The notes under the pieces: model-generated
Seen by the model: only the letters and a program-made list of their open reading frames with translations
What the model was told of the DNA's origin: nothing
The model's database searches: none
Assembly (NCBI RefSeq): GCF_000473325.1
Contig: NZ_KI421513.1
Span: forward strand, 1,063,217 to 1,127,216
Source: Leisingera caerulea DSM 24564
GTDB lineage: Bacteria; Pseudomonadota; Alphaproteobacteria; Rhodobacterales; Rhodobacteraceae
Reading direction: 5' to 3'
DNA length: 64,000 nt
In this document: positions 1 to 64,000 of the stretch, piece by piece
Position numbering within the stretch: the first letter of the stretch is position 1
Layout: every line of letters begins with the position of its first letter
Made by a program: the position numbers and the translations under genes

Positions 1-93
1 GCCAAGATAGAACAGCCAGGGGCCAGGCAGCGCGCCCAGGAGGTATACCGGCCAGACGGGCAGGCACCGGACAAGCTGGTTTGCAAATCCCAT
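1..93 (-). CDS. msrQ: MsrQ heme-binding subunit, N-terminal fragment (cut by window edge)
   Basis: Only the first 31 codons are present; the gene runs off the left end of the window. The reading begins MGFANQLVRCLPVWPVYLLG, matching the short cytoplasmic lead-in and first membrane helix of MsrQ (YedZ), the b-type heme membrane protein that passes electrons from the respiratory chain to the periplasmic methionine sulfoxide reductase MsrP. The ATG has a strong AAGGAGG ribosome site that overlaps the msrP stop codon, so the two genes are an operon with an 11 bp gap. The identity rests mostly on this neighbour plus the N-terminal match. Confidence 0.8.
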   Translation of the reverse strand, partial: MGFANQLVRCLPVWPVYLLGALPGPWLFYLG

Positions 94-104
94 CCGCGGC
101 CTCC

Positions 105-1025
105 TTAGAAATACTCGCTGAGGTCCATGCCTTCATAAAGGGCGGCTACCTCGGCCTCGTATCCGTTGAACATCAGCGTCGGCTGACGGCGGGCAAACAG
201 CCCCCCGCCGATGCGGCGCTCGCTGGCTTGGCTCCAGCGCGGGTGCGAGACTTCCGGATTCACATTACTATAGAAGCCGTACTCACGCGGGTTCGCCATG
301 TTCCAGCTGGTTGGGGGCTCTTCATCGGTCAGGGTGATGCGCACCACCGACTTGATCGATTTAAAGCCGTATTTCCACGGCACCACCAGCCGCAGCGGCG
401 CACCGTTCTGGTTGGGCAGCGGTTTGCCGAAGATGCCGGTCGCCATGATCGTCAGCGGGTGCATCGCCTCGTCCAGGCGCAGCCCCTCGCGATAGGGCCA
501 GTCCAGCACCTTATAGATGGTGCCCGGCATCTCGGACGGGCGGTAGAGAGTCTCGAAGGCCACGTATTTCGCGCCCTCCTGCACCCCCGCAAGGGTCAGC
601 AGGTCAGCCAGCTCGAACCCCTGCCAAGGCACCACCATCGACCAGGCCTCAACACAGCGGAACCTGTAGATGCGCTCTTCAAGCGTCATCTCACTCAGGA
701 TCTGTTCAAAGGAATAGTCGCCCGGATTGTCCACCAAACCGTCGATCGCGACACTCCAGGGCTCGGTGGTCATCCGCTCAGCATATTCGGACGGATCTCC
801 CTTGCCGGTTCCGAACTCATAGAAGTTGCAGTAACCGGTCACCTCTTCCCAGGTGTTGGGCGCCAGCTCCTCTTCCGGCAGAGCCGCTTCCGCCCGGGCC
901 TGCGTGCCCAGCGCCGCAGCCAGCCCGCTGCCTGCCAGCCCTGCCATGATCCGGCGGCGGTTCCAGAACACGGCCTCCGGGGTTGCGTCTGCAGGGGTTA
1001 AATCGTTGGTCCAGCGGCGGGCCAT
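105..1025 (-). CDS. msrP: Protein-methionine-sulfoxide reductase catalytic subunit MsrP
   Basis: Molybdopterin enzyme of 306 aa that reduces oxidised methionines in periplasmic proteins. The N-terminus carries a twin-arginine signal (RRRIMAGLAGSG, residues 23-34), so the folded enzyme is exported by Tat. An oxidoreductase molybdopterin-binding fold follows, with the expected molybdenum-ligating cysteine in FRCVEAW (Cys124). The length and the downstream msrQ start match the MsrPQ system. The gene is read from the minus strand and diverges from the DUF302 gene; the 254 bp between the two starts must hold both promoters, but I see no convincing boxes. Confidence 0.95.
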   Translation of the reverse strand: MARRWTNDLTPADATPEAVFWNRRRIMAGLAGSGLAAALGTQARAEAALPEEELAPNTWEEVTGYCNFYEFGTGKGDPSEYAERMTTEPWSVAIDGLVDNPGDYSFEQILSEMTLEERIYRFRCVEAWSMVVPWQGFELADLLTLAGVQEGAKYVAFETLYRPSEMPGTIYKVLDWPYREGLRLDEAMHPLTIMATGIFGKPLPNQNGAPLRLVVPWKYGFKSIKSVVRITLTDEEPPTSWNMANPREYGFYSNVNPEVSHPRWSQASERRIGGGLFARRQPTLMFNGYEAEVAALYEGMDLSEYF

Positions 1026-1279
1026 CTGCGTCTCCTGATTATCCAGTCACATCTGAGGTAACGGCGCCGTGCGCAAAACCCAAAACATATCCTGTCACGA
1101 CTGCGCGAGAGACCTGTAACGTAACATCCAATCCTTCACCCGCTGTGAACGGGAACAAGGAAAAAGGCGCCGCGGCGATTTTCCCGGTGGCGGGACGGCC
1201 CATCCCATGCAAACATCCCTATATGTATAACGCAACCGCCGGGACCGTCCGCCCTGGCGGTCGCAAAGGGAGAGACACC

Positions 1280-1717
1280 ATGAAAAAGCACATCGCCGCA
1301 GCAGCCCTTGCCCTCACCGCCCAGACCGCCGCAGCGCAGGAGGCCGTGCTCCACACCACTGCACTGCCTTATGACGATGTGATCTTTGGATTAGAAAGCG
1401 CCATCACCAACCGCGGGCTGGTGGTCGATCACGTCAGCCATGTGGGCGATATGCTGGAGCGCACCCGCGCCGATGTCGGATCCGACGTGGTGCTGTTTCA
1501 GAGCGCGCAAGTATTCTCCTTCTGCTCCGCCCAGCTGTCGCGCGAGGTGATGGAGGCAGATCCGATGAACATCTCCTTCTGCCCCTATAACATCTTCGTG
1601 GCCCAGCTGCCGGGCGCGCAAGAGGTCAGCATCGGCTTCCGGTCCTTCCCCGAGGGAGAGATGCAGGTGATCCAGGACTTGCTGGATGGAATCGTGCAGG
1701 AAGCGATCGAAGAATAG
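1280..1717 (+). CDS. Periplasmic DUF302-domain protein
   Basis: A 145 aa protein with a clear Sec signal peptide (MKKHIAAAALALTAQTAAAQ, cleavage likely after AQA/AQ) followed by one DUF302 domain. DUF302 proteins are small alpha/beta proteins whose function is not settled; some sit near redox or metal genes. I chose the ATG at 1280 because it has an AGGGAGAG ribosome site and gives the signal peptide; the frame is open further upstream but that extension has no signal-like start. Two cysteines (in FSFCSAQ and SFCPYN) could form a disulfide outside the cytoplasm. It diverges from msrP, which also acts in the periplasm; any functional link is inference. Confidence 0.8.
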   Translation: MKKHIAAAALALTAQTAAAQEAVLHTTALPYDDVIFGLESAITNRGLVVDHVSHVGDMLERTRADVGSDVVLFQSAQVFSFCSAQLSREVMEADPMNISFCPYNIFVAQLPGAQEVSIGFRSFPEGEMQVIQDLLDGIVQEAIEE

Positions 1718-1807
1718 GCGTCTTGACGGGTAATTTCCCCGCTGCACAGGCTGCCGGATTTCATTATGCTGGCCGGAAACATAAATTCCGGCTCGGGCAG
1801 ACAATAC

Positions 1808-2377
1808 ATGAAATCCTTCCTTGCTTCCCTGATGATGCTAGCTGCCGCCTCGCTGGCAGGCTGCGCCACCACCCCCGCTGCGACCAAGAACAATGTCGAG
1901 GAGCTTTCTCTTGCGCTGCAGTCGATGGGCCCCGAGGTCGACCCTGCTGAGGCCCGCCGCGCGGCAGAGATCGCCTACAGCTACTCTGCCCAGCTGGCCG
2001 AGCAGTACAATGTCACCACCTCGCCGATTCTCCACAACACTCTGGTGAACACCGGCGTCAAGGAGCGCGGCGTCTGCGTGCATTACGCCGAGGATATGCA
2101 GGCCCGCCTCAATCAGGAGAACTTCCGGACGCTGTCGATGCTGCGTGCCATTGCCGAGCCGAAAAGCGATTTCCGCATCGACCACAGCACCGCGGTGATC
2201 GCAGCCAAGGGCGATGACATCTACGAGGGTGTCGTACTCGATCCCTGGCGCTATGGCGGCAAGCTCTACTGGTCCGCCACCACCGAGGATCCCCGATACG
2301 ACTGGGAACCGCGTATGGAAGTCCTTCGCCGCAAGTACGCGCGCCGGATGGCCAAGGAAGCGGCGGCGGGCAGTTAA
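1808..2377 (+). CDS. Lipoprotein with a transglutaminase-like Cys-His-Asp arrangement
   Basis: A 189 aa protein starting MKSFLASLMMLAAASLAGC, a lipoprotein signal with lipobox LAGC, so Cys19 would be lipid-modified. No family is recognised with certainty. Three spaced motifs resemble the catalytic core of transglutaminase-like (papain-fold) proteins: GVCVHYAEDM with Cys90 at a helix start, DFRIDHSTAV with His126, and VVLDPWRYGG with Asp145. The order Cys-His-Asp and the DPW context fit that superfamily. The upstream ATG at 1766 would put extra residues before the signal peptide and is rejected. The protein lies 90 bp after the DUF302 gene on the same strand, and its 3' end faces the TVP38 gene on the other strand. 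Confidence 0.75.
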   Translation: MKSFLASLMMLAAASLAGCATTPAATKNNVEELSLALQSMGPEVDPAEARRAAEIAYSYSAQLAEQYNVTTSPILHNTLVNTGVKERGVCVHYAEDMQARLNQENFRTLSMLRAIAEPKSDFRIDHSTAVIAAKGDDIYEGVVLDPWRYGGKLYWSATTEDPRYDWEPRMEVLRRKYARRMAKEAAAGS

Positions 2378-2405
2378 CCCCCCTTTGCAAGGCCCGGCCC
2401 CAGTG

Positions 2406-3047
2406 TCAGAGCCAGGGCCGCGCCAGCCGGTGCATGGCCAGCAGGGCAATCAGCAGCCCGGCTGAGACCGCCGCCAGCACCGGCCAGTCCAAATCCAGCA
2501 TCTGCGCCCCGAACCACGTGGACAGCAGCGTCACCGGCAGGATGCCCAGCGCGGTAGTCCACACAAAGGTCCAAAGGCGGACCTGGGTCAGCCCGGCGGC
2601 ATAGTTGATCAGGTTAAAAGCGATTACCGGGACCAGGCGCGCCGCCAGCAGCGCCAGCGCCCCCCGTTCCTCGGTCCAGGCATCCAGCTGCCGCACCTGC
2701 GCCCCGCTCAGCCAGTCCCGGACGGCCTCCTGGCCCAGACGGCGCGCCAGCCAAAAGGCCACCAGCGCCCCAAGCATCGCCCCAGTCCAGATCAGCACCG
2801 CCCCCAGGAGCGTGCCAAAGATTGCACCTGCACACAGCGCCAGGATTTCCGCTGGAAACGGCACAAAGGAATGCACCACCATCAAAACAATCACCGCCAG
2901 CGGCGCCCAGGCACCTGTACTGCGCAGCCAGACAACCATATCCTCCACCGGGCGCACCTGCCCATTCAGCACATAGGCCGCCAGCGCGCCGCACAGCAGC
3001 ACGAGGAGAAACGCGGCAAAGGCCGTTCTGCGCCTGATGCGGATCAT
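2406..3047 (-). CDS. TVP38/TMEM64 (VTT-domain) membrane protein
   Basis: Inner-membrane protein of 213 aa with five to six hydrophobic helices. The central segment PFPAEILALCAGAIFG and the following GAMLGALVAFWLARRLG are the signature of the VTT/SNARE-associated (DedA-like) domain; eukaryotic members are lipid scramblases, while the bacterial substrate is uncertain. The start at 3047 (MIRIRRRTAFAAFL) puts basic residues just before the first helix, following the positive-inside pattern; the longer open frame to 3167 runs through the clpB terminator and is rejected. It lies downstream of clpB on the same strand but beyond a strong terminator, so it is probably transcribed on its own. Confidence 0.85.
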   Translation of the reverse strand: MIRIRRRTAFAAFLLVLLCGALAAYVLNGQVRPVEDMVVWLRSTGAWAPLAVIVLMVVHSFVPFPAEILALCAGAIFGTLLGAVLIWTGAMLGALVAFWLARRLGQEAVRDWLSGAQVRQLDAWTEERGALALLAARLVPVIAFNLINYAAGLTQVRLWTFVWTTALGILPVTLLSTWFGAQMLDLDWPVLAAVSAGLLIALLAMHRLARPWL

Positions 3048-3128
3048 ATTACCGGCACCTGTGCTAAGAATAGCTGCCAGTCTAGCGCTTTCCGCCACTG
3101 CCGCAAAATGCGCGGCCAGGCAGTCATG

Positions 3129-3158
3129 AAAAGGCCCGCCACTGCAGGCGGGCCCTTT
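3129..3158 (-). terminator. Rho-independent terminator of clpB
   Basis: An inverted repeat with stem AAAGGGCCCGCC (minus-strand sense) and its complement, a short CTGCAGT-type loop, and a following TTTTC on the minus strand. It lies 34 bp beyond the clpB stop codon and before the start of the TVP38 gene, so it should end the clpB message. Confidence 0.85.
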
Positions 3159-3191
3159 CAGGTTCACGATCTGCTCTTAATGCACGGCCGA

Positions 3192-5810
<2,619 letters not shown>

Positions 5811-5885
5811 CTTGCTCTCCTTTTTCAAGCGCCCGCGTTATTGGCAGCGCCCGCTTTGCGGCACGCCCCGGTCCGGGCCTCGGCA

Positions 5886-5917
5886 ATAGATGTGGGAAGC
5901 GATGCCGCCGCTTCAAG
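5886..5917 (-). promoter_or_regulatory. Heat-shock (RpoH/sigma-32-type) promoter of clpB
   Basis: On the minus strand, CTTGAA (5912-5917) is followed after 15 bp by CCCACATCTAT (5886-5896). This matches the alphaproteobacterial RpoH pattern of CTTGA at -35 and a C-rich CCCAT/CCTAT-type -10. It lies about 76-107 bp before the clpB ATG, a sensible distance for the promoter of a heat-shock gene. The rest of the 350 bp between clpB and the divergent pyrF shows no other feature I can support. Confidence 0.7.
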
Positions 5918-6160
5918 ATCATCATGCCCGCAAAAGGTGAGGAAATCCCTGACCTGCGTCAACTTTGCGCCCAGCCCGCCGCCCCGGACGCAACCGCGCC
6001 GCGCACCAGCGCGGCGCCGGGCCCAAAATCTGCAATAGGCGCCGCCAGGGGCCTGTTCAGATGCGGGAGCACCCGCCCGCCGCAGCGGCACCTTGCCGAA
6101 TGCCTGCCCCTTGCGTATGAAACGCCAGTTCACGCCACAGCTGCCACAAAGGACTGCCCC

Positions 6161-6877
6161 ATGACCCAAGCCCCGCGCGCCGATGACCGCCTGATTGTTG
6201 CCATGGATGTCCCCAACGCGCTGGACGGGCTGAAACTGGCCGAACAGCTGGGCGATGCTGTCTCCTTTTACAAAATCGGTCTTGGCATGCTCACTGGCGG
6301 CGGACTGGCGCTGGCCAATGAGCTCAAGCAGGAGCACGGCAAGCGCATCTTTCTCGACATGAAACTCTTTGACATCGGCGCCACCGTGGAAAACGCGGTG
6401 CGGGGCCTGGCGCAGTTCGACCTCGACTTCCTCACCGTGCATGGCGACCCTTACGTGGTGCGCGCCGCCAAGGAAGGCGCGGCTGGCAAGGACCTCAAGA
6501 TCCTCGCCGTCACTATCCTCACCTCGCTCGACCGGCAGGACCTGGATGGTGCGCTGATCAAGGCGGGCGCTGTGCAGGACCTGGTGCTGGAGCGCGCAGG
6601 CAACGCCTTTGCCGCCGGCGCCGACGGGGTGATCGCCAGCCCGCAGGAGGCCGCGCTGATCCGCGCCCTGCCCGAGGCGGAAGGCAAGCTGATCGTCACC
6701 CCAGGCGTCCGCCCTGCCGGAGCGGCCTTGGGCGACCAGAAACGCGTCGCCACCCCGGCGTCCGCCATCGCAGACGGCGCCGACCATATCGTAGTGGGCC
6801 GCCCGATCTGGACAGCAGACAGCCCCCGCGCCGCGGCTGAGGCCATCCTGGCAGAGCTGGCCGGCACGCAAACCTGA
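6161..6877 (+). CDS. pyrF: Orotidine 5'-phosphate decarboxylase
   Basis: Catalyses the last step of UMP synthesis, orotidine monophosphate to UMP plus CO2. The 238 aa protein has the TIM-barrel hallmark FLDMKLFDIGATV, with the catalytic Asp66/Lys68/Asp71 set, and the phosphate-binding VVGRPIW near the C-terminus. The start is the ATG at 6161 (MTQAPRADDRLIVAMDVPN); the frame is open upstream, but that part is low-complexity and has no family match. It stands alone and diverges from clpB; the other pyrimidine genes are not in the window. Confidence 0.97.
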   Translation: MTQAPRADDRLIVAMDVPNALDGLKLAEQLGDAVSFYKIGLGMLTGGGLALANELKQEHGKRIFLDMKLFDIGATVENAVRGLAQFDLDFLTVHGDPYVVRAAKEGAAGKDLKILAVTILTSLDRQDLDGALIKAGAVQDLVLERAGNAFAAGADGVIASPQEAALIRALPEAEGKLIVTPGVRPAGAALGDQKRVATPASAIADGADHIVVGRPIWTADSPRAAAEAILAELAGTQT

Positions 6878-6916
6878 CCGCCACCGCGCGGCCCAGAAGG
6901 TCCGCAGCACGAAAGC

Positions 6917-6940
6917 GCCTGCGCCGCAAACGGCGCAGGC
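6917..6940 (+). terminator. GC-rich hairpin after pyrF (weak terminator candidate)
   Basis: A perfect 10 bp stem (GCCTGCGCCG / CGGCGCAGGC) with a CAAA loop, 40 bp past the pyrF stop. It lacks a clean T-run on the plus strand, so it may slow or end transcription only weakly, or protect the 3' end of the message. Confidence 0.5.
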
Positions 6941-6967
6941 CGGCCTCTGCTTAAAAAACAGGCAGCA

Positions 6968-7012
6968 ATAAAAAATGTGCGGTGGACACATCTATTCTGC
7001 GCGGTCCACCGC
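6968..7012 (-). terminator. Minus-strand intrinsic terminator
   Basis: Stem GCGGTGGAC (6979-6987) paired with GTCCACCGC (7004-7012), followed on the minus strand by ACATTTTTTATT. It is a convincing terminator, but the nearest minus-strand gene, the Nudix hydrolase, ends 270 bp earlier, at 7285. Either that message has a long 3' tail, or a minus-strand RNA is made from 7.01-7.28 kb. Confidence 0.7.
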
Positions 7013-7049
7013 CATGCCGCCAGCTTACCTAACGTCAACGCACTCTTTT

Positions 7050-7262
7050 CACTGATGAAACCTGCCGCTGAACCGGTTTCTGCGCCAAATCGTCCTGTAA
7101 CCCAAAAGGCACACCCGGAAAAGCCGCCGCTTCGCCCGCGACCCGCAAACTTTGCGAAACGGCGCTGGCTGCGCGATTCTGCAGATGAGACACTCCCCAG
7201 ACGGGCTTTTCTTCCTGAGACCCGTCACCTTCCCCCCGCATTCCAGCGGGGGATCTTTCTTT
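7050..7262 (+). ncRNA. Candidate structured small RNA
   Basis: Between pyrF and the Nudix gene about 400 bp lack a credible protein gene. The part from about 7050 holds four consecutive hairpins: GAAACC/GGTTTC (7057-7062 with 7075-7080); GCCGCTTCGC/GCGAAACGGC (7126-7135 with 7154-7163, one mismatch); GACGGG/CCCGTC (7200-7205 with 7221-7226) with a CU-rich loop containing TCTTCCT; and TCCCCCGC/GCGGGGGA (7231-7253), followed on the plus strand by TCTTTCTTTCT. The last looks like an intrinsic terminator. A CU-rich loop before a terminator is the layout of trans-acting small RNAs that bind ribosome sites. I see no clear promoter, the 5' end is a guess, and the opposite strand could be the transcribed one. 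It does not match tmRNA, 6S, SRP or RNase P RNA as I know them. Confidence 0.4.
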
Positions 7263-7284
7263 CTGCTTCCTGAAATTTCCGCTT

Positions 7285-7707
7285 TCACCTTCGCCGTTCA
7301 GCAAGGTACTCGCGCAGGCGCGCCGCGAAATGCGGCACGGCCAAGGGATGGGCGCAATAGACCTCCGGCGCCATCAGCGCCCAGCCCTGCCCCTCATCCC
7401 CGAACCGGATCAGCTCAACGGCTGACGCTGGCAAATGCGCGGCAAAGAACCAGACCCGCCCGTGCGGACGCTGATAGGGCCGCGCCCAGACCAGCGCTGC
7501 CGGCTCCAGCACCAGCCCGACCTCTTCAACGGTCTCGCGCAGTGCACAGGCCGCGGGGCTTTCGCCTGCTTCACGGCCGCCGCCCGGCAAATCCCAATGG
7601 CCGGGATAAGGAATATCAGGTCTGTCATCCCGCTGGATGACCAGCAGATTCTGCCCTAGAAACACCGCCAGCTTGGCGCCGGCAAAATCTTCGCCTGCTG
7701 ATGTCAT
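7285..7707 (-). CDS. Nudix hydrolase
   Basis: A 140 aa single-domain Nudix protein that hydrolyses a nucleoside diphosphate linked to some other group. The Nudix box is complete: GGGREAGESPAACALRETVE followed by EVGL, giving the Gx5Ex7REUxEExGU pattern with the metal-binding glutamates. The substrate cannot be told from sequence; short forms of this kind include MutT-like housecleaning enzymes. The start is the ATG at 7707. It diverges from dinB with 90 bp between starts, so both may answer to the same stress signals, though no LexA-type box was recognised there. Confidence 0.9.
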   Translation of the reverse strand: MTSAGEDFAGAKLAVFLGQNLLVIQRDDRPDIPYPGHWDLPGGGREAGESPAACALRETVEEVGLVLEPAALVWARPYQRPHGRVWFFAAHLPASAVELIRFGDEGQGWALMAPEVYCAHPLAVPHFAARLREYLAERRR

Positions 7708-7797
7708 GATCTGTCACTTGGCAATCCGCCGCGCTAAAGACAAGCCCTCCGCCGCAAGCTAGACTGCCGCCTCCAGGACCACAGCCAGCCGCCTCCC

Positions 7798-9051
7798 ATG
7801 CACGCCCTTTGCCGAGACTGCCTGAACCAGATCCCCCTAGCCCGGCGCTGCCCGCATTGCGGCAGCCCGCGGATCAAGGCGCATGAGGAGCTGTTCTCCC
7901 TCACCATTGCACACATGGACTGCGACGCCTTTTACGCCAGCGTCGAGAAACGCGACAATCCTGAGCTGGCCACCAAGCCCGTGATCATCGGCGGCGGCAA
8001 GCGCGGGGTGGTCTCCACCGCCTGCTATGTCGCCCGCATCCGCGGCGTCCGCTCCGCCATGCCGATGTTCCAGGCGCTGAAACTCTGCCCCGACGCAGTG
8101 GTGATCAAGCCGCGCATGAATGTCTATGTCGAGGTCAGCCGCGAAATCCGCAAGATAATGAATGAGCTGACCCCGGATGTGGAGCCGCTTTCACTGGATG
8201 AGGCTTTCATGGACCTCACTGGCACCGAAAAGCTGCATGGCGCGCCGCCCGCGGTGATGCTGGCGCGGCTGGTCAAGCGGATGAAGGACGAACTGGGCGT
8301 CACCGGCTCCATCGGGCTCAGCCACAACAAGTTCCTGGCCAAGGTTGCCTCCGACCTCGACAAGCCGCGCGGATTTTCGGTGATCGGCAAGGCCGAGACA
8401 GGCGATTTCCTGCGCGAAAAACCGGTGCGGCTGATCTGGGGCATCGGACCCGCAGCCCAGGCCAGCCTGGACAAGGCAGGCATTCGCACCTTTTCCGATC
8501 TCTTGCGCTGGGACCGCGAAGCGCTGCACAGCCGCTTCGGCTCGATGGGCGACCGGCTTTGGCACCTGGCCCGCGGCCAGGACCGGCGCCGGGTTTCCGC
8601 CCATGCGCCCATTAAGTCGATCTCCAATGAAACCACCTTCTTTGAAGACACTGCCAGCCTCGAAGTACTCGACGGCCATTTGTGGCGGCTGGCCGAAAAA
8701 GTCTCGGACAGGGCCAAGGCGCGGGAAGTGGCAGGCCGGGTTGTCACCCTCAAACTGAAGCGCGCCAACCACTCGGCGCTGACCCGGCGGGTCACCCTGC
8801 ACAGCCCCACCCAGATCGCCGACCGGATCTACCGCACCGCCCGCGGCCTGCTGGATCAGGTGGGCAACGAGGGCCCCTACCGGCTGCTGGGCTGCGGTAT
8901 CTCTGACTTGGTGCCCGAATCGCAGGCCGACGAGAGCGGCGATTTGCTGGACCCGCAGGCCGGAAAGCGGGCGGAGGCGGAACGCGCCACGGATGCGATC
9001 CGGAAACGGTTCGGCGACGGAGCGATTCTCAAAGGCCGCGCCCTGCGCTAA
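7798..9051 (+). CDS. dinB: DNA polymerase IV (Y-family) with N-terminal zinc ribbon
   Basis: Error-prone translesion polymerase of 417 aa. Catalytic carboxylates are visible in MDCDAFYASVE (Asp41) and SLDEAFMDLTG (Asp134, Glu135). The helix-hairpin-helix part (IWGIGPAAQASL) and the little-finger domain follow. The first 35 residues are an extension absent from E. coli DinB, with Cys5-x2-Cys8 and Cys18-x2-Cys21, a probable zinc ribbon; I recall the same extension in other Rhodobacteraceae DinB proteins. The start is taken at 7798 because only this ATG includes the four cysteines, although its ribosome site is weak. It converges with the N-formylglutamate amidohydrolase gene, leaving 18 bp between stops. 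Confidence 0.95.
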   Translation: MHALCRDCLNQIPLARRCPHCGSPRIKAHEELFSLTIAHMDCDAFYASVEKRDNPELATKPVIIGGGKRGVVSTACYVARIRGVRSAMPMFQALKLCPDAVVIKPRMNVYVEVSREIRKIMNELTPDVEPLSLDEAFMDLTGTEKLHGAPPAVMLARLVKRMKDELGVTGSIGLSHNKFLAKVASDLDKPRGFSVIGKAETGDFLREKPVRLIWGIGPAAQASLDKAGIRTFSDLLRWDREALHSRFGSMGDRLWHLARGQDRRRVSAHAPIKSISNETTFFEDTASLEVLDGHLWRLAEKVSDRAKAREVAGRVVTLKLKRANHSALTRRVTLHSPTQIADRIYRTARGLLDQVGNEGPYRLLGCGISDLVPESQADESGDLLDPQAGKRAEAERATDAIRKRFGDGAILKGRALR

Positions 9052-9069
9052 GCCGTGCGTTGCATTCCC

Positions 9070-9930
9070 TTATTCCGCCGCCAGCGGAATTTCCTCCTGC
9101 CCGATGGCCGCAATCTCCGCGGTCACCTGGCGCAGCAGTTTCTGCAGCGGCTCGAAATTTCCGTTGGGCCGGATATTGACCTCATCCATATAGAGCGCCC
9201 GGTCGATCTCGATCTGGACCGCATGCTGGCGCCGCGACGGCCGGCCGTAGGTCTGCGCGATGTAAGCCCCGGCAAACGGCGTATTGCGGGCCACTTTCAG
9301 CCCCGCCGCGGCAAAAGCCGCCTCGATCCGGTCCACCACACTGCTGTCCGCGGCAGCACCGAACCGGTCGCCCAGCACCACCTCCGGCTTGCCGCTGCCA
9401 ATTGGCGCCATGGTGTCGATCGCCTCATGCGGCATTGAGTGGCAGTCGACCAGAATCGCCTGCCCGAAACGCCGGTGCGCCTGCTCCAGAAGCCCCTTCA
9501 GTGCCTGGTGATAAGGGTGCCAGTAACAGCTGATCCGCTCCTCGGCCTCGGCCAGGGTCAGCTTGCCGCGGTAGATCGCGCGCCCGTTGGCCACTACGCG
9601 GGGAATCACCCCCAGGCCTGACGCCACCCGCGGGTTCTGCCCGCGCCGCTGCACCCCGTCGATCACCGCCGGGTCCAGTTCATCGGGCGAGCGGTTCAGG
9701 TCCAGATAGGCACGCGGCTTGACCGCAGTCAGCAGCGGCGCCCCGAATTCCGGCGCCGCCTGGAACAGCTGGTCGACAAAAGCATCCTCTGAGCTGCGGA
9801 TGGTTTTCCGCCCCAGAATCGACTGTGCCAGAAAGGAATCGCTGTAATCGGTACCGCTGTGGGGAGAGGCAAAAACCACCGCGGACGCCAGTTTCTGCGG
9901 GGAATTCACGGAAAACGCTGTATCAGGCAT
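9070..9930 (-). CDS. N-formylglutamate amidohydrolase family protein
   Basis: A 286 aa hydrolase of the N-formylglutamate amidohydrolase (FGase) family, related to HutG, which releases formate from N-formyl-L-glutamate in histidine breakdown. Family features visible are the N-terminal VVFASPHSGTDY (zinc-site region), DAFVDQLF, and VDCHSMPHEA in the middle. No hut genes lie nearby, so in this organism it may act on another N-formyl or N-acyl amino acid. The ATG at 9930 is used; the gene is transcribed alone from the minus strand. Confidence 0.88.
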   Translation of the reverse strand: MPDTAFSVNSPQKLASAVVFASPHSGTDYSDSFLAQSILGRKTIRSSEDAFVDQLFQAAPEFGAPLLTAVKPRAYLDLNRSPDELDPAVIDGVQRRGQNPRVASGLGVIPRVVANGRAIYRGKLTLAEAEERISCYWHPYHQALKGLLEQAHRRFGQAILVDCHSMPHEAIDTMAPIGSGKPEVVLGDRFGAAADSSVVDRIEAAFAAAGLKVARNTPFAGAYIAQTYGRPSRRQHAVQIEIDRALYMDEVNIRPNGNFEPLQKLLRQVTAEIAAIGQEEIPLAAE

Positions 9931-10092
9931 CCTTGCTCCGGTGCTTCTTGTGCAAGAAACAGCATATCGCGGAAATTTCTGCGGTCAAAAGCTCTTGCAC
10001 CCTCGGGCGACTCTATTTATAGACCCCCTCACCGGCGCGGCACCCCGCGCCCCTTTCACTTCTAAGGGGCAGGAGGCTGGGCAGGCCAGAGT

Positions 10093-10167
10093 GGGCGATT
10101 AGCTCAGCGGTAGAGCACTTCGTTGACATCGAAGGGGTCACAAGTTCGATCCTTGTATCGCCCACCA
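10093..10167 (+). tRNA. tRNA-Val (anticodon GAC)
   Basis: Complete cloverleaf: acceptor stem GGGCGAT paired with ATCGCCC; D arm GCTC-AGCGGTA-GAGC; anticodon stem CTTCG/CGAAG with loop TTGACAT, anticodon GAC at 10135-10137; T arm ACAAG-TTCGATC-CTTGT; discriminator A and encoded CCA. It reads GUC and GUU valine codons. It lies 80 bp ahead of the L36 gene on the same strand. Confidence 0.98.
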
Positions 10168-10246
10168 TTCCATTCACTGCCCTGGCTACGGCCACGGCAC
10201 CCGCTAACCCAGGCGCTGGTTCGCGCCGCAGACAAGGAGAGAGACC

Positions 10247-10372
10247 ATGAAGGTCAAGAACTCGCTCCGTTCGCTGAAGAACCGGCACCGCGATTGCCGG
10301 GTTGTGCGCCGCAAAGGCCGCGTTTACGTGATCAACAAGACCCAGCGCAAGTTCAAAGCGCGACAGGGCTAA
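10247..10372 (+). CDS. rpmJ: 50S ribosomal protein L36 (41-residue form)
   Basis: A 41 aa, very basic protein, [20 protein letters not shown] followed by [16 protein letters not shown] and a short tail, matching the B-type (YkgO-like) L36. It keeps a single cysteine, so it lacks the Cys-Cys-Cys-His zinc site of the classical 37-38 aa form. This fits zinc-independent L36. A strong AAGGAGAGAG ribosome site precedes the ATG, and an intrinsic terminator follows within 25 bp. It is often the only L36 gene in Rhodobacteraceae, in which case it is not a zinc-starvation backup; the rest of the genome would be needed to tell. Confidence 0.95.
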
Positions 10373-10394
10373 GATCCGACACAGCGACACACAG

Positions 10395-10423
10395 AAAACC
10401 GCATCATCCGATGCGGTTTTTTT
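10395..10423 (+). terminator. Rho-independent terminator of rpmJ
   Basis: Stem AAAACCGCAT / ATGCGGTTTT with a 6-base loop, continued by three more T residues. It lies 22 bp after the L36 stop. The following 320 bp to fbpA hold no gene I can support. Confidence 0.92.
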
Positions 10424-10666
10424 GCGTTTGGGGCCTGCGGTTTCCGGTCCTGGCCAAGGAGCCGCGCCCGCAGATACCCCGGCTGCCGCCGGGCAATGCT
10501 TGGCGGGCTTTGCCAAAAGCCCTGCGACGGACGGAAGAGGCCGAACCTATGCGGGCCCACCGGACAGCTCACCACACGCAGCAGCGGCGGCCCGGAACCG
10601 GCAGGGCTTCCGTCCCTCCGCCCCCCGTCTTGCACCGCCGCGGCAAAATATCTGATTTCTTTTGTC

Positions 10667-10715
10667 GGAAATTCGTTGCATCCGTTGGAAAATTCATTAA
10701 TTGACTGTTTCAGTC
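10667..10715 (+). promoter_or_regulatory. Putative control region of fbpA
   Basis: Two similar words, GGAAATTC (10667-10674) and GGAAAATTC (10687-10695), repeat at 20 bp spacing, and a perfect inverted repeat GACTG-TTT-CAGTC sits at 10703-10715, 33-81 bp before the fbpA start. A related GGAATTTC word lies before fbpB on the other strand. Spacing on one helix face fits a regulator site, plausibly an iron regulator, but the motif does not match the textbook Fur or Irr boxes. Confidence 0.35.
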
Positions 10716-10747
10716 GGAAAAAGAGCCACTAACGAACGGGACATCAC

Positions 10748-11764
10748 ATGCTGAAAGCCACCACAGTACTGGCCGGCGCGCTGACCGCGGCCATCGCCAC
10801 CACCGCTGCTGCCGAAGGTGAACTGAACATCTATTCCTCGCGTCACTATGACACCGACGAACAGCTCTATTCGGAGTTTGAAGAGGCCACCGGCATCACC
10901 ATCAACCGGATCGAAGGCAATGCGGATGAACTGATTGCCCGGTTGACGGCTGAAGGCGAAAACTCTCCCGCCGACATTCTGATCACCGTCGACACCTCCC
11001 GCCTGACCCGGGCCAAGGACGCAGGCGTGCTGCAAAGCATCGAAAGCGATGTGCTGGAGACCCGCGTGCCAGCCTATCTGCAGGACCAGGACAACCAGTG
11101 GTTCGGCTTCAGCCAGCGCTCGCGGATCATCTTCTATGACAAGGACGAGGTCGCCAATCCGCCGCTGACCTATCTGGACCTGGCCGACCCCGCGTATAAG
11201 GGCAAGGTGTGCATCCGCTCCTCCAAGAACACCTACAACCAGACCCTGCTGGCCTCGATCGTGACTCATCACGGCGCAGACGCAGCCCGCAGCTGGGCCG
11301 AAGGCGTGGTTGCCAACATGGCGCGCGACCCGCAGGGCGGCGACACCGACCAGATGCGCGGCATTATTTCGGGCGAATGCGATATCGCCGTGGCCAACAG
11401 CTATTACTTCGCCCGCGCGATCCGCAAGGACGTCAAGGGTGTGTCGGAAAACCGTGACCAGATCGGCTGGCTGTTCCCCTCGCAGAATACCGAAGGCGCG
11501 CATATGAACCTGTCCGGTGGCGGTGTTGCCGTGCATGCCCCGAACAAGGACAACGCCGTCAAGTTCCTGGAGTACCTCGCCAGCGATTCCGCCCAAGCCT
11601 ATTTCTCGGCCGGCAATGACGAGTACCCGGCGGTTCCGGGCGTTGGCCTGGCCCCGTCGATCGCAGCGCTTGGCCATTTCAAGCCGGACGACGTGAAACT
11701 GTCGGAGGTCGCCAAGAACCTGCCCGAGGCACAGAAGATCTTCAACGACGTCGGCTGGAAGTAA
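10748..11764 (+). CDS. fbpA: Ferric-iron ABC transporter substrate-binding protein
   Basis: Periplasmic iron-binding protein of 338 aa, FbpA/FutA family (bacterial transferrins). A Sec signal peptide (MLKATTVLAGALTAAIATTA, cut near AAAEG) is followed by LNIYSSRHYDTDEQLY, the typical first strand and iron-ligand tyrosine region. Later parts include GNADELIARL, SRIIFYDKDEV and SYYFARAIRK with the paired tyrosines that ligate Fe3+. It delivers iron to an FbpB/FbpC permease-ATPase. The permease gene fbpB is found 1.1 kb away on the opposite strand with a CobW gene between them; no ATPase gene is present here. Confidence 0.95.
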   Translation: MLKATTVLAGALTAAIATTAAAEGELNIYSSRHYDTDEQLYSEFEEATGITINRIEGNADELIARLTAEGENSPADILITVDTSRLTRAKDAGVLQSIESDVLETRVPAYLQDQDNQWFGFSQRSRIIFYDKDEVANPPLTYLDLADPAYKGKVCIRSSKNTYNQTLLASIVTHHGADAARSWAEGVVANMARDPQGGDTDQMRGIISGECDIAVANSYYFARAIRKDVKGVSENRDQIGWLFPSQNTEGAHMNLSGGGVAVHAPNKDNAVKFLEYLASDSAQAYFSAGNDEYPAVPGVGLAPSIAALGHFKPDDVKLSEVAKNLPEAQKIFNDVGWK

Positions 11765-11785
11765 CCCCAGCCCGCAAAGACCCGG

Positions 11786-11811
11786 AAAAGCGCGGCCCCG
11801 GCCGCGCTTTT
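11786..11811 (+). terminator. Rho-independent terminator of fbpA
   Basis: Perfect 12 bp stem AAAAGCGCGGCC / GGCCGCGCTTTT with a 2-base loop region, 21 bp past the fbpA stop and ending in TTTTCG. It separates fbpA from the cobW-like gene. Confidence 0.9.
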
Positions 11812-11971
11812 CGCCTTTGTGCCTGCCCCAGACAGCCAAGCACCAAAAGTTTGGCGCACCCTCAGCTTTTCCTAGACCCGATTGCGCGAGATGCCTATAC
11901 GTTCGCGCATCTTAAAATTCGGGGGGAAACATGCCGTCAGGAGCACGCCGCGCTCTGGGGGACCAGAGTCT

Positions 11972-12832
11972 ATGAACCGGTTGCCGGTAACGATTATCAG
12001 CGGGTATCTGGGGGCAGGCAAAACCACCCTCATCAACCAGTTGCTGGCCGAGGATCACGGGCTGAAACTGGCCGTGATCGTGAATGACTTCGGCGCAGTC
12101 AATATCGACGATGCGCTGATTCAGGACACCGATGGCGGCAAGATCGCGCTCACCAATGGCTGCGTGTGCTGCACGATGGGCGAGGACCTGGCCGGGGCGC
12201 TGCGGGAGGTGCTGAACCGCCCCGAACACCCGGACCATGTGGTGATCGAAGCCAGCGGCATTTCCGAACCGGTTGCAATCGCCAATTCCGTTCTCAATGA
12301 AACCGGCCTCAGCTATGGCGGCATCGTCACCCTGGTGGATGCGGACAATGCGGAAACGCTGCTGAACGACCCGCTGGTTGCCCCGCAGGCAGAGCAGCAG
12401 ATCCGCGCTGCAGACCTGGTGATCGCCACCAAATGCGATGAGATTTCCGATTCGCTCGGCGCCACGCTGAAAAAGGCCGGCGCCCGCACCCCGACGGTGC
12501 TGACCGGCTCTCCCGTCGCGGAGCTGCTGTTTGACGTGGTGCCGCTGCCCAAAGGCCGCGCGGTTGCCGCCCACCCCGCTTATGCCACCTGGCAGCACCG
12601 CAGCAGCACCGTGCTGGACCGGCGCGCGCTAGGGGACAAGCTGGCAGACCGCCCTGCGGGTCTGTACCGGATGAAAGGCTTTGTGCTGACCACCGGCGGC
12701 GCCTATGAGCTGCATGTGGTGGGCCGCCACGTCGAAGCCAAACGCTGCGAGGCGGAGGAAACCGTTCTGGTGGGTCTGGGGCCGGCAGACCGGATTTCCC
12801 GCGACGAGATCGAGGCCTGGTGGGCGGCATAA
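11972..12832 (+). CDS. CobW/COG0523-family GTPase metallochaperone
   Basis: A 286 aa GTPase of the CobW/ZNG family, which inserts or traffics metal ions, often zinc or cobalt. The P-loop SGYLGAGKTTL (residues 10-20), the metal-binding GCVCCTMG (Cys64, Cys66, Cys67; CxCC motif) and a short CobW C-terminal domain are present. The ATG at 11972 is used because the protein family begins directly with PVTIISGYLGAGK; the open frame upstream carries unrelated residues. There is no histidine-rich loop of the kind seen in zinc-starvation members. Its place between fbpA and fbpB suggests a metal-related role, but not which metal. Confidence 0.9.
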   Translation: MNRLPVTIISGYLGAGKTTLINQLLAEDHGLKLAVIVNDFGAVNIDDALIQDTDGGKIALTNGCVCCTMGEDLAGALREVLNRPEHPDHVVIEASGISEPVAIANSVLNETGLSYGGIVTLVDADNAETLLNDPLVAPQAEQQIRAADLVIATKCDEISDSLGATLKKAGARTPTVLTGSPVAELLFDVVPLPKGRAVAAHPAYATWQHRSSTVLDRRALGDKLADRPAGLYRMKGFVLTTGGAYELHVVGRHVEAKRCEAEETVLVGLGPADRISRDEIEAWWAA

Positions 12833-12845
12833 GCCGCACCCGGGT

Positions 12846-12892
12846 CCAAGAAAATTCAAATTTCTTGGCAAGAATTTTACTTAAAATTCTTG
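12846..12892. terminator. Two tandem AT-rich hairpins between convergent cobW-like gene and fbpB
   Basis: First hairpin CCAAGAAA / TTTCTTGG (12846-12868), second CAAGAATTTT / AAAATTCTTG (12869-12892), directly adjoining. They fill the 63 bp gap between the two convergent stop codons. Both strands have T-rich stem ends, so the pair probably works as a bidirectional terminator. Confidence 0.65.
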
Positions 12893-12895
12893 CGC

Positions 12896-14572
12896 CTAGC
12901 GCCGGCGCCCCACCTGGCGGCAGATCAGTATCACAGGCAGCAGGCCAACCGCCATGATCACCAGCGAGGGCACCGCAGCGCCCTCCAGCCGCTCATCCGC
13001 CGCCAGCCGGTGCGCCTGCACCGCCAGCGTGTCAAAGTTGAAGGGCCGCATGATCAGCGTCGCGGGCAGCTCCTTCATCACATCGACAAAGACGATCAGC
13101 AGCGCCGTCAGCAGGCTCGGCGTCAGGATCGGCAGATGCACCCGGCGCAGCATGCCCATCGGCCCCTGCCCCAAGGACCGCGCCGCTGCGTCCATATTGG
13201 TGTGCATGGTGGCCTGCCCGCCCTCATATGCCCCCAGCGCCGCCGCCATGAAACGCACGCCGTAGGCGGCAACCAGCAGCCAGATCGAGCCGGTGACCAG
13301 CAGCCCGGTGCGGATTCCAAAGGTCTCCCGCATCCAGGCATCCAGCGCATTGTCGAACGCCGCGAAGGGCACGATCAGCCCCACCGCAATCACCCCGCCG
13401 GGCACCGCATATCCCAGCCGGGCGAAATAGGCCGCCGCGGAGGACAGCCGCCCGGGCCGCAAGCGCTGGTAGAACCCGAGGCAAACCGCAGCCGCAACCG
13501 TCAGCACCGCTGCTGCCGACGCCAGAATGATCGAATTGCTGGTGAAATCCATGTAGCGGCGGCTGAACAGGTTCTGCTCGGAATCAAAGCTCATCAGAAA
13601 CAGCACTGCCACCGGCAGCAGGAAACCCAGCACCACCGGCACCGCGCAGAAGAACACGGCCGCCACCGTCTTGACGCCGCTCAGCTTTGCCGGCGGCATC
13701 TGGGTGTGATGCTTGCCGGCATGGTGGTACTTGGCCCGCCCGCGGGTGGAGCGCTCCACCACCGCCAGCGTCAGGGCAAAGCCCAGAAGGCACAGAGCCA
13801 GCTGCGCTGCCCCGCCCCGGTCGCCCAGCGAGAACCAGCTGGTGTAGATGCCGGTGGCAAAGGTCTGCACCCCGAAGTACGAAACCGTGCCAAAGTCCGC
13901 GATGGTTTCCATCACCGCCAGCAGCACGCCGGAGGCAATAGCCGGGCGTGCCATCGGCAGGCTGACCAACCAGAAAGCCTGCCAGGAATTCTTGCCAAGC
14001 GCCCGCGCGGCCAGGAAGGCGCCTGCGCTCTGCTGCATGAACGCCGCCCGTGCCAGCAGGTAAACATAAGGATAAAGCACCAGCACCAGCATCGCCGCCG
14101 CCCCGCCGGTGGAGCGGATTTCCGGGAACCAGTAGTCGCGCGGCCCCCAGCCCGTTACCTCCCGCAGGGTGGATTGTACGATTCCCGGATGGTCCAGGAT
14201 ATGGGTGTAGGCATAGGCCAGAACATAGGCCGGAAAGGCCAGCGGCAGCACCAGCGCCACCTCCAGGAACCGCGCGCCAGGGAACCGCGTCATCGTCACC
14301 AGCCATGCTGCTCCGGTGCCGATTGCGAAGGTGCCAAGCGCCACCATCGCCACCAGTGCCAGCGTCGTCAGCGAATACCCCGGCAGCACAGTTTCAGCGA
14401 GATGGCTGATCGTCTCCGTGCCGCCAAACGCCGCCGCCAGCGCCACCGCCACCATCGGCAGCAGGCAGGACAGCGCCACCAGCCAGGCCAGGACGGCAAA
14501 CAAACCGCCGCTCCTGCCGCCGCGGCGGCGTCCGTGAAGGGCGTACTCTATGGGATCGTTTGCAGCGGTCAT
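12896..14572 (-). CDS. fbpB: Ferric-iron ABC transporter permease FbpB
   Basis: Inner-membrane permease of 558 aa with two fused binding-protein-dependent transport modules, about 12 helices in all, as in FbpB/AfuB/HitB. The EAA-type coupling loops are visible as ARALGKNSWQAFW in the first half and AARSLGQGPMGMLRRV in the second, where the ATPase would dock. It works with FbpA. The ATG at 14572 (MTAANDPIEYALH) is preferred over an upstream frame extension. The gene converges with the cobW-like gene. The partner ATPase (FbpC) is not in this window, so it must be encoded elsewhere or shared. Confidence 0.93.
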   Translation of the reverse strand: MTAANDPIEYALHGRRRGGRSGGLFAVLAWLVALSCLLPMVAVALAAAFGGTETISHLAETVLPGYSLTTLALVAMVALGTFAIGTGAAWLVTMTRFPGARFLEVALVLPLAFPAYVLAYAYTHILDHPGIVQSTLREVTGWGPRDYWFPEIRSTGGAAAMLVLVLYPYVYLLARAAFMQQSAGAFLAARALGKNSWQAFWLVSLPMARPAIASGVLLAVMETIADFGTVSYFGVQTFATGIYTSWFSLGDRGGAAQLALCLLGFALTLAVVERSTRGRAKYHHAGKHHTQMPPAKLSGVKTVAAVFFCAVPVVLGFLLPVAVLFLMSFDSEQNLFSRRYMDFTSNSIILASAAAVLTVAAAVCLGFYQRLRPGRLSSAAAYFARLGYAVPGGVIAVGLIVPFAAFDNALDAWMRETFGIRTGLLVTGSIWLLVAAYGVRFMAAALGAYEGGQATMHTNMDAAARSLGQGPMGMLRRVHLPILTPSLLTALLIVFVDVMKELPATLIMRPFNFDTLAVQAHRLAADERLEGAAVPSLVIMAVGLLPVILICRQVGRRR

Positions 14573-14682
14573 TAGCGTTAATCGGGGTCCGGCTGGAGGG
14601 TCACATCGCCCTATTTCGACCATTCCAGTCAGAAATTCCAGCCGGAAAGCACGTCACGGGCCAAGCGGGCGGCACAATAGCA

Positions 14683-14709
14683 AACGGGCGCCTGCATCCG
14701 GCGCCCGTT
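14683..14709 (-). terminator. Terminator of the Liv/ligase gene cluster
   Basis: Stem AACGGGCGCC / GGCGCCCGTT with a 7-base loop, 23 bp beyond the stop of the phenylacetate-CoA-ligase-like gene on the minus strand. The tail after the stem is TTGCTATTG, a modest T-run. It marks the end of the minus-strand block that begins with the acyl-CoA ligase at 24.4 kb. Confidence 0.7.
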
Positions 14710-14731
14710 GATTTCAGCAGATCTGCGCGGC

Positions 14732-15949
14732 TCAGTCGTAGGTCCGCTGATCCTCGATCACCAGACCGTCCTTGGGCAGCGCGCCCGGCGCGACCACCTC
14801 AACCCTGCCCTTGAGCTTCAGCACCTCGACCACCGACCGCGCATAGGCCGCCTCGTCGCCGCCTTGCGCTTCGATCTGAACGGTCATCGCATCCATCTCG
14901 CCGTCACGGCTAGCGATGACGCGGGCCTTGACGATCTCGTCATGTTTTTCGACCAGCGCTGCCACCTGCTCGGGGCGCACGAACATGCCCTTGATCTTGG
15001 TGGTCTGGTCGGCCCGGCCCATCCAGCCCTTGATCCGCATGTTGGTGCGGCCGCAGGGCGAGACACCCGGCATCACCGCCGACAGATCGCCAGTGGCAAA
15101 CCGGATCAGCGGGTAATCGGGGTTCAGCGTGGTCACCACGACCTCGCCCACCTCACCCGGCGCCACCGGATTGCCGGTACCGGGGGTAACGATTTCGACG
15201 ATCACATGCTCGTCAACGATCATCCCCTCCATCGCCGGGCTTTCATAGGCGATGTTGCCCAAATCGGCGGTGGCATAGCACTGCAGGCAGGTAATCCCGC
15301 GGTCGGCGTATTCCTGGCGTAGGGAGGGGAACAGCGCGCCACCGCCCACCGCCGCCTTGGAGAACGCCAGCTCCACGCCCATCGCGTCCGCCTTGTCCAG
15401 GATCACCTTCAGGTAGTCCGGCGTGCCGGCATAGGCGGTGGCGCCCACGTCGCGCGCAGCTGTCACTTGCAGCTCGGTCTGGCCGGTGCCGGCCGGCAGC
15501 ACCGCGGCGCCAACCGCCCGCGCGCCGTTTTCAAAGATCATGCCCGCAGGCGTCAGATGGTAGCCGAAGCAGTTCTGCACCACATCGCCCTGCCCAATCC
15601 CGACGGCGTTCAGGAACCGCCCCATCCGCCACCAGTCGCCGTCCACCCCGCCCGGCTCGTAAATCGGGCCGGGGCTCTGGAAGATATGGGCAAAGCCATG
15701 TGCAGGCTTCACGGTGAAGCCGCCAAAGGGCGGTTTCTCCGCCTGCGCCCGGCTCAGCTCCGATTTGCGCAGCACCGGCAGCTTGGCCAATGCCTCAGCC
15801 GAGGTCACCGCGGCCGGGTCCACCCCGTCCAGCAGCGTGGCATACCCGGCTGCACTCTTAGCGCGGGCGATCTGCTCCGGGAGCGCCTTTGCCAGGTCTG
15901 CGGCGCGTTCGTCTGCGCTGCGGGTTTCAAGCGTGTCAAAAAAGCTCAT
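14732..15949 (-). CDS. Phenylacetate-CoA ligase-like AMP-forming enzyme
   Basis: A 405 aa adenylate-forming ligase of the PaaK type: shorter than acetyl-CoA synthetases and built around the PaaK core. Recognisable parts are the AYAGTPDYLKVIL segment, CYATADLGNIAYES, the ATP-binding YPLIRFATGDLSAV and the C-terminal KGMFVRPEQVAALV lid domain. It should activate an aryl or acyl carboxylate to a CoA thioester through an acyl-AMP. It follows livF after 17 bp and is the last gene of the transporter cluster, so its substrate is probably the imported compound. Whether that is phenylacetate cannot be told; no paa degradation genes are in the window. The ATG at 15949 (MSFFDTLETRS) is chosen. Confidence 0.88.
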   Translation of the reverse strand: MSFFDTLETRSADERAADLAKALPEQIARAKSAAGYATLLDGVDPAAVTSAEALAKLPVLRKSELSRAQAEKPPFGGFTVKPAHGFAHIFQSPGPIYEPGGVDGDWWRMGRFLNAVGIGQGDVVQNCFGYHLTPAGMIFENGARAVGAAVLPAGTGQTELQVTAARDVGATAYAGTPDYLKVILDKADAMGVELAFSKAAVGGGALFPSLRQEYADRGITCLQCYATADLGNIAYESPAMEGMIVDEHVIVEIVTPGTGNPVAPGEVGEVVVTTLNPDYPLIRFATGDLSAVMPGVSPCGRTNMRIKGWMGRADQTTKIKGMFVRPEQVAALVEKHDEIVKARVIASRDGEMDAMTVQIEAQGGDEAAYARSVVEVLKLKGRVEVVAPGALPKDGLVIEDQRTYD

Positions 15950-15966
15950 CACGTCATCTCCCCGCA

Positions 15967-16803
15967 TCAGCTCAGCCACCTCTTGCGCCGGCGGTAGGAC
16001 CGCACGTCGCGGAAGCTCTTGCGTCCCTCATCCGACATCCCGAGGTAGAATTCCTTCACGTCCGGGTTTTCCCGCAGCTCGGCAGCGGGACCGTCCATCA
16101 CCACCCGGCCCGATTCCAAAATGTAGCCATAATGCGCATAGCGCAGGGCCACGTTGGTGTTCTGTTCCGCCAAGAGGAAGGTCACGCCCTCGTTTTCATT
16201 GATCGACTTCACGATCTCGAAAATTTGCTCCACCAGCTGCGGCGCCAGGCCCATTGAGGGTTCGTCCAGCAGGATCGTCTCCGGCCGCGACATCAGCGCG
16301 CGGCCCATCGCCACCATCTGCTGCTCGCCGCCCGAGGTATACCCCGCCTGCGACTTGCGGCGCTCCTTCAGGCGCGGGAAGTAGCTGTAGACCATTTCCA
16401 GGTCTCTCTGGATGTTCGCGCCGCCATCCGAGCGGGTATAAGCGCCGGTCAGCAGGTTCTCTTCCACCGTCAGATGCTCAAAGCAGTGGCGGCCTTCCAT
16501 CACCTGGATGACGCCCTTCTTCACCAGCTCCGCCGGGTCCTGCTCATGCACGTGGTCGCCGCGGTATTTGATCGAGCCCTTGGTAACCTCACCGCGTTCC
16601 GAATGCAGCAGGTTCGACACTGCCTTCAGCGTTGTGGTCTTGCCGGCCCCGTTACCGCCCAGCAGCGCGGTGATGCCGCCTTTGGGCACATTCAGGCTCA
16701 CGCCCTTCAGGACGAGGATCACGTGATTGTAGATCACCTCGATATTATTGACCTCCAGCAGGGTCTCGGCCTGCACGTCGGCGGTGTTCGCTGCATCCAG
16801 CAT
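15967..16803 (-). CDS. livF: Branched-chain-type ABC transporter ATPase LivF
   Basis: A 278 aa ATPase of the LivF class. Walker A GGNGAGKTT, signature YTSGGEQQMV, Walker B ETILLDEPSMGL and the following H-loop region AEQNTNVAL are all intact. It pairs with LivG (21.3 kb) on the LivHM membrane core. The usual LivF is about 235 aa; this one has an extra C-terminal tail of about 40 residues (PDVKEFYLGMSDEGRKSF onward) seen in members linked to acyl-CoA ligase clusters. The ATG at 16803 is used; a TTG one codon upstream is possible. Confidence 0.93.
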   Translation of the reverse strand: MLDAANTADVQAETLLEVNNIEVIYNHVILVLKGVSLNVPKGGITALLGGNGAGKTTTLKAVSNLLHSERGEVTKGSIKYRGDHVHEQDPAELVKKGVIQVMEGRHCFEHLTVEENLLTGAYTRSDGGANIQRDLEMVYSYFPRLKERRKSQAGYTSGGEQQMVAMGRALMSRPETILLDEPSMGLAPQLVEQIFEIVKSINENEGVTFLLAEQNTNVALRYAHYGYILESGRVVMDGPAAELRENPDVKEFYLGMSDEGRKSFRDVRSYRRRKRWLS

Positions 16804-16887
16804 CAAAGCGTGTCCTCATGCCTGTCCCGGACCAGATCCGGGATCCCGTTGAGTGGCGCGGCAGCTTGCCGCCGCGCCGGTTTCTGT

Positions 16888-16915
16888 CCGGCCCCCCAAG
16901 AATGCGGGGGGCCGG
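16888..16915 (-). other. Hairpin between livK-type and livF genes
   Basis: Perfect 10 bp stem CCGGCCCCCC / GGGGGGCCGG in the 122 bp gap after the binding-protein gene. There is no T-run, so it more likely stabilises the abundant upstream binding-protein message, or lets part of transcription through, than acts as a full terminator. Confidence 0.5.
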
Positions 16916-16925
16916 CATGAAGCCG

Positions 16926-18209
16926 TTATTTGCAAGCAGGTTCGATGTTGTTCTCTGCTGCATAGGCAGCCGAGTCTTCCTCAACCAGCTTGCCGATCAC
17001 TTCGGTGTCCGACGGTTTGAAGTCAGAGATCAGCGACCAGGTTTTGCTGTCCGCATCCCACTGGGTCACACCAACCAGGCCGGGGCCGCCGTGGTTTTCG
17101 CAGGAGACGTTGAAGGTCGGACCGAAGTTCGGCATTCCCAGCGCTTCCATCTTCGCCTCGTCGATCACTAGCGCTTCCATGCCGTCGCGCATCATCGCCG
17201 GGGTGATGTCCTTGGTGCCGTGGATTTCCTGCGCGGTCTTGGCAGCTTCGGCCGCCAGCATCGCCGCGTACATGCCGCGGTTATACAGGACGTTGCCGAC
17301 CTGATCGCCGGCACCTGCTGCCTTGCCCGCATCCACGACGTATTTCTGGATGTCGTCAAACACAGGGAAGTCGCGGCCCACGTTGTGGAAGGTCACAGCC
17401 TTGTAGCCGTCAGCCTTGTCGCCCGCGGGCAGCACGTCATGCTCGGCACCGGACCACCACACGCCGATGAAGTTCTCCATCGGGAAGCGGATGTTGGCGG
17501 CTTCCTGGATTGCCACCTGGTTCATCACGCCCCAGCCCCACATCACGACATAGTCGGGACGGTCGCGGCGGATCTGCAGCCACTGCGATTTCTGCTCCTG
17601 GCCGGGATGATCGACCGGCAGCGCTACCAACTCAAAGCCGTGCTTCTTGGACAGCTCTTCCAGGGTGCGGATCGGCTCCTTACCATAGGCGGAGTTGTGG
17701 TAGACCAGCGCAATCTTCTTGCCGCTCAGATCGCCGCCGTTCTCTTCCAGCAGGTAGTTCACCACACCCGAGGCACCGTTCCAGTAGTTGGCCGGGTAGT
17801 TGAATACGTGGCTGAATACTTCGCCGTTCGCCGCCGATGTGCGGCCATAGCCCATAGTGTGCAGCGGGATGTTGTCCGCGGTCACTTTGGGGATCAGCTG
17901 ATAGGTGATGCCGGTGGACAGCGGCTGATAGACCAGCGCGCCCTGGCCCTTAGTCGACTCGTAGCACTCAACACCCTTTTCGGTGTTATAGCCGGTCTCG
18001 CATTCAATCACCTTGGCCGGTACACCGCCGATGCCGCCATCGCGCTCGTTCAGCAGGGTGAAATAGTCGTTGTAGCCGTCCGAGAACGGGATGCCGCCCG
18101 CCGCATAAGGCCCGGTCCGGTAGCTGAGGTCCGGGAACACCAGATCGGCCATTGCCGGACCGGCTGCCATCGCGGCGCTCAGCGCCAGTGTGGTCAGTGT
18201 CTTTTTCAT
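16926..18209 (-). CDS. Liv-type periplasmic substrate-binding protein
   Basis: A 427 aa periplasmic binding protein of the type I fold (LivK/Peripla_BP_6). The signal peptide MKKTLTTLALSAAMAAGPAM ends near AMA-D. The first strand contains YRTGPYAAGGIPFSDGYNDY and later KIALVYHNSAYGKEPIRTLE. It is longer than LivJ/LivK of E. coli (about 367 aa) and resembles the binding proteins found beside acyl- and aryl-CoA ligases, so the ligand may be an aromatic or aliphatic acid rather than leucine; this is inference from context. A GGAGG ribosome site precedes the ATG at 18209. Flanked by livM upstream and livF downstream on the same strand. Confidence 0.92.
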   Translation of the reverse strand: MKKTLTTLALSAAMAAGPAMADLVFPDLSYRTGPYAAGGIPFSDGYNDYFTLLNERDGGIGGVPAKVIECETGYNTEKGVECYESTKGQGALVYQPLSTGITYQLIPKVTADNIPLHTMGYGRTSAANGEVFSHVFNYPANYWNGASGVVNYLLEENGGDLSGKKIALVYHNSAYGKEPIRTLEELSKKHGFELVALPVDHPGQEQKSQWLQIRRDRPDYVVMWGWGVMNQVAIQEAANIRFPMENFIGVWWSGAEHDVLPAGDKADGYKAVTFHNVGRDFPVFDDIQKYVVDAGKAAGAGDQVGNVLYNRGMYAAMLAAEAAKTAQEIHGTKDITPAMMRDGMEALVIDEAKMEALGMPNFGPTFNVSCENHGGPGLVGVTQWDADSKTWSLISDFKPSDTEVIGKLVEEDSAAYAAENNIEPACK

Positions 18210-18301
18210 CGGCTTAAATCCTCCCTTTGGTCTTATCCGATGGTTTCGTTCGGCGGGGGTGGTCTTGGTTTTCTCCCCGCCAGCGTGTGTGCCGCCCCGC
18301 C

Positions 18302-19378
18302 TTAGTGCGGGAAGGGCCAGAGTCTCAGTTTTTCCTTGGCAACGCGCCACAGCTGCGCCATGCCGTGCGGCTCCGCGATCAGGAAGACGATGATCAGCGC
18401 GCCGACGATCACCAGCTGGAAATGCGCCACGATGTCGGTGGGCCAGTTCAGCAGGTCGACGCCGACCACCTTCAGCACCACCGGCAGCAGCACCAGGAAG
18501 GCAGCACCGGCAAAGGAGCCGAAGATCGAGCCCAAACCGCCCAGGATCACCATGAACAGCACCAGGAACGATTTGTTGATGCCAAAGGCCTCGCCGACCT
18601 CGACCGCGCCCAGATAGACCGCAAAGAACAGCGCACCGGAGATGCCGATAAAGAAGCCGGAGACAGCAAAGGCGGTCAGTTTGGCCTTCAGCGGGTTCAC
18701 CCCGATGATCTCAGCCGCGATGTCCATGTCGCGGATTGCCATCCAGCTGCGGCCCACGGTGCCGCGGGTCAGGTTGCGGGCAATCAGCGCGCAGATGGTC
18801 AGGAAAATCAGGCAAAACAGATAGGTGGCCCAGGCCGGCGCATTGGGGCCGGTGATGATGATGCCAAAGGTATCGCGCTCCGGCGCGTTGATCTGGCCCG
18901 AGGCCGAATAGTTGTAGAACCACGGCACCCGGTTGAACAGCCACACCAGGAAGAACTGCGCTGCCAGCGTCGCCACCGCCAGATAGAAGCCCTTGATGCG
19001 CAAGGACGGCAGGCCGAACAGCACACAGACCCCTGCGGTGATACCGCCCGCAAGCAGCACGTGAATGAACATGCTGACTTCCGGGAAGGCAGTCATCAGC
19101 TTGTAGCAGGCATAGGCCCCCACCGCCATGAACCCGCCGGTCCCCAGGGAGACCTGTCCGCAATAGCCGACTAGGATGTTCAGCCCGATTGCCGCAATCG
19201 AGTAAATCAGGAACGGCAGCAGGATCGCATTGGCCCAATAATCGTTGATCAGGAAGGGGATGAGGCCAAAGGCCACCGCCAGCACCACATAGTACCGGTA
19301 GCGGTCGAACTTGATCGGGAAAGTCTGGCTGTCATCTGCATAGGAGACTTTGAAATCCCCGGCTTCACGGTAGAACAT
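18302..19378 (-). CDS. livM: Branched-chain-type ABC transporter permease LivM
   Basis: Membrane permease of 358 aa with about ten helices. The hallmark GLNILVGYCGQVSLGTGGFM appears in the first third and the coupling-loop sequence GRSWMAIRDMDIAAEIIG in the middle. It forms the transport pore with LivH (20.2 kb). The N-terminal about 30 residues (FYREAGDFKVSYADD) form a hydrophilic lead seen in this transporter subgroup. It is upstream of the binding-protein gene and downstream of the small membrane protein gene. Confidence 0.94.
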   Translation of the reverse strand: MFYREAGDFKVSYADDSQTFPIKFDRYRYYVVLAVAFGLIPFLINDYWANAILLPFLIYSIAAIGLNILVGYCGQVSLGTGGFMAVGAYACYKLMTAFPEVSMFIHVLLAGGITAGVCVLFGLPSLRIKGFYLAVATLAAQFFLVWLFNRVPWFYNYSASGQINAPERDTFGIIITGPNAPAWATYLFCLIFLTICALIARNLTRGTVGRSWMAIRDMDIAAEIIGVNPLKAKLTAFAVSGFFIGISGALFFAVYLGAVEVGEAFGINKSFLVLFMVILGGLGSIFGSFAGAAFLVLLPVVLKVVGVDLLNWPTDIVAHFQLVIVGALIIVFLIAEPHGMAQLWRVAKEKLRLWPFPH

Positions 19379-19452
19379 GTCTCAGATGCTCCCTTTCTCT
19401 TGCAAACGGGACCCGGTCCGGGTGTCTGTCTTGAATGTTTCAGCGGCGGCAC

Positions 19453-19716
19453 TCATTCGACCTGCCCCCACTGCGCCTGCGCGGCGTCACGCTGTTCGCG
19501 GGTCATCCGCGCCGATGGTCTGGCATATCCGCTGTGTTCGCTGCCGCGCACCAGCCGAAGGTAGGCGATGATGCCTGTGATAAGCCCGGCCGAGGCCAGC
19601 AGCGCTGCGGTCACCACCTGGGTTTCGCTATAGCTTTCCGCCGTCAGCGCCAGATAGCCGAAGGACCAGAACCCGGCCCAGGCGACCACATTGACGATGG
19701 CAATCAGCTTGTTCAT
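19453..19716 (-). CDS. Small two-helix membrane protein in the Liv cluster
   Basis: An 87 aa protein with two predicted helices (about residues 4-24 and 34-54) and a basic, glutamine-rich cytoplasmic tail (RPSARMTREQRDAAQAQWGQ). I do not recognise a named family. It lies 74 bp before livM and downstream of livH in the same direction, so it is probably co-transcribed with the transporter. Small proteins of this kind could stabilise or regulate the permease; there is no direct sign of it in the sequence. Confidence 0.65.
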   Translation of the reverse strand: MNKLIAIVNVVAWAGFWSFGYLALTAESYSETQVVTAALLASAGLITGIIAYLRLVRGSEHSGYARPSARMTREQRDAAQAQWGQVE

Positions 19717-19818
19717 GCCGCCGCCCCGACGTTAACCACTTCTTCAGAAATCCCGGCTTCGCCACATTTCGCCCAAATCTCTTTGCCAGCATGTTGGCGG
19801 GTAAAGTGAGTGGGACTA

Positions 19819-20151
19819 ATGACCGCGATTTTCGAGGAAATCCGGCGGCTGGAGGCCGCGCGGAAGAAGGGATGGATTTCAGCATCCGAATACGCAGTGG
19901 CCAAGGGCCGGCTGCTGGAAACCGTCGAGGACGCAACCGTGCTGCCGCCGTTTGAAGCGCAGCCGCCAAGGCGGGCAGTTGCCAGAGACGCACCCGGCCC
20001 TTGGGGGCCGATGCTGATCGGGCTATGCGGGGCGGGAGTGCTGACCTTCCTCGCCGGGCAGGTGATTGGCGATCTCACCATCGCTTTCACACTGGTTGCT
20101 AGCGTCTTTGCCGCCGTCGTCATCGCCGCCTTCCGCCGGCTCGAGGGCTGA
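19819..20151 (+). CDS. SHOCT-like small membrane protein
   Basis: A 110 aa protein on the strand opposite the transporter genes. Residues 4-32 (IFEEIRRLEAARKKGWISAS then EYAVAKGRLL) look like a SHOCT domain, a short helix-turn-helix module usually found at the C-terminus of membrane proteins. Two hydrophobic helices follow at about 60-80 and 85-105, so the order is reversed from the common layout. The start could be ATG 19819 or GTG 19810. It is nested between livH and the small membrane protein gene, and interrupts the run of minus-strand genes. Function unknown. Confidence 0.6.
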   Translation: MTAIFEEIRRLEAARKKGWISASEYAVAKGRLLETVEDATVLPPFEAQPPRRAVARDAPGPWGPMLIGLCGAGVLTFLAGQVIGDLTIAFTLVASVFAAVVIAAFRRLEG

Positions 20152-20178
20152 GCACGCAGGGAGCAGATCATATGAGCC

Positions 20179-21165
20179 TCAGACCCGTTCAATGATCTTC
20201 TCCCCGAACAGGCCCTGAGGACGGAACACTAGGAACAGCAGCGCCAGCACATAGGCAAACCAGTTCTCGGTGGCGCCGCCGACCATCGGGCCGATGGCGA
20301 ATTCGAACAGTTTCTCGCCCACACCGATGATCAGGCCGCCGACAATGGCGCCGGGGATCGAGGTGAAGCCGCCCAGCATCAGCACCGGCAGCGCCTTCAG
20401 CGCGATCAGCGACAGCGAGAACTGCACGCCGGACTTGGTGCCCCAGACGATGCCGGCAACCAGCGCCACAAAGCCTGCGACCGACCAGACCAGCACCCAG
20501 ATGAAGTTCAGCGAGATGCCGACCGACAGGGCTGCCTGGTGGTCATCCGCCACAGCGCGCATCGCCCGGCCCTGTTTGGTGTACTGGGCAAAGCAGACCA
20601 GGCCCGCCACCAGCAGCGCCGCGATGACGGTCGCCACGATGTCCAGATTGTCGATAAAGAAGCCGTAGCCGAAGATGTTGAAGGTGGTCTCGTCAATCCA
20701 CAGGTTGATGCCCTGCGGCAGGCCCACGTCCAGCGTCTTGATCTCGGAGCCCCACATCAGGTCAGCCACGCCTTCCAGGAAATAGGCAAGCCCGATGGTG
20801 GCCATGAACAGGATGATCGGCTCCTGCCCCACCAGATGCTTCATCACCAACACCTGCACCAGCCAGGCCAGCAGCACCATCACCGCCACGGTCAGGGCAA
20901 TCGCCAGCACACCGGGCACGTTCCAGCCGAAATGGGTGACGTGGCCGCCGAAGACCGCGTTGATCACATGCGAGAAAGGCACCTGCCCCTGCATGATCCC
21001 GACCAGCGTCATCGCCGCAAACAGCGCCATCACGCCCTGGGCATAGTTGAAAATGCCGGACGCCTTGTAGATCAGGACAAACCCCAGCGCGACCAGCGCA
21101 TAAAGCACGCCCGCCATCAGGCCGTTCAGCGTGACTTCCATCGCAAAGACAAGTTGTTCGGGCAT
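20179..21165 (-). CDS. livH: Branched-chain-type ABC transporter permease LivH
   Basis: Membrane permease of 328 aa, LivH class. The N-terminal NGLMAGVLYALVALGFVLIY, then KASGIFNYAQGVM, are the standard LivH signature; the coupling loop GRAMRAVADDHQAALSVGIS is intact. It forms the membrane core with LivM. The ATG at 21165 (MPEQLVFAMEVTLN) has a GGAGAG ribosome site. The gene follows livG by 102 bp on the minus strand. Confidence 0.95.
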   Translation of the reverse strand: MPEQLVFAMEVTLNGLMAGVLYALVALGFVLIYKASGIFNYAQGVMALFAAMTLVGIMQGQVPFSHVINAVFGGHVTHFGWNVPGVLAIALTVAVMVLLAWLVQVLVMKHLVGQEPIILFMATIGLAYFLEGVADLMWGSEIKTLDVGLPQGINLWIDETTFNIFGYGFFIDNLDIVATVIAALLVAGLVCFAQYTKQGRAMRAVADDHQAALSVGISLNFIWVLVWSVAGFVALVAGIVWGTKSGVQFSLSLIALKALPVLMLGGFTSIPGAIVGGLIIGVGEKLFEFAIGPMVGGATENWFAYVLALLFLVFRPQGLFGEKIIERV

Positions 21166-21267
21166 TAGAGGCTCTCCTCGGAATTCTGCGCTGCGGCGGT
21201 GCACAGGGGGTGCACAAGGGGTGTACGGGTGTCACCCTGCCGGCGGCTGGTGTTGCTGCAGTGCAAC

Positions 21268-22086
21268 TCAGTCATGGCTGACCCCCAGATAAGCGTCGAT
21301 CACATCCTGGTTATTGCGCACCTCATCCGGCGTGCCGTCACCGATCTTCTTGCCGTAATCCATCACCACGACCCGGTCGCTGAGGTCCATCACCACGCCC
21401 ATGTCATGCTCGATCAGGGCAATGGTGGTGCCGAACTCGTCGTTCACATCCAGGATGAAGCGGGACATGTCCTCTTTCTCCTCGACGTTCATGCCCGCCA
21501 TCGGCTCATCCAGCAGCAGCAGCTTCGGTTCCGCCGCCAGCGCCCGCGCCAGTTCGACCCTTTTCTTCAGGCCATAGGGCAGCCGCGCCACCGGAGTCTT
21601 TCGGATATGCTGAATTTCCAGAAAGTCGATGACCCGCTCCACGATCTCGCGGTTTTCGGTCTCTTCCTTTTCCGCTTTGCCCTTCCACAGAGCCTGCGAA
21701 AACAGTCCTGTTTTCATATAGTTGAGCCGACCGGTCATGACGTTGTCCAGAACGCTCATGCCATCAAACAGCGCGATATTCTGGAAGGTCCGGGCAATGC
21801 CCTGGCGGGCCACCTCATAGGGTCTCATCTGCGGCCGCTTGGAGCCGCGGAACCAGACTTCTCCCTCCTGCGGCACATAAAAGCCTGAGATCACGTTCAG
21901 CATCGAGGATTTGCCGGCACCGTTGGGACCGATGATCGCACGGATCTCGCCCTCGCGGATGTCAAAGGAGATGTCCTTGATCGCCACCACGCCGCCGAAC
22001 CGCAGGGTGATGTTCTTCATCTCCATCACCACACCGCCGATGGTGCGGCCGTCTTCGGTGACGTAGCTCTCGGAATTGTCAAGCAT
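21268..22086 (-). CDS. livG: Branched-chain-type ABC transporter ATPase LivG
   Basis: A 272 aa ATPase of the LivG class: Walker A GPNGAGKSS, signature LPYGLKKRVELARAL, Walker B KLLLLDEPMAGM, plus the LivG-specific EEKEDMSRFI stretch. It pairs with LivF. Two starts are possible; I use the ATG at 22086 because GGAGG lies 10 bp before it, while the ATG at 22101 has only an A-run upstream. The protein has about 20 extra N-terminal residues compared with E. coli LivG. Confidence 0.93.
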   Translation of the reverse strand: MLDNSESYVTEDGRTIGGVVMEMKNITLRFGGVVAIKDISFDIREGEIRAIIGPNGAGKSSMLNVISGFYVPQEGEVWFRGSKRPQMRPYEVARQGIARTFQNIALFDGMSVLDNVMTGRLNYMKTGLFSQALWKGKAEKEETENREIVERVIDFLEIQHIRKTPVARLPYGLKKRVELARALAAEPKLLLLDEPMAGMNVEEKEDMSRFILDVNDEFGTTIALIEHDMGVVMDLSDRVVVMDYGKKIGDGTPDEVRNNQDVIDAYLGVSHD

Positions 22087-22174
22087 AACAACGGCCTCCA
22101 TTTTTTTGCCACATAGAAATTTTAAGATTTCCATGCGATACTTGTGGGAAACGAGCAGCAAGGAGATCGACGTT

Positions 22175-22360
22175 ATGTTCGGCGAACTTGAGCATTCCTG
22201 CCTTCTGAAGATGGCACTTGAATGCAAGCAGATGGGCCTCAGCCAATCCGAAAGCCTGGCCTCCATCATTGAGCAGACACACGGGTTCAGTTCCACCTTC
22301 AAGATTCAGCAGGTGGTCAACACCGCGTTCCACCCTGAACTCAACCCCGACCTGATCTGA
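22175..22360 (+). CDS. Small uncharacterised protein, 61 aa
   Basis: A short open frame divergent from livG with a good AAGGAG ribosome site 9 bp before the ATG. The product (MFGELEHSCLLKMALECKQM, then GLSQSESLASIIEQTHGF and a polar C-terminus) has normal amino-acid composition, a helix-rich look and two cysteines. I recognise no domain. It faces the acyl-CoA ligase gene tail to tail. It may be a genuine small gene or a chance frame; the ribosome site and composition favour a gene. Confidence 0.5.
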   Translation: MFGELEHSCLLKMALECKQMGLSQSESLASIIEQTHGFSSTFKIQQVVNTAFHPELNPDLI

Positions 22361-22413
22361 GACCGTTCCGGCCTGCCCGGCACGGGGCGGGATTATTTCC
22401 GGAGATACGTGCG

Positions 22414-24387
22414 TCATTCCGCGGCCACCTTGTGAACCGCTGCCGGTTTCACTTCGGCATCGACAATGGTCAGCGTCGCTTTGATCGAGCCTTTGCGGCC
22501 GTCCTCATAGGTCACTTCCGTGACGGTCGAGACCTTTTCCGAACCGTCGTAAAGCGCGGTGATGATATCGTCGAACTTCTCTTCCACGATACGGCGGCGC
22601 ACCTTGCGGGTGCGGGTCATCTCGCCGTCATCGGCATCCAGTTCCTTGTGCAGCACCACAAAGCGGTGAACCTGGCAGCCTGACAGCATAGGATCCTCGG
22701 CAACCGATTTGTTCACTGCGCTCACATGCTCGCGGATGGAGGCCAGCACCTGCGGATGGCCGGCCAGCTCCTGATAGGAGGCATAGGCGATATTATTGCG
22801 CTCAGCCCAGTTGCCTACCGCCGTCAGGTCGATGTTGATGAAGGCGACACAGCGGTCCTTGCCATTGCCGAACAGCACGGCTTCCAGAATGTCCGGATAG
22901 AATTTCAGCTTGTTTTCCACATACTTGGGCGCAAACATGCTGCCGTCGGCCATCTTGCCAACATCCTTGGCGCGGTCGATGATCCGCAGATGGCCAGAGC
23001 CTTCCTCGAAGAAGCCGGCGTCGCCGGTGGCCACCCAGCCTTCGGGATCCTTGGTGGAGGCGGTGGATTCCGGGTTGTTGAAATACTCCACGAAAGTCCC
23101 CGGCGAACGGTAGTAGATCTCTCCGTTGTCGCCGATCTTGATCTCCACCTCCGGCGCCGGCACGCCGACGGTGTCAGCACGCACTTCGCCATCCGGCTGC
23201 ACGGTGATGAACACGGTCGCCTCAGTCTGACCGTACAGCTGCTTCAGGTTGATGCCCAAAGAGCGGTAGAAATCGAAAATCTCAGGCCCGATCGCCTCGC
23301 CCGCGGTGTAGCCCACGCGGATGCGGCCATACCCCAGCGTGTCCTTGAGCGGCCCGTAGACCAGAAGATTGCCCAGCGCATATTTCAGGCGGTCCATCAT
23401 GCCGACGGGCTTGCCGTCCAGAATGTCGCCGCCGACTTTCTTGGCGTGGGCCAGGAAATGGTGGAACATCTTGCGCTTCATGGCGCTCGCGTCCTCCATC
23501 CGGATCATCACATTGGTCAGCTGGCCTTCGAACACCCGCGGCGGCGCAAAGAAATATGTCGGACCGATCTCGCGCAGGTCGGTCATCATGGTGTCGGCGC
23601 TTTCCGGGCAGTTCACGCAGAAGCCGCACCAATAAGACTGGCCAACCGAGAAGATGAAGTCGCCAACCCAGGCCATCGGCAGGTAGGAGAGGATATTCTC
23701 GCTCTGTGTCAGCTTGTCGAACTCGGCGGAGTTCTTGGCGCTTTCGATCACGTTGCGGTTCGACAGCACGACGCCCTTGGGCTTGCCGGTAGTGCCGGAG
23801 GTGTAGAGCATCACGCAGGTGCTGTCATAGTTCAGCTTGCTCTGGCGCGCGTTCAATTCGCCGATCAGCTCGTCATAGGCCGCCCGGCCCTGATCCTGGA
23901 TATGGCTGAACTGGTGCAGCTGGGTGTGGTCGTATTTACGCATGCCGCGCGGGTCGAGATAGATCATGTGCTCAAACTGATGAAGCTGATCCTGAATCTC
24001 GATCACCTTGTCGGCCTGCTCCTGATCGCCCACGATCACGAAGCGCGCGCCGCAATGGCCCAGCACATAGGCCATCTCCTCGGCCACCGCGTCCTGATAT
24101 AGCGGCACCGGCACGGCGCCGACTGCCTGCGCAGCAACCATCGACCAGTAGAGATACGGGCGGTTGCGGCCGATAATGGCAACGAAATCACCTTCGTTCA
24201 CGCCAAGGTTGATTAAACCCAGCGCCAGCGCCTCGATTTCCTTTGCCGCCTCGGCCCAGGTCCAGCATTGCCAAATGCCGAATTCCTTTTCCCGGTAGGC
24301 CGGCGCGTTTGCGAATTGCGCCGCATTGCGTTGAAGCAGCGCCGGCAGGGATTGCTTCCCCTCGGCGCCCATCTGCATCTGAGCCAA
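22414..24387 (-). CDS. Long-chain acyl-CoA synthetase-type AMP-forming ligase
   Basis: A 657 aa ligase of the long-chain fatty acid CoA synthetase (FadD15/ACSL-like) class. The AMP-binding P-loop YTSGTTGKPKG is in the first third, GQTEATVFITV and GDAGFFEEGSGHLRIIDRAK (ATP and hinge motifs) follow. It makes acyl-CoA from a free acid, ATP and CoA. The TTG at 24387 is taken as the start because GGGAGG lies 8 bp before it; the next ATG (24378) is too far from that site. It is the first gene of the minus-strand block that continues with livG, livH, livM, the binding protein, livF and the second ligase, so it probably serves the same imported acid. Confidence 0.9.
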   Translation of the reverse strand: MAQMQMGAEGKQSLPALLQRNAAQFANAPAYREKEFGIWQCWTWAEAAKEIEALALGLINLGVNEGDFVAIIGRNRPYLYWSMVAAQAVGAVPVPLYQDAVAEEMAYVLGHCGARFVIVGDQEQADKVIEIQDQLHQFEHMIYLDPRGMRKYDHTQLHQFSHIQDQGRAAYDELIGELNARQSKLNYDSTCVMLYTSGTTGKPKGVVLSNRNVIESAKNSAEFDKLTQSENILSYLPMAWVGDFIFSVGQSYWCGFCVNCPESADTMMTDLREIGPTYFFAPPRVFEGQLTNVMIRMEDASAMKRKMFHHFLAHAKKVGGDILDGKPVGMMDRLKYALGNLLVYGPLKDTLGYGRIRVGYTAGEAIGPEIFDFYRSLGINLKQLYGQTEATVFITVQPDGEVRADTVGVPAPEVEIKIGDNGEIYYRSPGTFVEYFNNPESTASTKDPEGWVATGDAGFFEEGSGHLRIIDRAKDVGKMADGSMFAPKYVENKLKFYPDILEAVLFGNGKDRCVAFINIDLTAVGNWAERNNIAYASYQELAGHPQVLASIREHVSAVNKSVAEDPMLSGCQVHRFVVLHKELDADDGEMTRTRKVRRRIVEEKFDDIITALYDGSEKVSTVTEVTYEDGRKGSIKATLTIVDAEVKPAAVHKVAAE

Positions 24388-24504
24388 CTTTTTTTCCTCC
24401 CTTTCCGGCGTTGCTGCCGGACCGACCGCCGTCCGCGGTTCTGGCCCCGATTAGGGACAGCCATAGGTTAGCCCGTCAACTTTTTCCTGAAGTTTTCCTA
24501 AATC

Positions 24505-24550
24505 TTACGAATTGTAACAGACGTCTTCCCCTTGTTTTACAGGTTGTTAC
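24505..24550. promoter_or_regulatory. Operator-like palindromes upstream of the acyl-CoA ligase
   Basis: TTAC-GAATT-GTAA (24505-24517) is a perfect palindrome, and the half-sites GTAACA (24514-24519) and TGTTAC (24545-24550) form a second, wider inverted repeat. They lie 118-163 bp upstream of the ligase start in a 436 bp gene-free stretch between it and the histidine kinase. The AT-rich character contrasts with the surrounding DNA. A dimeric repressor of the TetR or MarR kind is plausible; none is encoded next to it. Confidence 0.4.
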
Positions 24551-24823
24551 GCGAGGCGCCGCGGCGCCCATCGCCGGGAATCCTTCCTGCCGTGCGGCGG
24601 CCGCGTCTGAAACTGCGCGGGATGCGCACAGATCGGTAATAGGCCGAATCAAAGGACCAGTGACTCTTTCTGAAATGCGAATCTGAAAGGGGCGGCAGCC
24701 GCTCCCTTCATCCGGCAATCAGGAGGCGATTTTTGCGGTGCGCGGCGGCCGGGTTCTTGGCCGCGGCTGAATGGCAATTTGCCCCTGTTCGATAGCGGTG
24801 CTAGCCATGGGCCGGGGAGAGCC

Positions 24824-26725
24824 ATGAACCGGACAAGCAAACAGCACGCCGCCATGACCACCGCCGGGCTGAACCTGATCGCCCAGGCGCTGTCGATCTA
24901 TGACAATGATTTGCGGCTGGCCGTGTGCAACGGCCGCTTTCAGGAAATGTTCAATCTGCCGGACCACCTGACGCAGCCCGGGGCGTCCTTTGCCGATACC
25001 ATCCGCTTTCTGGCGGAAAACGGCGAATACGCGCCGGAAACGGATATAGAAGACATCGTGCGGACCCGGGTTGAGCAGGCGCTGGACTTCGTGCCCCACT
25101 ATCTTGAGCGCGAACGGCCAAACGGGCAGATGATTTCGATCGAAGGCTCACCGTTGCCGCAGGGCGGCTGGGTCACCGTCTATACTGACATCACCCGCGC
25201 CAAACGGGCAGAGCAGCTGCTGCGTGCCCGGTCGGAAGAGTTGTCCGAAAAACTGATCGCCCACACCGAGGAGCTGTCTGCTGCCAACCGCCAGCTGGAG
25301 GCCACCAATACCGCGCTGGAAGAGGCCAAGCGGCAGTTGACCGAGATCGAAGGCCGCACCCGGCTGACCACCGAAATGATGCCCGCCCATATCGCTCATG
25401 TGGATGCGGATGGCTATTACACCTATACTAACCGCCGCCTCAGCTCTGTATTTCCCAGCCGCCCCTCGGACATTTTGGGCATGCATATCTCGGACGCGCT
25501 GGGGCCTGACGCCTTTGAACGGATTGAGCCGCATCTGCTGGCTGCCTACAAGGGCGGCAGCCCGGTGTTCGAGTTCACCGAAAGCCACAGCAGCCGCCGC
25601 ATCCGGGTGGCTTTCACACCGGATCAGCAGGGCGGGGTCTATATCCTTTCTATGGACGTGACCGAAGAAACCCAGGCCCGCGTTGCCCTGCAACAGGCCC
25701 GCCGCCGAGAGATGGCGGCGCAGATGACCAGCGGGCTGGCACATGACTTTTCCAACCTCCTGACCATCATTCTTGGCATGCAGGGCAAGCTGGAAAAGAT
25801 GGGGCTGAGCAGCGAAGCAGCGGAGATGGTTCAAGGCACCCTGTCTGCGGCAAGGCGCGGCGGACGGCTGCTGAACCGGATTGCAGAAATGACCGGCCAG
25901 CGCACCCTGCGCCCTCAGGCCACAAACATGCATGAGCTTCTGGGGGAGCTGAAGATCCTGGCTTCCCCTTCGCTGCCGCAAGGTATGGGGCTCAGCATCC
26001 TCGACAACATGCCGGATCAGGTGCTGCTGCTGGACAGCGGCAAGCTGCAGGATGCGCTGCTCAACCTGATCCTGAATGCCCGCGACGCCTGCGGCACCTC
26101 CGGCCAGATCACCGTCAGCGCCCATGCAGTCGGCCAGACCTGGGTGGAGATCACCGTCACCGACACCGGCCCCGGTTTCTCTGCCGAGGCGCTGGAGAAA
26201 GCCCTGAACCCGTTTTTCACCACCAAGGGCAGCGAGGGCTCCGGCCTGGGGCTGCCGATGGTCTATGACATGGCCAAGCTTGCGGGCGGCGACATGCGGC
26301 TTGGCAACACCCTGACCGGCGCCTCAGTCACCCTGCGGCTGCCCTACCGGCAGGCCCCGGATGCCAAGGGCGGCATGGCGCTTTTGGTCGAGGACAGCGA
26401 AGAGCTGCGCGCCAGTTTCCGCGACATGCTGATCGACCTCGGTTATTCGGTTATCGAAGCGGCCAGCGTCGATGAGGCAAGCGCGCTCACCGCCGACCTG
26501 CCGGACATCGCGCTGGTGCTTTCAGACATCAAACTGGAAGGCAGCGCCACCGGCATCGACCTGGCTGCCCGCCTGGACGGCTCAGGCCTTCCCATCATTC
26601 TGATGACCTCGCTGCCGACTAGCGACCCTCTGTTCCGCAAGGCATTGAAATGGGGGCCGGTTTTGCGCAAACCTTTCACCACCCACCAGCTGTCCGAATT
26701 GATCGCACCGGAGCCCGCCGCATGA
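24824..26725 (+). CDS. Hybrid sensor histidine kinase with PAS domains
   Basis: A 633 aa cytoplasmic sensor with no membrane helix. Domains: a PAS-7-like segment (about 15-125: IYDNDLRLAVCNGRF), a coiled coil (about 130-180), a second PAS (about 185-285), a phospho-acceptor helix with GLAHDFSNLL (His307), an HATPase domain (NLILNARDAC N-box, TDTGPGF G1, GSGLGLPMV G2) and a C-terminal receiver with Asp568 in LVLSDIKLEG. The missing membrane part suggests a cytosolic or redox/ligand signal. Its stop codon overlaps the start of the response regulator gene (ATGA), so the two are translationally coupled. The ATG at 24824 has a GGGGAGAG ribosome site. Confidence 0.92.
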   Translation: MNRTSKQHAAMTTAGLNLIAQALSIYDNDLRLAVCNGRFQEMFNLPDHLTQPGASFADTIRFLAENGEYAPETDIEDIVRTRVEQALDFVPHYLERERPNGQMISIEGSPLPQGGWVTVYTDITRAKRAEQLLRARSEELSEKLIAHTEELSAANRQLEATNTALEEAKRQLTEIEGRTRLTTEMMPAHIAHVDADGYYTYTNRRLSSVFPSRPSDILGMHISDALGPDAFERIEPHLLAAYKGGSPVFEFTESHSSRRIRVAFTPDQQGGVYILSMDVTEETQARVALQQARRREMAAQMTSGLAHDFSNLLTIILGMQGKLEKMGLSSEAAEMVQGTLSAARRGGRLLNRIAEMTGQRTLRPQATNMHELLGELKILASPSLPQGMGLSILDNMPDQVLLLDSGKLQDALLNLILNARDACGTSGQITVSAHAVGQTWVEITVTDTGPGFSAEALEKALNPFFTTKGSEGSGLGLPMVYDMAKLAGGDMRLGNTLTGASVTLRLPYRQAPDAKGGMALLVEDSEELRASFRDMLIDLGYSVIEAASVDEASALTADLPDIALVLSDIKLEGSATGIDLAARLDGSGLPIILMTSLPTSDPLFRKALKWGPVLRKPFTTHQLSELIAPEPAA

Positions 26726-27426
26726 CATCGCCCCTGGTCACCATCCTGGATGACGAGCCGGAAATCCGCCGGATCCTGACCGAAACGCTGGAGGACGCAG
26801 GCTTCCGCACCCAAAGCTTCGCCCGCGCGCGTGAATTCGAGGCGGCACTGAACCGGGTGACACCGGACGTCTGCCTTGTGGATCTGTCGCTGCCCGATAC
26901 CGACGGGCTGGCGCTGGTCCACCGCCTGGCGCTGGAACAGGGGGCGGCAGTCATCATCATCTCCGGCCGTGCCCAGGTGCAGGACCGGGTAACCGGGCTG
27001 GAGCTTGGGGCAGATGACTATATCACCAAACCTTTTGATCCGGCCGAGGTGGTGGCCCGGGTCCGCGCCCGCCTGCGCAGCGGCCCCCGCACCGCCGCAC
27101 CCGCCAGCGAGACCGCCCGGTTTTCCGGCTGGACCGCCCATTTCGACCGCTACGTTCTGGAGGATGACACCGGCGCCGAGACCCCCTTCTCCCATGCCGA
27201 AGGCGAGGTTTTGCGGCTATTCCTGGACAGCCCCAAGCGGCTGATCTCCCGCGCCCAGATGCAGGAGGCGCTTGGCGGTGCCGCTGGTGAAAGCTTCGAT
27301 CGGGCGATGGATGTGCGCATCTCGCGCCTGCGCACCAAGCTGCGCGAAGACCCCAAGAACCCGCGGCTGATCAAGACGATCTATGGCGCGGGCTACATCT
27401 TTCTGGGCGACGTGGACTGGGTCTGA
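26722..27426 (+). CDS. OmpR-family response regulator
   Basis: A 234 aa two-domain regulator: receiver with acidic pocket Asp10/Asp11, phospho-acceptor Asp54 (CLVDLSLPDTDG) and Lys in YITKPFD; then a winged-helix DNA-binding domain ending DPKNPRLIKTIYGAGYIF. It starts inside the stop codon of the hybrid kinase gene and is its obvious partner, although the kinase's own receiver domain means phosphate may be shared or diverted. Targets are unknown; the nearest candidate is the Liv/ligase block, which lies divergently upstream. Confidence 0.94.
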   Translation: MTSPLVTILDDEPEIRRILTETLEDAGFRTQSFARAREFEAALNRVTPDVCLVDLSLPDTDGLALVHRLALEQGAAVIIISGRAQVQDRVTGLELGADDYITKPFDPAEVVARVRARLRSGPRTAAPASETARFSGWTAHFDRYVLEDDTGAETPFSHAEGEVLRLFLDSPKRLISRAQMQEALGGAAGESFDRAMDVRISRLRTKLREDPKNPRLIKTIYGAGYIFLGDVDWV

Positions 27427-27549
27427 CCCCGCCAAAAAAAATATAAAGCCGCCTGAAAACACTGTGCTTTCTCCCGTCAGATGGAGGACTGCGCAAAGAC
27501 GCGCCACTGGCCTCTTGCCCGGGCGAATCGCTGCGCGTAGAATCATTGC

Positions 27550-27777
27550 ATGGCCACCTGTCTGCTCTACCGCCAAGCCCACTCGCGCCCGTCGCGGTTC
27601 TACCGCATCGAGCTGGCGATGAACTTGTTTTCCGAGGTTTCCGTGCTGCGCGAATGGGGCGTGGCCGGCGGCAGCGGGCGAAGCGTTATCAACATCTACG
27701 GCAACCTGCGTGAGGCCTCGCTGGCCGCCGACAAGCACCGCAAGCGAATGCTGAAACGCGGCTACGGCCGGGCCTGA
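27550..27777 (+). CDS. Stand-alone WGR-domain protein
   Basis: A 75 aa protein that is essentially one WGR domain: LREWGVAGGSGRSVINIYGN, then REASLAADKHRKRMLKRGYG. WGR domains in PARPs and in bacterial MolR-type proteins bind nucleic acid; free-standing ones are common in Rhodobacteraceae but have no assigned job. It is 124 bp after the response regulator gene and reads in the same direction, without a clear ribosome site. The tail is strongly basic, consistent with nucleic-acid binding. Confidence 0.82.
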   Translation: MATCLLYRQAHSRPSRFYRIELAMNLFSEVSVLREWGVAGGSGRSVINIYGNLREASLAADKHRKRMLKRGYGRA

Positions 27778-27877
27778 CCCGCGCCGCGCCAGCGGCGCCC
27801 GGCCCAACTGTGACGGGCATTCTTTGAATGTCCAAGAACAGGCGGGAGCACCCTGTCTCTGTTGCATACCGCCAGAT

Positions 27878-29077
27878 TCATCCCGCCAGTGCCCGGGCCG
27901 CGCTGTCCAGCACCTGCAATCCCAGCACCAGATCCGCCTCGTCCGTGTCCTCGTCAAAGGCATGGCTGATGCCTCCAATCGAGGGCACAAACAGCATCCC
28001 CGCAGGCATCACCGTGGCCAGATTGGCCGCATCATGCAGCGCGCCGGAGGGCATTTTCTGCCATTTCCCGGGTGCAAGCGCCTCCGCCGCGGCAGCCAGT
28101 TCCGCCTGAAACCGCGCATCCATCGCCGCCGGTTCGATCCCCATCACCGTACTAAGTTCCGCTGTTACGTTATGATCGGCCGCGATCTCCTGGGCGGTCT
28201 CCCCGATAAGAGTCTCCATCCGTGCCAGCCGGTCTGCATCCGCATCGCGCCATTGCATCGAGAACTCCACTCGCCCCGGCACCACAGAGGATGCATTCGG
28301 GTGCAGCGCCACATGGCCGATGGTCCAGACCGTGGCCGGGTTCACCACTTCGGCAATCCGGCTGTTCAGCGCTGTGTTGAATGCAGACAGCGCCTGGAAC
28401 GCGTCCCGGCGCAGGTGCATCGGCGTGGTGCCCGCGTGGTTCTGGCGGCCTTCGAAACTGATCCGCATATCGCGGATGCCGACAATATCCGTCACCACCC
28501 CCAACCCAAGCCCGGTTTCCTCCAAATAGGGCCCCTGTTCGATATGCATTTCCAGGAAACCGCTGAACAGGTTATGCGGCAGGAAATTCCCGGCTAAACC
28601 CGCCATCTTCCCCCGCATCTCCGCAAGAGTATTGCCGGCAGTGTCGGTCAAACCGTCAGCCTTTTCCAATACCAGCTTGCCGGTCCAGACATCCGATCCG
28701 GTCAGAACCCCGAACCGCCCTTCCTCATCCTGAAAACTGACGCAGGAAATCGGCGGCCTGCCTGCTTCCCTGGCCGCACGGGCGACCTCCAACCCGGCCA
28801 CCACGCCCAGCGCCCCGTCCAGCCAGCCGCCCTCGGGCTGGCTGTCGCTGTGCGAGCCCACCAGCATGCTCCTTTCCCCGGCCAGCCCGAAAAGATTGCC
28901 TAGCGGATCGAAATGCGGCTCTAAACCGGCCTTCTTCATCCTCCCCGCCAGCCATCTGCGCGCCGCAATATCGGCATCCGAATAGGCCTGGCGCATCACC
29001 CCTTTGCCCACGCCCGACGCGCCAAAGCTGCGCAGCTTATGCAGGTCATCTAGAAATCGCTGTGGATCAAGGGGCAT
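27878..29077 (-). CDS. M20-family Zn-dependent amidohydrolase (allantoate amidohydrolase / N-carbamoyl amino acid hydrolase type)
   Basis: A 399 aa member of the HyuC/AllC branch of the M20 peptidases. Metal ligands are visible in [16 protein letters not shown] (His and Asp), QDEEGRFG (Glu pair) and HIEQGPYLE (His), with the second-site ISHAFDED near the end. The SDS in place of the usual DT of VGSHxDT is a notable variation. These enzymes open N-carbamoyl or ureido bonds; no hydantoinase or purine catabolic gene is adjacent, so the substrate remains open. Transcribed alone, convergent with the WGR gene and divergent from the histidine phosphatase gene. Confidence 0.88.
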
Positions 29078-29221
29078 GACAGGTCTCCGGAGTTGCAGCT
29101 ATAGAGTGCGTCAGGATTTCCCCGCCCTCAATCAATTTGACCAGGGCAGGGCCAAGCCCGCTCTTTCCTCTGCCCGGAACCTCCCCTAAGACTTCCCCGG
29201 TAACAACGGAGCCGCCCGCCC

Positions 29222-29872
29222 ATGTCTCACATCACGCTGATCCGTCACGGCCAGGCCAACACCAGCGCCCGGGATGAGGCGAGCTATGACCGGCTGAGCG
29301 ATCTGGGCCACCAGCAGGCCGCCTGGCTGGGAGACCACCTGCGCAGCAGCGGCAATCATCATCCGCGTGTCTATTGCGGCACCCTGACCCGGCATATCGA
29401 GACCGCCGCCTCAATGGGATATACGGACGCCGTGCAAGACGCGCGTCTCAACGAGATGGAGTATTTCACCTTGGCTGAGGCGATGCGCGATCAGCACGGG
29501 CTGCCGATCCCGCAAGAGCGTGAAGGCTTTGTCGAGCATCTGCCCAAGGTCTTTACCGCTTGGGCCGCAGACGAAATTTCAGAGCCTTACGAAAGCTGGT
29601 TGCATTTCGAAACCCGCACGCGGCAGGCGCTGGAGGAGATCGCCGCAGGCGAAGGGCCGGCGCTGGTGGTCACCTCGGGCGGGCTGATTTCAATGGCGCT
29701 GCGCCAGGCAATGGGGCTGGACACCACGGGCATGGCGCGGCTTGCGCTGGCGATCATGAACACCTCCATGCACCGGCTGTTTCCCATCGGCGGCCACTGG
29801 AGCCCGGTTTTGTTCAACGCAGTGCCGCATCTGGAAGCGCCGGACCGGCATTTTGCCCAGACACATCTGTGA
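29222..29872 (+). CDS. Histidine phosphatase family protein
   Basis: A 216 aa member of the phosphoglycerate-mutase-like superfamily. The N-terminal LIRHGQANT carries the catalytic His, and VVTSGGLISMAL holds the region of the second active-site residue, although the classical V-x-H-G His is replaced by SGG here, an oddity worth noting. The substrate is unknown. It is followed 21 bp later by a GST gene with the lysine operon immediately after; all read in the same direction. Confidence 0.85.
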   Translation: MSHITLIRHGQANTSARDEASYDRLSDLGHQQAAWLGDHLRSSGNHHPRVYCGTLTRHIETAASMGYTDAVQDARLNEMEYFTLAEAMRDQHGLPIPQEREGFVEHLPKVFTAWAADEISEPYESWLHFETRTRQALEEIAAGEGPALVVTSGGLISMALRQAMGLDTTGMARLALAIMNTSMHRLFPIGGHWSPVLFNAVPHLEAPDRHFAQTHL

Positions 29873-29893
29873 CGTCGGAACGGGAGGAAGACC

Positions 29894-30508
29894 ATGCAGC
29901 TGTATTACGCCCCAAACACCATTTCAGTGGCTGTGGCCATCGCGCTGGAAGAAGCCGGGATCGACTATGAGACGGTGGAAATCGACTTTGCCGCCAAGCA
30001 GCAGGCTGGCGCAGCTTATGCTCAGATCAACCCCAAGGGCCGGGTTCCCGCGCTGGCCGTCGAGGGCGGCATCCTGACCGAAACCGGCGCCCTTCTGGAA
30101 TACATCGCCGACACGGCGCCCGAGGCCTCCTTGCGCCCGCAGGATCCGGTGCGGCTGGCCCGGATGCGCGAGGTGATGTTCTACCTTGCCTCCACCATGC
30201 ATGTGAACCACGCCCACCGCCTGCGCGGCGCCCGCTGGGCCAAGGAGCGGTCCAGCTGGAAAGACATGCAGAAGATGGTGCCGCAGACCATGACGGCCTC
30301 CTGCGTGTACATCAGCCAGTTTGGCCTGCGCGGGCCGTTTGTGCTGGGTGACGGAATAAGCCTCGCCGATTGCTATCTATATGTGGTCTGCACCTGGCTT
30401 GAAGGCGACGGGGTAAACGTGGCGGACTTCCCGAAAATCCAGAACTTCATGACGGCAATGGAACAGCGCGAGTCCGTGCGCGCGGTCTATGCCAAGGGAA
30501 TGCTTTGA
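29894..30508 (+). CDS. Glutathione S-transferase family protein
   Basis: A 204 aa two-domain protein: thioredoxin-fold N-terminal domain (about 1-80, with NPKGRVPALAV, the cis-Pro glutathione-binding loop, and TETGALLEYIAD) and an all-helical C-terminal domain containing ISLADCYLYVV. Beta-like class by overall pattern. A GGGAGGAAG ribosome site precedes the ATG. Its stop lies 11 bp before the start of the saccharopine dehydrogenase, so it is probably in one transcript with it; a role in lysine breakdown is not evident. Confidence 0.93.
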   Translation: MQLYYAPNTISVAVAIALEEAGIDYETVEIDFAAKQQAGAAYAQINPKGRVPALAVEGGILTETGALLEYIADTAPEASLRPQDPVRLARMREVMFYLASTMHVNHAHRLRGARWAKERSSWKDMQKMVPQTMTASCVYISQFGLRGPFVLGDGISLADCYLYVVCTWLEGDGVNVADFPKIQNFMTAMEQRESVRAVYAKGML

Positions 30509-30519
30509 AGGACATGACA

Positions 30520-31572
30520 ATGACGCATCTGTGGGTACGGGCCGAACAGCGCCCCAATGAAGAGCGGGTGGGCCTCACCCCCGAAGGGGCCAAGGCGCTG
30601 CTAGCAGGCGGCATCAAGGTCACGGTGGAGGAAAGCTCGGTGCGGGCAATCCCGCTGCAGGGCTACATTGACGCGGGCTGCGAGATTGCGCCGGAAAACT
30701 CCTGGCCCCAGGCGCCTGCAGACGCAATCATCTTCGGCCTCAAGGAACTGCCCGAGGACGGCACCCCGCTGCCGCACCGCCACATCATGTTCGGCCATGC
30801 CTTTAAGGGCCAGCACTCCGGCAAGGCTCTCCTGGAGCGGTTCAAGGCCGGCGGTGGCACGCTTTATGATCTGGAGTATCTCGTCGATGAGGCCGACCGC
30901 CGGGTTGCTGCGTTTGGCTACTGGGCAGGCTATGCCGGGGCTGCGGTGACGCTGAAGGCCTGGGCGGCCCAGCAGCGCGGCGAGGTCTGCGGGCCGGTTG
31001 GCGTTTACGGCGGCAAGGATTCGCTGCTGGCCGAACTTGGCGCAGAGCTTGACGCACTGAACAAGGACCGCCCCACTGCCATTGTCATCGGCGCGCTTGG
31101 CCGGGTCGGCACAGGCGCTGCTGATCTTTGCGAGGCAATGGGCGTGCAGGTCACCAAATGGGACATGGCCGAAACCGCAAACGGCGGCCCCTTCCCGCAG
31201 ATCCTGGACCATGACCTGTTCCTGAACTGCATCTTCGCACGTCCCGGCACCCCGGTTTTTGTTCCCCGTGAAGCATTGGCTGCGGAACGCAAGCTGACCG
31301 CCATCGGCGATGTCGCCTGCGACCCGGACAGCGATTACAACCCGGTGCCGGTCTATACCCAGGCTACTACCTGGGACGTCCCCGTGGTGCGCGTTGCCGA
31401 GAACCCGGTGCTTGACGTCATGGCCATCGACAACCTGCCGTCGATGCTGCCGGTGGAAAGCTCGGAGGATTACGCCGCCCAGCTGCTGCCCTCGCTGCAG
31501 GCTCTTACCGATCTGGACAGGGGTGTCTGGGGCCGGGCCAAGGCCACCTTCCTGGAGCATGTGCCCGAATGA
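30520..31572 (+). CDS. Saccharopine dehydrogenase, lysine-forming type (lysine-ketoglutarate reductase)
   Basis: A 350 aa NAD(P)-dependent enzyme of the LYS1/LKR type, joining lysine and 2-oxoglutarate into saccharopine or the reverse. Active-site residues matching yeast Lys1 are visible: Lys75 in FGLKELPEDG and His93 in MFGHAFKGQ; the nucleotide-binding IVIGALGRVGTGA follows at about 190. Starts at 30505 (TTG) and 30514 (ATG) are possible, but GAAGG 8 bp before the ATG at 30520 favours that one. The PQ-loop gene begins inside its stop codon and the second dehydrogenase follows, making a lysine catabolic operon as reported for the related Ruegeria (Silicibacter) pomeroyi. Confidence 0.92.
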   Translation: MTHLWVRAEQRPNEERVGLTPEGAKALLAGGIKVTVEESSVRAIPLQGYIDAGCEIAPENSWPQAPADAIIFGLKELPEDGTPLPHRHIMFGHAFKGQHSGKALLERFKAGGGTLYDLEYLVDEADRRVAAFGYWAGYAGAAVTLKAWAAQQRGEVCGPVGVYGGKDSLLAELGAELDALNKDRPTAIVIGALGRVGTGAADLCEAMGVQVTKWDMAETANGGPFPQILDHDLFLNCIFARPGTPVFVPREALAAERKLTAIGDVACDPDSDYNPVPVYTQATTWDVPVVRVAENPVLDVMAIDNLPSMLPVESSEDYAAQLLPSLQALTDLDRGVWGRAKATFLEHVPE

Positions 31573-31820
31573 TCGCGCCTTACGTCGGCTATTTGGCGGC
31601 CATCCTGGGCACCGTCTGCTGGATCCCCCAAGCCTGGAAGGCCTGGGCCTCCCGCGACACCTCCGGCCTGTCGCTGCCCTCGAACCTGATGTTCCTGGCC
31701 ACGGTTTCTCTATGGCTGGCCTATGGGGTGATGGTCGGCGACTGGCCTTTGATCCTGGCAAATATCTGCGCCGTGACCGCCATTCTGGTGATCGTCACAG
31801 CCAAACTGAAATTCGGATAA
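31569..31820 (+). CDS. SemiSWEET-like PQ-loop membrane protein
   Basis: An 83 aa, three-helix protein with the PQ motif in VCWIPQAWKAW (Pro20-Gln21) in the first helix, the size and shape of a SemiSWEET, which functions as a dimer. Known SemiSWEETs move sugars, but related full-length PQ-loop proteins such as lysosomal PQLC2 move cationic amino acids. It overlaps the stop of the lysine-forming dehydrogenase gene by 4 bp and is 12 bp ahead of the second saccharopine dehydrogenase gene, so it is translated from the lysine operon. A lysine-pathway substrate (lysine, saccharopine or aminoadipate) is inference. Confidence 0.9.
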   Translation: MIAPYVGYLAAILGTVCWIPQAWKAWASRDTSGLSLPSNLMFLATVSLWLAYGVMVGDWPLILANICAVTAILVIVTAKLKFG

Positions 31821-31832
31821 GGGAGAACTCTC

Positions 31833-32975
31833 ATGACTATACACTGGTGCGGCACCGGCCTGTCGGCAATCCCCGGCCTGCGACGCCTGCTGGAAGCAGG
31901 CCACGACGTGGCGGTCTGGAACCGGACCACGGACAAGGCGCGCGAGGCAGTGGGCGACCTGACCACCAACATCCACGCCTTCAGCATCGCCAACCTGGGC
32001 CAGATGCTGAGCCCCAAGGACGTCATCGTCTCGATGCTGCCCGGCGACTGGCACGTTTCGCTGGCGGAGCTGGCGATTGAACACGGCGCGCACTTTGTCT
32101 CCTCCTCCTACATCGCGCCGGAAATGCGCGCGCTGGACCAGAAGGCCAAGGATGCAGGCGTCTGCCTGATCAACGAGGTGGGGCTGGATCCCGGCATCGA
32201 CCACCTGATGGCGCATGCGCTGGTGGCGGACTACAAAGCGTCCGATGCCTTTGACCCGGAAAACGAGATCAGCTTCATCTCCTACTGCGGCGGCATTCCC
32301 AAAATGCCGAACCCGTTCCGCTACAAGTTCAGCTGGTCGCCGCTTGGCGTGCTGAAAGCGCTGCGCTCGCCCTCCAAGTCGATCCGCGATTTCAAGGAAC
32401 TGGATGTCGCCCGCCCCTGGGATGCGATCTCCTCTTACGAGGCGCCGCTGCCCGCACCGGAGACCTTCGAAGTCTACCCGAACCGCGACTCGATCCCGTT
32501 CATGACGCAGTATGAATTCGGTGAGGACTGGAAGGTGAAGGAATTCGTCCGCGGCACCCTGCGCCTCAACGGCTGGGCCGACGCATGGGCGGACGTGTTC
32601 AAGGAGGTCGAGACCCTCTCCGGCCCCGAAGGCGACGCTCGCCTCAAGGAAATGTCGGACCAGTTCTGGGCCGAGAACGCCTATGACGAAGGTGAGCCGG
32701 ACCGAGTCGTCCTCTGTGTGGGCCTGAAGGCTGAAAGAGACGGTGCCGAGGTCTGGCACAAGACCTACGTTATGGACGCCTGGGGCGACGAGCGCGGCAC
32801 CGCGATGGCGCGCCTGGTGTCGTACCCGGTGTCGTTCGCGATTGAGGCCGCCATGAACGGTAAGATTGCCGCCGGGGTTCACGCCGCCCCCAGCGGTCCG
32901 GCTCTGGTGGAGAAATGGATGGGTGAAATCGGCAAGCTGGCGCAGCACCTCGAGGTTGTTGACAGTAAGGGCTGA
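31833..32975 (+). CDS. Saccharopine dehydrogenase, glutamate-forming type (SDH)
   Basis: A 380 aa enzyme that oxidises saccharopine to glutamate and aminoadipate semialdehyde, completing lysine breakdown with the upstream LKR-type enzyme. The N-terminal part IHWCGTGLSAIPGLRRLLEA is a variant Rossmann nucleotide site; SSSYIAPEM, NEVGLDPGIDHLMA and YCGGIPKMPNPFRYKFSWSP are signatures of the Lys9/SDH class. It has a GGGAGA ribosome site. It is the last gene of the operon; a hairpin and a terminator follow. Confidence 0.94.
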   Translation: MTIHWCGTGLSAIPGLRRLLEAGHDVAVWNRTTDKAREAVGDLTTNIHAFSIANLGQMLSPKDVIVSMLPGDWHVSLAELAIEHGAHFVSSSYIAPEMRALDQKAKDAGVCLINEVGLDPGIDHLMAHALVADYKASDAFDPENEISFISYCGGIPKMPNPFRYKFSWSPLGVLKALRSPSKSIRDFKELDVARPWDAISSYEAPLPAPETFEVYPNRDSIPFMTQYEFGEDWKVKEFVRGTLRLNGWADAWADVFKEVETLSGPEGDARLKEMSDQFWAENAYDEGEPDRVVLCVGLKAERDGAEVWHKTYVMDAWGDERGTAMARLVSYPVSFAIEAAMNGKIAAGVHAAPSGPALVEKWMGEIGKLAQHLEVVDSKG

Positions 32976-32982
32976 CAGCCCG

Positions 32983-33013
32983 GAGTGCCCGCAAGCGGAA
33001 CCTGCGGGCACTC
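32983..33013 (+). other. Hairpin after the SDH gene
   Basis: Perfect 11 bp stem GAGTGCCCGCA / TGCGGGCACTC with a 9-base loop, starting 8 bp past the SDH stop. There is no T-run; it may protect the 3' end or assist the true terminator about 80 bp further on. Confidence 0.5.
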
Positions 33014-33090
33014 ATCAAGATCCTCTGTTCATGTGGCCTCAAATATCCCGGGATCCGGGGCAGCGCCCCGGGTGTCGCGTCAACAGCAGA

Positions 33091-33117
33091 GGGCGCCATA
33101 ACCGCGGCGCCCCTTTT
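33091..33117 (+). terminator. Terminator of the lysine operon
   Basis: Stem GGGCGCC / GGCGCCC with an 8-base loop, followed by CTTTTCTG on the plus strand. It lies between the SDH stop and the convergent DUF3775 gene. Confidence 0.75.
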
Positions 33118-33160
33118 CTGTGCGAATACAAGGAATTTCTGACGGTTTGGTTGCCCGGCC

Positions 33161-33484
33161 TTAGCGGCCGATCACGTCGTCCTCGACGTCGTTTACGTCG
33201 ATGCCCAGCGCCTCCAGCCCGGCCTCCAGATTGTCCGCCAGATGCGGCGTGCCAAGCAGGTAATCAACGGTCGGCGTGGTTGCCTCCTGGCGGGCGGTAT
33301 ATATTGCCTCGCCCAGTTCCTCAGGCTCGAAGCTCCCGCGGCCGACCCACATGATGCCGACCAGTTCGGACTGCTGATCCTCGCTCATCCGGTCGATGAA
33401 GGCGCGCAACTCGCCCTCCGCCCGCCCCAGTTCACGGGCCATCATCGCCACCTGTGCCACCTTGCGGACTGAGATCTCCAGCAT
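33161..33484 (-). CDS. DUF3775 domain protein
   Basis: A 107 aa acidic, soluble protein made up of one DUF3775 domain. Recognisable parts are MSEDQQSELVGIMWVGRG and YLLGTPHLADNLEAGL. The family is conserved in alphaproteobacteria without a known function. It is separated by 87 bp from the upstream cyclase gene on the same strand and converges with the lysine operon. Confidence 0.88.
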   Translation of the reverse strand: MLEISVRKVAQVAMMARELGRAEGELRAFIDRMSEDQQSELVGIMWVGRGSFEPEELGEAIYTARQEATTPTVDYLLGTPHLADNLEAGLEALGIDVNDVEDDVIGR

Positions 33485-33571
33485 TGCTCCATTCCTTCTG
33501 TTCGCTGCCTCAGCATATCAAACCGCGTGCGAAACGCCTAAGTCTTTGATCTGGGGCAAATGGAGCCGCGG

Positions 33572-34876
33572 TCAGCCCTGTGCCTTGCCGAAGAGCACGA
33601 GCCCCGTGCTGCGCCCGCGCAAGACCCCTGCCGGCAGTGCAGTCCAGCCGTTGCGCGCGGGCTCTGCCCCGGCTTGCTTCAGCAGCACCTCAGAGGCAAT
33701 CAGCGCCATGCCGTGCTCTTTGGTCAGCTGCTCAAGCCGTGCCGCGGTGTTCACGGTGTCGCCGAAAACGGAATATTCCAGCCGTTGCGGTGTGCCGGTA
33801 ACGCCCGAGAAGACCTCGCCCCAATGAACCCCGATCCCTGCTGCCAGCGCCGCATCGCCCGCCTGCTCCCGCATGCGGCACCAGGCCTCCACTTCCGCCA
33901 GCAGGCCTTCGGCACAGTCCAGCGCCCGGGCCGCCGCCCGCTCCCCCTCAAACAGGATCATCGCCGCGTCACCGATATATTTGTCGATCAGCCCGCTGGT
34001 CCGTCCCGCCACATCTTCCACCCGGGTGCGGAATTCCGTAATCAGGCTGCTGACCTCCTGCGGTTCGCGGCCCTCGCACCAGCTGGTAAAGCCGCGGATG
34101 TCGATGAACAGAATTGCCATCTGCTGCTGGCGGCCCTCCTGCAGCGCTTCCAGCCCGCCGCCTGCCAGGCGCCCCGCCAGCTGGGCCGGCAGGTAGCGGG
34201 TCAAATTGGCCTTCTGCCGCGCTTCTTCGATTGAGCGGTGCAGCAAACCCCGCGTCCGCACTGCAGCAACAACCAGAACGGCACCTGCCAGGCACAGCAT
34301 CACCAGACGCATGACGTTCGGCGGCGGCGCCAGGGACAGGGTGATCCGCCCAGCAAGATCCGGCGTGGTTTGCGGCGGCTGCCACAGGATCATCCAGCCA
34401 AGCCCCGCAGCAACCAGAACCACCATCACAGCCAGCCGCAAGGGGTTGAGCCGCAGCACGCCAAAAGCCAGCACAACCGGCGCCATCCAAACTGCAGGCA
34501 TCACAAAAAGCGCACTTCCGGGCACTCCGGTATTCACCAGCGACAGGAAGGTGTTCAGCAGCAGAAACGCGCAGTCCGCAAAGACCGCCAGCCAGATCAT
34601 CCAAGGCTTGAACAGCCCCGTTCCGATCGCCCAGTAGATCAGCACCCCGGCGGTGAGGTAGGAGAGCATGGTGGCCGCCGCCAGCCCGATCTGGCGGCGC
34701 AAATGCGGCTCGTCTATCGCCTGCACTGAGTCAACGGCCAGCACCATTGCCAGCATAAGGCCCAGCGCCACAGCGATCCGCAAAAGCGCAACGATGCGTT
34801 CGGCTTCCACCTCAGCCGCGCTCAGCAGCGCCGGCTGCTCCGGTCTTACCGTTGGGCATGCCTGCGGCAGCCGCAT
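33572..34876 (-). CDS. Membrane-bound class III adenylate/guanylate cyclase
   Basis: A 434 aa protein with six predicted membrane helices in residues 25-210, then a cytoplasmic class III cyclase domain (about 240-430). Metal-binding Asp259 (LFIDIRGFT) and Asp303 (DKYIGDAA), the purine-reading Lys299 and Asp373 (FGDTVN), and transition-state Asn376 and Arg380 (NTAARLE) are all present, so the enzyme should be active, and the Lys/Asp pair points to ATP and cAMP. The six-helix input region has no recognised ligand domain. Its ATG abuts the rmuC stop codon (TAGATG), so the two genes are co-transcribed. Confidence 0.93.
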   Translation of the reverse strand: MRLPQACPTVRPEQPALLSAAEVEAERIVALLRIAVALGLMLAMVLAVDSVQAIDEPHLRRQIGLAAATMLSYLTAGVLIYWAIGTGLFKPWMIWLAVFADCAFLLLNTFLSLVNTGVPGSALFVMPAVWMAPVVLAFGVLRLNPLRLAVMVVLVAAGLGWMILWQPPQTTPDLAGRITLSLAPPPNVMRLVMLCLAGAVLVVAAVRTRGLLHRSIEEARQKANLTRYLPAQLAGRLAGGGLEALQEGRQQQMAILFIDIRGFTSWCEGREPQEVSSLITEFRTRVEDVAGRTSGLIDKYIGDAAMILFEGERAAARALDCAEGLLAEVEAWCRMREQAGDAALAAGIGVHWGEVFSGVTGTPQRLEYSVFGDTVNTAARLEQLTKEHGMALIASEVLLKQAGAEPARNGWTALPAGVLRGRSTGLVLFGKAQG

Positions 34877-36259
34877 CTACTCCTCCGCCAAAAGCGCCAC
34901 CTGCCGCGGCTCGACTTCCACCTGGCCCGGATCTTCCAGCTCAGCCCCGTTTGCCACAACCCCCATCGCCTCGAACCGGCGTGCCGAGGGCAGCACCCGC
35001 GCTTCCAGAGAGCCAACGGCCTTGTTGTAGTTATTCACTGAAGAGGACAACGAGCGACCAACCGAAGCCAAGCTCTTTGAGAAGGTCGCAAGCCGGTCAT
35101 AAAGCTCCTTGGCGGTCTTCTGCACTTCGACAGCATTTGCCGCCATCTTCTCCTGCTGCCAGCCGTAAGCAATGGATTTGACCAACGCCATCAGCGTGGT
35201 CGGCGTCGCGATCAGAACCTTGTTTTCAAAAGCATACTCAATCAACCCCGGATCCGCCTCAGCCGCGGCGGACACAAAGGTCTCACCGGGGATAAACATC
35301 ACCACAAAATCCGGCGTTTCGCCCAGGGCGCTTTGATAGGACTTCGAGGCCAGCTGGCGCACATGGGTCTTCACGTGGTTTGCGTGGCGGGTCAGGGCTG
35401 CCTGCTGCTGCTCCGGCGTTTCCGCCTCCAGCGCATCCAGATACCCCTCCAGCGGGGTTTTGGCATCCACCACGATGCTCTTGCCGCCGGGGATACGCAC
35501 CACCGCATCGGGGCGGCGCAGGCCATCGTCGGTGCCGACGCTCTTTTCCAGTTCGAAATCCACATGCTCGGCCATGCCAGCCATCTCAAAGACCTGGCGC
35601 AGCTGCATCTCGCCCCAGCGGCCGCGGGTCTTGGGTGCGCGCAGCGCCTGCACTAGCTTGCGGGTCTCGCCGCCCAGCGTGGCCTGGCCCTCCGCCAAAT
35701 GCTTCACCTGCGCCTGAATCGCACCATAGGCCTCGTTGCGGGCCTGCTCGATCTCCTTGATCCGCTCGCCGAACTGGCCAAGCTTCTGGTCCAGGGGTTT
35801 CACAAGGCTCTCAATCGCCGCGTGGCGCTTGGCCAAGTCGTCATCCGCTGTCTTGCTGTGCGCCTGAAAGCGCTCACTGACCAGGCTCAGAAAGCTCTCT
35901 GAGTTCTGCTTGAGCACGCCCGAAGCCAGCGAAGCAAACTTGTGCTCCATCTGCTGGTTCATGTGGCTGAGTTCTTCCAGTCGCGCCGCGTGCTCTGCCT
36001 TCAGCGCTTGGACTTGGGCTTCGGCCTGGTATCGCGCTGTGCGTTCATTCTCGCTGGTGCGGCGCAGGGTGGCCAGCTCATCCGTCAGCTCCGGCAGCCG
36101 CGCCACTTCCGCCTTCAGCCCGGCAATATGGCTGCGCTGATCTGCGTTCACCCGCTCTAAATGCCGGGCGTGCCCGCGCGAGCGCCAGCCCGCCAGCGCC
36201 AAAAGCGCGGCCAGCCCAGCCAGCGCGTAGATTGCCCAGTGGGCCTGTTCCAATGTCAC
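34877..36259 (-). CDS. rmuC: DNA recombination protein RmuC
   Basis: A 460 aa protein with an N-terminal membrane anchor (about residues 5-22), a long coiled coil (about 30-160) and a C-terminal nuclease-like RmuC core containing RGRWGEMQLRQVFEMAGM, DAVVRIPGGKSIVVDAKTPL and VVMFIPGETFVSAA. RmuC limits inversions at short inverted repeats and its core belongs to the PD-(D/E)xK nuclease group. The start is a GTG with GGGAGG seven bases before it. It sits between mutL and the cyclase gene on the minus strand, 31 bp after mutL, a shared DNA-maintenance context. Confidence 0.95.
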   Translation of the reverse strand: MTLEQAHWAIYALAGLAALLALAGWRSRGHARHLERVNADQRSHIAGLKAEVARLPELTDELATLRRTSENERTARYQAEAQVQALKAEHAARLEELSHMNQQMEHKFASLASGVLKQNSESFLSLVSERFQAHSKTADDDLAKRHAAIESLVKPLDQKLGQFGERIKEIEQARNEAYGAIQAQVKHLAEGQATLGGETRKLVQALRAPKTRGRWGEMQLRQVFEMAGMAEHVDFELEKSVGTDDGLRRPDAVVRIPGGKSIVVDAKTPLEGYLDALEAETPEQQQAALTRHANHVKTHVRQLASKSYQSALGETPDFVVMFIPGETFVSAAAEADPGLIEYAFENKVLIATPTTLMALVKSIAYGWQQEKMAANAVEVQKTAKELYDRLATFSKSLASVGRSLSSSVNNYNKAVGSLEARVLPSARRFEAMGVVANGAELEDPGQVEVEPRQVALLAEE

Positions 36260-36290
36260 TGCTCGTCCTCCCTTTACCGGGGGTTCTTGT

Positions 36291-38237
36291 TCAGGTGCGC
36301 CCGAACAGGCGCTCGATATCTGCCAGTTTCAGTTCCACGTAGGTGGGGCGGCCATGGTTGCACTGGCCGGAGTGGGGGGTTGCCTCCATCTCCCGCAGCA
36401 GCGCGTTCATCTCCTCTCCGCGCATCCGGCGGCCGGAACGGATCGAGCCATGACACGCCACCCGGCTCAGGATCGCTTCGATTTTCGCCTGCACCAGCTG
36501 GCTTTCACCTTGGTCCGACAGCTCATCCAGGATGTCTTTGATCATGGCCTCGGCGTTGACTTCTCCCAGGATCGCCGGGGTTTCCCGCACTGCAACGGCA
36601 TTGCCGCCGAATGCCTCGATCCCGAGGCCAAATTTTGCCAGCTCATCGGCCACACCCAGCAAGCAGGCGCACTCGTTGTCGCTTAGCTCGACAATCTCCG
36701 GGATCAGCAGAGCCTGCGCAGCAACGCCGTTTTCGGCCATCTGGCGTTTCAGCTTCTCATAAACCAGCCGCTCATGTGCTGCGTGCTGGTCGACAATCAC
36801 CATGCCGTCCGCGGTCTGGGCGATTATGTAGTTTTCGTGCACCTGGCCGCGGGCCGCACCCAGCGGCAGCCGCTCGGCCCCGGGCGCGGCGGCTTCGGGC
36901 GTATCCAAGGGCTGACCCGGGGCCACTGGAGCTTCGGCGACTTCAGTCACCCGGCCGCTGTAAGCTCCCGCCAGTTCGGCAAAACCTTGCGATGGCAGCG
37001 CATCATTGGACGGCGCCTGCGGCTGGCCGGGGCACTGCGCCGCATAGGACAGGCTGCGTGCGCCATAGGACGGCCGGTCCATCTGGTAGATCCGCGGGGC
37101 GCCACTGGCGGCGGTGGACTGTTCCGGCTTCATTGCCCCCAGCGTGGCACCTGCCACGGTGGTCGAGGCACGGTGACCGGCCTCCGCCAGCGCATGGCGC
37201 AGCGATGACACGATCAGACCGCGCGCCAAGCCGGGATCGCGGAAGCGCACTTCGGATTTGGCCGGATGCACGTTCACGTCGACCAGCTGCGGATCGCAGT
37301 CGATGAACAGGGCCGCCGCCGGATGCCGGTCGCGGCTGAGGAAATCGAAATAAGCCGCCCGCAGCGCACCGGTCAGCATCTTGTCCTTCACCGGTCGGGT
37401 ATTCACGAACAAGAACTGTGCCACCGCCGCACCGCGGGAATAGGTCGGCAGCGCCGCGTAGCCATAGAGCCGGATGCCCTCGCGGGTGGCGTCAATCTTC
37501 AAAGCGTTTTCAGCAAACTCTCGCCCCAGGACCGAGGCCAGCCGACCGTGCAGCGCATCAAACAGATCGCCGGACAAAGGATCTGCCCGAAAGGTCACCC
37601 GCCCGTCGCCGCCGCCCGAGACATCGCGCAGGGTGAAGCCCACCGAGGGCTCCGCCATCGCCAGCCGTTTCACCGTGTCGGAGATCGCCTGCGACTCCGC
37701 CCGGTCGGTGCGCATGAACTTGAGCCGCGCCGGCGTGGCAAAGAACAGGTCGCGCAGCTCGACAATAGTGCCCGCCCGCAGCGCCGCCGGCTTCACCGGC
37801 TCCAGCTTGCCACCGGACACCCGGATCTGTGCCGCCTCATACCCGGCTGCGCGGCTGGTGATGGTCAGCCGCCCCACCGCGCCAAGCGAGGGCAGCGCCT
37901 CGCCGCGAAAGCCGAACGTGTGGATGTTCAAAAGGTCGGTGCCGTCGATCTTGGAGGTCGCATGGCGGCTGAGCGCCAGCGGCAGATCCTCTGGCGTCAT
38001 GCCGCAGCCGTCATCCGTCACCCGGATCAGCGTCTTGCCGCCATCGGCGATCTCCACAGTGATCCGGGTTGCCCCGGCATCAATGGCGTTTTCCACCAGT
38101 TCCTTGACCGCAGAAGCCGGCCGTTCCACCACCTCCCCGGCAGCAATCCGGTTGATGGCACTGTCATCCAGCTGGCGGATCACAGGACGGGATTCAAGCC
38201 GCGAATTTTCGCTGATATGGGGTTCTGCACTGCTCAT
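36291..38237 (-). CDS. mutL: DNA mismatch repair protein MutL
   Basis: A 648 aa mismatch-repair coordinator. N-terminal GHKL ATPase motifs: ELVENAIDAGATRI, VTDDGCGM and TFGFRGEALPSL. The C-terminal domain carries the endonuclease motif DQHAAHERLVYEK plus ACHGSIRSG and the end motif CNHGRPTYVEL. MutL therefore nicks DNA itself, as expected in an alphaproteobacterium without MutH. The ATG at 38237 is chosen; the open frame upstream is not family-like. It heads the mutL-rmuC-cyclase group and diverges from deoC. Confidence 0.97.
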   Translation of the reverse strand: MSSAEPHISENSRLESRPVIRQLDDSAINRIAAGEVVERPASAVKELVENAIDAGATRITVEIADGGKTLIRVTDDGCGMTPEDLPLALSRHATSKIDGTDLLNIHTFGFRGEALPSLGAVGRLTITSRAAGYEAAQIRVSGGKLEPVKPAALRAGTIVELRDLFFATPARLKFMRTDRAESQAISDTVKRLAMAEPSVGFTLRDVSGGGDGRVTFRADPLSGDLFDALHGRLASVLGREFAENALKIDATREGIRLYGYAALPTYSRGAAVAQFLFVNTRPVKDKMLTGALRAAYFDFLSRDRHPAAALFIDCDPQLVDVNVHPAKSEVRFRDPGLARGLIVSSLRHALAEAGHRASTTVAGATLGAMKPEQSTAASGAPRIYQMDRPSYGARSLSYAAQCPGQPQAPSNDALPSQGFAELAGAYSGRVTEVAEAPVAPGQPLDTPEAAAPGAERLPLGAARGQVHENYIIAQTADGMVIVDQHAAHERLVYEKLKRQMAENGVAAQALLIPEIVELSDNECACLLGVADELAKFGLGIEAFGGNAVAVRETPAILGEVNAEAMIKDILDELSDQGESQLVQAKIEAILSRVACHGSIRSGRRMRGEEMNALLREMEATPHSGQCNHGRPTYVELKLADIERLFGRT

Positions 38238-38483
38238 ACCGCTAAATTTAGCATGTGGGGCCGATTCTGCCACCGGAATGCGCGCCGCGGCGGCAGCAGA
38301 ATCGCAAAACACGATTTCCCCGCTTTACCGCCCGCCCCCAAGGGATCGCAGCTACCCGGCGCTGCCTTTTCGGGCCAAAAATTTGTCCATTCAGTCAAAA
38401 AACCTAACGGCAGCCCCGGGCGCTCGCTTGCCAATATGCCGCACCCGTGCGATTTTCGCACGGAACTCTTCTGAGGATCCCCA

Positions 38484-39473
38484 ATGGAAAGCCATATCGC
38501 TGAACGAAGCGCGCAGCTGCCGCAGCTGGCTGAGCCGCGCAACCCCGGCATGGAGCTGGACCTGGACTGGGTCGCTGCCGTGCAGGCCAATACTTCGGCC
38601 ATCGAACGCCGCTGCGCCACCCTGCCGGGCCGCCGCAGCGTCAAGAAAGACCACCAGGCCGCCTGGCTGCTGAAGGCCATCAGCCTCATTGACCTTACCA
38701 CCCTGTCCGGTGACGACACCGAAGGCCGTGTCCGCCGCCTGTGCGCCAAGGCGCGCCAGCCAGTGAACGCCGGCATCCTGCGCAGCCTGGGGATGGAGGG
38801 CCTCACCACCGGGGCTGTTTGTGTCTACCACGACATGATCCCCACCGCCGTAAAAGCGCTGGAAGGCACCGGCATCCCGGTGGCCGCGGTTTCCACTGGT
38901 TTCCCGGCAGGCCTGTCGCCGTTTCACCTGCGGCTGGCGGAGATCGGCGAAAGCGTCAACGCTGGCGCCGAGGAGATCGACATCGTGATCTCCCGCCGCC
39001 ATGTCCTGACTGGCAACTGGCAGGCGCTCTATGACGAGATGAAAGCCTTCCGCCTGGCCTGCGGCGAAGCCCACGTTAAGGCAATCCTGGCCACCGGCGA
39101 ACTGGGGTCCCTGCGCAATGTGGCGCGGGCGTCGCTTGTATGCATGATGGCGGGCGCTGATTTCATCAAGACCTCCACCGGCAAGGAAAGCGTGAATGCC
39201 ACCCTGCCCGTCAGCCTGGTGATGATCCGTGCGATCCGCGACTACTATGACCGCACCGGCTACCGCGTCGGCTACAAGCCGGCGGGCGGCATTTCCAAGG
39301 CCAAGGACGCGCTGGTTTACCTGGCGCTGATGAAGGACGAACTAGGCCACCGCTGGCTGCAGCCCGACCTGTTCCGCTTCGGCGCCTCGTCGCTGCTGGG
39401 CGATATCGAGCGCCAGCTGGAGCATCATGTCACCGGTGCATACTCCGCCGGCTACCGCCACTCCATGGGGTAA
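38484..39473 (+). CDS. deoC: Deoxyribose-phosphate aldolase
   Basis: Class I aldolase that splits 2-deoxyribose 5-phosphate into acetaldehyde and glyceraldehyde 3-phosphate. At 329 aa it has the long form found in eukaryotes and some bacteria. Catalytic parts: VKAILATGELG with the likely Schiff-base-region lysine, ADFIKTSTGKESVNATLP with the reactive Lys, and GYKPAGGISKAKDAL. The ATG at 38484 follows a GAGGATCC ribosome site. The neighbouring ALDH16 gene reads in the same direction 62 bp on and could remove the acetaldehyde product. Confidence 0.96.
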   Translation: MESHIAERSAQLPQLAEPRNPGMELDLDWVAAVQANTSAIERRCATLPGRRSVKKDHQAAWLLKAISLIDLTTLSGDDTEGRVRRLCAKARQPVNAGILRSLGMEGLTTGAVCVYHDMIPTAVKALEGTGIPVAAVSTGFPAGLSPFHLRLAEIGESVNAGAEEIDIVISRRHVLTGNWQALYDEMKAFRLACGEAHVKAILATGELGSLRNVARASLVCMMAGADFIKTSTGKESVNATLPVSLVMIRAIRDYYDRTGYRVGYKPAGGISKAKDALVYLALMKDELGHRWLQPDLFRFGASSLLGDIERQLEHHVTGAYSAGYRHSMG

Positions 39474-39480
39474 GGGCGCC

Positions 39481-39511
39481 GGAATCCGGCACGAATACCG
39501 GGCCGGATTCC
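39481..39511 (+). other. Hairpin between deoC and the ALDH16 gene
   Basis: Perfect 10 bp stem GGAATCCGGC / GCCGGATTCC with an 11-base loop, 7 bp past the deoC stop. It lacks a T-run and ends 24 bp before the next start codon, so it is more likely a stabiliser or processing site inside one transcript than a terminator. Confidence 0.5.
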
Positions 39512-39535
39512 TGTTCCGCGAAAAGGATCAGTATC

Positions 39536-41872
39536 ATGACCATAAAAGAGATCTTCGACAGCATGGAATATGGCCCCGCTCCCGAAAGCGCCGCTGAGGC
39601 ACTGGCCTGGCTGGTCGATCAGGGCAGCCGCTTCGGCCATTTCATCAATGGCGAGTACACCGCCCCCGGAAACGGTTTTGAAAGCAGGAACCCGGCCACG
39701 GGTGAGGTGCTGGCGACCCTGACCCAAGCCACTCAGGCCGACGTGGACGACGCAGTCAAAGCCGCCCGCAAGGCGCAAGGCAAATGGGAAGCCCTCGGCG
39801 GCCCGGGCCGGGCCAAGTACCTCTACGCGATTGCCCGGCTGCTGCAAAAGCACTCCCGCCTGTTTGCAGTGCTGGAAACACTGGATAACGGCAAGCCGAT
39901 CCGCGAAAGCCGCGACATCGACATTCCCCTGGCCCAGCGCCATTTTTACTATCATGCCGGCATGGCCCAGTTGATGGAAAGCGAGCTGCCGGACGCCGAG
40001 GCTTTGGGCGTCTGCGGCCAGATCATCCCCTGGAACTTCCCGCTCTTGATGCTGGCGTGGAAGATCGCGCCTGCGATTGCCATGGGCAACACAGTGGTGC
40101 TGAAGCCTGCGGAATACACCTCGCTGACCGCGCTGCTGTTTGCCGATATCTGCCGCCAGGCAGGTCTGCCCAAGGGTGTCGTCAACATCGTCACCGGCGA
40201 CGGCACCGTGGGAGAAATGATCACCTCGGCGGATGTGGACAAGATTGCCTTCACCGGCTCCACTTCGGTTGGCCGCAGGATCCGCGAGGCCACTGCAGGC
40301 AGCGGCAAGGCGCTGACCCTGGAGCTGGGCGGCAAGTCCCCCTACGTCGTCTTTGACGACGCCGATATCGATTCCGCCATCGAAGGGCTGGTGGACGCAA
40401 TCTGGTTCAACCAGGGACAGGTCTGCTGCGCCGGTTCGCGCCTTTTGGTGCAGGAAGGCATCGCAGAACGCTTTCACAGCAAACTCAAGGCCCGTATGGA
40501 CGGACTGCGCGTCGGCAACCCGCTTGACAAATGCATCGACGTCGGCGCCGTGGTGGACCCGGTGCAGCTCGATACCATCAGCAGCATGGTCGCGGCCAAT
40601 CGCGCCGGCACCATGCACCAGGCACAGGTGGAGATGCCCGAAGGCGGCTGCTTCTACCCGCCGACGCTGATCGAGGGCCTGTCACCAGCCGATCCCCTGA
40701 TGCAGGAGGAAATCTTTGGCCCGGTCCTGGTGTCCTGCACCTTCCGCACGCCCGCCGAGGCGGTGGAGCTGGCAAACAATACCCGCTACGGTCTCGCCGC
40801 GACGCTTTGGACCGAGAACGTGAACCTTGCGCTCGACATGGCGCCGAAACTGGTTGCGGGTGTGGTTTGGATAAACGGCACCAACATGTTTGACGCCGCC
40901 GCAGGCTTTGGCGGCGTGCGCGAAAGCGGCTTCGGGCGCGAAGGCGGCTGGGAGGGGCTGGCAGCTTATACCCGTGCCAAGGCCAAACCAAAACCGCTGG
41001 CCAAGGTGGAAGCCTTTGCGGGCACCGGCGCCCCGGCGGACCCGCTGGACCGCACCGCCAAGATGTATATCGGCGGCAAGCAAGCCCGCCCTGACAGCGG
41101 CTACAGCCGGGCAATCTACGGAAAATCTGGCGCCCTGCTGGGACACGTTGGCGTAGGCAGCCGTAAGGATGTCCGCAATGCGGTTGAGGCAGCAGCCGGC
41201 GTAAGCAAGTGGTCCAAGACAACCGGCCACCTGCGCGCGCAGATCCTCTATTATATCGGTGAAAACCTCTCTGCCCGCGCGGAGGAATTTTCCGCCCGGA
41301 TCGACGCCATGACCGGCAGGAAGAGCGGCGCGGCAGAGGTCGAAACTTCAATACAGCGCCTGTTCTCAGCTGCGGCCTGGGCCGACAAGTTCGACGGCCG
41401 GGTGCACGGTGTTCCAATCCGCGGCGTAGCACTGGCAATGAAGGAACCGGTTGGCGTGATCGGAGCGCTCTGCGCCGATGAGGCACCGCTTCTAGGACTG
41501 GTTTCCGCCATGGCACCGGCGATTGCGATGGGCAACCGGGTGGTTTTGGCCGCTTCGGAACCCTTCCCGCTGGCGGCCACCGACTTCTACCAGGTGCTGG
41601 AGACCTCGGACGTGCCTGCGGGCGTTGTAAACATCCTGACTGGCAGCCATGCAGAACTGGCCAAACCGCTCGCTTCGCATCTGAATGTGGATGCGGTCTG
41701 GAGCTTCTCCTCCTCCGATTTGTCGGCAGCAATCGAAGCAGCCTCAGCGGGTAACCTGAAGCGCACCTGGGTCAACGACGGCACCGCAACCGACTGGACG
41801 CAGGACCTGACCAAGCGCTTCCTGCAGGAGTCCACCGAGATCAAGAACATTTGGGTGCCCTACGGCGAGTAA
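39536..41872 (+). CDS. ALDH16-type double-domain aldehyde dehydrogenase
   Basis: At 778 aa this is about 1.6 times a normal aldehyde dehydrogenase. The N-terminal half (about 30-490) is a complete ALDH: general base Glu263 in LELGGKSPY and nucleophile Cys297 in FNQGQVCCAG. The C-terminal half (about 510-778) is a second, shortened ALDH-like unit (MYIGGKQARPDSGYSRAIYG; VGVIGALCADEAPLLGLVSA) that has lost the catalytic Cys motif. This is the ALDH16 architecture, known in a bacterial form from Loktanella. Coupled with deoC, it probably oxidises acetaldehyde or a related aldehyde using NAD. Confidence 0.93.
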   Translation: MTIKEIFDSMEYGPAPESAAEALAWLVDQGSRFGHFINGEYTAPGNGFESRNPATGEVLATLTQATQADVDDAVKAARKAQGKWEALGGPGRAKYLYAIARLLQKHSRLFAVLETLDNGKPIRESRDIDIPLAQRHFYYHAGMAQLMESELPDAEALGVCGQIIPWNFPLLMLAWKIAPAIAMGNTVVLKPAEYTSLTALLFADICRQAGLPKGVVNIVTGDGTVGEMITSADVDKIAFTGSTSVGRRIREATAGSGKALTLELGGKSPYVVFDDADIDSAIEGLVDAIWFNQGQVCCAGSRLLVQEGIAERFHSKLKARMDGLRVGNPLDKCIDVGAVVDPVQLDTISSMVAANRAGTMHQAQVEMPEGGCFYPPTLIEGLSPADPLMQEEIFGPVLVSCTFRTPAEAVELANNTRYGLAATLWTENVNLALDMAPKLVAGVVWINGTNMFDAAAGFGGVRESGFGREGGWEGLAAYTRAKAKPKPLAKVEAFAGTGAPADPLDRTAKMYIGGKQARPDSGYSRAIYGKSGALLGHVGVGSRKDVRNAVEAAAGVSKWSKTTGHLRAQILYYIGENLSARAEEFSARIDAMTGRKSGAAEVETSIQRLFSAAAWADKFDGRVHGVPIRGVALAMKEPVGVIGALCADEAPLLGLVSAMAPAIAMGNRVVLAASEPFPLAATDFYQVLETSDVPAGVVNILTGSHAELAKPLASHLNVDAVWSFSSSDLSAAIEAASAGNLKRTWVNDGTATDWTQDLTKRFLQESTEIKNIWVPYGE

Positions 41873-41899
41873 AATCCAGCCGGTTTCCGGCAAAGGCAG

Positions 41900-41931
41900 A
41901 ACGCCGCTCCATCCGGGGCGGCGTTTTCTTT
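41900..41931 (+). terminator. Terminator of deoC-ALDH16
   Basis: Stem AACGCCGC / GCGGCGTT with a 10-base loop followed by TTTCTTTTC on the plus strand, 27 bp after the ALDH16 stop. Confidence 0.9.
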
Positions 41932-41989
41932 TCAGACCGGCCATCGTCCCATCAGGGCCTGCCGTGCCGCAAGCAGGAACCGCCCGTGC

Positions 41990-42059
41990 GCAGCACGGAC
42001 CGCCGCCCAAGGCCAAGGGTTGCCCGGCGCAGCCGGGGAGCCTGCGGGCGCGGGAGCAC
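41990..42059. repeat. Dispersed repeat, copy 1
   Basis: A 70 bp stretch in the gap between ALDH16 and rpsO that recurs, slightly changed, at 48156-48222. Both begin GCAGCACGG and end TGCGGGCGCGGGAGCAC, and share CCCGGCGCAGCCGGGG in the middle, which can fold into a hairpin. Both copies lie between genes and point the same way. Confidence 0.7.
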
Positions 42060-42083
42060 TTCGCCGCTATATGGCTCCGTTGC

Positions 42084-42118
42084 AAAAGAAAGCGCCCGCT
42101 CCTTTCGGAACGGGCGCT
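42084..42118 (-). terminator. Terminator of rpsO
   Basis: Stem AGCGCCCG / CGGGCGCT (42091-42098 with 42111-42118), followed on the minus strand by TTCTTTTG. It lies 21 bp past the S15 stop. Confidence 0.9.
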
Positions 42119-42138
42119 GAAATCCGGATAAGCGCGGA

Positions 42139-42408
42139 TTAGCGGCGGATACCCAGGCGCTTGATCAGGTCCTGGTAACGGGCCTCATCCTTGCCTTTGG
42201 TGTAGTCCAGCAGCTTGCGGCGCTGAGCAACCATTTTCAGGAGACCACGGCGGCCGTGGTTATCCTTCTTATGGGTTTTGAAGTGCTCAGTCAGAGTGTT
42301 GATGCGCGAGGTCAGGATTGCAACCTGGACTTCCGGCGAGCCGGTGTCGCCGTCCTTGGTTGCGAATTCTTTCATCAGGCGCGCTTTTTCTTCCGCAGTG
42401 ATCGACAT
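42139..42408 (-). CDS. rpsO: 30S ribosomal protein S15
   Basis: An 89 aa ribosomal protein, starting [15 protein letters not shown], with the central [20 protein letters not shown] that contacts 16S rRNA helices 20-22, and ending LIKRLGIRR. Length and sequence are standard. The ATG at 42408 follows a GGAGACC ribosome site. In many proteobacteria truB, rpsO and pnp are neighbours in that order; here truB lies 2.3 kb upstream with two unrelated genes between, and pnp is upstream of truB rather than after rpsO. A strong terminator follows. Confidence 0.98.
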
Positions 42409-42566
42409 CGGGGTCTCCTTCATAGGTTAGAGTGGATGGCACAAGCCGGGATGTCGTCCAGCACAGGCCCATGGAGAAACCTGCCGCGGAATCACGGCAG
42501 ATGCGGGCATATATGATGTTTCTGCTGTAAAGGCAAAGACTAACTGCTAGGCGCCGGATGCCAAAG

Positions 42567-43541
42567 CTATTGCGGCAGCAGCCCGGAGACCGACGCCGAC
42601 TCCGGGTCAATCAGCACCAGATCATCGGCGGTCAGCCCCTCGGCACCCGAAACTCGTAATGCACTCTGGCCATTCACCAGAATCAGCATCTCGGCCGCAG
42701 CATCCGGGTTCTGCCGCACCTCCACCGTGGGCTCCTCCCCGTCTTCGAACTCCCAGACAACTACCAGCTGGTCCTCGCCCGCATCATAGTCCATCAGCTG
42801 CACCGCCTCGGCACTGCCTGTCCAGCTTCCAACTGTGAATTGATCCGCGCCGGCGCCACCTGTCAGCGCATCGCCTCCACCTGCAATCAGCGTGTCATCC
42901 CCGTCACCGCCGTTCACGAAGTCCTGATTGGTCCCGTCACCTGCACCGGACACCACATCGTTGCCGTAACCACCGAACAGCGCGTCCTCCCCGGCGCCGC
43001 CGGTCAGGCTGTCATTACCATCGTTCCCGTGCAGCGTATCCTCGTCCGTGCCGCCTTCCAGCCAATCCTGGCCCTGGCCGCCATGCAGAAGGTCCGCACC
43101 GCTGCCGGCCCGCAGGCTGTCGCTTCCGAAATGCCCGTACAGGCTGTCATCGGCGGCACCGCCTTCCAGCCAGTCGCTGCCTTCCGCGCCATGCAGCACA
43201 TCCTGGCCGTCTCCGCCAAACAGGCTGTCATCACCGTCTTGCCCGTAAAGAGAGTCGCTGCCAGTACCGCCTCCAATCCAATCGTCCCCGGCGTATCCGC
43301 CGATCTGGTCGTCCCCGGCACCGCCTGACAAGCTGTCTGCCGCTTCGCTGCCAACCAGAACGTCGCCGCTGTCCGTGCCGGTCACGGGCCCGCCGCCCGG
43401 CTCGACAAAGCCGTCGTCGAGACCATCCACGTCCCCCTCCGGCTCATGCCGCGCTTCGGAGTCATCTTCCTCCGTACCGGTGTCGGCAAAAACCGCGCTG
43501 CCAACTGCTACAAGTCCCAGAACACTTGCTAACCACAACAT
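42567..43541 (-). CDS. RTX-type calcium-binding repeat protein with membrane anchor
   Basis: A 324 aa acidic protein. The start MLWLASVLGLVAVGSAVFAD is one hydrophobic segment, either a signal peptide or an anchor. An acidic linker (about 22-55) leads to roughly fourteen nonapeptide repeats of the GGxGxDxLx type (about 60-225: for example GGAGDDQIGGYAGDDWIGGG), which bind calcium in a parallel beta-roll. The C-terminal 80 residues (FTVGSWTGSAEAVQLMDYDA) resemble the tail of other roseobacter RTX proteins. An N-terminal anchor with RTX repeats is unusual since most RTX proteins leave by a C-terminal type I signal. Possible roles are surface adhesion or calcium binding. Confidence 0.88.
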   Translation of the reverse strand: MLWLASVLGLVAVGSAVFADTGTEEDDSEARHEPEGDVDGLDDGFVEPGGGPVTGTDSGDVLVGSEAADSLSGGAGDDQIGGYAGDDWIGGGTGSDSLYGQDGDDSLFGGDGQDVLHGAEGSDWLEGGAADDSLYGHFGSDSLRAGSGADLLHGGQGQDWLEGGTDEDTLHGNDGNDSLTGGAGEDALFGGYGNDVVSGAGDGTNQDFVNGGDGDDTLIAGGGDALTGGAGADQFTVGSWTGSAEAVQLMDYDAGEDQLVVVWEFEDGEEPTVEVRQNPDAAAEMLILVNGQSALRVSGAEGLTADDLVLIDPESASVSGLLPQ

Positions 43542-43647
43542 TGCCCTATCAACCCCTGGACAAACATTTACCTGAAATACAATCTCACGTTGTAGGAACG
43601 CGTTCAAAACAAAACGAGAACACAGGTTAACGGACGCTGAAAGTGTC

Positions 43648-44160
43648 CTAGTCCGGGTGCCACAACTGAGGCTGCTGGCTGTAGGCGATGTAAAGCGGAT
43701 GCCTGGGGTGGCCCGCCTTGCTGAGCCCCAAGTGATACAATGGCTTGCCGCTCGACCTCAGTGCCGCTGCGACCCGCGCACCCTGGGCGCGATGCGTGCC
43801 GTGGGTGCCCCACGCGCAGATCACCATATCGGCCCAATCCACCCCTTCCAGAATCACCGCCATATTGTCCGGGCCTTCCGGCGCCTCCAGCCGCCGCATC
43901 TCACGCGGGTCGGTAACCCGGCAGGCAAAGATGTTGGTCGCCCTGAACCCGCCAAACCCCAACGCGCGGGCGCGCCGCTCGCAGCGCTCGATGGTAGGAT
44001 CATTCTGAACCTCGGTTGCCGTCGAGGGGTTCAGCATCACAAACATCACCCGCTGCCCCGCTGGATCCCAAACCCGTGTCAGGCTGTAGCGGTAGGTTTC
44101 GCAGTCCGAATAGACGGCGGTCGAGGGGGCATCGCCCTTGGTGTGGCGGCGGGTGATCAT
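43648..44160 (-). CDS. DUF1643 domain protein
   Basis: A 170 aa protein made of one DUF1643 domain: YSLTRVWDPAGQRVMFVMLN with PSTATEVQNDPTIERCERRA, and later FACRVTDPREMRRL. The family is widespread and lacks an assigned function; the fixed Asn-Pro-Ser and Cys-Glu pattern suggests an enzyme or nucleotide-binding protein. Both the ATG at 44160 and a TTG at 44196 are possible; I use the ATG because the family begins near there. It lies between the RTX gene and the truB region. Confidence 0.9.
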   Translation of the reverse strand: MITRRHTKGDAPSTAVYSDCETYRYSLTRVWDPAGQRVMFVMLNPSTATEVQNDPTIERCERRARALGFGGFRATNIFACRVTDPREMRRLEAPEGPDNMAVILEGVDWADMVICAWGTHGTHRAQGARVAAALRSSGKPLYHLGLSKAGHPRHPLYIAYSQQPQLWHPD

Positions 44161-44271
44161 GCGCGCTTTATTAGTTTGACGCGGCGTGTTTTCCAAGCAG
44201 GTCGGCCACTGCGTCTAGGGGAATAACGCCGCTTCTGCGGTAAATGAATTTTCGGCATTTACGAGACTGAC

Positions 44272-44724
44272 ATGGAACTAGTTCGTTTCCTCGCCCTCTC
44301 CGGGTTAGTCGGCGCTATAAGCCACGATGGCTGGAATTCGGATACAGGCGACCAGGAGGGCCGAAGGTTGCGGAGCCGGACCAGGATGATCCCAACCTGC
44401 CGCCAAGCGGGGTCGAAGCAACGGAGAGACGCTTCTTGAAGGCAGCCTCCCGCATGGTCCCAGCTATGACCTTCGCTGCCGTGTCCGAGTGGTCGAGACA
44501 GAGAACGGCAGCTCAAGTGTTCAGGCCGGCGGACGCGAATTGCTGATCCTGGAAGGACAATCCGGCCTGGGGACCATCTCCCTTAGCACAGCGTCAGAGT
44601 TCGATGAAACTTGGTACAGTGTGGATGGGAATGAGGCTGACCCCGGCAGCCTGCATGTCCGGCTTGAGGTGTACCACTATTATTCCGGCAGATACTATCA
44701 AGCCTGTGCCGGAATTCAGCAGGA
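44272..44724 (+). pseudogene. Possible decayed gene, reading continuous only across three frames
   Basis: This 450 bp stretch sits between DUF1643 and truB and has no full-length frame. From the ATG at 44272 one frame reads MELVRFLALSGLVGAISHDG, signal-peptide-like. The next sensible reading (VAEPDQDDPNLPPSG, about 44367-44413) is in another frame, and from about 44420 a third frame gives NGETLLEGSLPHGPSYDL and later LLILEGQSGLGTISLSTASE, FDETWYSVDGNEADPGSL and LEVYHYYSGRYYQ. These have ordinary protein composition and would join into one secreted or extracellular protein after two frameshifts. The third frame overlaps the truB 3' end. No family was recognised, so a chance frame cannot be excluded. 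Confidence 0.4.
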
Positions 44725-45636
44725 TCACTCCGGCTGCACGAAAACCCGGCTCGGATGCAGCTCGCCCGATTTGTAGATGCCCACGGCGACCGCCTTGCCT
44801 TCAAGGGAGGCCCAGGCTTCGTCGCCATATTCCACGTCTGCGGCCATTACCATGCCCGGATTGCCATTGCGGAGCCGCACAGCCCCCTGCGGCGTGCACT
44901 TCAGTTCGGGCAGGTCGGCCAGGCCTTCCTCCAGCGGCCGCAGGTACTGATCGAGCTCAGGCGATTTCGCCAGTTCGTCAATGAGCTCCAGTGAGATGCC
45001 GTCTTCGGCATCAAACGGGCCTGACCAGATCCGCCGCAGTTCCTTGACGTGGCCATGGCAGCCCAGAGCCGCGCCCAGGTCGCGGGCAATTGAGCGCACA
45101 TAGCCGCCCTTGCCGCAGGTCATTTCCAGCACCACATGGTCTTCGTCAGGGCGGTCCAGCATTATCAGCTCTTCCACCCACAGCGGACGGGCCGCAATCT
45201 CCACATCCTCGCCATCGCGGGCAAGCTTGTAGGCGCGCTGGCCGTCGATCTTAACGGCGGAGAACTTGGGTGGCACCTGCATGATCTCGCCCAGAAAAGG
45301 CAGCAGCGCCTCCTTGATCTGCTCGTCGGTGGGGCGGGCATCGCTTTCGGCGATCACTTCGCCCTCAGCGTCATCGGTGTTGGTCGCCAGGCCCAGCCGC
45401 ACCGTGAAAGTATAGGCCTTCAACGCATCGGTGATATAGGGAACGGTCTTGGTCGCCTCGCCCAGCGCCACGGCAAGAACACCGGTTGCTTCGGGGTCCA
45501 GGGTGCCCGCATGGCCGGCCTTCTTGGCGTCCAGCGCCCAGCGCACCTTGTTCACAACCGCCGTCGAGGTCAGGCCCGCGGGCTTGTCCACCACCAGCCA
45601 GCCGGAAATATCGCGCCCTTTGCGTTTGCGTGCCAT
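44725..45636 (-). CDS. truB: tRNA pseudouridine-55 synthase
   Basis: Makes pseudouridine 55 in the T loop of nearly all tRNAs. The 303 aa protein has the catalytic motif [12 protein letters not shown] with Asp47, followed by [15 protein letters not shown] and the RNA-binding [14 protein letters not shown] segment ([16 protein letters not shown]), and a C-terminal PUA-like region. The ATG at 45636 ([13 protein letters not shown]) is used. Transcribed from the minus strand; in the normal order rpsO would follow immediately, but a DUF1643 gene and an RTX gene separate them. Confidence 0.97.
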
Positions 45637-45789
45637 GCATCGCCCCCCATGTGTCAGTGAGGCGCGCCGGTTACCGGATCGCCGGGACAGTGTCAATTTA
45701 GCAAATGGCAGGCCTCAAAGGAAAGCACCGGGGCCAGCGGAACCCGGCCATGCTTGCCCCGGACCGCCTGTGGCGCTAGGCAGGCGCCC

Positions 45790-46443
45790 ATGGCCGTATC
45801 AAGCGATTACACCCCGCCGCAGGACCCGCTGGAGATCCTCCACCACGACGCCGAGCTGCTGGCAGTGAACAAGCCCGCGGGCCTGCTATCGGTGCCAGGA
45901 CGCGGTGAGCACCTGGCCGACTGCCTGATCAGCCGCGTTCAGGCGGTGTTCCCCGAGGCGCTGCTGGTGCACCGGCTGGACCGGGACACCTCCGGCGTGA
46001 TGGTGTTCGGCCTCAGCCCCCACGCGCAGCGGCACCTGTCGATGCAGTTCGAAAAGCGTACCGCAAAAAAGGCCTATGTGGCGCGGGTCGATGGCAGGCT
46101 GGAGCCGCGGAGCGGCACAGTGGACCTGCCGCTGATCGTCGACTGGCCGAACCGGCCGAAACAGATGGTCTGCCATGAGACCGGCAAGCCGGCTGTCACC
46201 GGCTGGCGGGTGATGAAATACGAGGAAGGCGCCACACGGGTGCGGCTGACGCCCAAGACCGGGCGTTCGCATCAGCTGCGGGTGCACATGCTCTCTCTGG
46301 GCCACCCGATCCTGGGCGACCCGCTTTATGCCAGCGGCGCGGCGCTGGACCACCCGCGGCTGATGCTGCACTCCGAGGAGCTGCGGATCAAACACCCCGA
46401 CAGCGGCGAGTCGCTGAAGTTCCGGGTGAAACCGGACTTCTGA
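45790..46443 (+). CDS. RluA-family pseudouridine synthase
   Basis: A 217 aa single-domain RNA pseudouridine synthase. The catalytic motif HRLDRDTSGV (Asp64) and the downstream PKTGRSHQLRVHML are intact; there is no N-terminal S4 domain, as in RluA, which modifies 23S rRNA U746 and tRNA U32. Exact target not determined. The ATG at 45790 is used. It diverges from truB, so two pseudouridine synthases of different families are neighbours, and converges with the XRE regulator gene. Confidence 0.93.
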   Translation: MAVSSDYTPPQDPLEILHHDAELLAVNKPAGLLSVPGRGEHLADCLISRVQAVFPEALLVHRLDRDTSGVMVFGLSPHAQRHLSMQFEKRTAKKAYVARVDGRLEPRSGTVDLPLIVDWPNRPKQMVCHETGKPAVTGWRVMKYEEGATRVRLTPKTGRSHQLRVHMLSLGHPILGDPLYASGAALDHPRLMLHSEELRIKHPDSGESLKFRVKPDF

Positions 46444-46455
46444 CTCCGCCGCAGG

Positions 46456-47004
46456 TCACGGCGCCTCCATCACCATGATAAACAGTGTATCCGCGTGCAG
46501 CGCCTCATAGCTGTGCAGCCGGTCGCCGGGGTAGGTGTAGTAATCGCCGGGCTGCAGGCTCTCCTCCTGTCCGTCCGGCCCTGCCCGCATCTGCCCGGAG
46601 CAGACCAGCATATGCTCCACCGTGCCGCGCGGATGCGGCTGGGCGCGGCGGACCTGTCCCGGCTGCATCACAACCCGGTAGACATCACGGCGCACATTCG
46701 GCGGGCAGCGCGACAGCAGGACAGCGGTGAAATCCGATTGCTCCGATTCCAGCGGTTCCCCCTCCCCTCCCCGGATCAGGGTGGTGGCGGGCGCTTGGGT
46801 TTCAAACAACAGGCTCAGCGGGACATCGAGCGCAGCAGCCAGCGCCCAAAGCGTCTCTACGCTGGGATTCCCGTTGCCTGCCTCCAGCTGCGACAGGGTC
46901 GATTTGGCAATTCCCGCCTGCGCGGCAAGCGCTGACAGCGACTTGCCTGCACGGTTGCGCTCGCGCTGGATGGCTGCTGCGATCATCTGATTGGGCGCTG
47001 ACAT
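46456..47004 (-). CDS. XRE-family regulator with C-terminal cupin
   Basis: A 182 aa regulator: helix-turn-helix XRE domain (about 8-65; SLSALAAQAGIAKSTLSQLE) followed by a cupin ligand-binding domain (about 80-180; QPHPRGTVEHMLVCSGQMRA, GDYYTYPGDRLHSYEAL). Such regulators often control a neighbouring transporter and sense a small metabolite. It diverges from azlCD with 111 bp between the starts; that gap holds operator-like repeats and a plausible promoter. Confidence 0.92.
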   Translation of the reverse strand: MSAPNQMIAAAIQRERNRAGKSLSALAAQAGIAKSTLSQLEAGNGNPSVETLWALAAALDVPLSLLFETQAPATTLIRGGEGEPLESEQSDFTAVLLSRCPPNVRRDVYRVVMQPGQVRRAQPHPRGTVEHMLVCSGQMRAGPDGQEESLQPGDYYTYPGDRLHSYEALHADTLFIMVMEAP

Positions 47005-47024
47005 GTTCTGTATTTCATCCTTTC

Positions 47025-47080
47025 GTTCGCCTTGACGAACAAACGCAGCGTTCGATATAGAAGTCTCGCGTTCGGTATAG
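47025..47080 (+). promoter_or_regulatory. azlC promoter with repeated operator-like sites
   Basis: A 13-base word GCGTTCGATATAG (47048-47060) recurs as GCGTTCGGTATAG (47068-47080), exactly 20 bp apart, so both face the same side of the helix. An inverted repeat GTTCG/CGAAC (47025-47029 with 47036-47040) lies just before. TTGACG (47032-47037) and TATAGA (47056-47061), 18 bp apart, form a plausible sigma-70 promoter for azlC that overlaps the first repeat. The XRE-cupin regulator encoded next door is the natural candidate to bind. Confidence 0.65.
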
Positions 47081-47115
47081 CTGAACTACAGACCCGCTTC
47101 CAGAGGAGCCGTCTA

Positions 47116-47829
47116 ATGACCCTGCAAGAAATAACCCGCAGCAGTCCCGCCCGGAGCCAGTTGACCGCCGGTCTTCGGGACATCCTGCCCCTGGCAGTTG
47201 GGGTAGGTGTCTACGGACTGGCGTTTGGCCTGCTTGCTGCGCAGGCGCAAATGGACGGACTTCAGACCGGGGTGATGGGCACTATCGTCTTCGCCGGCTC
47301 CTCGCAGATCATCGCTGTGGAACGGCTGGTTGCGGGGGCAGGCGCCGGGGCGGCGCTGCTGGCCGGGCTGGCGCTGAACCTGCGACTGCTGCTGATCACT
47401 GCCTCGCTGCGGGATGAATTCGCCGGACGCCCCTGGTGGCAGGTGGTGCTCGGGGTTCACCTGGCGACGGATGAGAACTGGGCGCTGATGCACGCGATGC
47501 GCGCCCGCGGCCGCCGCACCGGCTATTGGTATCTGGTGGGCGGCGGCCTGGGGCTGGTGGCGGTCTGGGTGCTGGCCACGGTGGCGGGAGCCAGTTTTGC
47601 CACGGCGGTGCCGGAGCCCAAAGCGTTGGGCATGGATTTTGCCTTCACTGCCGCCTTTATCGCCATCCTGCGCTCGTTGTGGAGCGGCAGCGCGATGCTG
47701 CTGCCTTGGATCGGATCCATCGCCGTTGTTCTGCTGGCGGGCCTGCTGACCCCGCTCGATCCCACTTGGACCCTGATACTGGGCGGCCTTAGCGGCGCCG
47801 CGATTGCCGGAGTGCTGGGCAGTGACTGA
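47116..47829 (+). CDS. azlC: AzlC-family branched-chain amino acid exporter subunit
   Basis: A 237 aa inner-membrane protein with seven to eight helices. Family features are GVGVYGLAFGLLAAQA, VFAGSSQIIAVERLV and LNLRLLLITASLRDE. With AzlD it forms an exporter for branched-chain amino acids or similar compounds (AzlCD, YgaZH). Start at the ATG 47116 after a GAGGAG ribosome site. It overlaps azlD and is divergent from an XRE-cupin regulator gene. Confidence 0.93.
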   Translation: MTLQEITRSSPARSQLTAGLRDILPLAVGVGVYGLAFGLLAAQAQMDGLQTGVMGTIVFAGSSQIIAVERLVAGAGAGAALLAGLALNLRLLLITASLRDEFAGRPWWQVVLGVHLATDENWALMHAMRARGRRTGYWYLVGGGLGLVAVWVLATVAGASFATAVPEPKALGMDFAFTAAFIAILRSLWSGSAMLLPWIGSIAVVLLAGLLTPLDPTWTLILGGLSGAAIAGVLGSD

Positions 47830-48115
47830 AACCTGGCTCCTGATATTCGCCCTCGCAGCCGCAACCTTCACTGTACGGCTCTCTGGCTACCTGCTGGGCC
47901 GGCGGGTGCCGGAACACGGCCCTTGGGCGCGTGGCCTGCAGGCCTTGCCGGGCTGCCTTATCCTTTCACTGGTCACCTATCTGTTGATGCAGGGCGGACC
48001 GCTGGAGTGGGCAGCGGGCGCTGCCTCGCTGACCATAGCATTAGCAACCCGCAGCCTTCCCCTGGCCATGGCCGGGGGAATCGCCGCAATCTGCCTGCTT
48101 AGAGCGTACTTCTGA
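47822..48115 (+). CDS. azlD: AzlD-family transporter subunit
   Basis: A 97 aa membrane protein with three to four helices, partner of AzlC. The pattern FALAAATFTVRLSGYLLGRR and LPGCLILSLVTYLL are typical of the family. The GTG at 47822 lies within the azlC stop region (GTGACTGA), so translation is coupled. A TTG 18 bp further upstream is less likely. Confidence 0.9.
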   Translation: MTETWLLIFALAAATFTVRLSGYLLGRRVPEHGPWARGLQALPGCLILSLVTYLLMQGGPLEWAAGAASLTIALATRSLPLAMAGGIAAICLLRAYF

Positions 48116-48155
48116 TCCCCTGCGCCGCCAGCGCTTTTCTGCCCCTTGCCCGGAC

Positions 48156-48222
48156 GCAGCACGGGCCACGCCCAAGCCGGCGGGCGCCCGGCGCAGCCGG
48201 GGGCATGCGGGCGCGGGAGCAC
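48156..48222. repeat. Dispersed repeat, copy 2
   Basis: A 67 bp intergenic stretch after azlD that matches 41990-42059 with a few changes, including the shared core CCCGGCGCAGCCGGGG and the end TGCGGGCGCGGGAGCAC. Same orientation as copy 1. Confidence 0.7.
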
Positions 48223-48248
48223 ACCCGCACGGGACGGGGGCGATGCTG

Positions 48249-48278
48249 GAAAAAAGAAAGCCGCCCCGGAAGGCGGCT
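48249..48278 (-). terminator. Terminator of the aldehyde dehydrogenase gene
   Basis: Stem AGCCGCC / GGCGGCT (48259-48265 with 48272-48278) and, on the minus strand, TTCTTTTTT after it, 26 bp past the stop codon. Confidence 0.9.
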
Positions 48279-48303
48279 CTCCGTTCGTTCCAAAACAGGG
48301 GGC

Positions 48304-49743
48304 TTATTCAGCTGCCCAGCCGCCGACGGCTTTCACTTCCAGGAAATCTTCGATCCCCCATTTGCCGCCCTCCCGTCCCTGGCCGGACTGCTTCATGCCG
48401 CCAAAGGGCGATCCGGCGGAGCGCGACTTGCCGTTCATTTCCACCATGCCGGAGCGCAGCGCGCGGGCCATGCGGTTGGCGCGGGCGCCATCCTGGGTCT
48501 GCACATAGTTGGTAAGGCCATAGGGTGTGTCGTTGGCAATCTCTATCGCCTCTTCTTCGGTCTCGAACGGCAGGATCGACAGCACCGGTCCAAAGATCTC
48601 TTCACGCGCGATGGTCATCTGGTTGTTCACATCGGCAAAGACCGTGGGCTTCACATAATAACCCTTGTTCAGCCCGTCCGGACGCCCTGTGCCGCCCGCC
48701 ACCAGTTTGGCGCCTTCATCGATGCCCTTCTGGATCAGGTCCTGGATCTTGTTCCACTGCAGCTCATTCACCACCGGGCCGATGTGGCGGCCTTCCTTAT
48801 CGGCGGGACCGACTTCGACCTTTGCCGCCACTTCCGCAGCCTCGGACACCACGCGGTCATAGATGCCCTTCTGCACCAGCATCCGGCTGGGCGCGTTGCA
48901 ACTCTGGCCGGTGTTCTGCATCATGTGCAGCACGCCGCGCTTCACTGCCTTCTCGTCGGCATCCTCAAAGATCACATTGGCGCCTTTGCCGCCCAGCTCC
49001 AGATGCACTTTCTTCAGGGTCTGAGCCGCGTTCTGCGAAATTGCGATACCTGCGCGGGTGGAGCCGGTGAAGGACACCATGTCCACGTCCGGGTGCCCGG
49101 TAAGCTGCGCACCAACACCGGTCCCGTCGCCGTTCACCAGGTTGAAGACGCCTGCGGGGAAGCCAGCCTCGTCCATCAGTTCAGCAAAGATCATCGCGTT
49201 CAGCGGGCTTTGCTCGGACGGCTTCAGCACCATTGTGCAGCCGGCAACCGCCGCTGCGCCCACTTTGAGGGTGATTTGGTTCATCGGCCAGTTCCACGGT
49301 GTGATCAGCGCACAGACGCCGACGGGCTCATGGATAATCCGGTCGTTCGGGGCGTTTTCGTTCAGCGGCGCGTCGAACTTGAACTCCTTGGCCGCGGCGA
49401 TGAAGTTGCGCAGGTGCCAGCTGCCGGCACCAACCTGCGACGTGCGCGACAGGTTGATCGGCGCGCCCATTTCCATCGACATTGCCTGGGCCAGGTCCTC
49501 AGCCCGGGATTCATAGATTGCGACCAGCTTTTCGACCAGCGCGATGCGCTCTTCCACCGGGGTGTCCATCCAGCCCGGAAAGGCAGCCTTGGCCGCCGCA
49601 ACCGCAGCGTTGGTGTCAGCCTCTGAGCCCAGCGAGATGACAGCGCAGGGTTCCTCGGTCGAGGGGTTGATCACCTCGAAGTCATTCGGCTCAGCAGGGG
49701 ATACCCACTGGCCATTGATGTAAAAGTCGCGTTTCTCGATCAT
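48304..49743 (-). CDS. Aldehyde dehydrogenase family protein (single domain)
   Basis: A 479 aa NAD(P)-dependent aldehyde dehydrogenase. Catalytic Cys282 in MQNTGQSCNAPSR and Glu249 in LELGGKGANV are intact, with the Rossmann segment VSFTGSTRAGIA. Substrate not assigned; by overall pattern it is near the broad-range ALDH family. The start is ATG 49743. It is transcribed alone on the minus strand, ending at a strong terminator. Confidence 0.94.
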   Translation of the reverse strand: MIEKRDFYINGQWVSPAEPNDFEVINPSTEEPCAVISLGSEADTNAAVAAAKAAFPGWMDTPVEERIALVEKLVAIYESRAEDLAQAMSMEMGAPINLSRTSQVGAGSWHLRNFIAAAKEFKFDAPLNENAPNDRIIHEPVGVCALITPWNWPMNQITLKVGAAAVAGCTMVLKPSEQSPLNAMIFAELMDEAGFPAGVFNLVNGDGTGVGAQLTGHPDVDMVSFTGSTRAGIAISQNAAQTLKKVHLELGGKGANVIFEDADEKAVKRGVLHMMQNTGQSCNAPSRMLVQKGIYDRVVSEAAEVAAKVEVGPADKEGRHIGPVVNELQWNKIQDLIQKGIDEGAKLVAGGTGRPDGLNKGYYVKPTVFADVNNQMTIAREEIFGPVLSILPFETEEEAIEIANDTPYGLTNYVQTQDGARANRMARALRSGMVEMNGKSRSAGSPFGGMKQSGQGREGGKWGIEDFLEVKAVGGWAAE

Positions 49744-50059
49744 GCGGGATCTCCCAATTCAGACGTTTTCTCCCAACCGTCTGGCCGGTTTGGCGGCCAC
49801 TGTGTCACTCGGCCAGCAGGGGGGCAAGGGGCTTCGGCTGCGTAATTTGATCAAATTTCAGCCAGTGCTGTCAACGCACCTGACGCAGCGCCCGCAAATC
49901 CTTGCCACGCAAGGCAATTGGAGAATTCTCGTGGCATCCCGGGCCAAGCGCTGTAACGTAGCGGCGGAGCCCCCAGGTTGCACTTGGGGCGACTCGGGCT
50001 GCCCGACGGCAGCCGGACGCAACAATCAGACACGACACCCTGACTAGGAGGACACTGCA
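49744..50059. other. Gene-free stretch between divergent ALDH and peroxiredoxin genes
   Basis: The 316 bp gap must hold promoters for both genes. I see a good AGGAGGACACTGCA ribosome site before the peroxiredoxin start, but no convincing -35/-10 pair, OxyR-type site or reading frame. Confidence 0.6.
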
Positions 50060-50710
50060 ATGGGTTTGCGCATTAACGACGTGGTCCCGGATTTTACCGC
50101 TGAAACCGACCAGGGCACCATCAACTTCCATGACTGGATCGGCGACAGCTGGGCGATTCTGTTTTCGCACCCCAAGGACTTCACCCCGGTCTGCACCACT
50201 GAATTTTCGGCTGTCGCGCAGCTGAATGACGAATGGGCCAAGCGGAACACCAAGGTCATCGGCGTTTCCGTCGACAGCGCCGAGGATCACCGCAAGTGGA
50301 AGAAGGACATTGAGGAATACGGCAAGGCCAATCCCGGCTTCCCGATCATCGCGGATGACGGTTTGGCGGTGTCCAAGGCGTTCGACATGCTGCCGGCCGA
50401 AGCCTATCTGCCCGACGGCCGCACCCCGGCCGACAGCGCCACCGTGCGGTCCGTCTTCATCATCGGCCCGGACAAGCAGCTGAAGCTGAACATGACCTAC
50501 CCGATGACCGTAGGCCGTAACTTTGCCGAAATCCTGCGCGCGCTGGACGGGCTGCAGATGACCGCCAAGGGCGTCGCCACGCCCGCCAACTGGGTGCCGG
50601 GCGAGGACGTGATCATCCCGCCGAGTGTCTCGGACGAAGAGGCCACCGCGAAATTCGGCGAGTACGAAACCATCTTCCCTTACCTTCGCAAGGTAAAGGC
50701 GCCGGAGTAA
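50060..50710 (+). CDS. 1-Cys peroxiredoxin (Prx6 type)
   Basis: A 216 aa peroxide reductase. The peroxidatic Cys45 is in DFTPVCTTEF, with a Prx6-type long C-terminal domain (about 150-216: PMTVGRNFAEILRAL, then NWVPGEDVIIPPSV). No resolving Cys is seen in the C-terminal part, so it uses an outside thiol such as glutathione. Strong AGGAGG ribosome site 8 bp before the ATG. It reads towards the manC gene. Confidence 0.95.
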   Translation: MGLRINDVVPDFTAETDQGTINFHDWIGDSWAILFSHPKDFTPVCTTEFSAVAQLNDEWAKRNTKVIGVSVDSAEDHRKWKKDIEEYGKANPGFPIIADDGLAVSKAFDMLPAEAYLPDGRTPADSATVRSVFIIGPDKQLKLNMTYPMTVGRNFAEILRALDGLQMTAKGVATPANWVPGEDVIIPPSVSDEEATAKFGEYETIFPYLRKVKAPE

Positions 50711-50839
50711 TATCAGACACACGCAATTTGGGGACGGCATGGCAATCAGGCAGTGCCGTTCTCAGCCCGGCAGGCCGCGTTGAGCGTTTGTCTTCGGAGT
50801 TCCATTCGCTTATAGCGCATGAAAAAACAGGAGGTCCGA

Positions 50840-52267
50840 ATGCAGATCACTCCAGTCTTGATGTGCGGCGGCTCGGGAACACGGCTGTGGCCGTTGTCAC
50901 GCGAATCTTACCCCAAGCAGTTCACGTCTCTGAAAGGTGGAAAAACCCTGTTTCAGGAAAGCGTCGGGCGGCTGTCAGGCGACGGGTTCGCGGCGCCCAT
51001 TGTGGTGACCAATTCGGATTTCCGGTTTGTCGTGACCGAACAGCTTCTGGGCGCAGGCATTGACCCGGGCGCCATCCTGATTGAGCCGGACCGGCGCAAT
51101 ACCGCGCCTGCCGTTCTGGCAGCAGCCTTGCACGCTTTTGCCGAGGACCCCGATACACTGCTGATCGTTGCCCCTTCTGATCATGTGATACCGGATGCAG
51201 ACGCCTTCCGTGCTGCAATTCTGGCAGGAACAGAGCGAGCGCAGGCTGGCGATCTAGTGACCTTCGGCATTGTGCCATCGCACCCGGAAACCGGCTATGG
51301 TTACCTTCAGCTGGACGGAGAAGCCGAGCCTGGAAAGCCAGCACCGCTGAGCCGTTTTGTCGAAAAACCCGACGCCGCCGCCGCGGCCAAGATGCTGGCA
51401 GCCGGAAACTACCTTTGGAACGCCGGCATCTTCCTGTTCACCGCACGCGCGCTCATTGCCGCTTTTGAACAGCACGCTGCGCATTTGGTCGATCCAGTCC
51501 GCAAGTCCGTCGAAAACGCCAAGGCGGATCTCGGCTTTCTGCGCCTGGACCCGGCCTCCTGGTCCGCGGCGGAGGACATCTCGATCGACTATGCGATCAT
51601 GGAAAAGGCCAAGAATATCTGTTCCGTGCCTTTCGAGGGAAAATGGTCAGATCTTGGAGATTGGAACGCCGTCTGGGCAGAGAGCGGCCCGGATTCGGAC
51701 GGTGTCGCGACCAATGGCAACGCAGCGGCAATTGACTGCAAGGATGTGCTGCTCCGGTCTGAATCCGACGGCCAGCAGATTGTCGGCCTGGGACTGGACG
51801 GCATTGTGGCCATTGCCATGCCCGACGCTGTTCTTGTGGCGGACAAGTCCCGGACGCAGGACGTCAAGAAGGCCGTCGAACTGCTGAAATCGGAACAGGC
51901 GCCGCAAGCGGTGAAATTCCCGCGCGACCACCGCCCGTGGGGCTATTTCGACAGCCTGGCTACAGGGCGGCGGTTCCAGGTGAAACGGATCGTTGTCAAA
52001 CCGGGCGCAGCGCTGTCGCTGCAAAGCCATTTCCACCGCTCAGAGCACTGGATCGTGGTGCAAGGCACCGCGCGCGTCACCATCGATGATACCCAGCAGC
52101 TGGTCGGGGAAAACCAGTCTGTCTATATCCCGCTGGGTGCCGTTCACCGGATGGAAAACCCCGGCAAGTTGGACATGGTGCTGATCGAGGTTCAGACCGG
52201 TTCCTACCTCGGCGAGGATGACATCATCCGTTACGAGGATGTCTACGCCCGCAGCGAAACCGACTGA
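50840..52267 (+). CDS. Mannose-1-phosphate guanylyltransferase / mannose-6-phosphate isomerase
   Basis: A 475 aa bifunctional enzyme (ManC/AlgA type) for GDP-mannose, used for surface polysaccharide. The nucleotidyl-transferase part starts with VLMCGGSGTRLWPLSRESYP and contains FVEKPD; the C-terminal cupin (about 350-470) has the phosphomannose isomerase pattern LQSHFHRSEHWIVVQGTARV. The ATG at 50840 is used because AGGAGG lies 6 bp before it; the upstream ATG at 50819 has no such site. Its last 25 bp overlap the end of the convergent glycosyltransferase gene. Confidence 0.96.
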   Translation: MQITPVLMCGGSGTRLWPLSRESYPKQFTSLKGGKTLFQESVGRLSGDGFAAPIVVTNSDFRFVVTEQLLGAGIDPGAILIEPDRRNTAPAVLAAALHAFAEDPDTLLIVAPSDHVIPDADAFRAAILAGTERAQAGDLVTFGIVPSHPETGYGYLQLDGEAEPGKPAPLSRFVEKPDAAAAAKMLAAGNYLWNAGIFLFTARALIAAFEQHAAHLVDPVRKSVENAKADLGFLRLDPASWSAAEDISIDYAIMEKAKNICSVPFEGKWSDLGDWNAVWAESGPDSDGVATNGNAAAIDCKDVLLRSESDGQQIVGLGLDGIVAIAMPDAVLVADKSRTQDVKKAVELLKSEQAPQAVKFPRDHRPWGYFDSLATGRRFQVKRIVVKPGAALSLQSHFHRSEHWIVVQGTARVTIDDTQQLVGENQSVYIPLGAVHRMENPGKLDMVLIEVQTGSYLGEDDIIRYEDVYARSETD

Positions 52268-53538
52268 GCACGGGCCGGTTCGGAATTGGCGGCAACATTG
52301 GCCAGCAAATCCTGGCCAAAGTCGCGCCACGTGCGAAGCTGATCACGGTTCGCCGCGATCTTCGCCCGCCATTCGGCGGCAAAGACTTCGTCCTGCACAA
52401 GGCGCTGAATATGCCCGGCCAGGGTTTCAGGGTCATCGACGCCGAAATACAGCCCCAGTTCGCCGCAAACTTCGTGCATGACCGGAATGTCCGCGCAAAC
52501 CGCTGGGACACCCGCCCACAGCGCCTCGCCGGCGGGCAGCCCCCAGCCTTCGATGCGGGAGGGCAGGATCACCCCCTGGGAGGATTCGTACAGCCGCACC
52601 AGGTCGCTCTGGTTCGGGGTGTCCAGCTGCAGTACATGCGGCTTGACCAGCGCCATTTCCTCCTTGTCGAGGTAGTCCATCGTGCGGTGGCGCCGTTTGC
52701 CGGCCATGACCAGCAGCGGCGGCGTCCCGCCCCGCTTGGCGATCAGGTTCATCGCATTCAGAACCACATCAAGGTTCTTGCGGCCCAGCATCGTGCCGAC
52801 CATCAGGAAATAGGGGCGCTCAGGGATGTCCACCGACTGCTCTTCATCTCCGGCGCGCAGCTCATGAACCAACGGCGCTACCGAGGTGCGCTTGAGCTCG
52901 GGCAGAATGCCCTGGCTGGCAAAATCCTTTGCATCATCGATGGTGAACTGCGAGTTGCCGATCACGTGATCCGCGTGCTCCAGCAGCCACTGGTTGTCGC
53001 CCAGGAAAGAACTGGAGAAGTCGGGGGCACCGCCGCGTTTGAAATCATGCAGAGGGATCATATCGTGAATCAGCACGTGAATTTCCACGTCCAGATTTTT
53101 CAGATGCTTGATCGGGTGAATGATCAGCTTGGGTCGTCCGCAGCTCACCCAGGCGCCGCCATCCAACGACACGATCGGGTTGTCAGCGCCGCTCAGCGCC
53201 CAGCGGGACCGCTCGATCAGGTCCACAACACCGAACACAAAAGGCGCTGCGTAGTGCAGAGCCTTCTTTTTCTTGCGATTGTGGATCCGGCGCATGAAAA
53301 AAGGCTTGCCGGAATTCGGCACATTCAGGTCAATCCCGCCCTCGGCGGTATCGTCATACTTTGGGAAAATCTCAAAAAACGCGTCATGCCCCTGGGAATA
53401 CGCAACAAACCGGGTGCCGTTGTTGGCCCGGAAGGCCTCTTTGGCGCCTTCCGCGACGACCTTGGCAATGCCGTAATACGTCTTGAACCCGTGGGACAGA
53501 TACAGCAGCTCGGTCAAATCGTAAAAGAGCGGACGCAT
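52243..53538 (-). CDS. GT4-family glycosyltransferase
   Basis: A 431 aa glycosyltransferase with a GT-B fold. The C-terminal half has the donor-binding motif PSRIEGWGLPAGEALWAGVP and MVGTMLGRKNLDVVL. The donor may be GDP-mannose, given the adjacent guanylyltransferase gene. No signal peptide or membrane helix is evident. The start at 53538 (MRPLFYDLTELLYL) follows a GGAGATCC ribosome site. The two genes overlap tail to tail by 25 bp; both probably serve capsule or exopolysaccharide synthesis. Confidence 0.9.
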   Translation of the reverse strand: MRPLFYDLTELLYLSHGFKTYYGIAKVVAEGAKEAFRANNGTRFVAYSQGHDAFFEIFPKYDDTAEGGIDLNVPNSGKPFFMRRIHNRKKKKALHYAAPFVFGVVDLIERSRWALSGADNPIVSLDGGAWVSCGRPKLIIHPIKHLKNLDVEIHVLIHDMIPLHDFKRGGAPDFSSSFLGDNQWLLEHADHVIGNSQFTIDDAKDFASQGILPELKRTSVAPLVHELRAGDEEQSVDIPERPYFLMVGTMLGRKNLDVVLNAMNLIAKRGGTPPLLVMAGKRRHRTMDYLDKEEMALVKPHVLQLDTPNQSDLVRLYESSQGVILPSRIEGWGLPAGEALWAGVPAVCADIPVMHEVCGELGLYFGVDDPETLAGHIQRLVQDEVFAAEWRAKIAANRDQLRTWRDFGQDLLANVAANSEPARAQSVSLRA

Positions 53539-53685
53539 GGGATCTCCAGCTGAGTTTTTAAGCAGCCCGGCCATCGCTCCCGTCGGCTTCACGACAAGCG
53601 GAGCAGCGTAAGAACCGGAAAGCGCAGTGCGTTGTGCGCAGGGTCCGGGCACCTGCCGCCAGCGGCAGCGGGGCGGGTCAGAGCA

Positions 53686-53717
53686 GACGGGTTCCGGCCT
53701 TGCAGCCGGAACCCGTC
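53686..53717 (-). terminator. Hairpin terminator candidate of pnp
   Basis: Perfect 13 bp stem GACGGGTTCCGGC / GCCGGAACCCGTC with a 6-base loop, 18 bp past the pnp stop. The T-run after it is short (TCTGCTCTG). It may also shield pnp mRNA from its own enzyme product. Confidence 0.65.
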
Positions 53718-53735
53718 CGGAAACTGTTGCAGGCC

Positions 53736-55871
53736 TTAGCCTTCGGCAGCTTCCTCTTTCTTGATCTCTTCGCCGGTTTCCTGGTCGACAACCTTCATCG
53801 ACAGGCGGACCTTGCCGCGGTCATCAAAGCCCAGCAGCTTGACCTTCACTTCCTGGCCTTCCTTCAGAACGTCCGACGGATGGTTCAGGCGGCGGTTCTC
53901 GATCTGGGAAACGTGCACCAGGCCGTCGCGTTTGCCGAAGAAGTTCACGAAGGCGCCGAAGTCGACGATCTTCACGACCTTGCCGGTGTAGACTTGGCCT
54001 TCTTCCGGCTCTGCCACGATCGAATAGATCATGTCATAGGCCTTTTTGATGGCCTCACCATTCGGGCTGGCGATCTTGATCACGCCATCGTCGTTGATGT
54101 CGACCTTGGCGCCGGACACTTCGACGATCTCGCGGATCACCTTGCCGCCGGAGCCGATCACTTCGCGGATCTTGTCGGTCGGGATCTGCATGGTCTCGAT
54201 GCGCGGAGCGTGGACCGAGAACTCGGACGCTTCGGTCAGAGCCTTCGCCATTTCACCCAGAATGTGGATACGGCCGTCCTTGGCTTGCGCCAGGGCTTTC
54301 TCCATGATCTCTGGGGTGATGCCGGCGACCTTGATGTCCATCTGCAGCGAGGTGATGCCGTTTTCGGTACCCGCCACTTTGAAATCCATGTCGCCCAGGT
54401 GATCTTCGTCGCCCAGGATGTCGGACAGAATCGCGTAGGAGCCGTCGTCTTCCAGGATCAGGCCCATCGCAACACCGGCAACCGGTGCTTTCAGCGGAAC
54501 ACCTGCGTCCATCATCGACAGCGAGCCGCCGCAGACCGATGCCATCGAGGACGAACCGTTCGATTCGGTGATCTCGGAGACAACGCGGATAGTGTAGGGG
54601 AAGTCGGTTGCCGCGGGCAGAACCGCCTGCAGCGCACGCCAAGCCAGCTTGCCGTGACCGATTTCGCGGCGGCCCGGAGGGCCCACGCGGCCAACTTCGC
54701 CAACCGAATAGGGCGGGAAGTTGTAATGCAGCAGGAAGTTGGATTTGAAGTTGCCGTGCAGCGCGTCGATGAACTGCTCGTCGTCGCCGGTGCCCAGCGT
54801 GGTCACAACCAGGCCCTGGGTTTCACCGCGGGTGAACAGAGCAGAACCGTGGGTCCGCGGCAGCAGGCCGGTTTCGGACACGATGTCCCGGATCTCGTCG
54901 GTTTTGCGGCCGTCGATACGCTTGCCGGTCTTGACCACGTCACCGCGCAGGATGCCGGCTTCCAGCTTCTTCAGCGCGGAACCCAAGTTGGCATCTTCCA
55001 GCTGTTCTTCGGTCAAAGCAGCCTTGATGGTCTCGCGGGCTGCGGCAACAGCTGCGGTACGCTCCTGCTTGTCGCTGATCGCAAATGCGGCGCGCATCTC
55101 GGTTTCGCCAGCGGCCTTCACGGCTTCATACAGCTCGGAGTAATCCGGCGGGGTGAAGTCGAACGGCTCGTTCGCGGCTTCTTCGGCCAGCGAGATGATC
55201 AGGTCGATCACCGGCTGGATCTGCTCGTGGGCAAACTTCACTGCGCCCAGCATTTCTGCTTCGGACAGTTCGTAAGCTTCCGATTCCACCATCATCACGG
55301 CGTCTTTGGTGCCGGCAACAACCAGGTCCAGACGCTGATCGGGGTTCAGGCGCAGGTCCTGCATGTCATCGACGGTCGGGTTCAGGACGTACTCGCCACC
55401 CTCGAAACCAACGCGGCAGCCTGCAATCGGGCCCATGAAGGGCGCGCCAGACAGGGTCAGTGCAGCCGAAGCCGCGATCATTGCAACCATGTCCGGATCG
55501 TTGACCAGATCGTGGCTCAGCACGGTGCACATCACCAGCACTTCGTTTTTGAAGCCGGGAACGAACAGCGGGCGGATCGGACGGTCGATCAGACGCGCGG
55601 TCAGGGTTTCTTTTTCGGTCGGGCGCGCTTCGCGCTTAAAGAAGCCGCCAGGCACCTTGCCCGCAGCATAGTATTTTTCCTGGTAGTGCACGGTCAGCGG
55701 GAAGAAGTCCTGGCCGGGCTTCTGCTGACGGGCAAAGGTCACGTTGGCCATGACCGAGGTTTCGCCCAGGGTGGCAATCACAGAGCCATCAGCCTGGCGG
55801 GCAACCTTGCCGGTTTCCAGTGTGAGCGTTTCTTCGCCCCACTGCATCGATTTCTTCGTAACGTTAAACAT
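53736..55871 (-). CDS. pnp: Polyribonucleotide nucleotidyltransferase (PNPase)
   Basis: A 711 aa phosphorolytic 3'-5' exonuclease and degradosome component. Order of parts: RNase PH domain 1 (about 10-140), helical linker, RNase PH domain 2 (about 310-550, with [18 protein letters not shown]), KH domain (about 560-620; [20 protein letters not shown]) and S1 domain (about 625-690; [20 protein letters not shown]). Length is normal. The ATG at 55871 is used. Unlike the usual arrangement it does not follow rpsO, which lies over 11 kb away downstream on the same strand. Confidence 0.98.
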
Positions 55872-56108
55872 CTAGCGTATCCTAAAAGGGAGCACTCCCG
55901 GCCCTCCGGGTCTCCCGTTTGCGTGGCGGCCCCATTGCCGCCGGCCCCACCTATCTTTCTTTCGCGTGCCGGGGCCCGGGCACATCGTCTCAGATAGGCC
56001 CGCCCATACATGAGTTGGCGGCAAATTGAAAGGGAAAGCAGTGGAGGCCAGCCGCGATGGGCGGCAGTGCGCCTTGCGAACAAGCCACGGCGGCCCCGCA
56101 AAGCAGAC

Positions 56109-56129
56109 GGGCGGGGGCACACCCCGCCC
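56109..56129 (-). terminator. Hairpin after the M16 peptidase genes
   Basis: Stem GGGCGGGG / CCCCGCCC, 10 bp past the stop of the downstream M16 gene, followed on the minus strand by TCTGCTTT. It probably ends the lspA-DUF3035-M16 transcript before the pnp leader. Confidence 0.55.
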
Positions 56130-56138
56130 GGCAAAATA

Positions 56139-57458
56139 TCAATTCGTGGTTTCCAGGCCTTCGGGGCGGCCGGCAATAACGAATTGCAGTCCCTCAGGGT
56201 CCAGGAACTCCGCTGCAAAGCGATTCACAGCTTCCAGGGTGACGGCGTTGATCCGGTCGTTGCGGGTTTCCGCATAGCTGATCGGCAGGTGATCCATCTG
56301 CATCCCCGCCAGGATCGAGGCGATGCGGCTGTTGCCGTCAAACCGCAGCGGATAAGCACCGGTCAGATAGGTCTGAGCGTCCTTCAGCTCTTTTTCTGTC
56401 ACACCGTCTTCGGCCATGCGGCGCCATTCATTGCGGATCACCTCGACCGCTTCGGCCATCTTACCATTGGCGGACGCAACCGATCCCATATAGACCGCCG
56501 CCAGATCCCTCGGCACCAGGTAGGAATAGACCCCATAGGTCAGTCCGCGCTTTTCCCGCACTTCGGTCATCAGGCGGGTTTCAAAAGATCCGCCGCCCAG
56601 AATCTGGTTCATCACATAAGCCGTGAAAAAATCCGGATCTTCGCGCTTAATGCCCTTCTGCCCGAACAGAGCAACCGACTGCGGCGTCTCGAAATCCACG
56701 ACGGTGACACCGCCCTCTATGGAAACCTCTGCCGGGCCGGGGATCGGCGCCCCTTCCGGAGGCAGCGCCCCAAGCAGATCATCCAGCAGCCTGCCCAATT
56801 CCTCGGCAGTTATGTCGCCCACCGCGCTGACATAGAGCCTGTCGCGGGCAAACACCGCCTCGTAAGCGTCGAAGATGTCCTGGCGGCTCAGCGCGGAAAC
56901 GGTTTCCAGCGTGCCCTTGCCGTCGCTGCCATACGGGTGATCGCCAAAAGCCAGTTTGGAAAACACCTCACCAGCGATTTTGTTGGGGTTCTTGGCATCA
57001 GAGCGCAAGCCCGCCAGCACCTGCGCCCTCACCCGGTCCAGCGCATCCTGGTCAAATCGCGGCTCAAACAGGGTCTGGCGCAGCAGTGCCATCGCCTCGT
57101 CCCGGTTTTCAGTCAGGAAGCGGGCGGAAATGGAAACTGCATCCTTGTCCGCGTCATAGGAGAACTCCGCTGCTAGCGATTCCACTGCTCGGGCGTAATC
57201 CTGGGCGCGCAGATCGCCGGAGCCCTCCTCCAGCAGCCCGGTCATCAGGTAGACCGCACCGCGCTTGCCTGGCACATCCAATGAGGTGCCGCCGCGAAAG
57301 CGCAGCTCCAGAGCCGAGAAGGGAATGCTGTGGTCTTCCACCAGCCAGGCCTTGATCCCGCCGGGAGAGGTGACTTCCTCGATCTTGATGCCTGCCCAAG
57401 CGGGCAGGGCCAGGAAGCAGGCCACCAGTGCCGCAGCGAAATATTTCAGCGGGGTCAT
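56139..57458 (-). CDS. M16 family peptidase-like protein, catalytically incomplete
   Basis: A 439 aa protein with a signal peptide (MTPLKYFAAALVACFLALPA, then WAG) and two M16 domains. The HxxEH zinc motif is missing where expected: the region reads GAVYLMTGLLEEGSGD. It therefore probably pairs with the active M16 protein encoded just upstream, as with other two-subunit M16 enzymes, with this subunit holding the substrate. RGLTYGVYSYLVPRDLAAVY near the end is the conserved R/Y substrate-binding motif. The start overlaps the stop of the partner gene by 4 bp. Confidence 0.92.
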   Translation of the reverse strand: MTPLKYFAAALVACFLALPAWAGIKIEEVTSPGGIKAWLVEDHSIPFSALELRFRGGTSLDVPGKRGAVYLMTGLLEEGSGDLRAQDYARAVESLAAEFSYDADKDAVSISARFLTENRDEAMALLRQTLFEPRFDQDALDRVRAQVLAGLRSDAKNPNKIAGEVFSKLAFGDHPYGSDGKGTLETVSALSRQDIFDAYEAVFARDRLYVSAVGDITAEELGRLLDDLLGALPPEGAPIPGPAEVSIEGGVTVVDFETPQSVALFGQKGIKREDPDFFTAYVMNQILGGGSFETRLMTEVREKRGLTYGVYSYLVPRDLAAVYMGSVASANGKMAEAVEVIRNEWRRMAEDGVTEKELKDAQTYLTGAYPLRFDGNSRIASILAGMQMDHLPISYAETRNDRINAVTLEAVNRFAAEFLDPEGLQFVIAGRPEGLETTN

Positions 57459-58798
57459 TGGGTTACCTCTTCGTCGCGCGTCATCCAACCGGTGACAGAT
57501 GTTTCGGGCCGCAGAACCTCCTTGGCGGCGGCGATGATCTCATCCGCCGTGACCGATTGCAGGATCTTCGGCCAATCCTGCACATCCTGCACAGTCAGCC
57601 CGATGCTCAGCGCCTGGCCATAGCGGTTGGCAATGCCGTTCACGTTGTCGCGGTCATAGATTTCCGCCGCCCGCAGTTGCAGTTTGATCCGCTCCAGCTG
57701 AGCTTCATCAACACCGTCCTCCAGAAAGCGGGCGATTGTGGCATCCAATGCCGCCTCCGCGTCGTGCATGCTGACGCCCTCGGCCGGAACGATCAGAAAG
57801 GTAAAGGACGTGTCGTCCAATGTACTGCCCGAATAGAAGGCGCCGGTGTAAACGGCAACCTGCTGGTCGAATTGCAGCGCATTGGCCAAGTAGGAGGTGT
57901 TGCCGCCGCCCAGAAGCTCTGCCAGCAGATACAGGGCTGCAGCTTTCTGCTGGGCGCCGCTGTCGCGCTCTGGCGCCAGATAGGACCGCTGCACGTAGGG
58001 CTGCGCGACGCGGGGATCCTCGAATGTCAGCCGGCGGGCCGCGGTCTGCGGCGGCTCCTGGCTGCGGAAGCGCTCCGGCAGGTCCGGATTGGCCGGGATT
58101 ACGCCGTAATACTTCTCGGCAAGCGCCTTCACTTCTTCGGGCTGCACATCACCGGAGACGACCAGGATGGCATTGTTGGGCGCGTAATAGGTTTGATAGA
58201 AGGACAGCGCGTCCTCCATATCCAGGCTTTCCATCTCGTGCCGCCAGCCGATCACCGGCTGGCCGTAACGGTGATTGAGGTATTGCACGGCCTGCAGCTG
58301 CTCGCGGAACAGGGCGACCGGGTCATTGTCGGTGCGCTGGTTGCGCTCTTCCAGGATCACCTCGCGCTCGGTGGCGATATCCTCCTCGCTGAGGCGGAGA
58401 TTGGTCATCCGGTCGCTTTCCATCTGCATCATCAGCTCCAGCCGGTCGGCGGCGACGCGCTGGAAATAGGCCGTGTAGTCATAGCTGGTGAAAGCGTTAT
58501 CCTGGCCGCCGTTTGCGCGCACAGTGGCCGACAGCTCTCCGGGGGCGAGCTTGTCGGTGCCCTTGAACAGCAGGTGCTCCAGAAAATGGGCGACTCCGGA
58601 CTGGCCCGGCGGCTCATCTGCAGAACCGGCCCGGTACCAGACCATCTGCTGCACCACCGGTGCACGGTGGTCCTCGATCACGACAACGTCCATGCCGTTG
58701 TCCAGGGTGAACGCGGTCACCGCGTCGTCCCCGGCCCGCAGGGGGCCGGACAAAACGGTAATCAGCGCCGCGGCGGCCAATGTGATCCTGTGGATCAT
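57455..58798 (-). CDS. M16 family zinc peptidase, active subunit
   Basis: A 447 aa periplasmic peptidase with signal peptide (MIHRITLAAAALITVLSG, then PLRAG) and the intact HxxEH motif in VAHFLEHLLFKGT, plus the distal Glu region IATEREVILEERN. This family degrades peptides or processes outer-membrane-related proteins; the substrate here is unknown. It forms a two-gene unit with the inactive partner (ATGA overlap) and follows the DUF3035 lipoprotein and lspA genes, suggesting an envelope role. Confidence 0.95.
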   Translation of the reverse strand: MIHRITLAAAALITVLSGPLRAGDDAVTAFTLDNGMDVVVIEDHRAPVVQQMVWYRAGSADEPPGQSGVAHFLEHLLFKGTDKLAPGELSATVRANGGQDNAFTSYDYTAYFQRVAADRLELMMQMESDRMTNLRLSEEDIATEREVILEERNQRTDNDPVALFREQLQAVQYLNHRYGQPVIGWRHEMESLDMEDALSFYQTYYAPNNAILVVSGDVQPEEVKALAEKYYGVIPANPDLPERFRSQEPPQTAARRLTFEDPRVAQPYVQRSYLAPERDSGAQQKAAALYLLAELLGGGNTSYLANALQFDQQVAVYTGAFYSGSTLDDTSFTFLIVPAEGVSMHDAEAALDATIARFLEDGVDEAQLERIKLQLRAAEIYDRDNVNGIANRYGQALSIGLTVQDVQDWPKILQSVTADEIIAAAKEVLRPETSVTGWMTRDEEVTQ

Positions 58799-58964
58799 CT
58801 GGCGTCCTCCAATTCTTGCGCCCCTGCCCTTGCCCGGCAGGGAGCAGTTACTGCTCTGTTGTTTATTGCAGCCACAATTCACGGCCCGTTGCCAGCAGAA
58901 AGGCTGCTGTCAACCTACGCGGCGGCTGGCGTCTTGCAAGACCGGCTGGCAGAAAAGTGAGCGC

Positions 58965-59486
58965 TCAGGACTCTTCTTCAGGCGGCGAAGACGGTGTCGC
59001 CGCTCCCGCCCTGCGGAACTGGTCGCTGACGGCAAACGGGTCGATGCTTTGCTTGCGGTACAGCTGCTCGTAGCGGTCCACCGGCACGATCTTGATCCGC
59101 CCAAGGTGGCGGTTGCGGTGACGAAACTTCGCGTCTTCCTTGGCCAGGGTGTCACGCACTCCGGGCTCAACACCATAGCGGCTGGAGGCTGTGACCAGCG
59201 CGGCATCGCCAGACGGCACGCCGCTGACGGCAACGAGATCCCCCGGTTTGCCGCCCAGGGCAGCCACCGCTTCGGCCTGCGGATTAACATCGGTCAGATT
59301 AGCTCCCCCAGGGGTCGGCGCCGGCAGGCTGCTGAAATTGTCCGGCGTGCTCAGCGGCTTGGTGGGCAGGACCAGGAATTCATCCGGGCCGGTGCCCGGC
59401 TTCTGAAGAACGCGCAGCCCCTTCTGCGCGCAGCCGGACACTGCCAGCGCGCCAGCCAGAACCATAACTCCGAACGGGATCCGCAT
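58965..59486 (-). CDS. DUF3035 lipoprotein (BamF-like)
   Basis: A 173 aa lipoprotein: signal MRIPFGVMVLAGALAVSGC ends in the lipobox VSGC, then a soluble domain with PDEFLVLPTKPLSTPDNFSS and DVNPQAEAVAALGG. I recall this family being named after the BamF accessory lipoprotein of the Caulobacter outer-membrane assembly machine; the name should be confirmed. Its place directly after lspA, whose product processes lipoproteins, fits an envelope function. Confidence 0.85.
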   Translation of the reverse strand: MRIPFGVMVLAGALAVSGCAQKGLRVLQKPGTGPDEFLVLPTKPLSTPDNFSSLPAPTPGGANLTDVNPQAEAVAALGGKPGDLVAVSGVPSGDAALVTASSRYGVEPGVRDTLAKEDAKFRHRNRHLGRIKIVPVDRYEQLYRKQSIDPFAVSDQFRRAGAATPSSPPEEES

Positions 59487-59541
59487 TGCCCCAAACTCCT
59501 GCCTGTTTCCTGGCGCTTTTAGCGTATTTGCCCGGCAAGGT

Positions 59542-60024
59542 CTACGCAGGCTTTTTGCGGCGCCCGTCAAAGAAGATCAGCCCGGCAGCACCGGCGAAGA
59601 TAAAGATGTCGGCCACGTTGAAAACGAAAGGATTCTGGATGCCGCAGCAGGATGTGTTCAGGAAGTCCAGCACAAAGCCATAAAGCAGCCGGTCCGCGAC
59701 ATTGCCCAGCGCGCCGCCGATCACCAGCCCGGCGGAAAGCTGCATGCCACGGGACTTGTCCTGACCGCGGCAGACCCACACCGCCAGGATCACGCAGATC
59801 ACGGCTGACAGGCTGATCAGAATCCAGCGCGCTGCTTCATCCCCGCCGCCGAAAAGGCCAAAGTTGATGCCGGTGTTCTCGCCGTAGCGGAAATTGAGGA
59901 ACGGCGGCAGCACGTCGATCCGGTGGCGCTGGTCCAGCCCCATCCAGTGGATCACAAAGTACTTGCTGGCTTGGTCCGCCAGGAACGAAAGGGCTGCGCC
60001 CCAGATCATCCAACGTGCTGCCAT
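59542..60024 (-). CDS. lspA: Lipoprotein signal peptidase
   Basis: Inner-membrane aspartic protease of 160 aa that cleaves signal peptides from prolipoproteins after lipid addition. Four helices, and the catalytic pair Asp120 (GFVLDF) and Asp139 (FNVADIF), spaced 19 residues as in characterised enzymes. GGALGNVADRLL is the other conserved block. It starts 17 bp downstream of purH and is followed 56 bp later by a lipoprotein gene, one of its possible substrates. Confidence 0.97.
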   Translation of the reverse strand: MAARWMIWGAALSFLADQASKYFVIHWMGLDQRHRIDVLPPFLNFRYGENTGINFGLFGGGDEAARWILISLSAVICVILAVWVCRGQDKSRGMQLSAGLVIGGALGNVADRLLYGFVLDFLNTSCCGIQNPFVFNVADIFIFAGAAGLIFFDGRRKKPA

Positions 60025-60040
60025 GTCTTAACTGCCCGGC

Positions 60041-61630
60041 TTAGTGGCGGAAGTGGCGCATGCCGGTGAAGACCATGGCCAGGCCTTTCTCGTTGGCCGC
60101 CTTGATCACCTCGTCATCGCGCATCGATCCGCCCGGCTGAATGACGCAGGTGCCGCCCGCGGCGGCTGCTTCCAGCAGACCGTCCGGGAAGGGGAAGAAC
60201 GCGTCCGATGCCACCGCGCAGCCCTTGGCGAGGCTTTCCTTAAGGCCCAGCTCAGCCGCCATACGGCCTGCCTTGGCGGCCGCCACATTGGCGCTGTCCA
60301 AACGGCTCATCTGACCCGCGCCGACACCGACGGTTGCGTTATCCTTCACATAGACGATGGCGTTGGACTTGACGTGCTTGGCAACCTTCCAGGCAAACAG
60401 CAGATCCTGCATCTGCGCATCGGACGGCGCCTTCTCGGTCACCACCTTCAGGTCTTCCATGCCGACGTAGCCGACGTCCTTGTCCTGGACCAGCATGCCG
60501 CCGGCCACCTGCTTGTAAGCCACGATAGGCTTGCGCGGGTCCGGCAGGCCATCGGTCAGCAGCAGGCGCAGGTTTTTCTTTGCGGCAAAGATTTCCTTGG
60601 CCTCGCCAGACGCACCCGGCGCGATGACCACTTCGGTGAAAATCTCGGTGATCTTGGCGGCGGTCTCCGCGTCCAGCGGCTGGTTCAGCGCGACGATGCC
60701 GCCGAAGGCCGAGGTGCGGTCGCAGTCGAACGCCTTCTGATAGGCTTCTGCCAGGGTCGCGCCCTTGGCCACACCGCAGGGGTTGGCGTGTTTGATGATC
60801 GCGACGGCAGGGCTGTCGGCCGGGTCGAACTCCGCCACCAGCTCGTATGCCGCATCAGTGTCGTTGATGTTGTTATAGCTCAGCTCTTTGCCCTGCAGCT
60901 GCACCGCGGTGGCAACACCCGGGCGATTCGAACCATCGGTGTAAAAGGCCGCCTCCTGGTGGCTGTTCTCGCCATAGCGCAGGGTCTGCTTCAGTTCACC
61001 CGCAAAGGCACGGCGGCGCGGAGTCTTTTCCTCCAGCGCCGACGCCAGCCAGTTCGAAACAGCCGCATCATACGCCGCAGTGCGGGCATAGGCGGTCTGG
61101 GCCAGGCGTTGTCGGAAGGCATAAGACGTCTGGCCGTTGTTGTTGTCGAGCTCTGCCAAGAGCGCCTCATAGTCCTGGACGTCGGTCACCACGTTCACGA
61201 ACAGGTGGTTCTTGGAGGCCGCGCGGATCATCGCAGGACCGCCGATGTCGATGTTTTCGATCATCTCATCGTAGTCCGCACCACGCGCCAGCGCTGCCTC
61301 GAACGGATAGAGGTTCACAACCAGCAGGTCGATGGCGCCGATGCCATGTTCCTTCATAGCGGCGACGTGGGTGTCATTATCCCGCAGGGCCAGCAGGCCG
61401 CCATGCACCATCGGGTGCAGGGTCTTCACGCGGCCGTCCATCATTTCCGGGAAACCGGTCACTTCGGAGACGTCTTTCACAGCCAGCCCAGCATCGCGCA
61501 GTGCCTTGGCGGAGCCGCCGGTGGACAGCAGTTCGACACCGCGCGCATCCAGCGCTTTGCCCAGCTCGATCAGGCCGGTCTTGTCGGATACGGAAAGCAG
61601 CGCACGGCGTACGGGGTGAAGGTCGGTCAT
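60041..61630 (-). CDS. purH: Bifunctional AICAR transformylase / IMP cyclohydrolase
   Basis: Carries out the last two steps of IMP synthesis. The 529 aa protein has an N-terminal MGS-type cyclohydrolase domain (about 1-150; [20 protein letters not shown]) and a C-terminal AICAR formyltransferase domain with [14 protein letters not shown] and [12 protein letters not shown]. Length normal. The ATG at 61630 is used. It reads into lspA with 17 bp between, and is preceded by the heparinase-like gene; this order is common in Rhodobacteraceae. Confidence 0.98.
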
Positions 61631-61654
61631 GGCAGGGCGGTCCTTTTCAAAGGC

Positions 61655-63397
61655 TCAGTCAAACGTCTCGGGTTCGTCCCGGTTCAGGTCTCGCACGGCA
61701 ATGGCAGTCTCCTGCGCCTTGCTGAGCGTCCACCGGACGCGGGTGGCATATCCCATCGCCCGCCCGGATAAAACGATCTGCTTTGCCGCACGCGGCTTCA
61801 AGCGGGTCTTTTCCAGGAAAACGCTTGGCTCCAGCCGCAGCTGGCAGTTGCCGTCATGGCGGAACACCCAGATTTCCCCGCTCTTGAGCGCCATGGATAC
61901 TGCCGCGCCGCCCAAGTCAAGGGCTGCATCCACCTCCGGGTGCAGGTGCAGACGGATGTCAAAGCCGATGCCGCCGTCCTGGCTGGCATCCCGCACCTTG
62001 GTGAACTGGCGTTTGGCGGCATCATCCAAGGCCACCAGCATGTCCTCGCCGCTGAGGCTTCGCCCGTCAAAGGACAATTCCAGCGTACGGGCATGGGTCA
62101 GGCCGAAATGCGCGGCATAGCCGTTATGCCCGCCCTGAAACCGCAAGCCTTCCGCCAGATCGCTCAGCTCCAGCGGCACATCGTCAGGCGCTTCGATCAG
62201 CTCCTCATGGCCGGTGGTTTTATGCGGGGGCGCCAGCCGGGCGCTGGAGTGCCCCTCGATACACAGTGTGGTGTGCGACGGTGTGGCCCGCCCGGCCCGG
62301 CGCCATTCCAGCCCGAAGGTTTCACCAGAGCCGCAATTCACGATCAGCGGCCGCCGCCCCGAGGTCAGCTCAAACGCCAGGGTCGAAGCGTGCCCGTTGT
62401 AAGACGCCTTGCCCTTGGGTGGCGCAGAGGCATCGACAATCACCGAGGTGCGCCGCGCCGACAGCCGGACAAAACCCATCGCCAGCCCGTCGGCATGGCG
62501 CTCCGCCACATGGCTGGCAGCCAGAGCATGATCCAGCCGGCCTTCCAGCCCGCGGCCGCCACCGTGGAACCGTGCCAGGCCGCCATCACTGTGGCGCAGG
62601 GTGCGCAAGGTGGGGGCGATCCGTTCGATGGCAGCGGAATGCGCAGGCGGCACCGCCCGTCCGGCCTCGTGCAAGGCTGCGGCAGCCCAGGTCAGAAGGG
62701 TGAAGACCTCCAGCAGTTCCTCCGGGTTGCGGGTCGGCAACCCGCCTTGTCCGTCGATCTGAGACTCGCATTCAGCCGCCAGCGCCCTGACAGCCGGGTC
62801 TGCCAGCTCCTCCCGCCCCTGCAAGGCAAGGCCTGCATAGATCAGGCCGCACAGGGCCTCGAACCGCGGCAGTCCAGGGGCCGCCCCCTGCCAGCGCTGG
62901 GACAGATACCAGGTCTGCCGCGCCAAGGAGGTGTAGAAAGCTTCAGTCTCATCCTTGTCCTTGCCGCTCAGCAGGAACAGCGCGTGGTTGATCCACCGGA
63001 TCACCCGCCGTCCAGTAAGATCCGGAAGCCAGGCCAGTCCGCCGCCGTGCCCGTGATGCGCAATCCAGCCCCAGACCCATTTCTGCGCCTTGGCACGGGC
63101 CTTGAAATCACCGACCGCAGCCAGGTCGTCGAGCCAGGCAAAGCCGTGCCGCTCAGCATCAAAGGCAGCATCCGGTGCAGCGACCTCCCACAGGCCGGTA
63201 TCCGGCGATTCGACCAGGTAGCCTGCAAACAGCAGGTTGCCCGCCACCAGCTGACGCCCGCGGGCAAAGCTGCCGATGGTCCGCGGTTCAGGCTGCGAGA
63301 CAAAGCCGGTCGCTGCAGGCTGTCTGCGGGCCCGCCAAGCGTAATACCGGTTCAGCAGCCGGGTGCCGCGGCCTGCCATTCTGTCATAAGTGGACAT
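61655..63397 (-). CDS. Heparinase II/III-like protein, cytoplasmic form
   Basis: A 580 aa protein with an N-terminal alpha/alpha toroid region (about 30-330) and a C-terminal heparinase II/III beta-sandwich (about 340-560; ELTSGRRPLIVNCGSGETFG and HTTLCIEGHSSARL). There is no signal peptide, unusual for a polysaccharide lyase. The start MSTYDRMAGRGTRLLNRYY lies at 63397. It is conserved between rsmB and purH in this bacterial family; a role in cell-surface sugar or a non-lyase role cannot be decided from sequence. Confidence 0.85.
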   Translation of the reverse strand: MSTYDRMAGRGTRLLNRYYAWRARRQPAATGFVSQPEPRTIGSFARGRQLVAGNLLFAGYLVESPDTGLWEVAAPDAAFDAERHGFAWLDDLAAVGDFKARAKAQKWVWGWIAHHGHGGGLAWLPDLTGRRVIRWINHALFLLSGKDKDETEAFYTSLARQTWYLSQRWQGAAPGLPRFEALCGLIYAGLALQGREELADPAVRALAAECESQIDGQGGLPTRNPEELLEVFTLLTWAAAALHEAGRAVPPAHSAAIERIAPTLRTLRHSDGGLARFHGGGRGLEGRLDHALAASHVAERHADGLAMGFVRLSARRTSVIVDASAPPKGKASYNGHASTLAFELTSGRRPLIVNCGSGETFGLEWRRAGRATPSHTTLCIEGHSSARLAPPHKTTGHEELIEAPDDVPLELSDLAEGLRFQGGHNGYAAHFGLTHARTLELSFDGRSLSGEDMLVALDDAAKRQFTKVRDASQDGGIGFDIRLHLHPEVDAALDLGGAAVSMALKSGEIWVFRHDGNCQLRLEPSVFLEKTRLKPRAAKQIVLSGRAMGYATRVRWTLSKAQETAIAVRDLNRDEPETFD

Positions 63398-63496
63398 GCT
63401 CTTTTGCCTCACGCCGGGTTTTTCCAGGGCGTTTTGGCAGGAGCATAGCGCGGGGTACGGCTCAAGTCACCGGGGAATGCCCGGCACGCCCCGGGC

Positions 63497-64000
63497 TCAC
63501 GCGGTTTTGCGCAAAAGGGCCATATAGAAGCCGTCCATGCCGCCTTGTTCCGGCCAATAGTCCGGGCGCAGCCGCAGGCCGCCTTCTTCGGTGATCCAGT
63601 CAGCATCCACGCCGGTCACTTTCAGCGCTTCACGGTCGGCAACCATATCCGGGAACATCTCCAGCGCTTCTTCGACCTGGCATTCCCCCTCGTCCGGCAG
63701 CAGGGAGCAGGTGCAGTACATCAGCCGCCCGCCGGGTTTCACCAGGGTCCACGCGTGCGCCAGCATCTGCGCCTGCAGCTCAATCAGCGCGCCGAACTCG
63801 CTGCCGTCCTTGGCTTGCGGCAGGTCCGGATGGCGGCGAATGGTGCCAGTAGCGGAACAGGGCGCGTCCAGCAGCACCGCGTCGTACTGGCCGGTCTGCT
63901 CCAGTGCGTCGGCCACCACCAATTCGGCCTCCAGACCGGTGCGCTCCAGGTTCTCCATCAGCCGCGCCACGCGGCTCTCCGAGATATCGACAGCCGTCAC
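63497..64000 (-). CDS. rsmB: 16S rRNA m5C967 methyltransferase, C-terminal part (cut by window edge)
   Basis: The C-terminal 167 residues of an RsmB/Sun-family methyltransferase; the gene begins beyond the right end of the window. SAM-binding parts TAVDISESRVARL and LDAPCSATGTIRRHPD, and the catalytic Cys region YCTCSLLPDEGE, are intact. It makes m5C at position 967 of 16S rRNA. It lies 99 bp upstream of the heparinase-like gene on the same strand. Confidence 0.92.
   Translation of the reverse strand: MTAVDISESRVARLMENLERTGLEAELVVADALEQTGQYDAVLLDAPCSATGTIRRHPDLPQAKDGSEFGALIELQAQMLAHAWTLVKPGGRLMYCTCSLLPDEGECQVEEALEMFPDMVADREALKVTGVDADWITEEGGLRLRPDYWPEQGGMDGFYMALLRKTA

Follow-up and report, generated by a model that had tools for sequence, protein, structure and literature searches.

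A SemiSWEET with an altered substrate pocket as an optional gene between the saccharopine dehydrogenase genes of Leisingera and other Rhodobacteraceae

Introduction

SemiSWEETs are homodimers of three-helix units in which alternating access around a PQ hinge moves a solute down its gradient. The substrate pocket of the characterized members is described as consisting of a tryptophan (Trp50 in E. coli, Trp48 in L. biflexa), an asparagine (Asn66 and Asn64, respectively) and a threonine (Thr15 and Thr13) (PMC4309421; PMC5972207), and in L. biflexa Asn64 and Thr13 are reported to coordinate the glucose hydroxyls (PMC5972207, citing Latorraca 2017). The closest described case is the SemiSWEET A0A0B4DPF1 of Leisingera sp. 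ANG1, which was reported to lie between two saccharopine dehydrogenase genes and for which a role was suggested (Jia et al., 2018, PMC5972207). Both the gene arrangement and the guessed role in lysine metabolism have hence been in print for strain ANG1 since 2018, and nothing besides that work was found in our literature search for SemiSWEETs together with saccharopine.

The metabolic setting has been described for two related bacteria. Two routes are reported for Ruegeria pomeroyi DSS-3: one through saccharopine, with lkr being SPO3307, and one through lysine dehydrogenase, which is favored at high salt and produces aminoadipate as an osmolyte (PMC4334477). For Phaeobacter inhibens, the introduction of another study states that prior work points away from the saccharopine route for lysine degradation (PMC5653290). 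Given these different accounts, the role of the lysine-forming and the glutamate-forming saccharopine dehydrogenases (here LKR and SDH) may differ between genera.

Gene organization of the locus

The stretch of DNA analyzed here, referred to as the window, comprises 64,000 nucleotides of Leisingera caerulea DSM 24564. Five genes with short spacing follow one another on its forward strand, encoding a histidine phosphatase-superfamily protein, a glutathione S-transferase (GST)-like protein, LKR, the SemiSWEET and SDH. The histidine phosphatase gene (29222..29872; Pfam His_Phos_1, 79.3 bits) apparently opens the operon and was found in 50 of the 54 listed embedded loci in which 1.4 kb or more of sequence precedes LKR. 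The GST-like gene (29894..30508; GST_N, 60.6 bits) is an optional member, only some LKR loci having one upstream of LKR. A convergent DUF3775 gene on the reverse strand (33161..33484; 98.9 bits) marks the operon border in the window and in many other loci.

The LKR reading frame (30505..31572; AlaDh_PNT_N) begins at a TTG at 30505, and one of the in-frame ATGs at 30514 and 30520 is the likelier start. Residues 5-352 of its 355 match 2qrj, entitled 'saccharopine dehydrogenase, NAD+, L-lysine-forming' (E 3.8e-81), which we take to be the Lys1 protein of yeast. SDH (31833..32975), of the Lys9 type, matches 1e5l, 'saccharopine reductase' (E 1.3e-42), and both of its domains, Sacchrp_dh_NADP and Sacchrp_dh_C (141.9 bits), score above the Pfam cut-off. 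With these matches the labels LKR and SDH hold by homology, and the two genes together look like a split saccharopine pathway. The SemiSWEET gene (31569..31820, 83 codons plus stop) begins with an ATG at 31569-31571 that overlaps the LKR stop codon TGA at 31570-31572, the two reading frames sharing four bases, and its own stop is separated by 12 bases (31821-31832, GGGAGAACTCTC) from the SDH ATG at 31833. The reading frames thereby bear out an earlier note on this DNA, made from the letters alone, that placed a half-size PQ-loop gene with its start inside the LKR stop codon and 12 bp before SDH, and the homology of the neighbors agrees with the names that it had given to the flanking pair.

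The 83-aa protein scores above the Pfam cut-offs for both the PQ-loop family (PF04193, 32.7 bits against 22) and MtN3_slv (PF03083, 26.3 bits against 23.7), and slightly below that of NCBIfam SemiSWEET_2 (E 2.6e-22, 78.7 bits against 80). Its matches among PDB sequences are SemiSWEETs (8 distinct sequences, E<=1). Three helices are predicted (3-28, 36-56 and 59-82), which makes one three-helix unit of a length within the approximately 80-100 aa of SemiSWEETs, and the family marks Pro20, Gln21, Trp49 and Asn65 are present. By these sequence features the protein is a SemiSWEET. A single-chain AlphaFold2 model had a mean pLDDT of 91.5 and gave no discrimination. A second PQ-loop protein was not found in the genome, either with the protein as query (E<=1, one match at E 0.62 being counted as noise) or with the PF04193 profile (E<=0.001).

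Distribution among LKR-SDH pairs

In a family sample of 198 genomes, one per genus, LKR was found in 120 genomes, SDH in 88, both in 83 and both adjacent to each other in 82 (matches at E<=1e-20). The gap between the two matches is 8-154 nt in 77 of the 82 adjacent pairs and 263-288 nt in the other five, which are exactly those with a SemiSWEET. The association that the earlier note had drawn from a single locus therefore recurs in 5 of 82 pairs and is absent from 77; since these 77 pairs lack the gene, the pathway has no need of it, and the SemiSWEET is an accessory gene of LKR-SDH pairs. One further genus with the gene between the enzymes (G693) came from the phylum sample. The LKR query matched 9 of 289 class-level genomes, four of them from the same family, and 14 of 299 phylum-level genomes, all from the same family, so that within the window's phylum LKR as detected by this query is close to confined to the family. 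Four class-level loci outside the family that have both enzymes (L166-L169) gave no SemiSWEET match at E<=1e-8.

Two side observations were made on the enzymes. In the family sample, 37 of the 120 genomes with LKR (e.g., L058) have no SDH match at E<=1e-20, and these may have either half of the pathway or a different partner enzyme. In L084 (2935-3994) and L099 (2926-3986) LKR appears in two overlapping pieces, which may be due to a frameshift or an assembly error.

The association is tight when the SemiSWEET is taken as the starting point. Nine of the 198 genomes of the family sample have a SemiSWEET match (E<=1e-4), five of them within an LKR-SDH pair. A scan of species genomes, an uneven set of which about a sixth is Leisingera-type, yielded at least 63 related SemiSWEET loci, and among the matches listed the order LKR-SemiSWEET-SDH is found in 59 of 63, the exceptions being L126, L128, L129 and L132; the idea that the arrangement is a peculiarity of this one genome can be discarded. 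In 51 of the 59 listed loci the distance between the LKR stop and the SemiSWEET start falls in the range of -4 to +1 nt. Of the 21 genomes of the genus, 15 carry the gene, embedded in every case (both enzymes lie within 1.5 kb at 14 loci, the window being the fifteenth), and the remaining six retain LKR and SDH, 38-177 nt apart. A class-wide SemiSWEET profile search (E<=1e-8) matched 53 of 289 genomes, and of the 30 loci listed one is the window's own; around the other 29 neither LKR nor SDH was matched (E<=1e-4), to a distance of about 1.5 kb or the shorter one available near contig ends at L140 and L146.

Some of the loci deserve separate mention. At L128 (Paracoccus alkanivorans, about 4001-4243) and L007 (family sample, about 1501-1737) a SemiSWEET with the pocket state described below lies between an apparent hisD and a UPF0262-like gene, apparently a second operon slot for this clade, and the SemiSWEETs of L126 and L129 adjoin a GST-like gene; the neighbors at these four loci were named by eye from their translations. 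Two records titled Nocardioides marinus and Flavobacteriia (L089 and L111) hold Rhodobacteraceae-like LKR-SemiSWEET-SDH loci and are probably mislabeled or contaminated assemblies. Spread by plasmids was considered and set aside, as the gene had no match in a plasmid collection (blastn, E<=1e-5).

Substrate pocket

The earlier note had asked for its proposal to be judged by the likeness of the pocket to those of glucose and sucrose SemiSWEETs, and the pocket turns out not to be identical to theirs, differing at two positions. The embedded sequences were compared with a background set of 121, made up of the relatives of P0116 together with P0115 and P0116. Much of the site is shared: the PQ motif (Pro20-Gln21, 31626..31631) and the pocket tryptophan (Trp49, 31713..31715; E. 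coli Trp50, L. biflexa Trp48) are invariant in both sets, and the pocket asparagine (Asn65, 31761..31763; E. coli Asn66, L. biflexa Asn64) occurs in 60 of 60 embedded and 112 of 121 background sequences, so that all four residues are retained throughout the embedded set. The third pocket residue, the threonine of the characterized sugar SemiSWEETs, is absent here. Its place, aligned with L. biflexa Thr13 and E. coli Thr15, is taken in the window by Gly14 (31608..31610), and position 14 is Gly in 60/60 embedded sequences versus Thr in 121/121 of the background. Position 45, four residues before the pocket tryptophan (31701..31703), is Thr in 59/60 embedded sequences (Asn in L131) versus Gly in 120/121 of the background (Ala in the other one). 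The embedded clade also differs in having Trp26 in 60/60 sequences, and Asn or Gln at position 39, where E. coli has its gate residue Tyr40.

The pocket state could be read in 364 of 368 sequences (for the window protein 115 of 118 relatives, for P0116 119 of 119, for L143 101 of 102, and 29 of 29 class-level loci). Gly14 occurs only together with Thr45 or Asn45 (112 sequences), and Thr, Ser or Cys at position 14 only together with Gly, Ala or Cys at position 45 (252 sequences); the mixed states Gly14 with Gly45 and Thr14 with Thr45 were found in none of the 364. Of the homologues of the window protein that could be read, 112 of 115 have Gly14. As judged from these alignments, the two pocket changes are fixed and coupled in the clade. 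The Gly14/Thr45 state is also found in four of six non-embedded relatives (L007, L126, L128 and L129), and the pocket change is therefore not tied to the operon alone. In those parts of the SemiSWEET literature that we consulted, no description of the Gly/Thr swap or of the presence/absence pattern was found, neither having been searched for by name.

Charge and substrate class

No position of the embedded core (residues 1-23, 33-57 and 59-78) carries a charge in at least a fifth of the 60 sequences. The positions that do reach this level (24, 29, 30, 32, 58, 79 and 81) belong to loop, rim and tail. The background set has its charges at positions 4, 24, 27-30, 32, 57, 58, 79 and 81 and likewise lacks core charge; the uncharged core is thus a family trait and no mark of this clade. 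Among PQ-loop and related carriers of non-sugars, a plant cystinosin is reported to need Lys55, Lys166 and Asp191 (PMC9385667) and the mitochondrial pyruvate carrier to need K49 and H86 (PMC12007569). Given these requirements and the lack of a conserved core charge, a permanently charged substrate is less likely, and a net-neutral solute would be the likeliest substrate class as far as the residues indicate. The tie to the lysine operon that the earlier note proposed is accordingly upheld in part: recurrent embedding and an altered pocket speak for it, while lysine, saccharopine or aminoadipate as substrate is unsupported, the core having no conserved charge.

Labile presence and selection

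On a tree of LKR and SDH (93 rows), built by a quick method with no mixture model, the presence of the SemiSWEET requires 15 changes, at least nine of them being forced by starred branches, versus a mean of 28.5 changes when the labels are shuffled on the same tree. Gains and losses are counted alike and are not distinguished. The nearest row to the window in this tree is L. aquaemixtae CECT 8399. Near sisters (L101 vs L017, L131 vs L037) differ by the clean presence or absence of the SemiSWEET alone. In the SemiSWEET tree, weakly resolved with its 81 columns, a cluster separate from the remaining embedded SemiSWEETs (support 100/98) unites the embedded L127, L130, L131 and L171 with the non-embedded L007, L126, L128 and L129. 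Given this grouping, the clade moved between slots at least once, and entry into the LKR-SDH slot or departure from it happened more than once.

Divergent types occupy the same slot. Compared with Leisingera ANG1 (L108), the window is 92% identical in LKR and 97% in SDH versus 67% in the SemiSWEET, with dN values of 0.05, 0.02 and 0.24, respectively. In the seven ANG1-type loci it is at the SemiSWEET that DNA identity falls, most strongly in the second half of the gene, to 60-64% versus 84-95% in the flanks. The reverse is seen with L071, from another lineage, where identity to the window is 93% for the SemiSWEET, 88% for SDH, 86% for LKR and 74% for the GST-like protein. These contrasts in divergence from L108 and L071 suggest that the SemiSWEET was replaced in place between lineages. 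We infer replacement and go no further, since a single clade of the 12 Leisingera-type SemiSWEETs was not rejected by the AU test (p 0.094), and fast divergence in place stands as its alternative. The ratio dN/dS is 0.04-0.10 within types among near relatives (12 comparisons) and 0.15-0.32 between types (3 comparisons); the SemiSWEET is under strong purifying selection. Given the within-type ratios and the same slot in 59 of the 63 listed loci, the embedded gene represents more than chance.

The junction itself takes up other DNA. By eye, a G+C-rich palindrome was recognized between LKR and SDH in four of the six non-carrier genomes of the genus (L195, L196, L197 and L199), and a similar one is present in G075. 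The possibility that the 154-nt gap of G075 holds a decayed SemiSWEET was considered and rejected, the three forward frames lacking one and the palindrome being there instead. The palindrome is a dispersed repeat with the core pattern GGGCGGAARCRAAGYGCCCGCC (LKR-SDH junctions of L194-L199; L042, about 2560-2710). Allowing at most one mismatch, this pattern has 3 to 14 matches per genome in the five genomes searched, and its reversed control has none in the same five; it has no match in the window. As dispersed palindromes sit at the junction, the junction accepts insertions, and this weakens the argument from position.

Possible functions

From the observed family membership, operon place, presence/absence pattern, pocket change and purifying selection, we tentatively prefer a reading that is somewhat short of probable, namely that the SemiSWEET acts as an optional facilitator whose solute is small and net-neutral and whose synthesis accompanies that of the saccharopine enzymes. 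The protein, presumably a homodimer like its relatives, would let the solute cross the membrane down its gradient. In the Rhodobacteraceae clade a pocket hydroxyl would have moved from helix 1 (L. biflexa Thr13, here Gly14) to helix 2 (Thr45), with the Trp-Asn pair retained and the core uncharged, and translational coupling would probably make this optional cistron along with the enzymes. The solute might be small, polar and linked to lysine or osmolyte metabolism rather than lysine, saccharopine or aminoadipate themselves. The two lysine routes described for R. pomeroyi, one of them giving an osmolyte, are in favor of such a link. Against the facilitator speak the account of P. inhibens, in which lysine is degraded by other means than saccharopine, the four of six non-embedded relatives that share its pocket, the 77 of 82 pairs with no SemiSWEET, and the six of 21 genus genomes that lack it and still retain both enzymes; also, given the insertions at the junction in four of these six, the slot may simply accept insertions. 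A bolder version, which we regard as speculative and doubtful, makes the Gly14/Thr45 SemiSWEETs of Rhodobacteraceae a non-sugar branch of half-size PQ-loop facilitators, in which the relocated hydroxyl confers selectivity for a zwitterion of lysine metabolism with no net charge, such as pipecolate or its cyclic precursor, exchanged between the cell and its surroundings by an optional, swappable add-on to the saccharopine operon.

The main competitor, possible if rather unlikely, is that an ordinary sugar or polyol SemiSWEET, unrelated to lysine, sits in an expressed slot that permits insertions, its linkage being maintained by recombination across the conserved LKR and SDH flanks, mainly between such slots. 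The retained PQ motif, tryptophan and asparagine fit this, as do the palindromic repeats in the same slot, the relatives with the same pocket in other slots and the divergent types between conserved flanks, which in-place replacement would be expected to leave; the sugar-coordinating threonine, however, has become Gly in 60/60 embedded sequences and in 112 of 115 readable homologues of the window protein. That canonical SemiSWEETs occupy the slot in none of the 29 listed class-level loci says little here, because few genomes of other families have LKR. Transport of lysine, saccharopine or aminoadipate, which would couple uptake or export to both enzymes, we consider quite unlikely. It would account for the recurrent embedding and for the altered pocket, and an uncharged pocket need not exclude an acid. 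Gibberellins, for instance, are carboxylic acids. For AtSWEET13, gibberellin is a reported cargo in addition to sugars (PMC11196581), and an uncharged pocket would be compatible with such a cargo; the core without conserved charge, where cystinosin and the pyruvate carrier need charged pockets, and the 77 of 82 pairs without the gene nevertheless weigh against it. As for a hitch-hiking or decaying gene with no transport role of its own, the frequent absence and the 15 gains or losses on the enzyme tree are what it predicts, but strong purifying selection and the conservation of Pro20, Gln21, Trp49 and Asn65 in all 60 embedded sequences make it highly improbable.

Returning to the facilitator, a clade that combines a fixed, coupled change at the sugar-coordinating site with a tight link to an amino acid pathway offers a clean test for non-sugar transport by the smallest carriers. 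Coral isolates including Leisingera, Pseudophaeobacter and Roseovarius have been reported to have SemiSWEET genes, and sugar export was proposed as a possibility for selected probiotic candidates that have such genes, a Roseovarius and a Pseudophaeobacter being among them (PMC10439622). The SemiSWEETs of these three genera fetched here, from our own genome set and not from those isolates, are of the lysine-operon type, which bears on the sugar-export claim. Given the pocket swap, the usual assumption of a sugar cargo may be open to question for this SemiSWEET and its close relatives.

Comparison with known systems

Cystinosin and PQLC2 share the PQ-loop superfamily with the SemiSWEET, but cystinosin is described with seven helices and essential charged pocket residues, whereas the SemiSWEET has three helices and no conserved core charge; instead of the two PQ-loop repeats of the cystinosin type, it has a single PQ-loop stretch. 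The mitochondrial pyruvate carrier likewise consists of half-size three-helix units, carries a non-sugar and is reported to be structurally closest to SemiSWEET, from which it differs as a heterodimer with essential K49 and H86 and no sequence similarity (PMC12007569). AtSWEET13 resembles the window protein in having a polar residue (Ser54, Ser176) four residues before each pocket tryptophan (Trp58, Trp180), as Thr45 is here, an equivalence drawn from motif spacing and not from superposed structures, and it differs in its two three-helix repeats with a linker helix and in Ser20, which also lines the pocket (PMC9520054). Four residues, Ser54 and Ser176 among them, are reported to distinguish carriers of monosaccharides from those of disaccharides (PMC9520054), and in simulations these two serines contribute only small energies for glucose (PMC11196581).

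The bacterial SemiSWEETs of L. biflexa (4qnc), E. coli (4x5m) and 4rng are like that of the window in size, PQ motif and the pocket tryptophan and asparagine. They carry Thr at position 14 and Gly at position 45, where the window's protein has Gly and Thr; 4rng is presumably the T. yellowstonii protein, and 9kax is, by eye, in the Thr/Gly state too. Nearest of all is the SemiSWEET of Leisingera sp. ANG1, which belongs to the same family and occupies the same slot, and which unlike the window's is of a divergent type, the two proteins being 67% identical.
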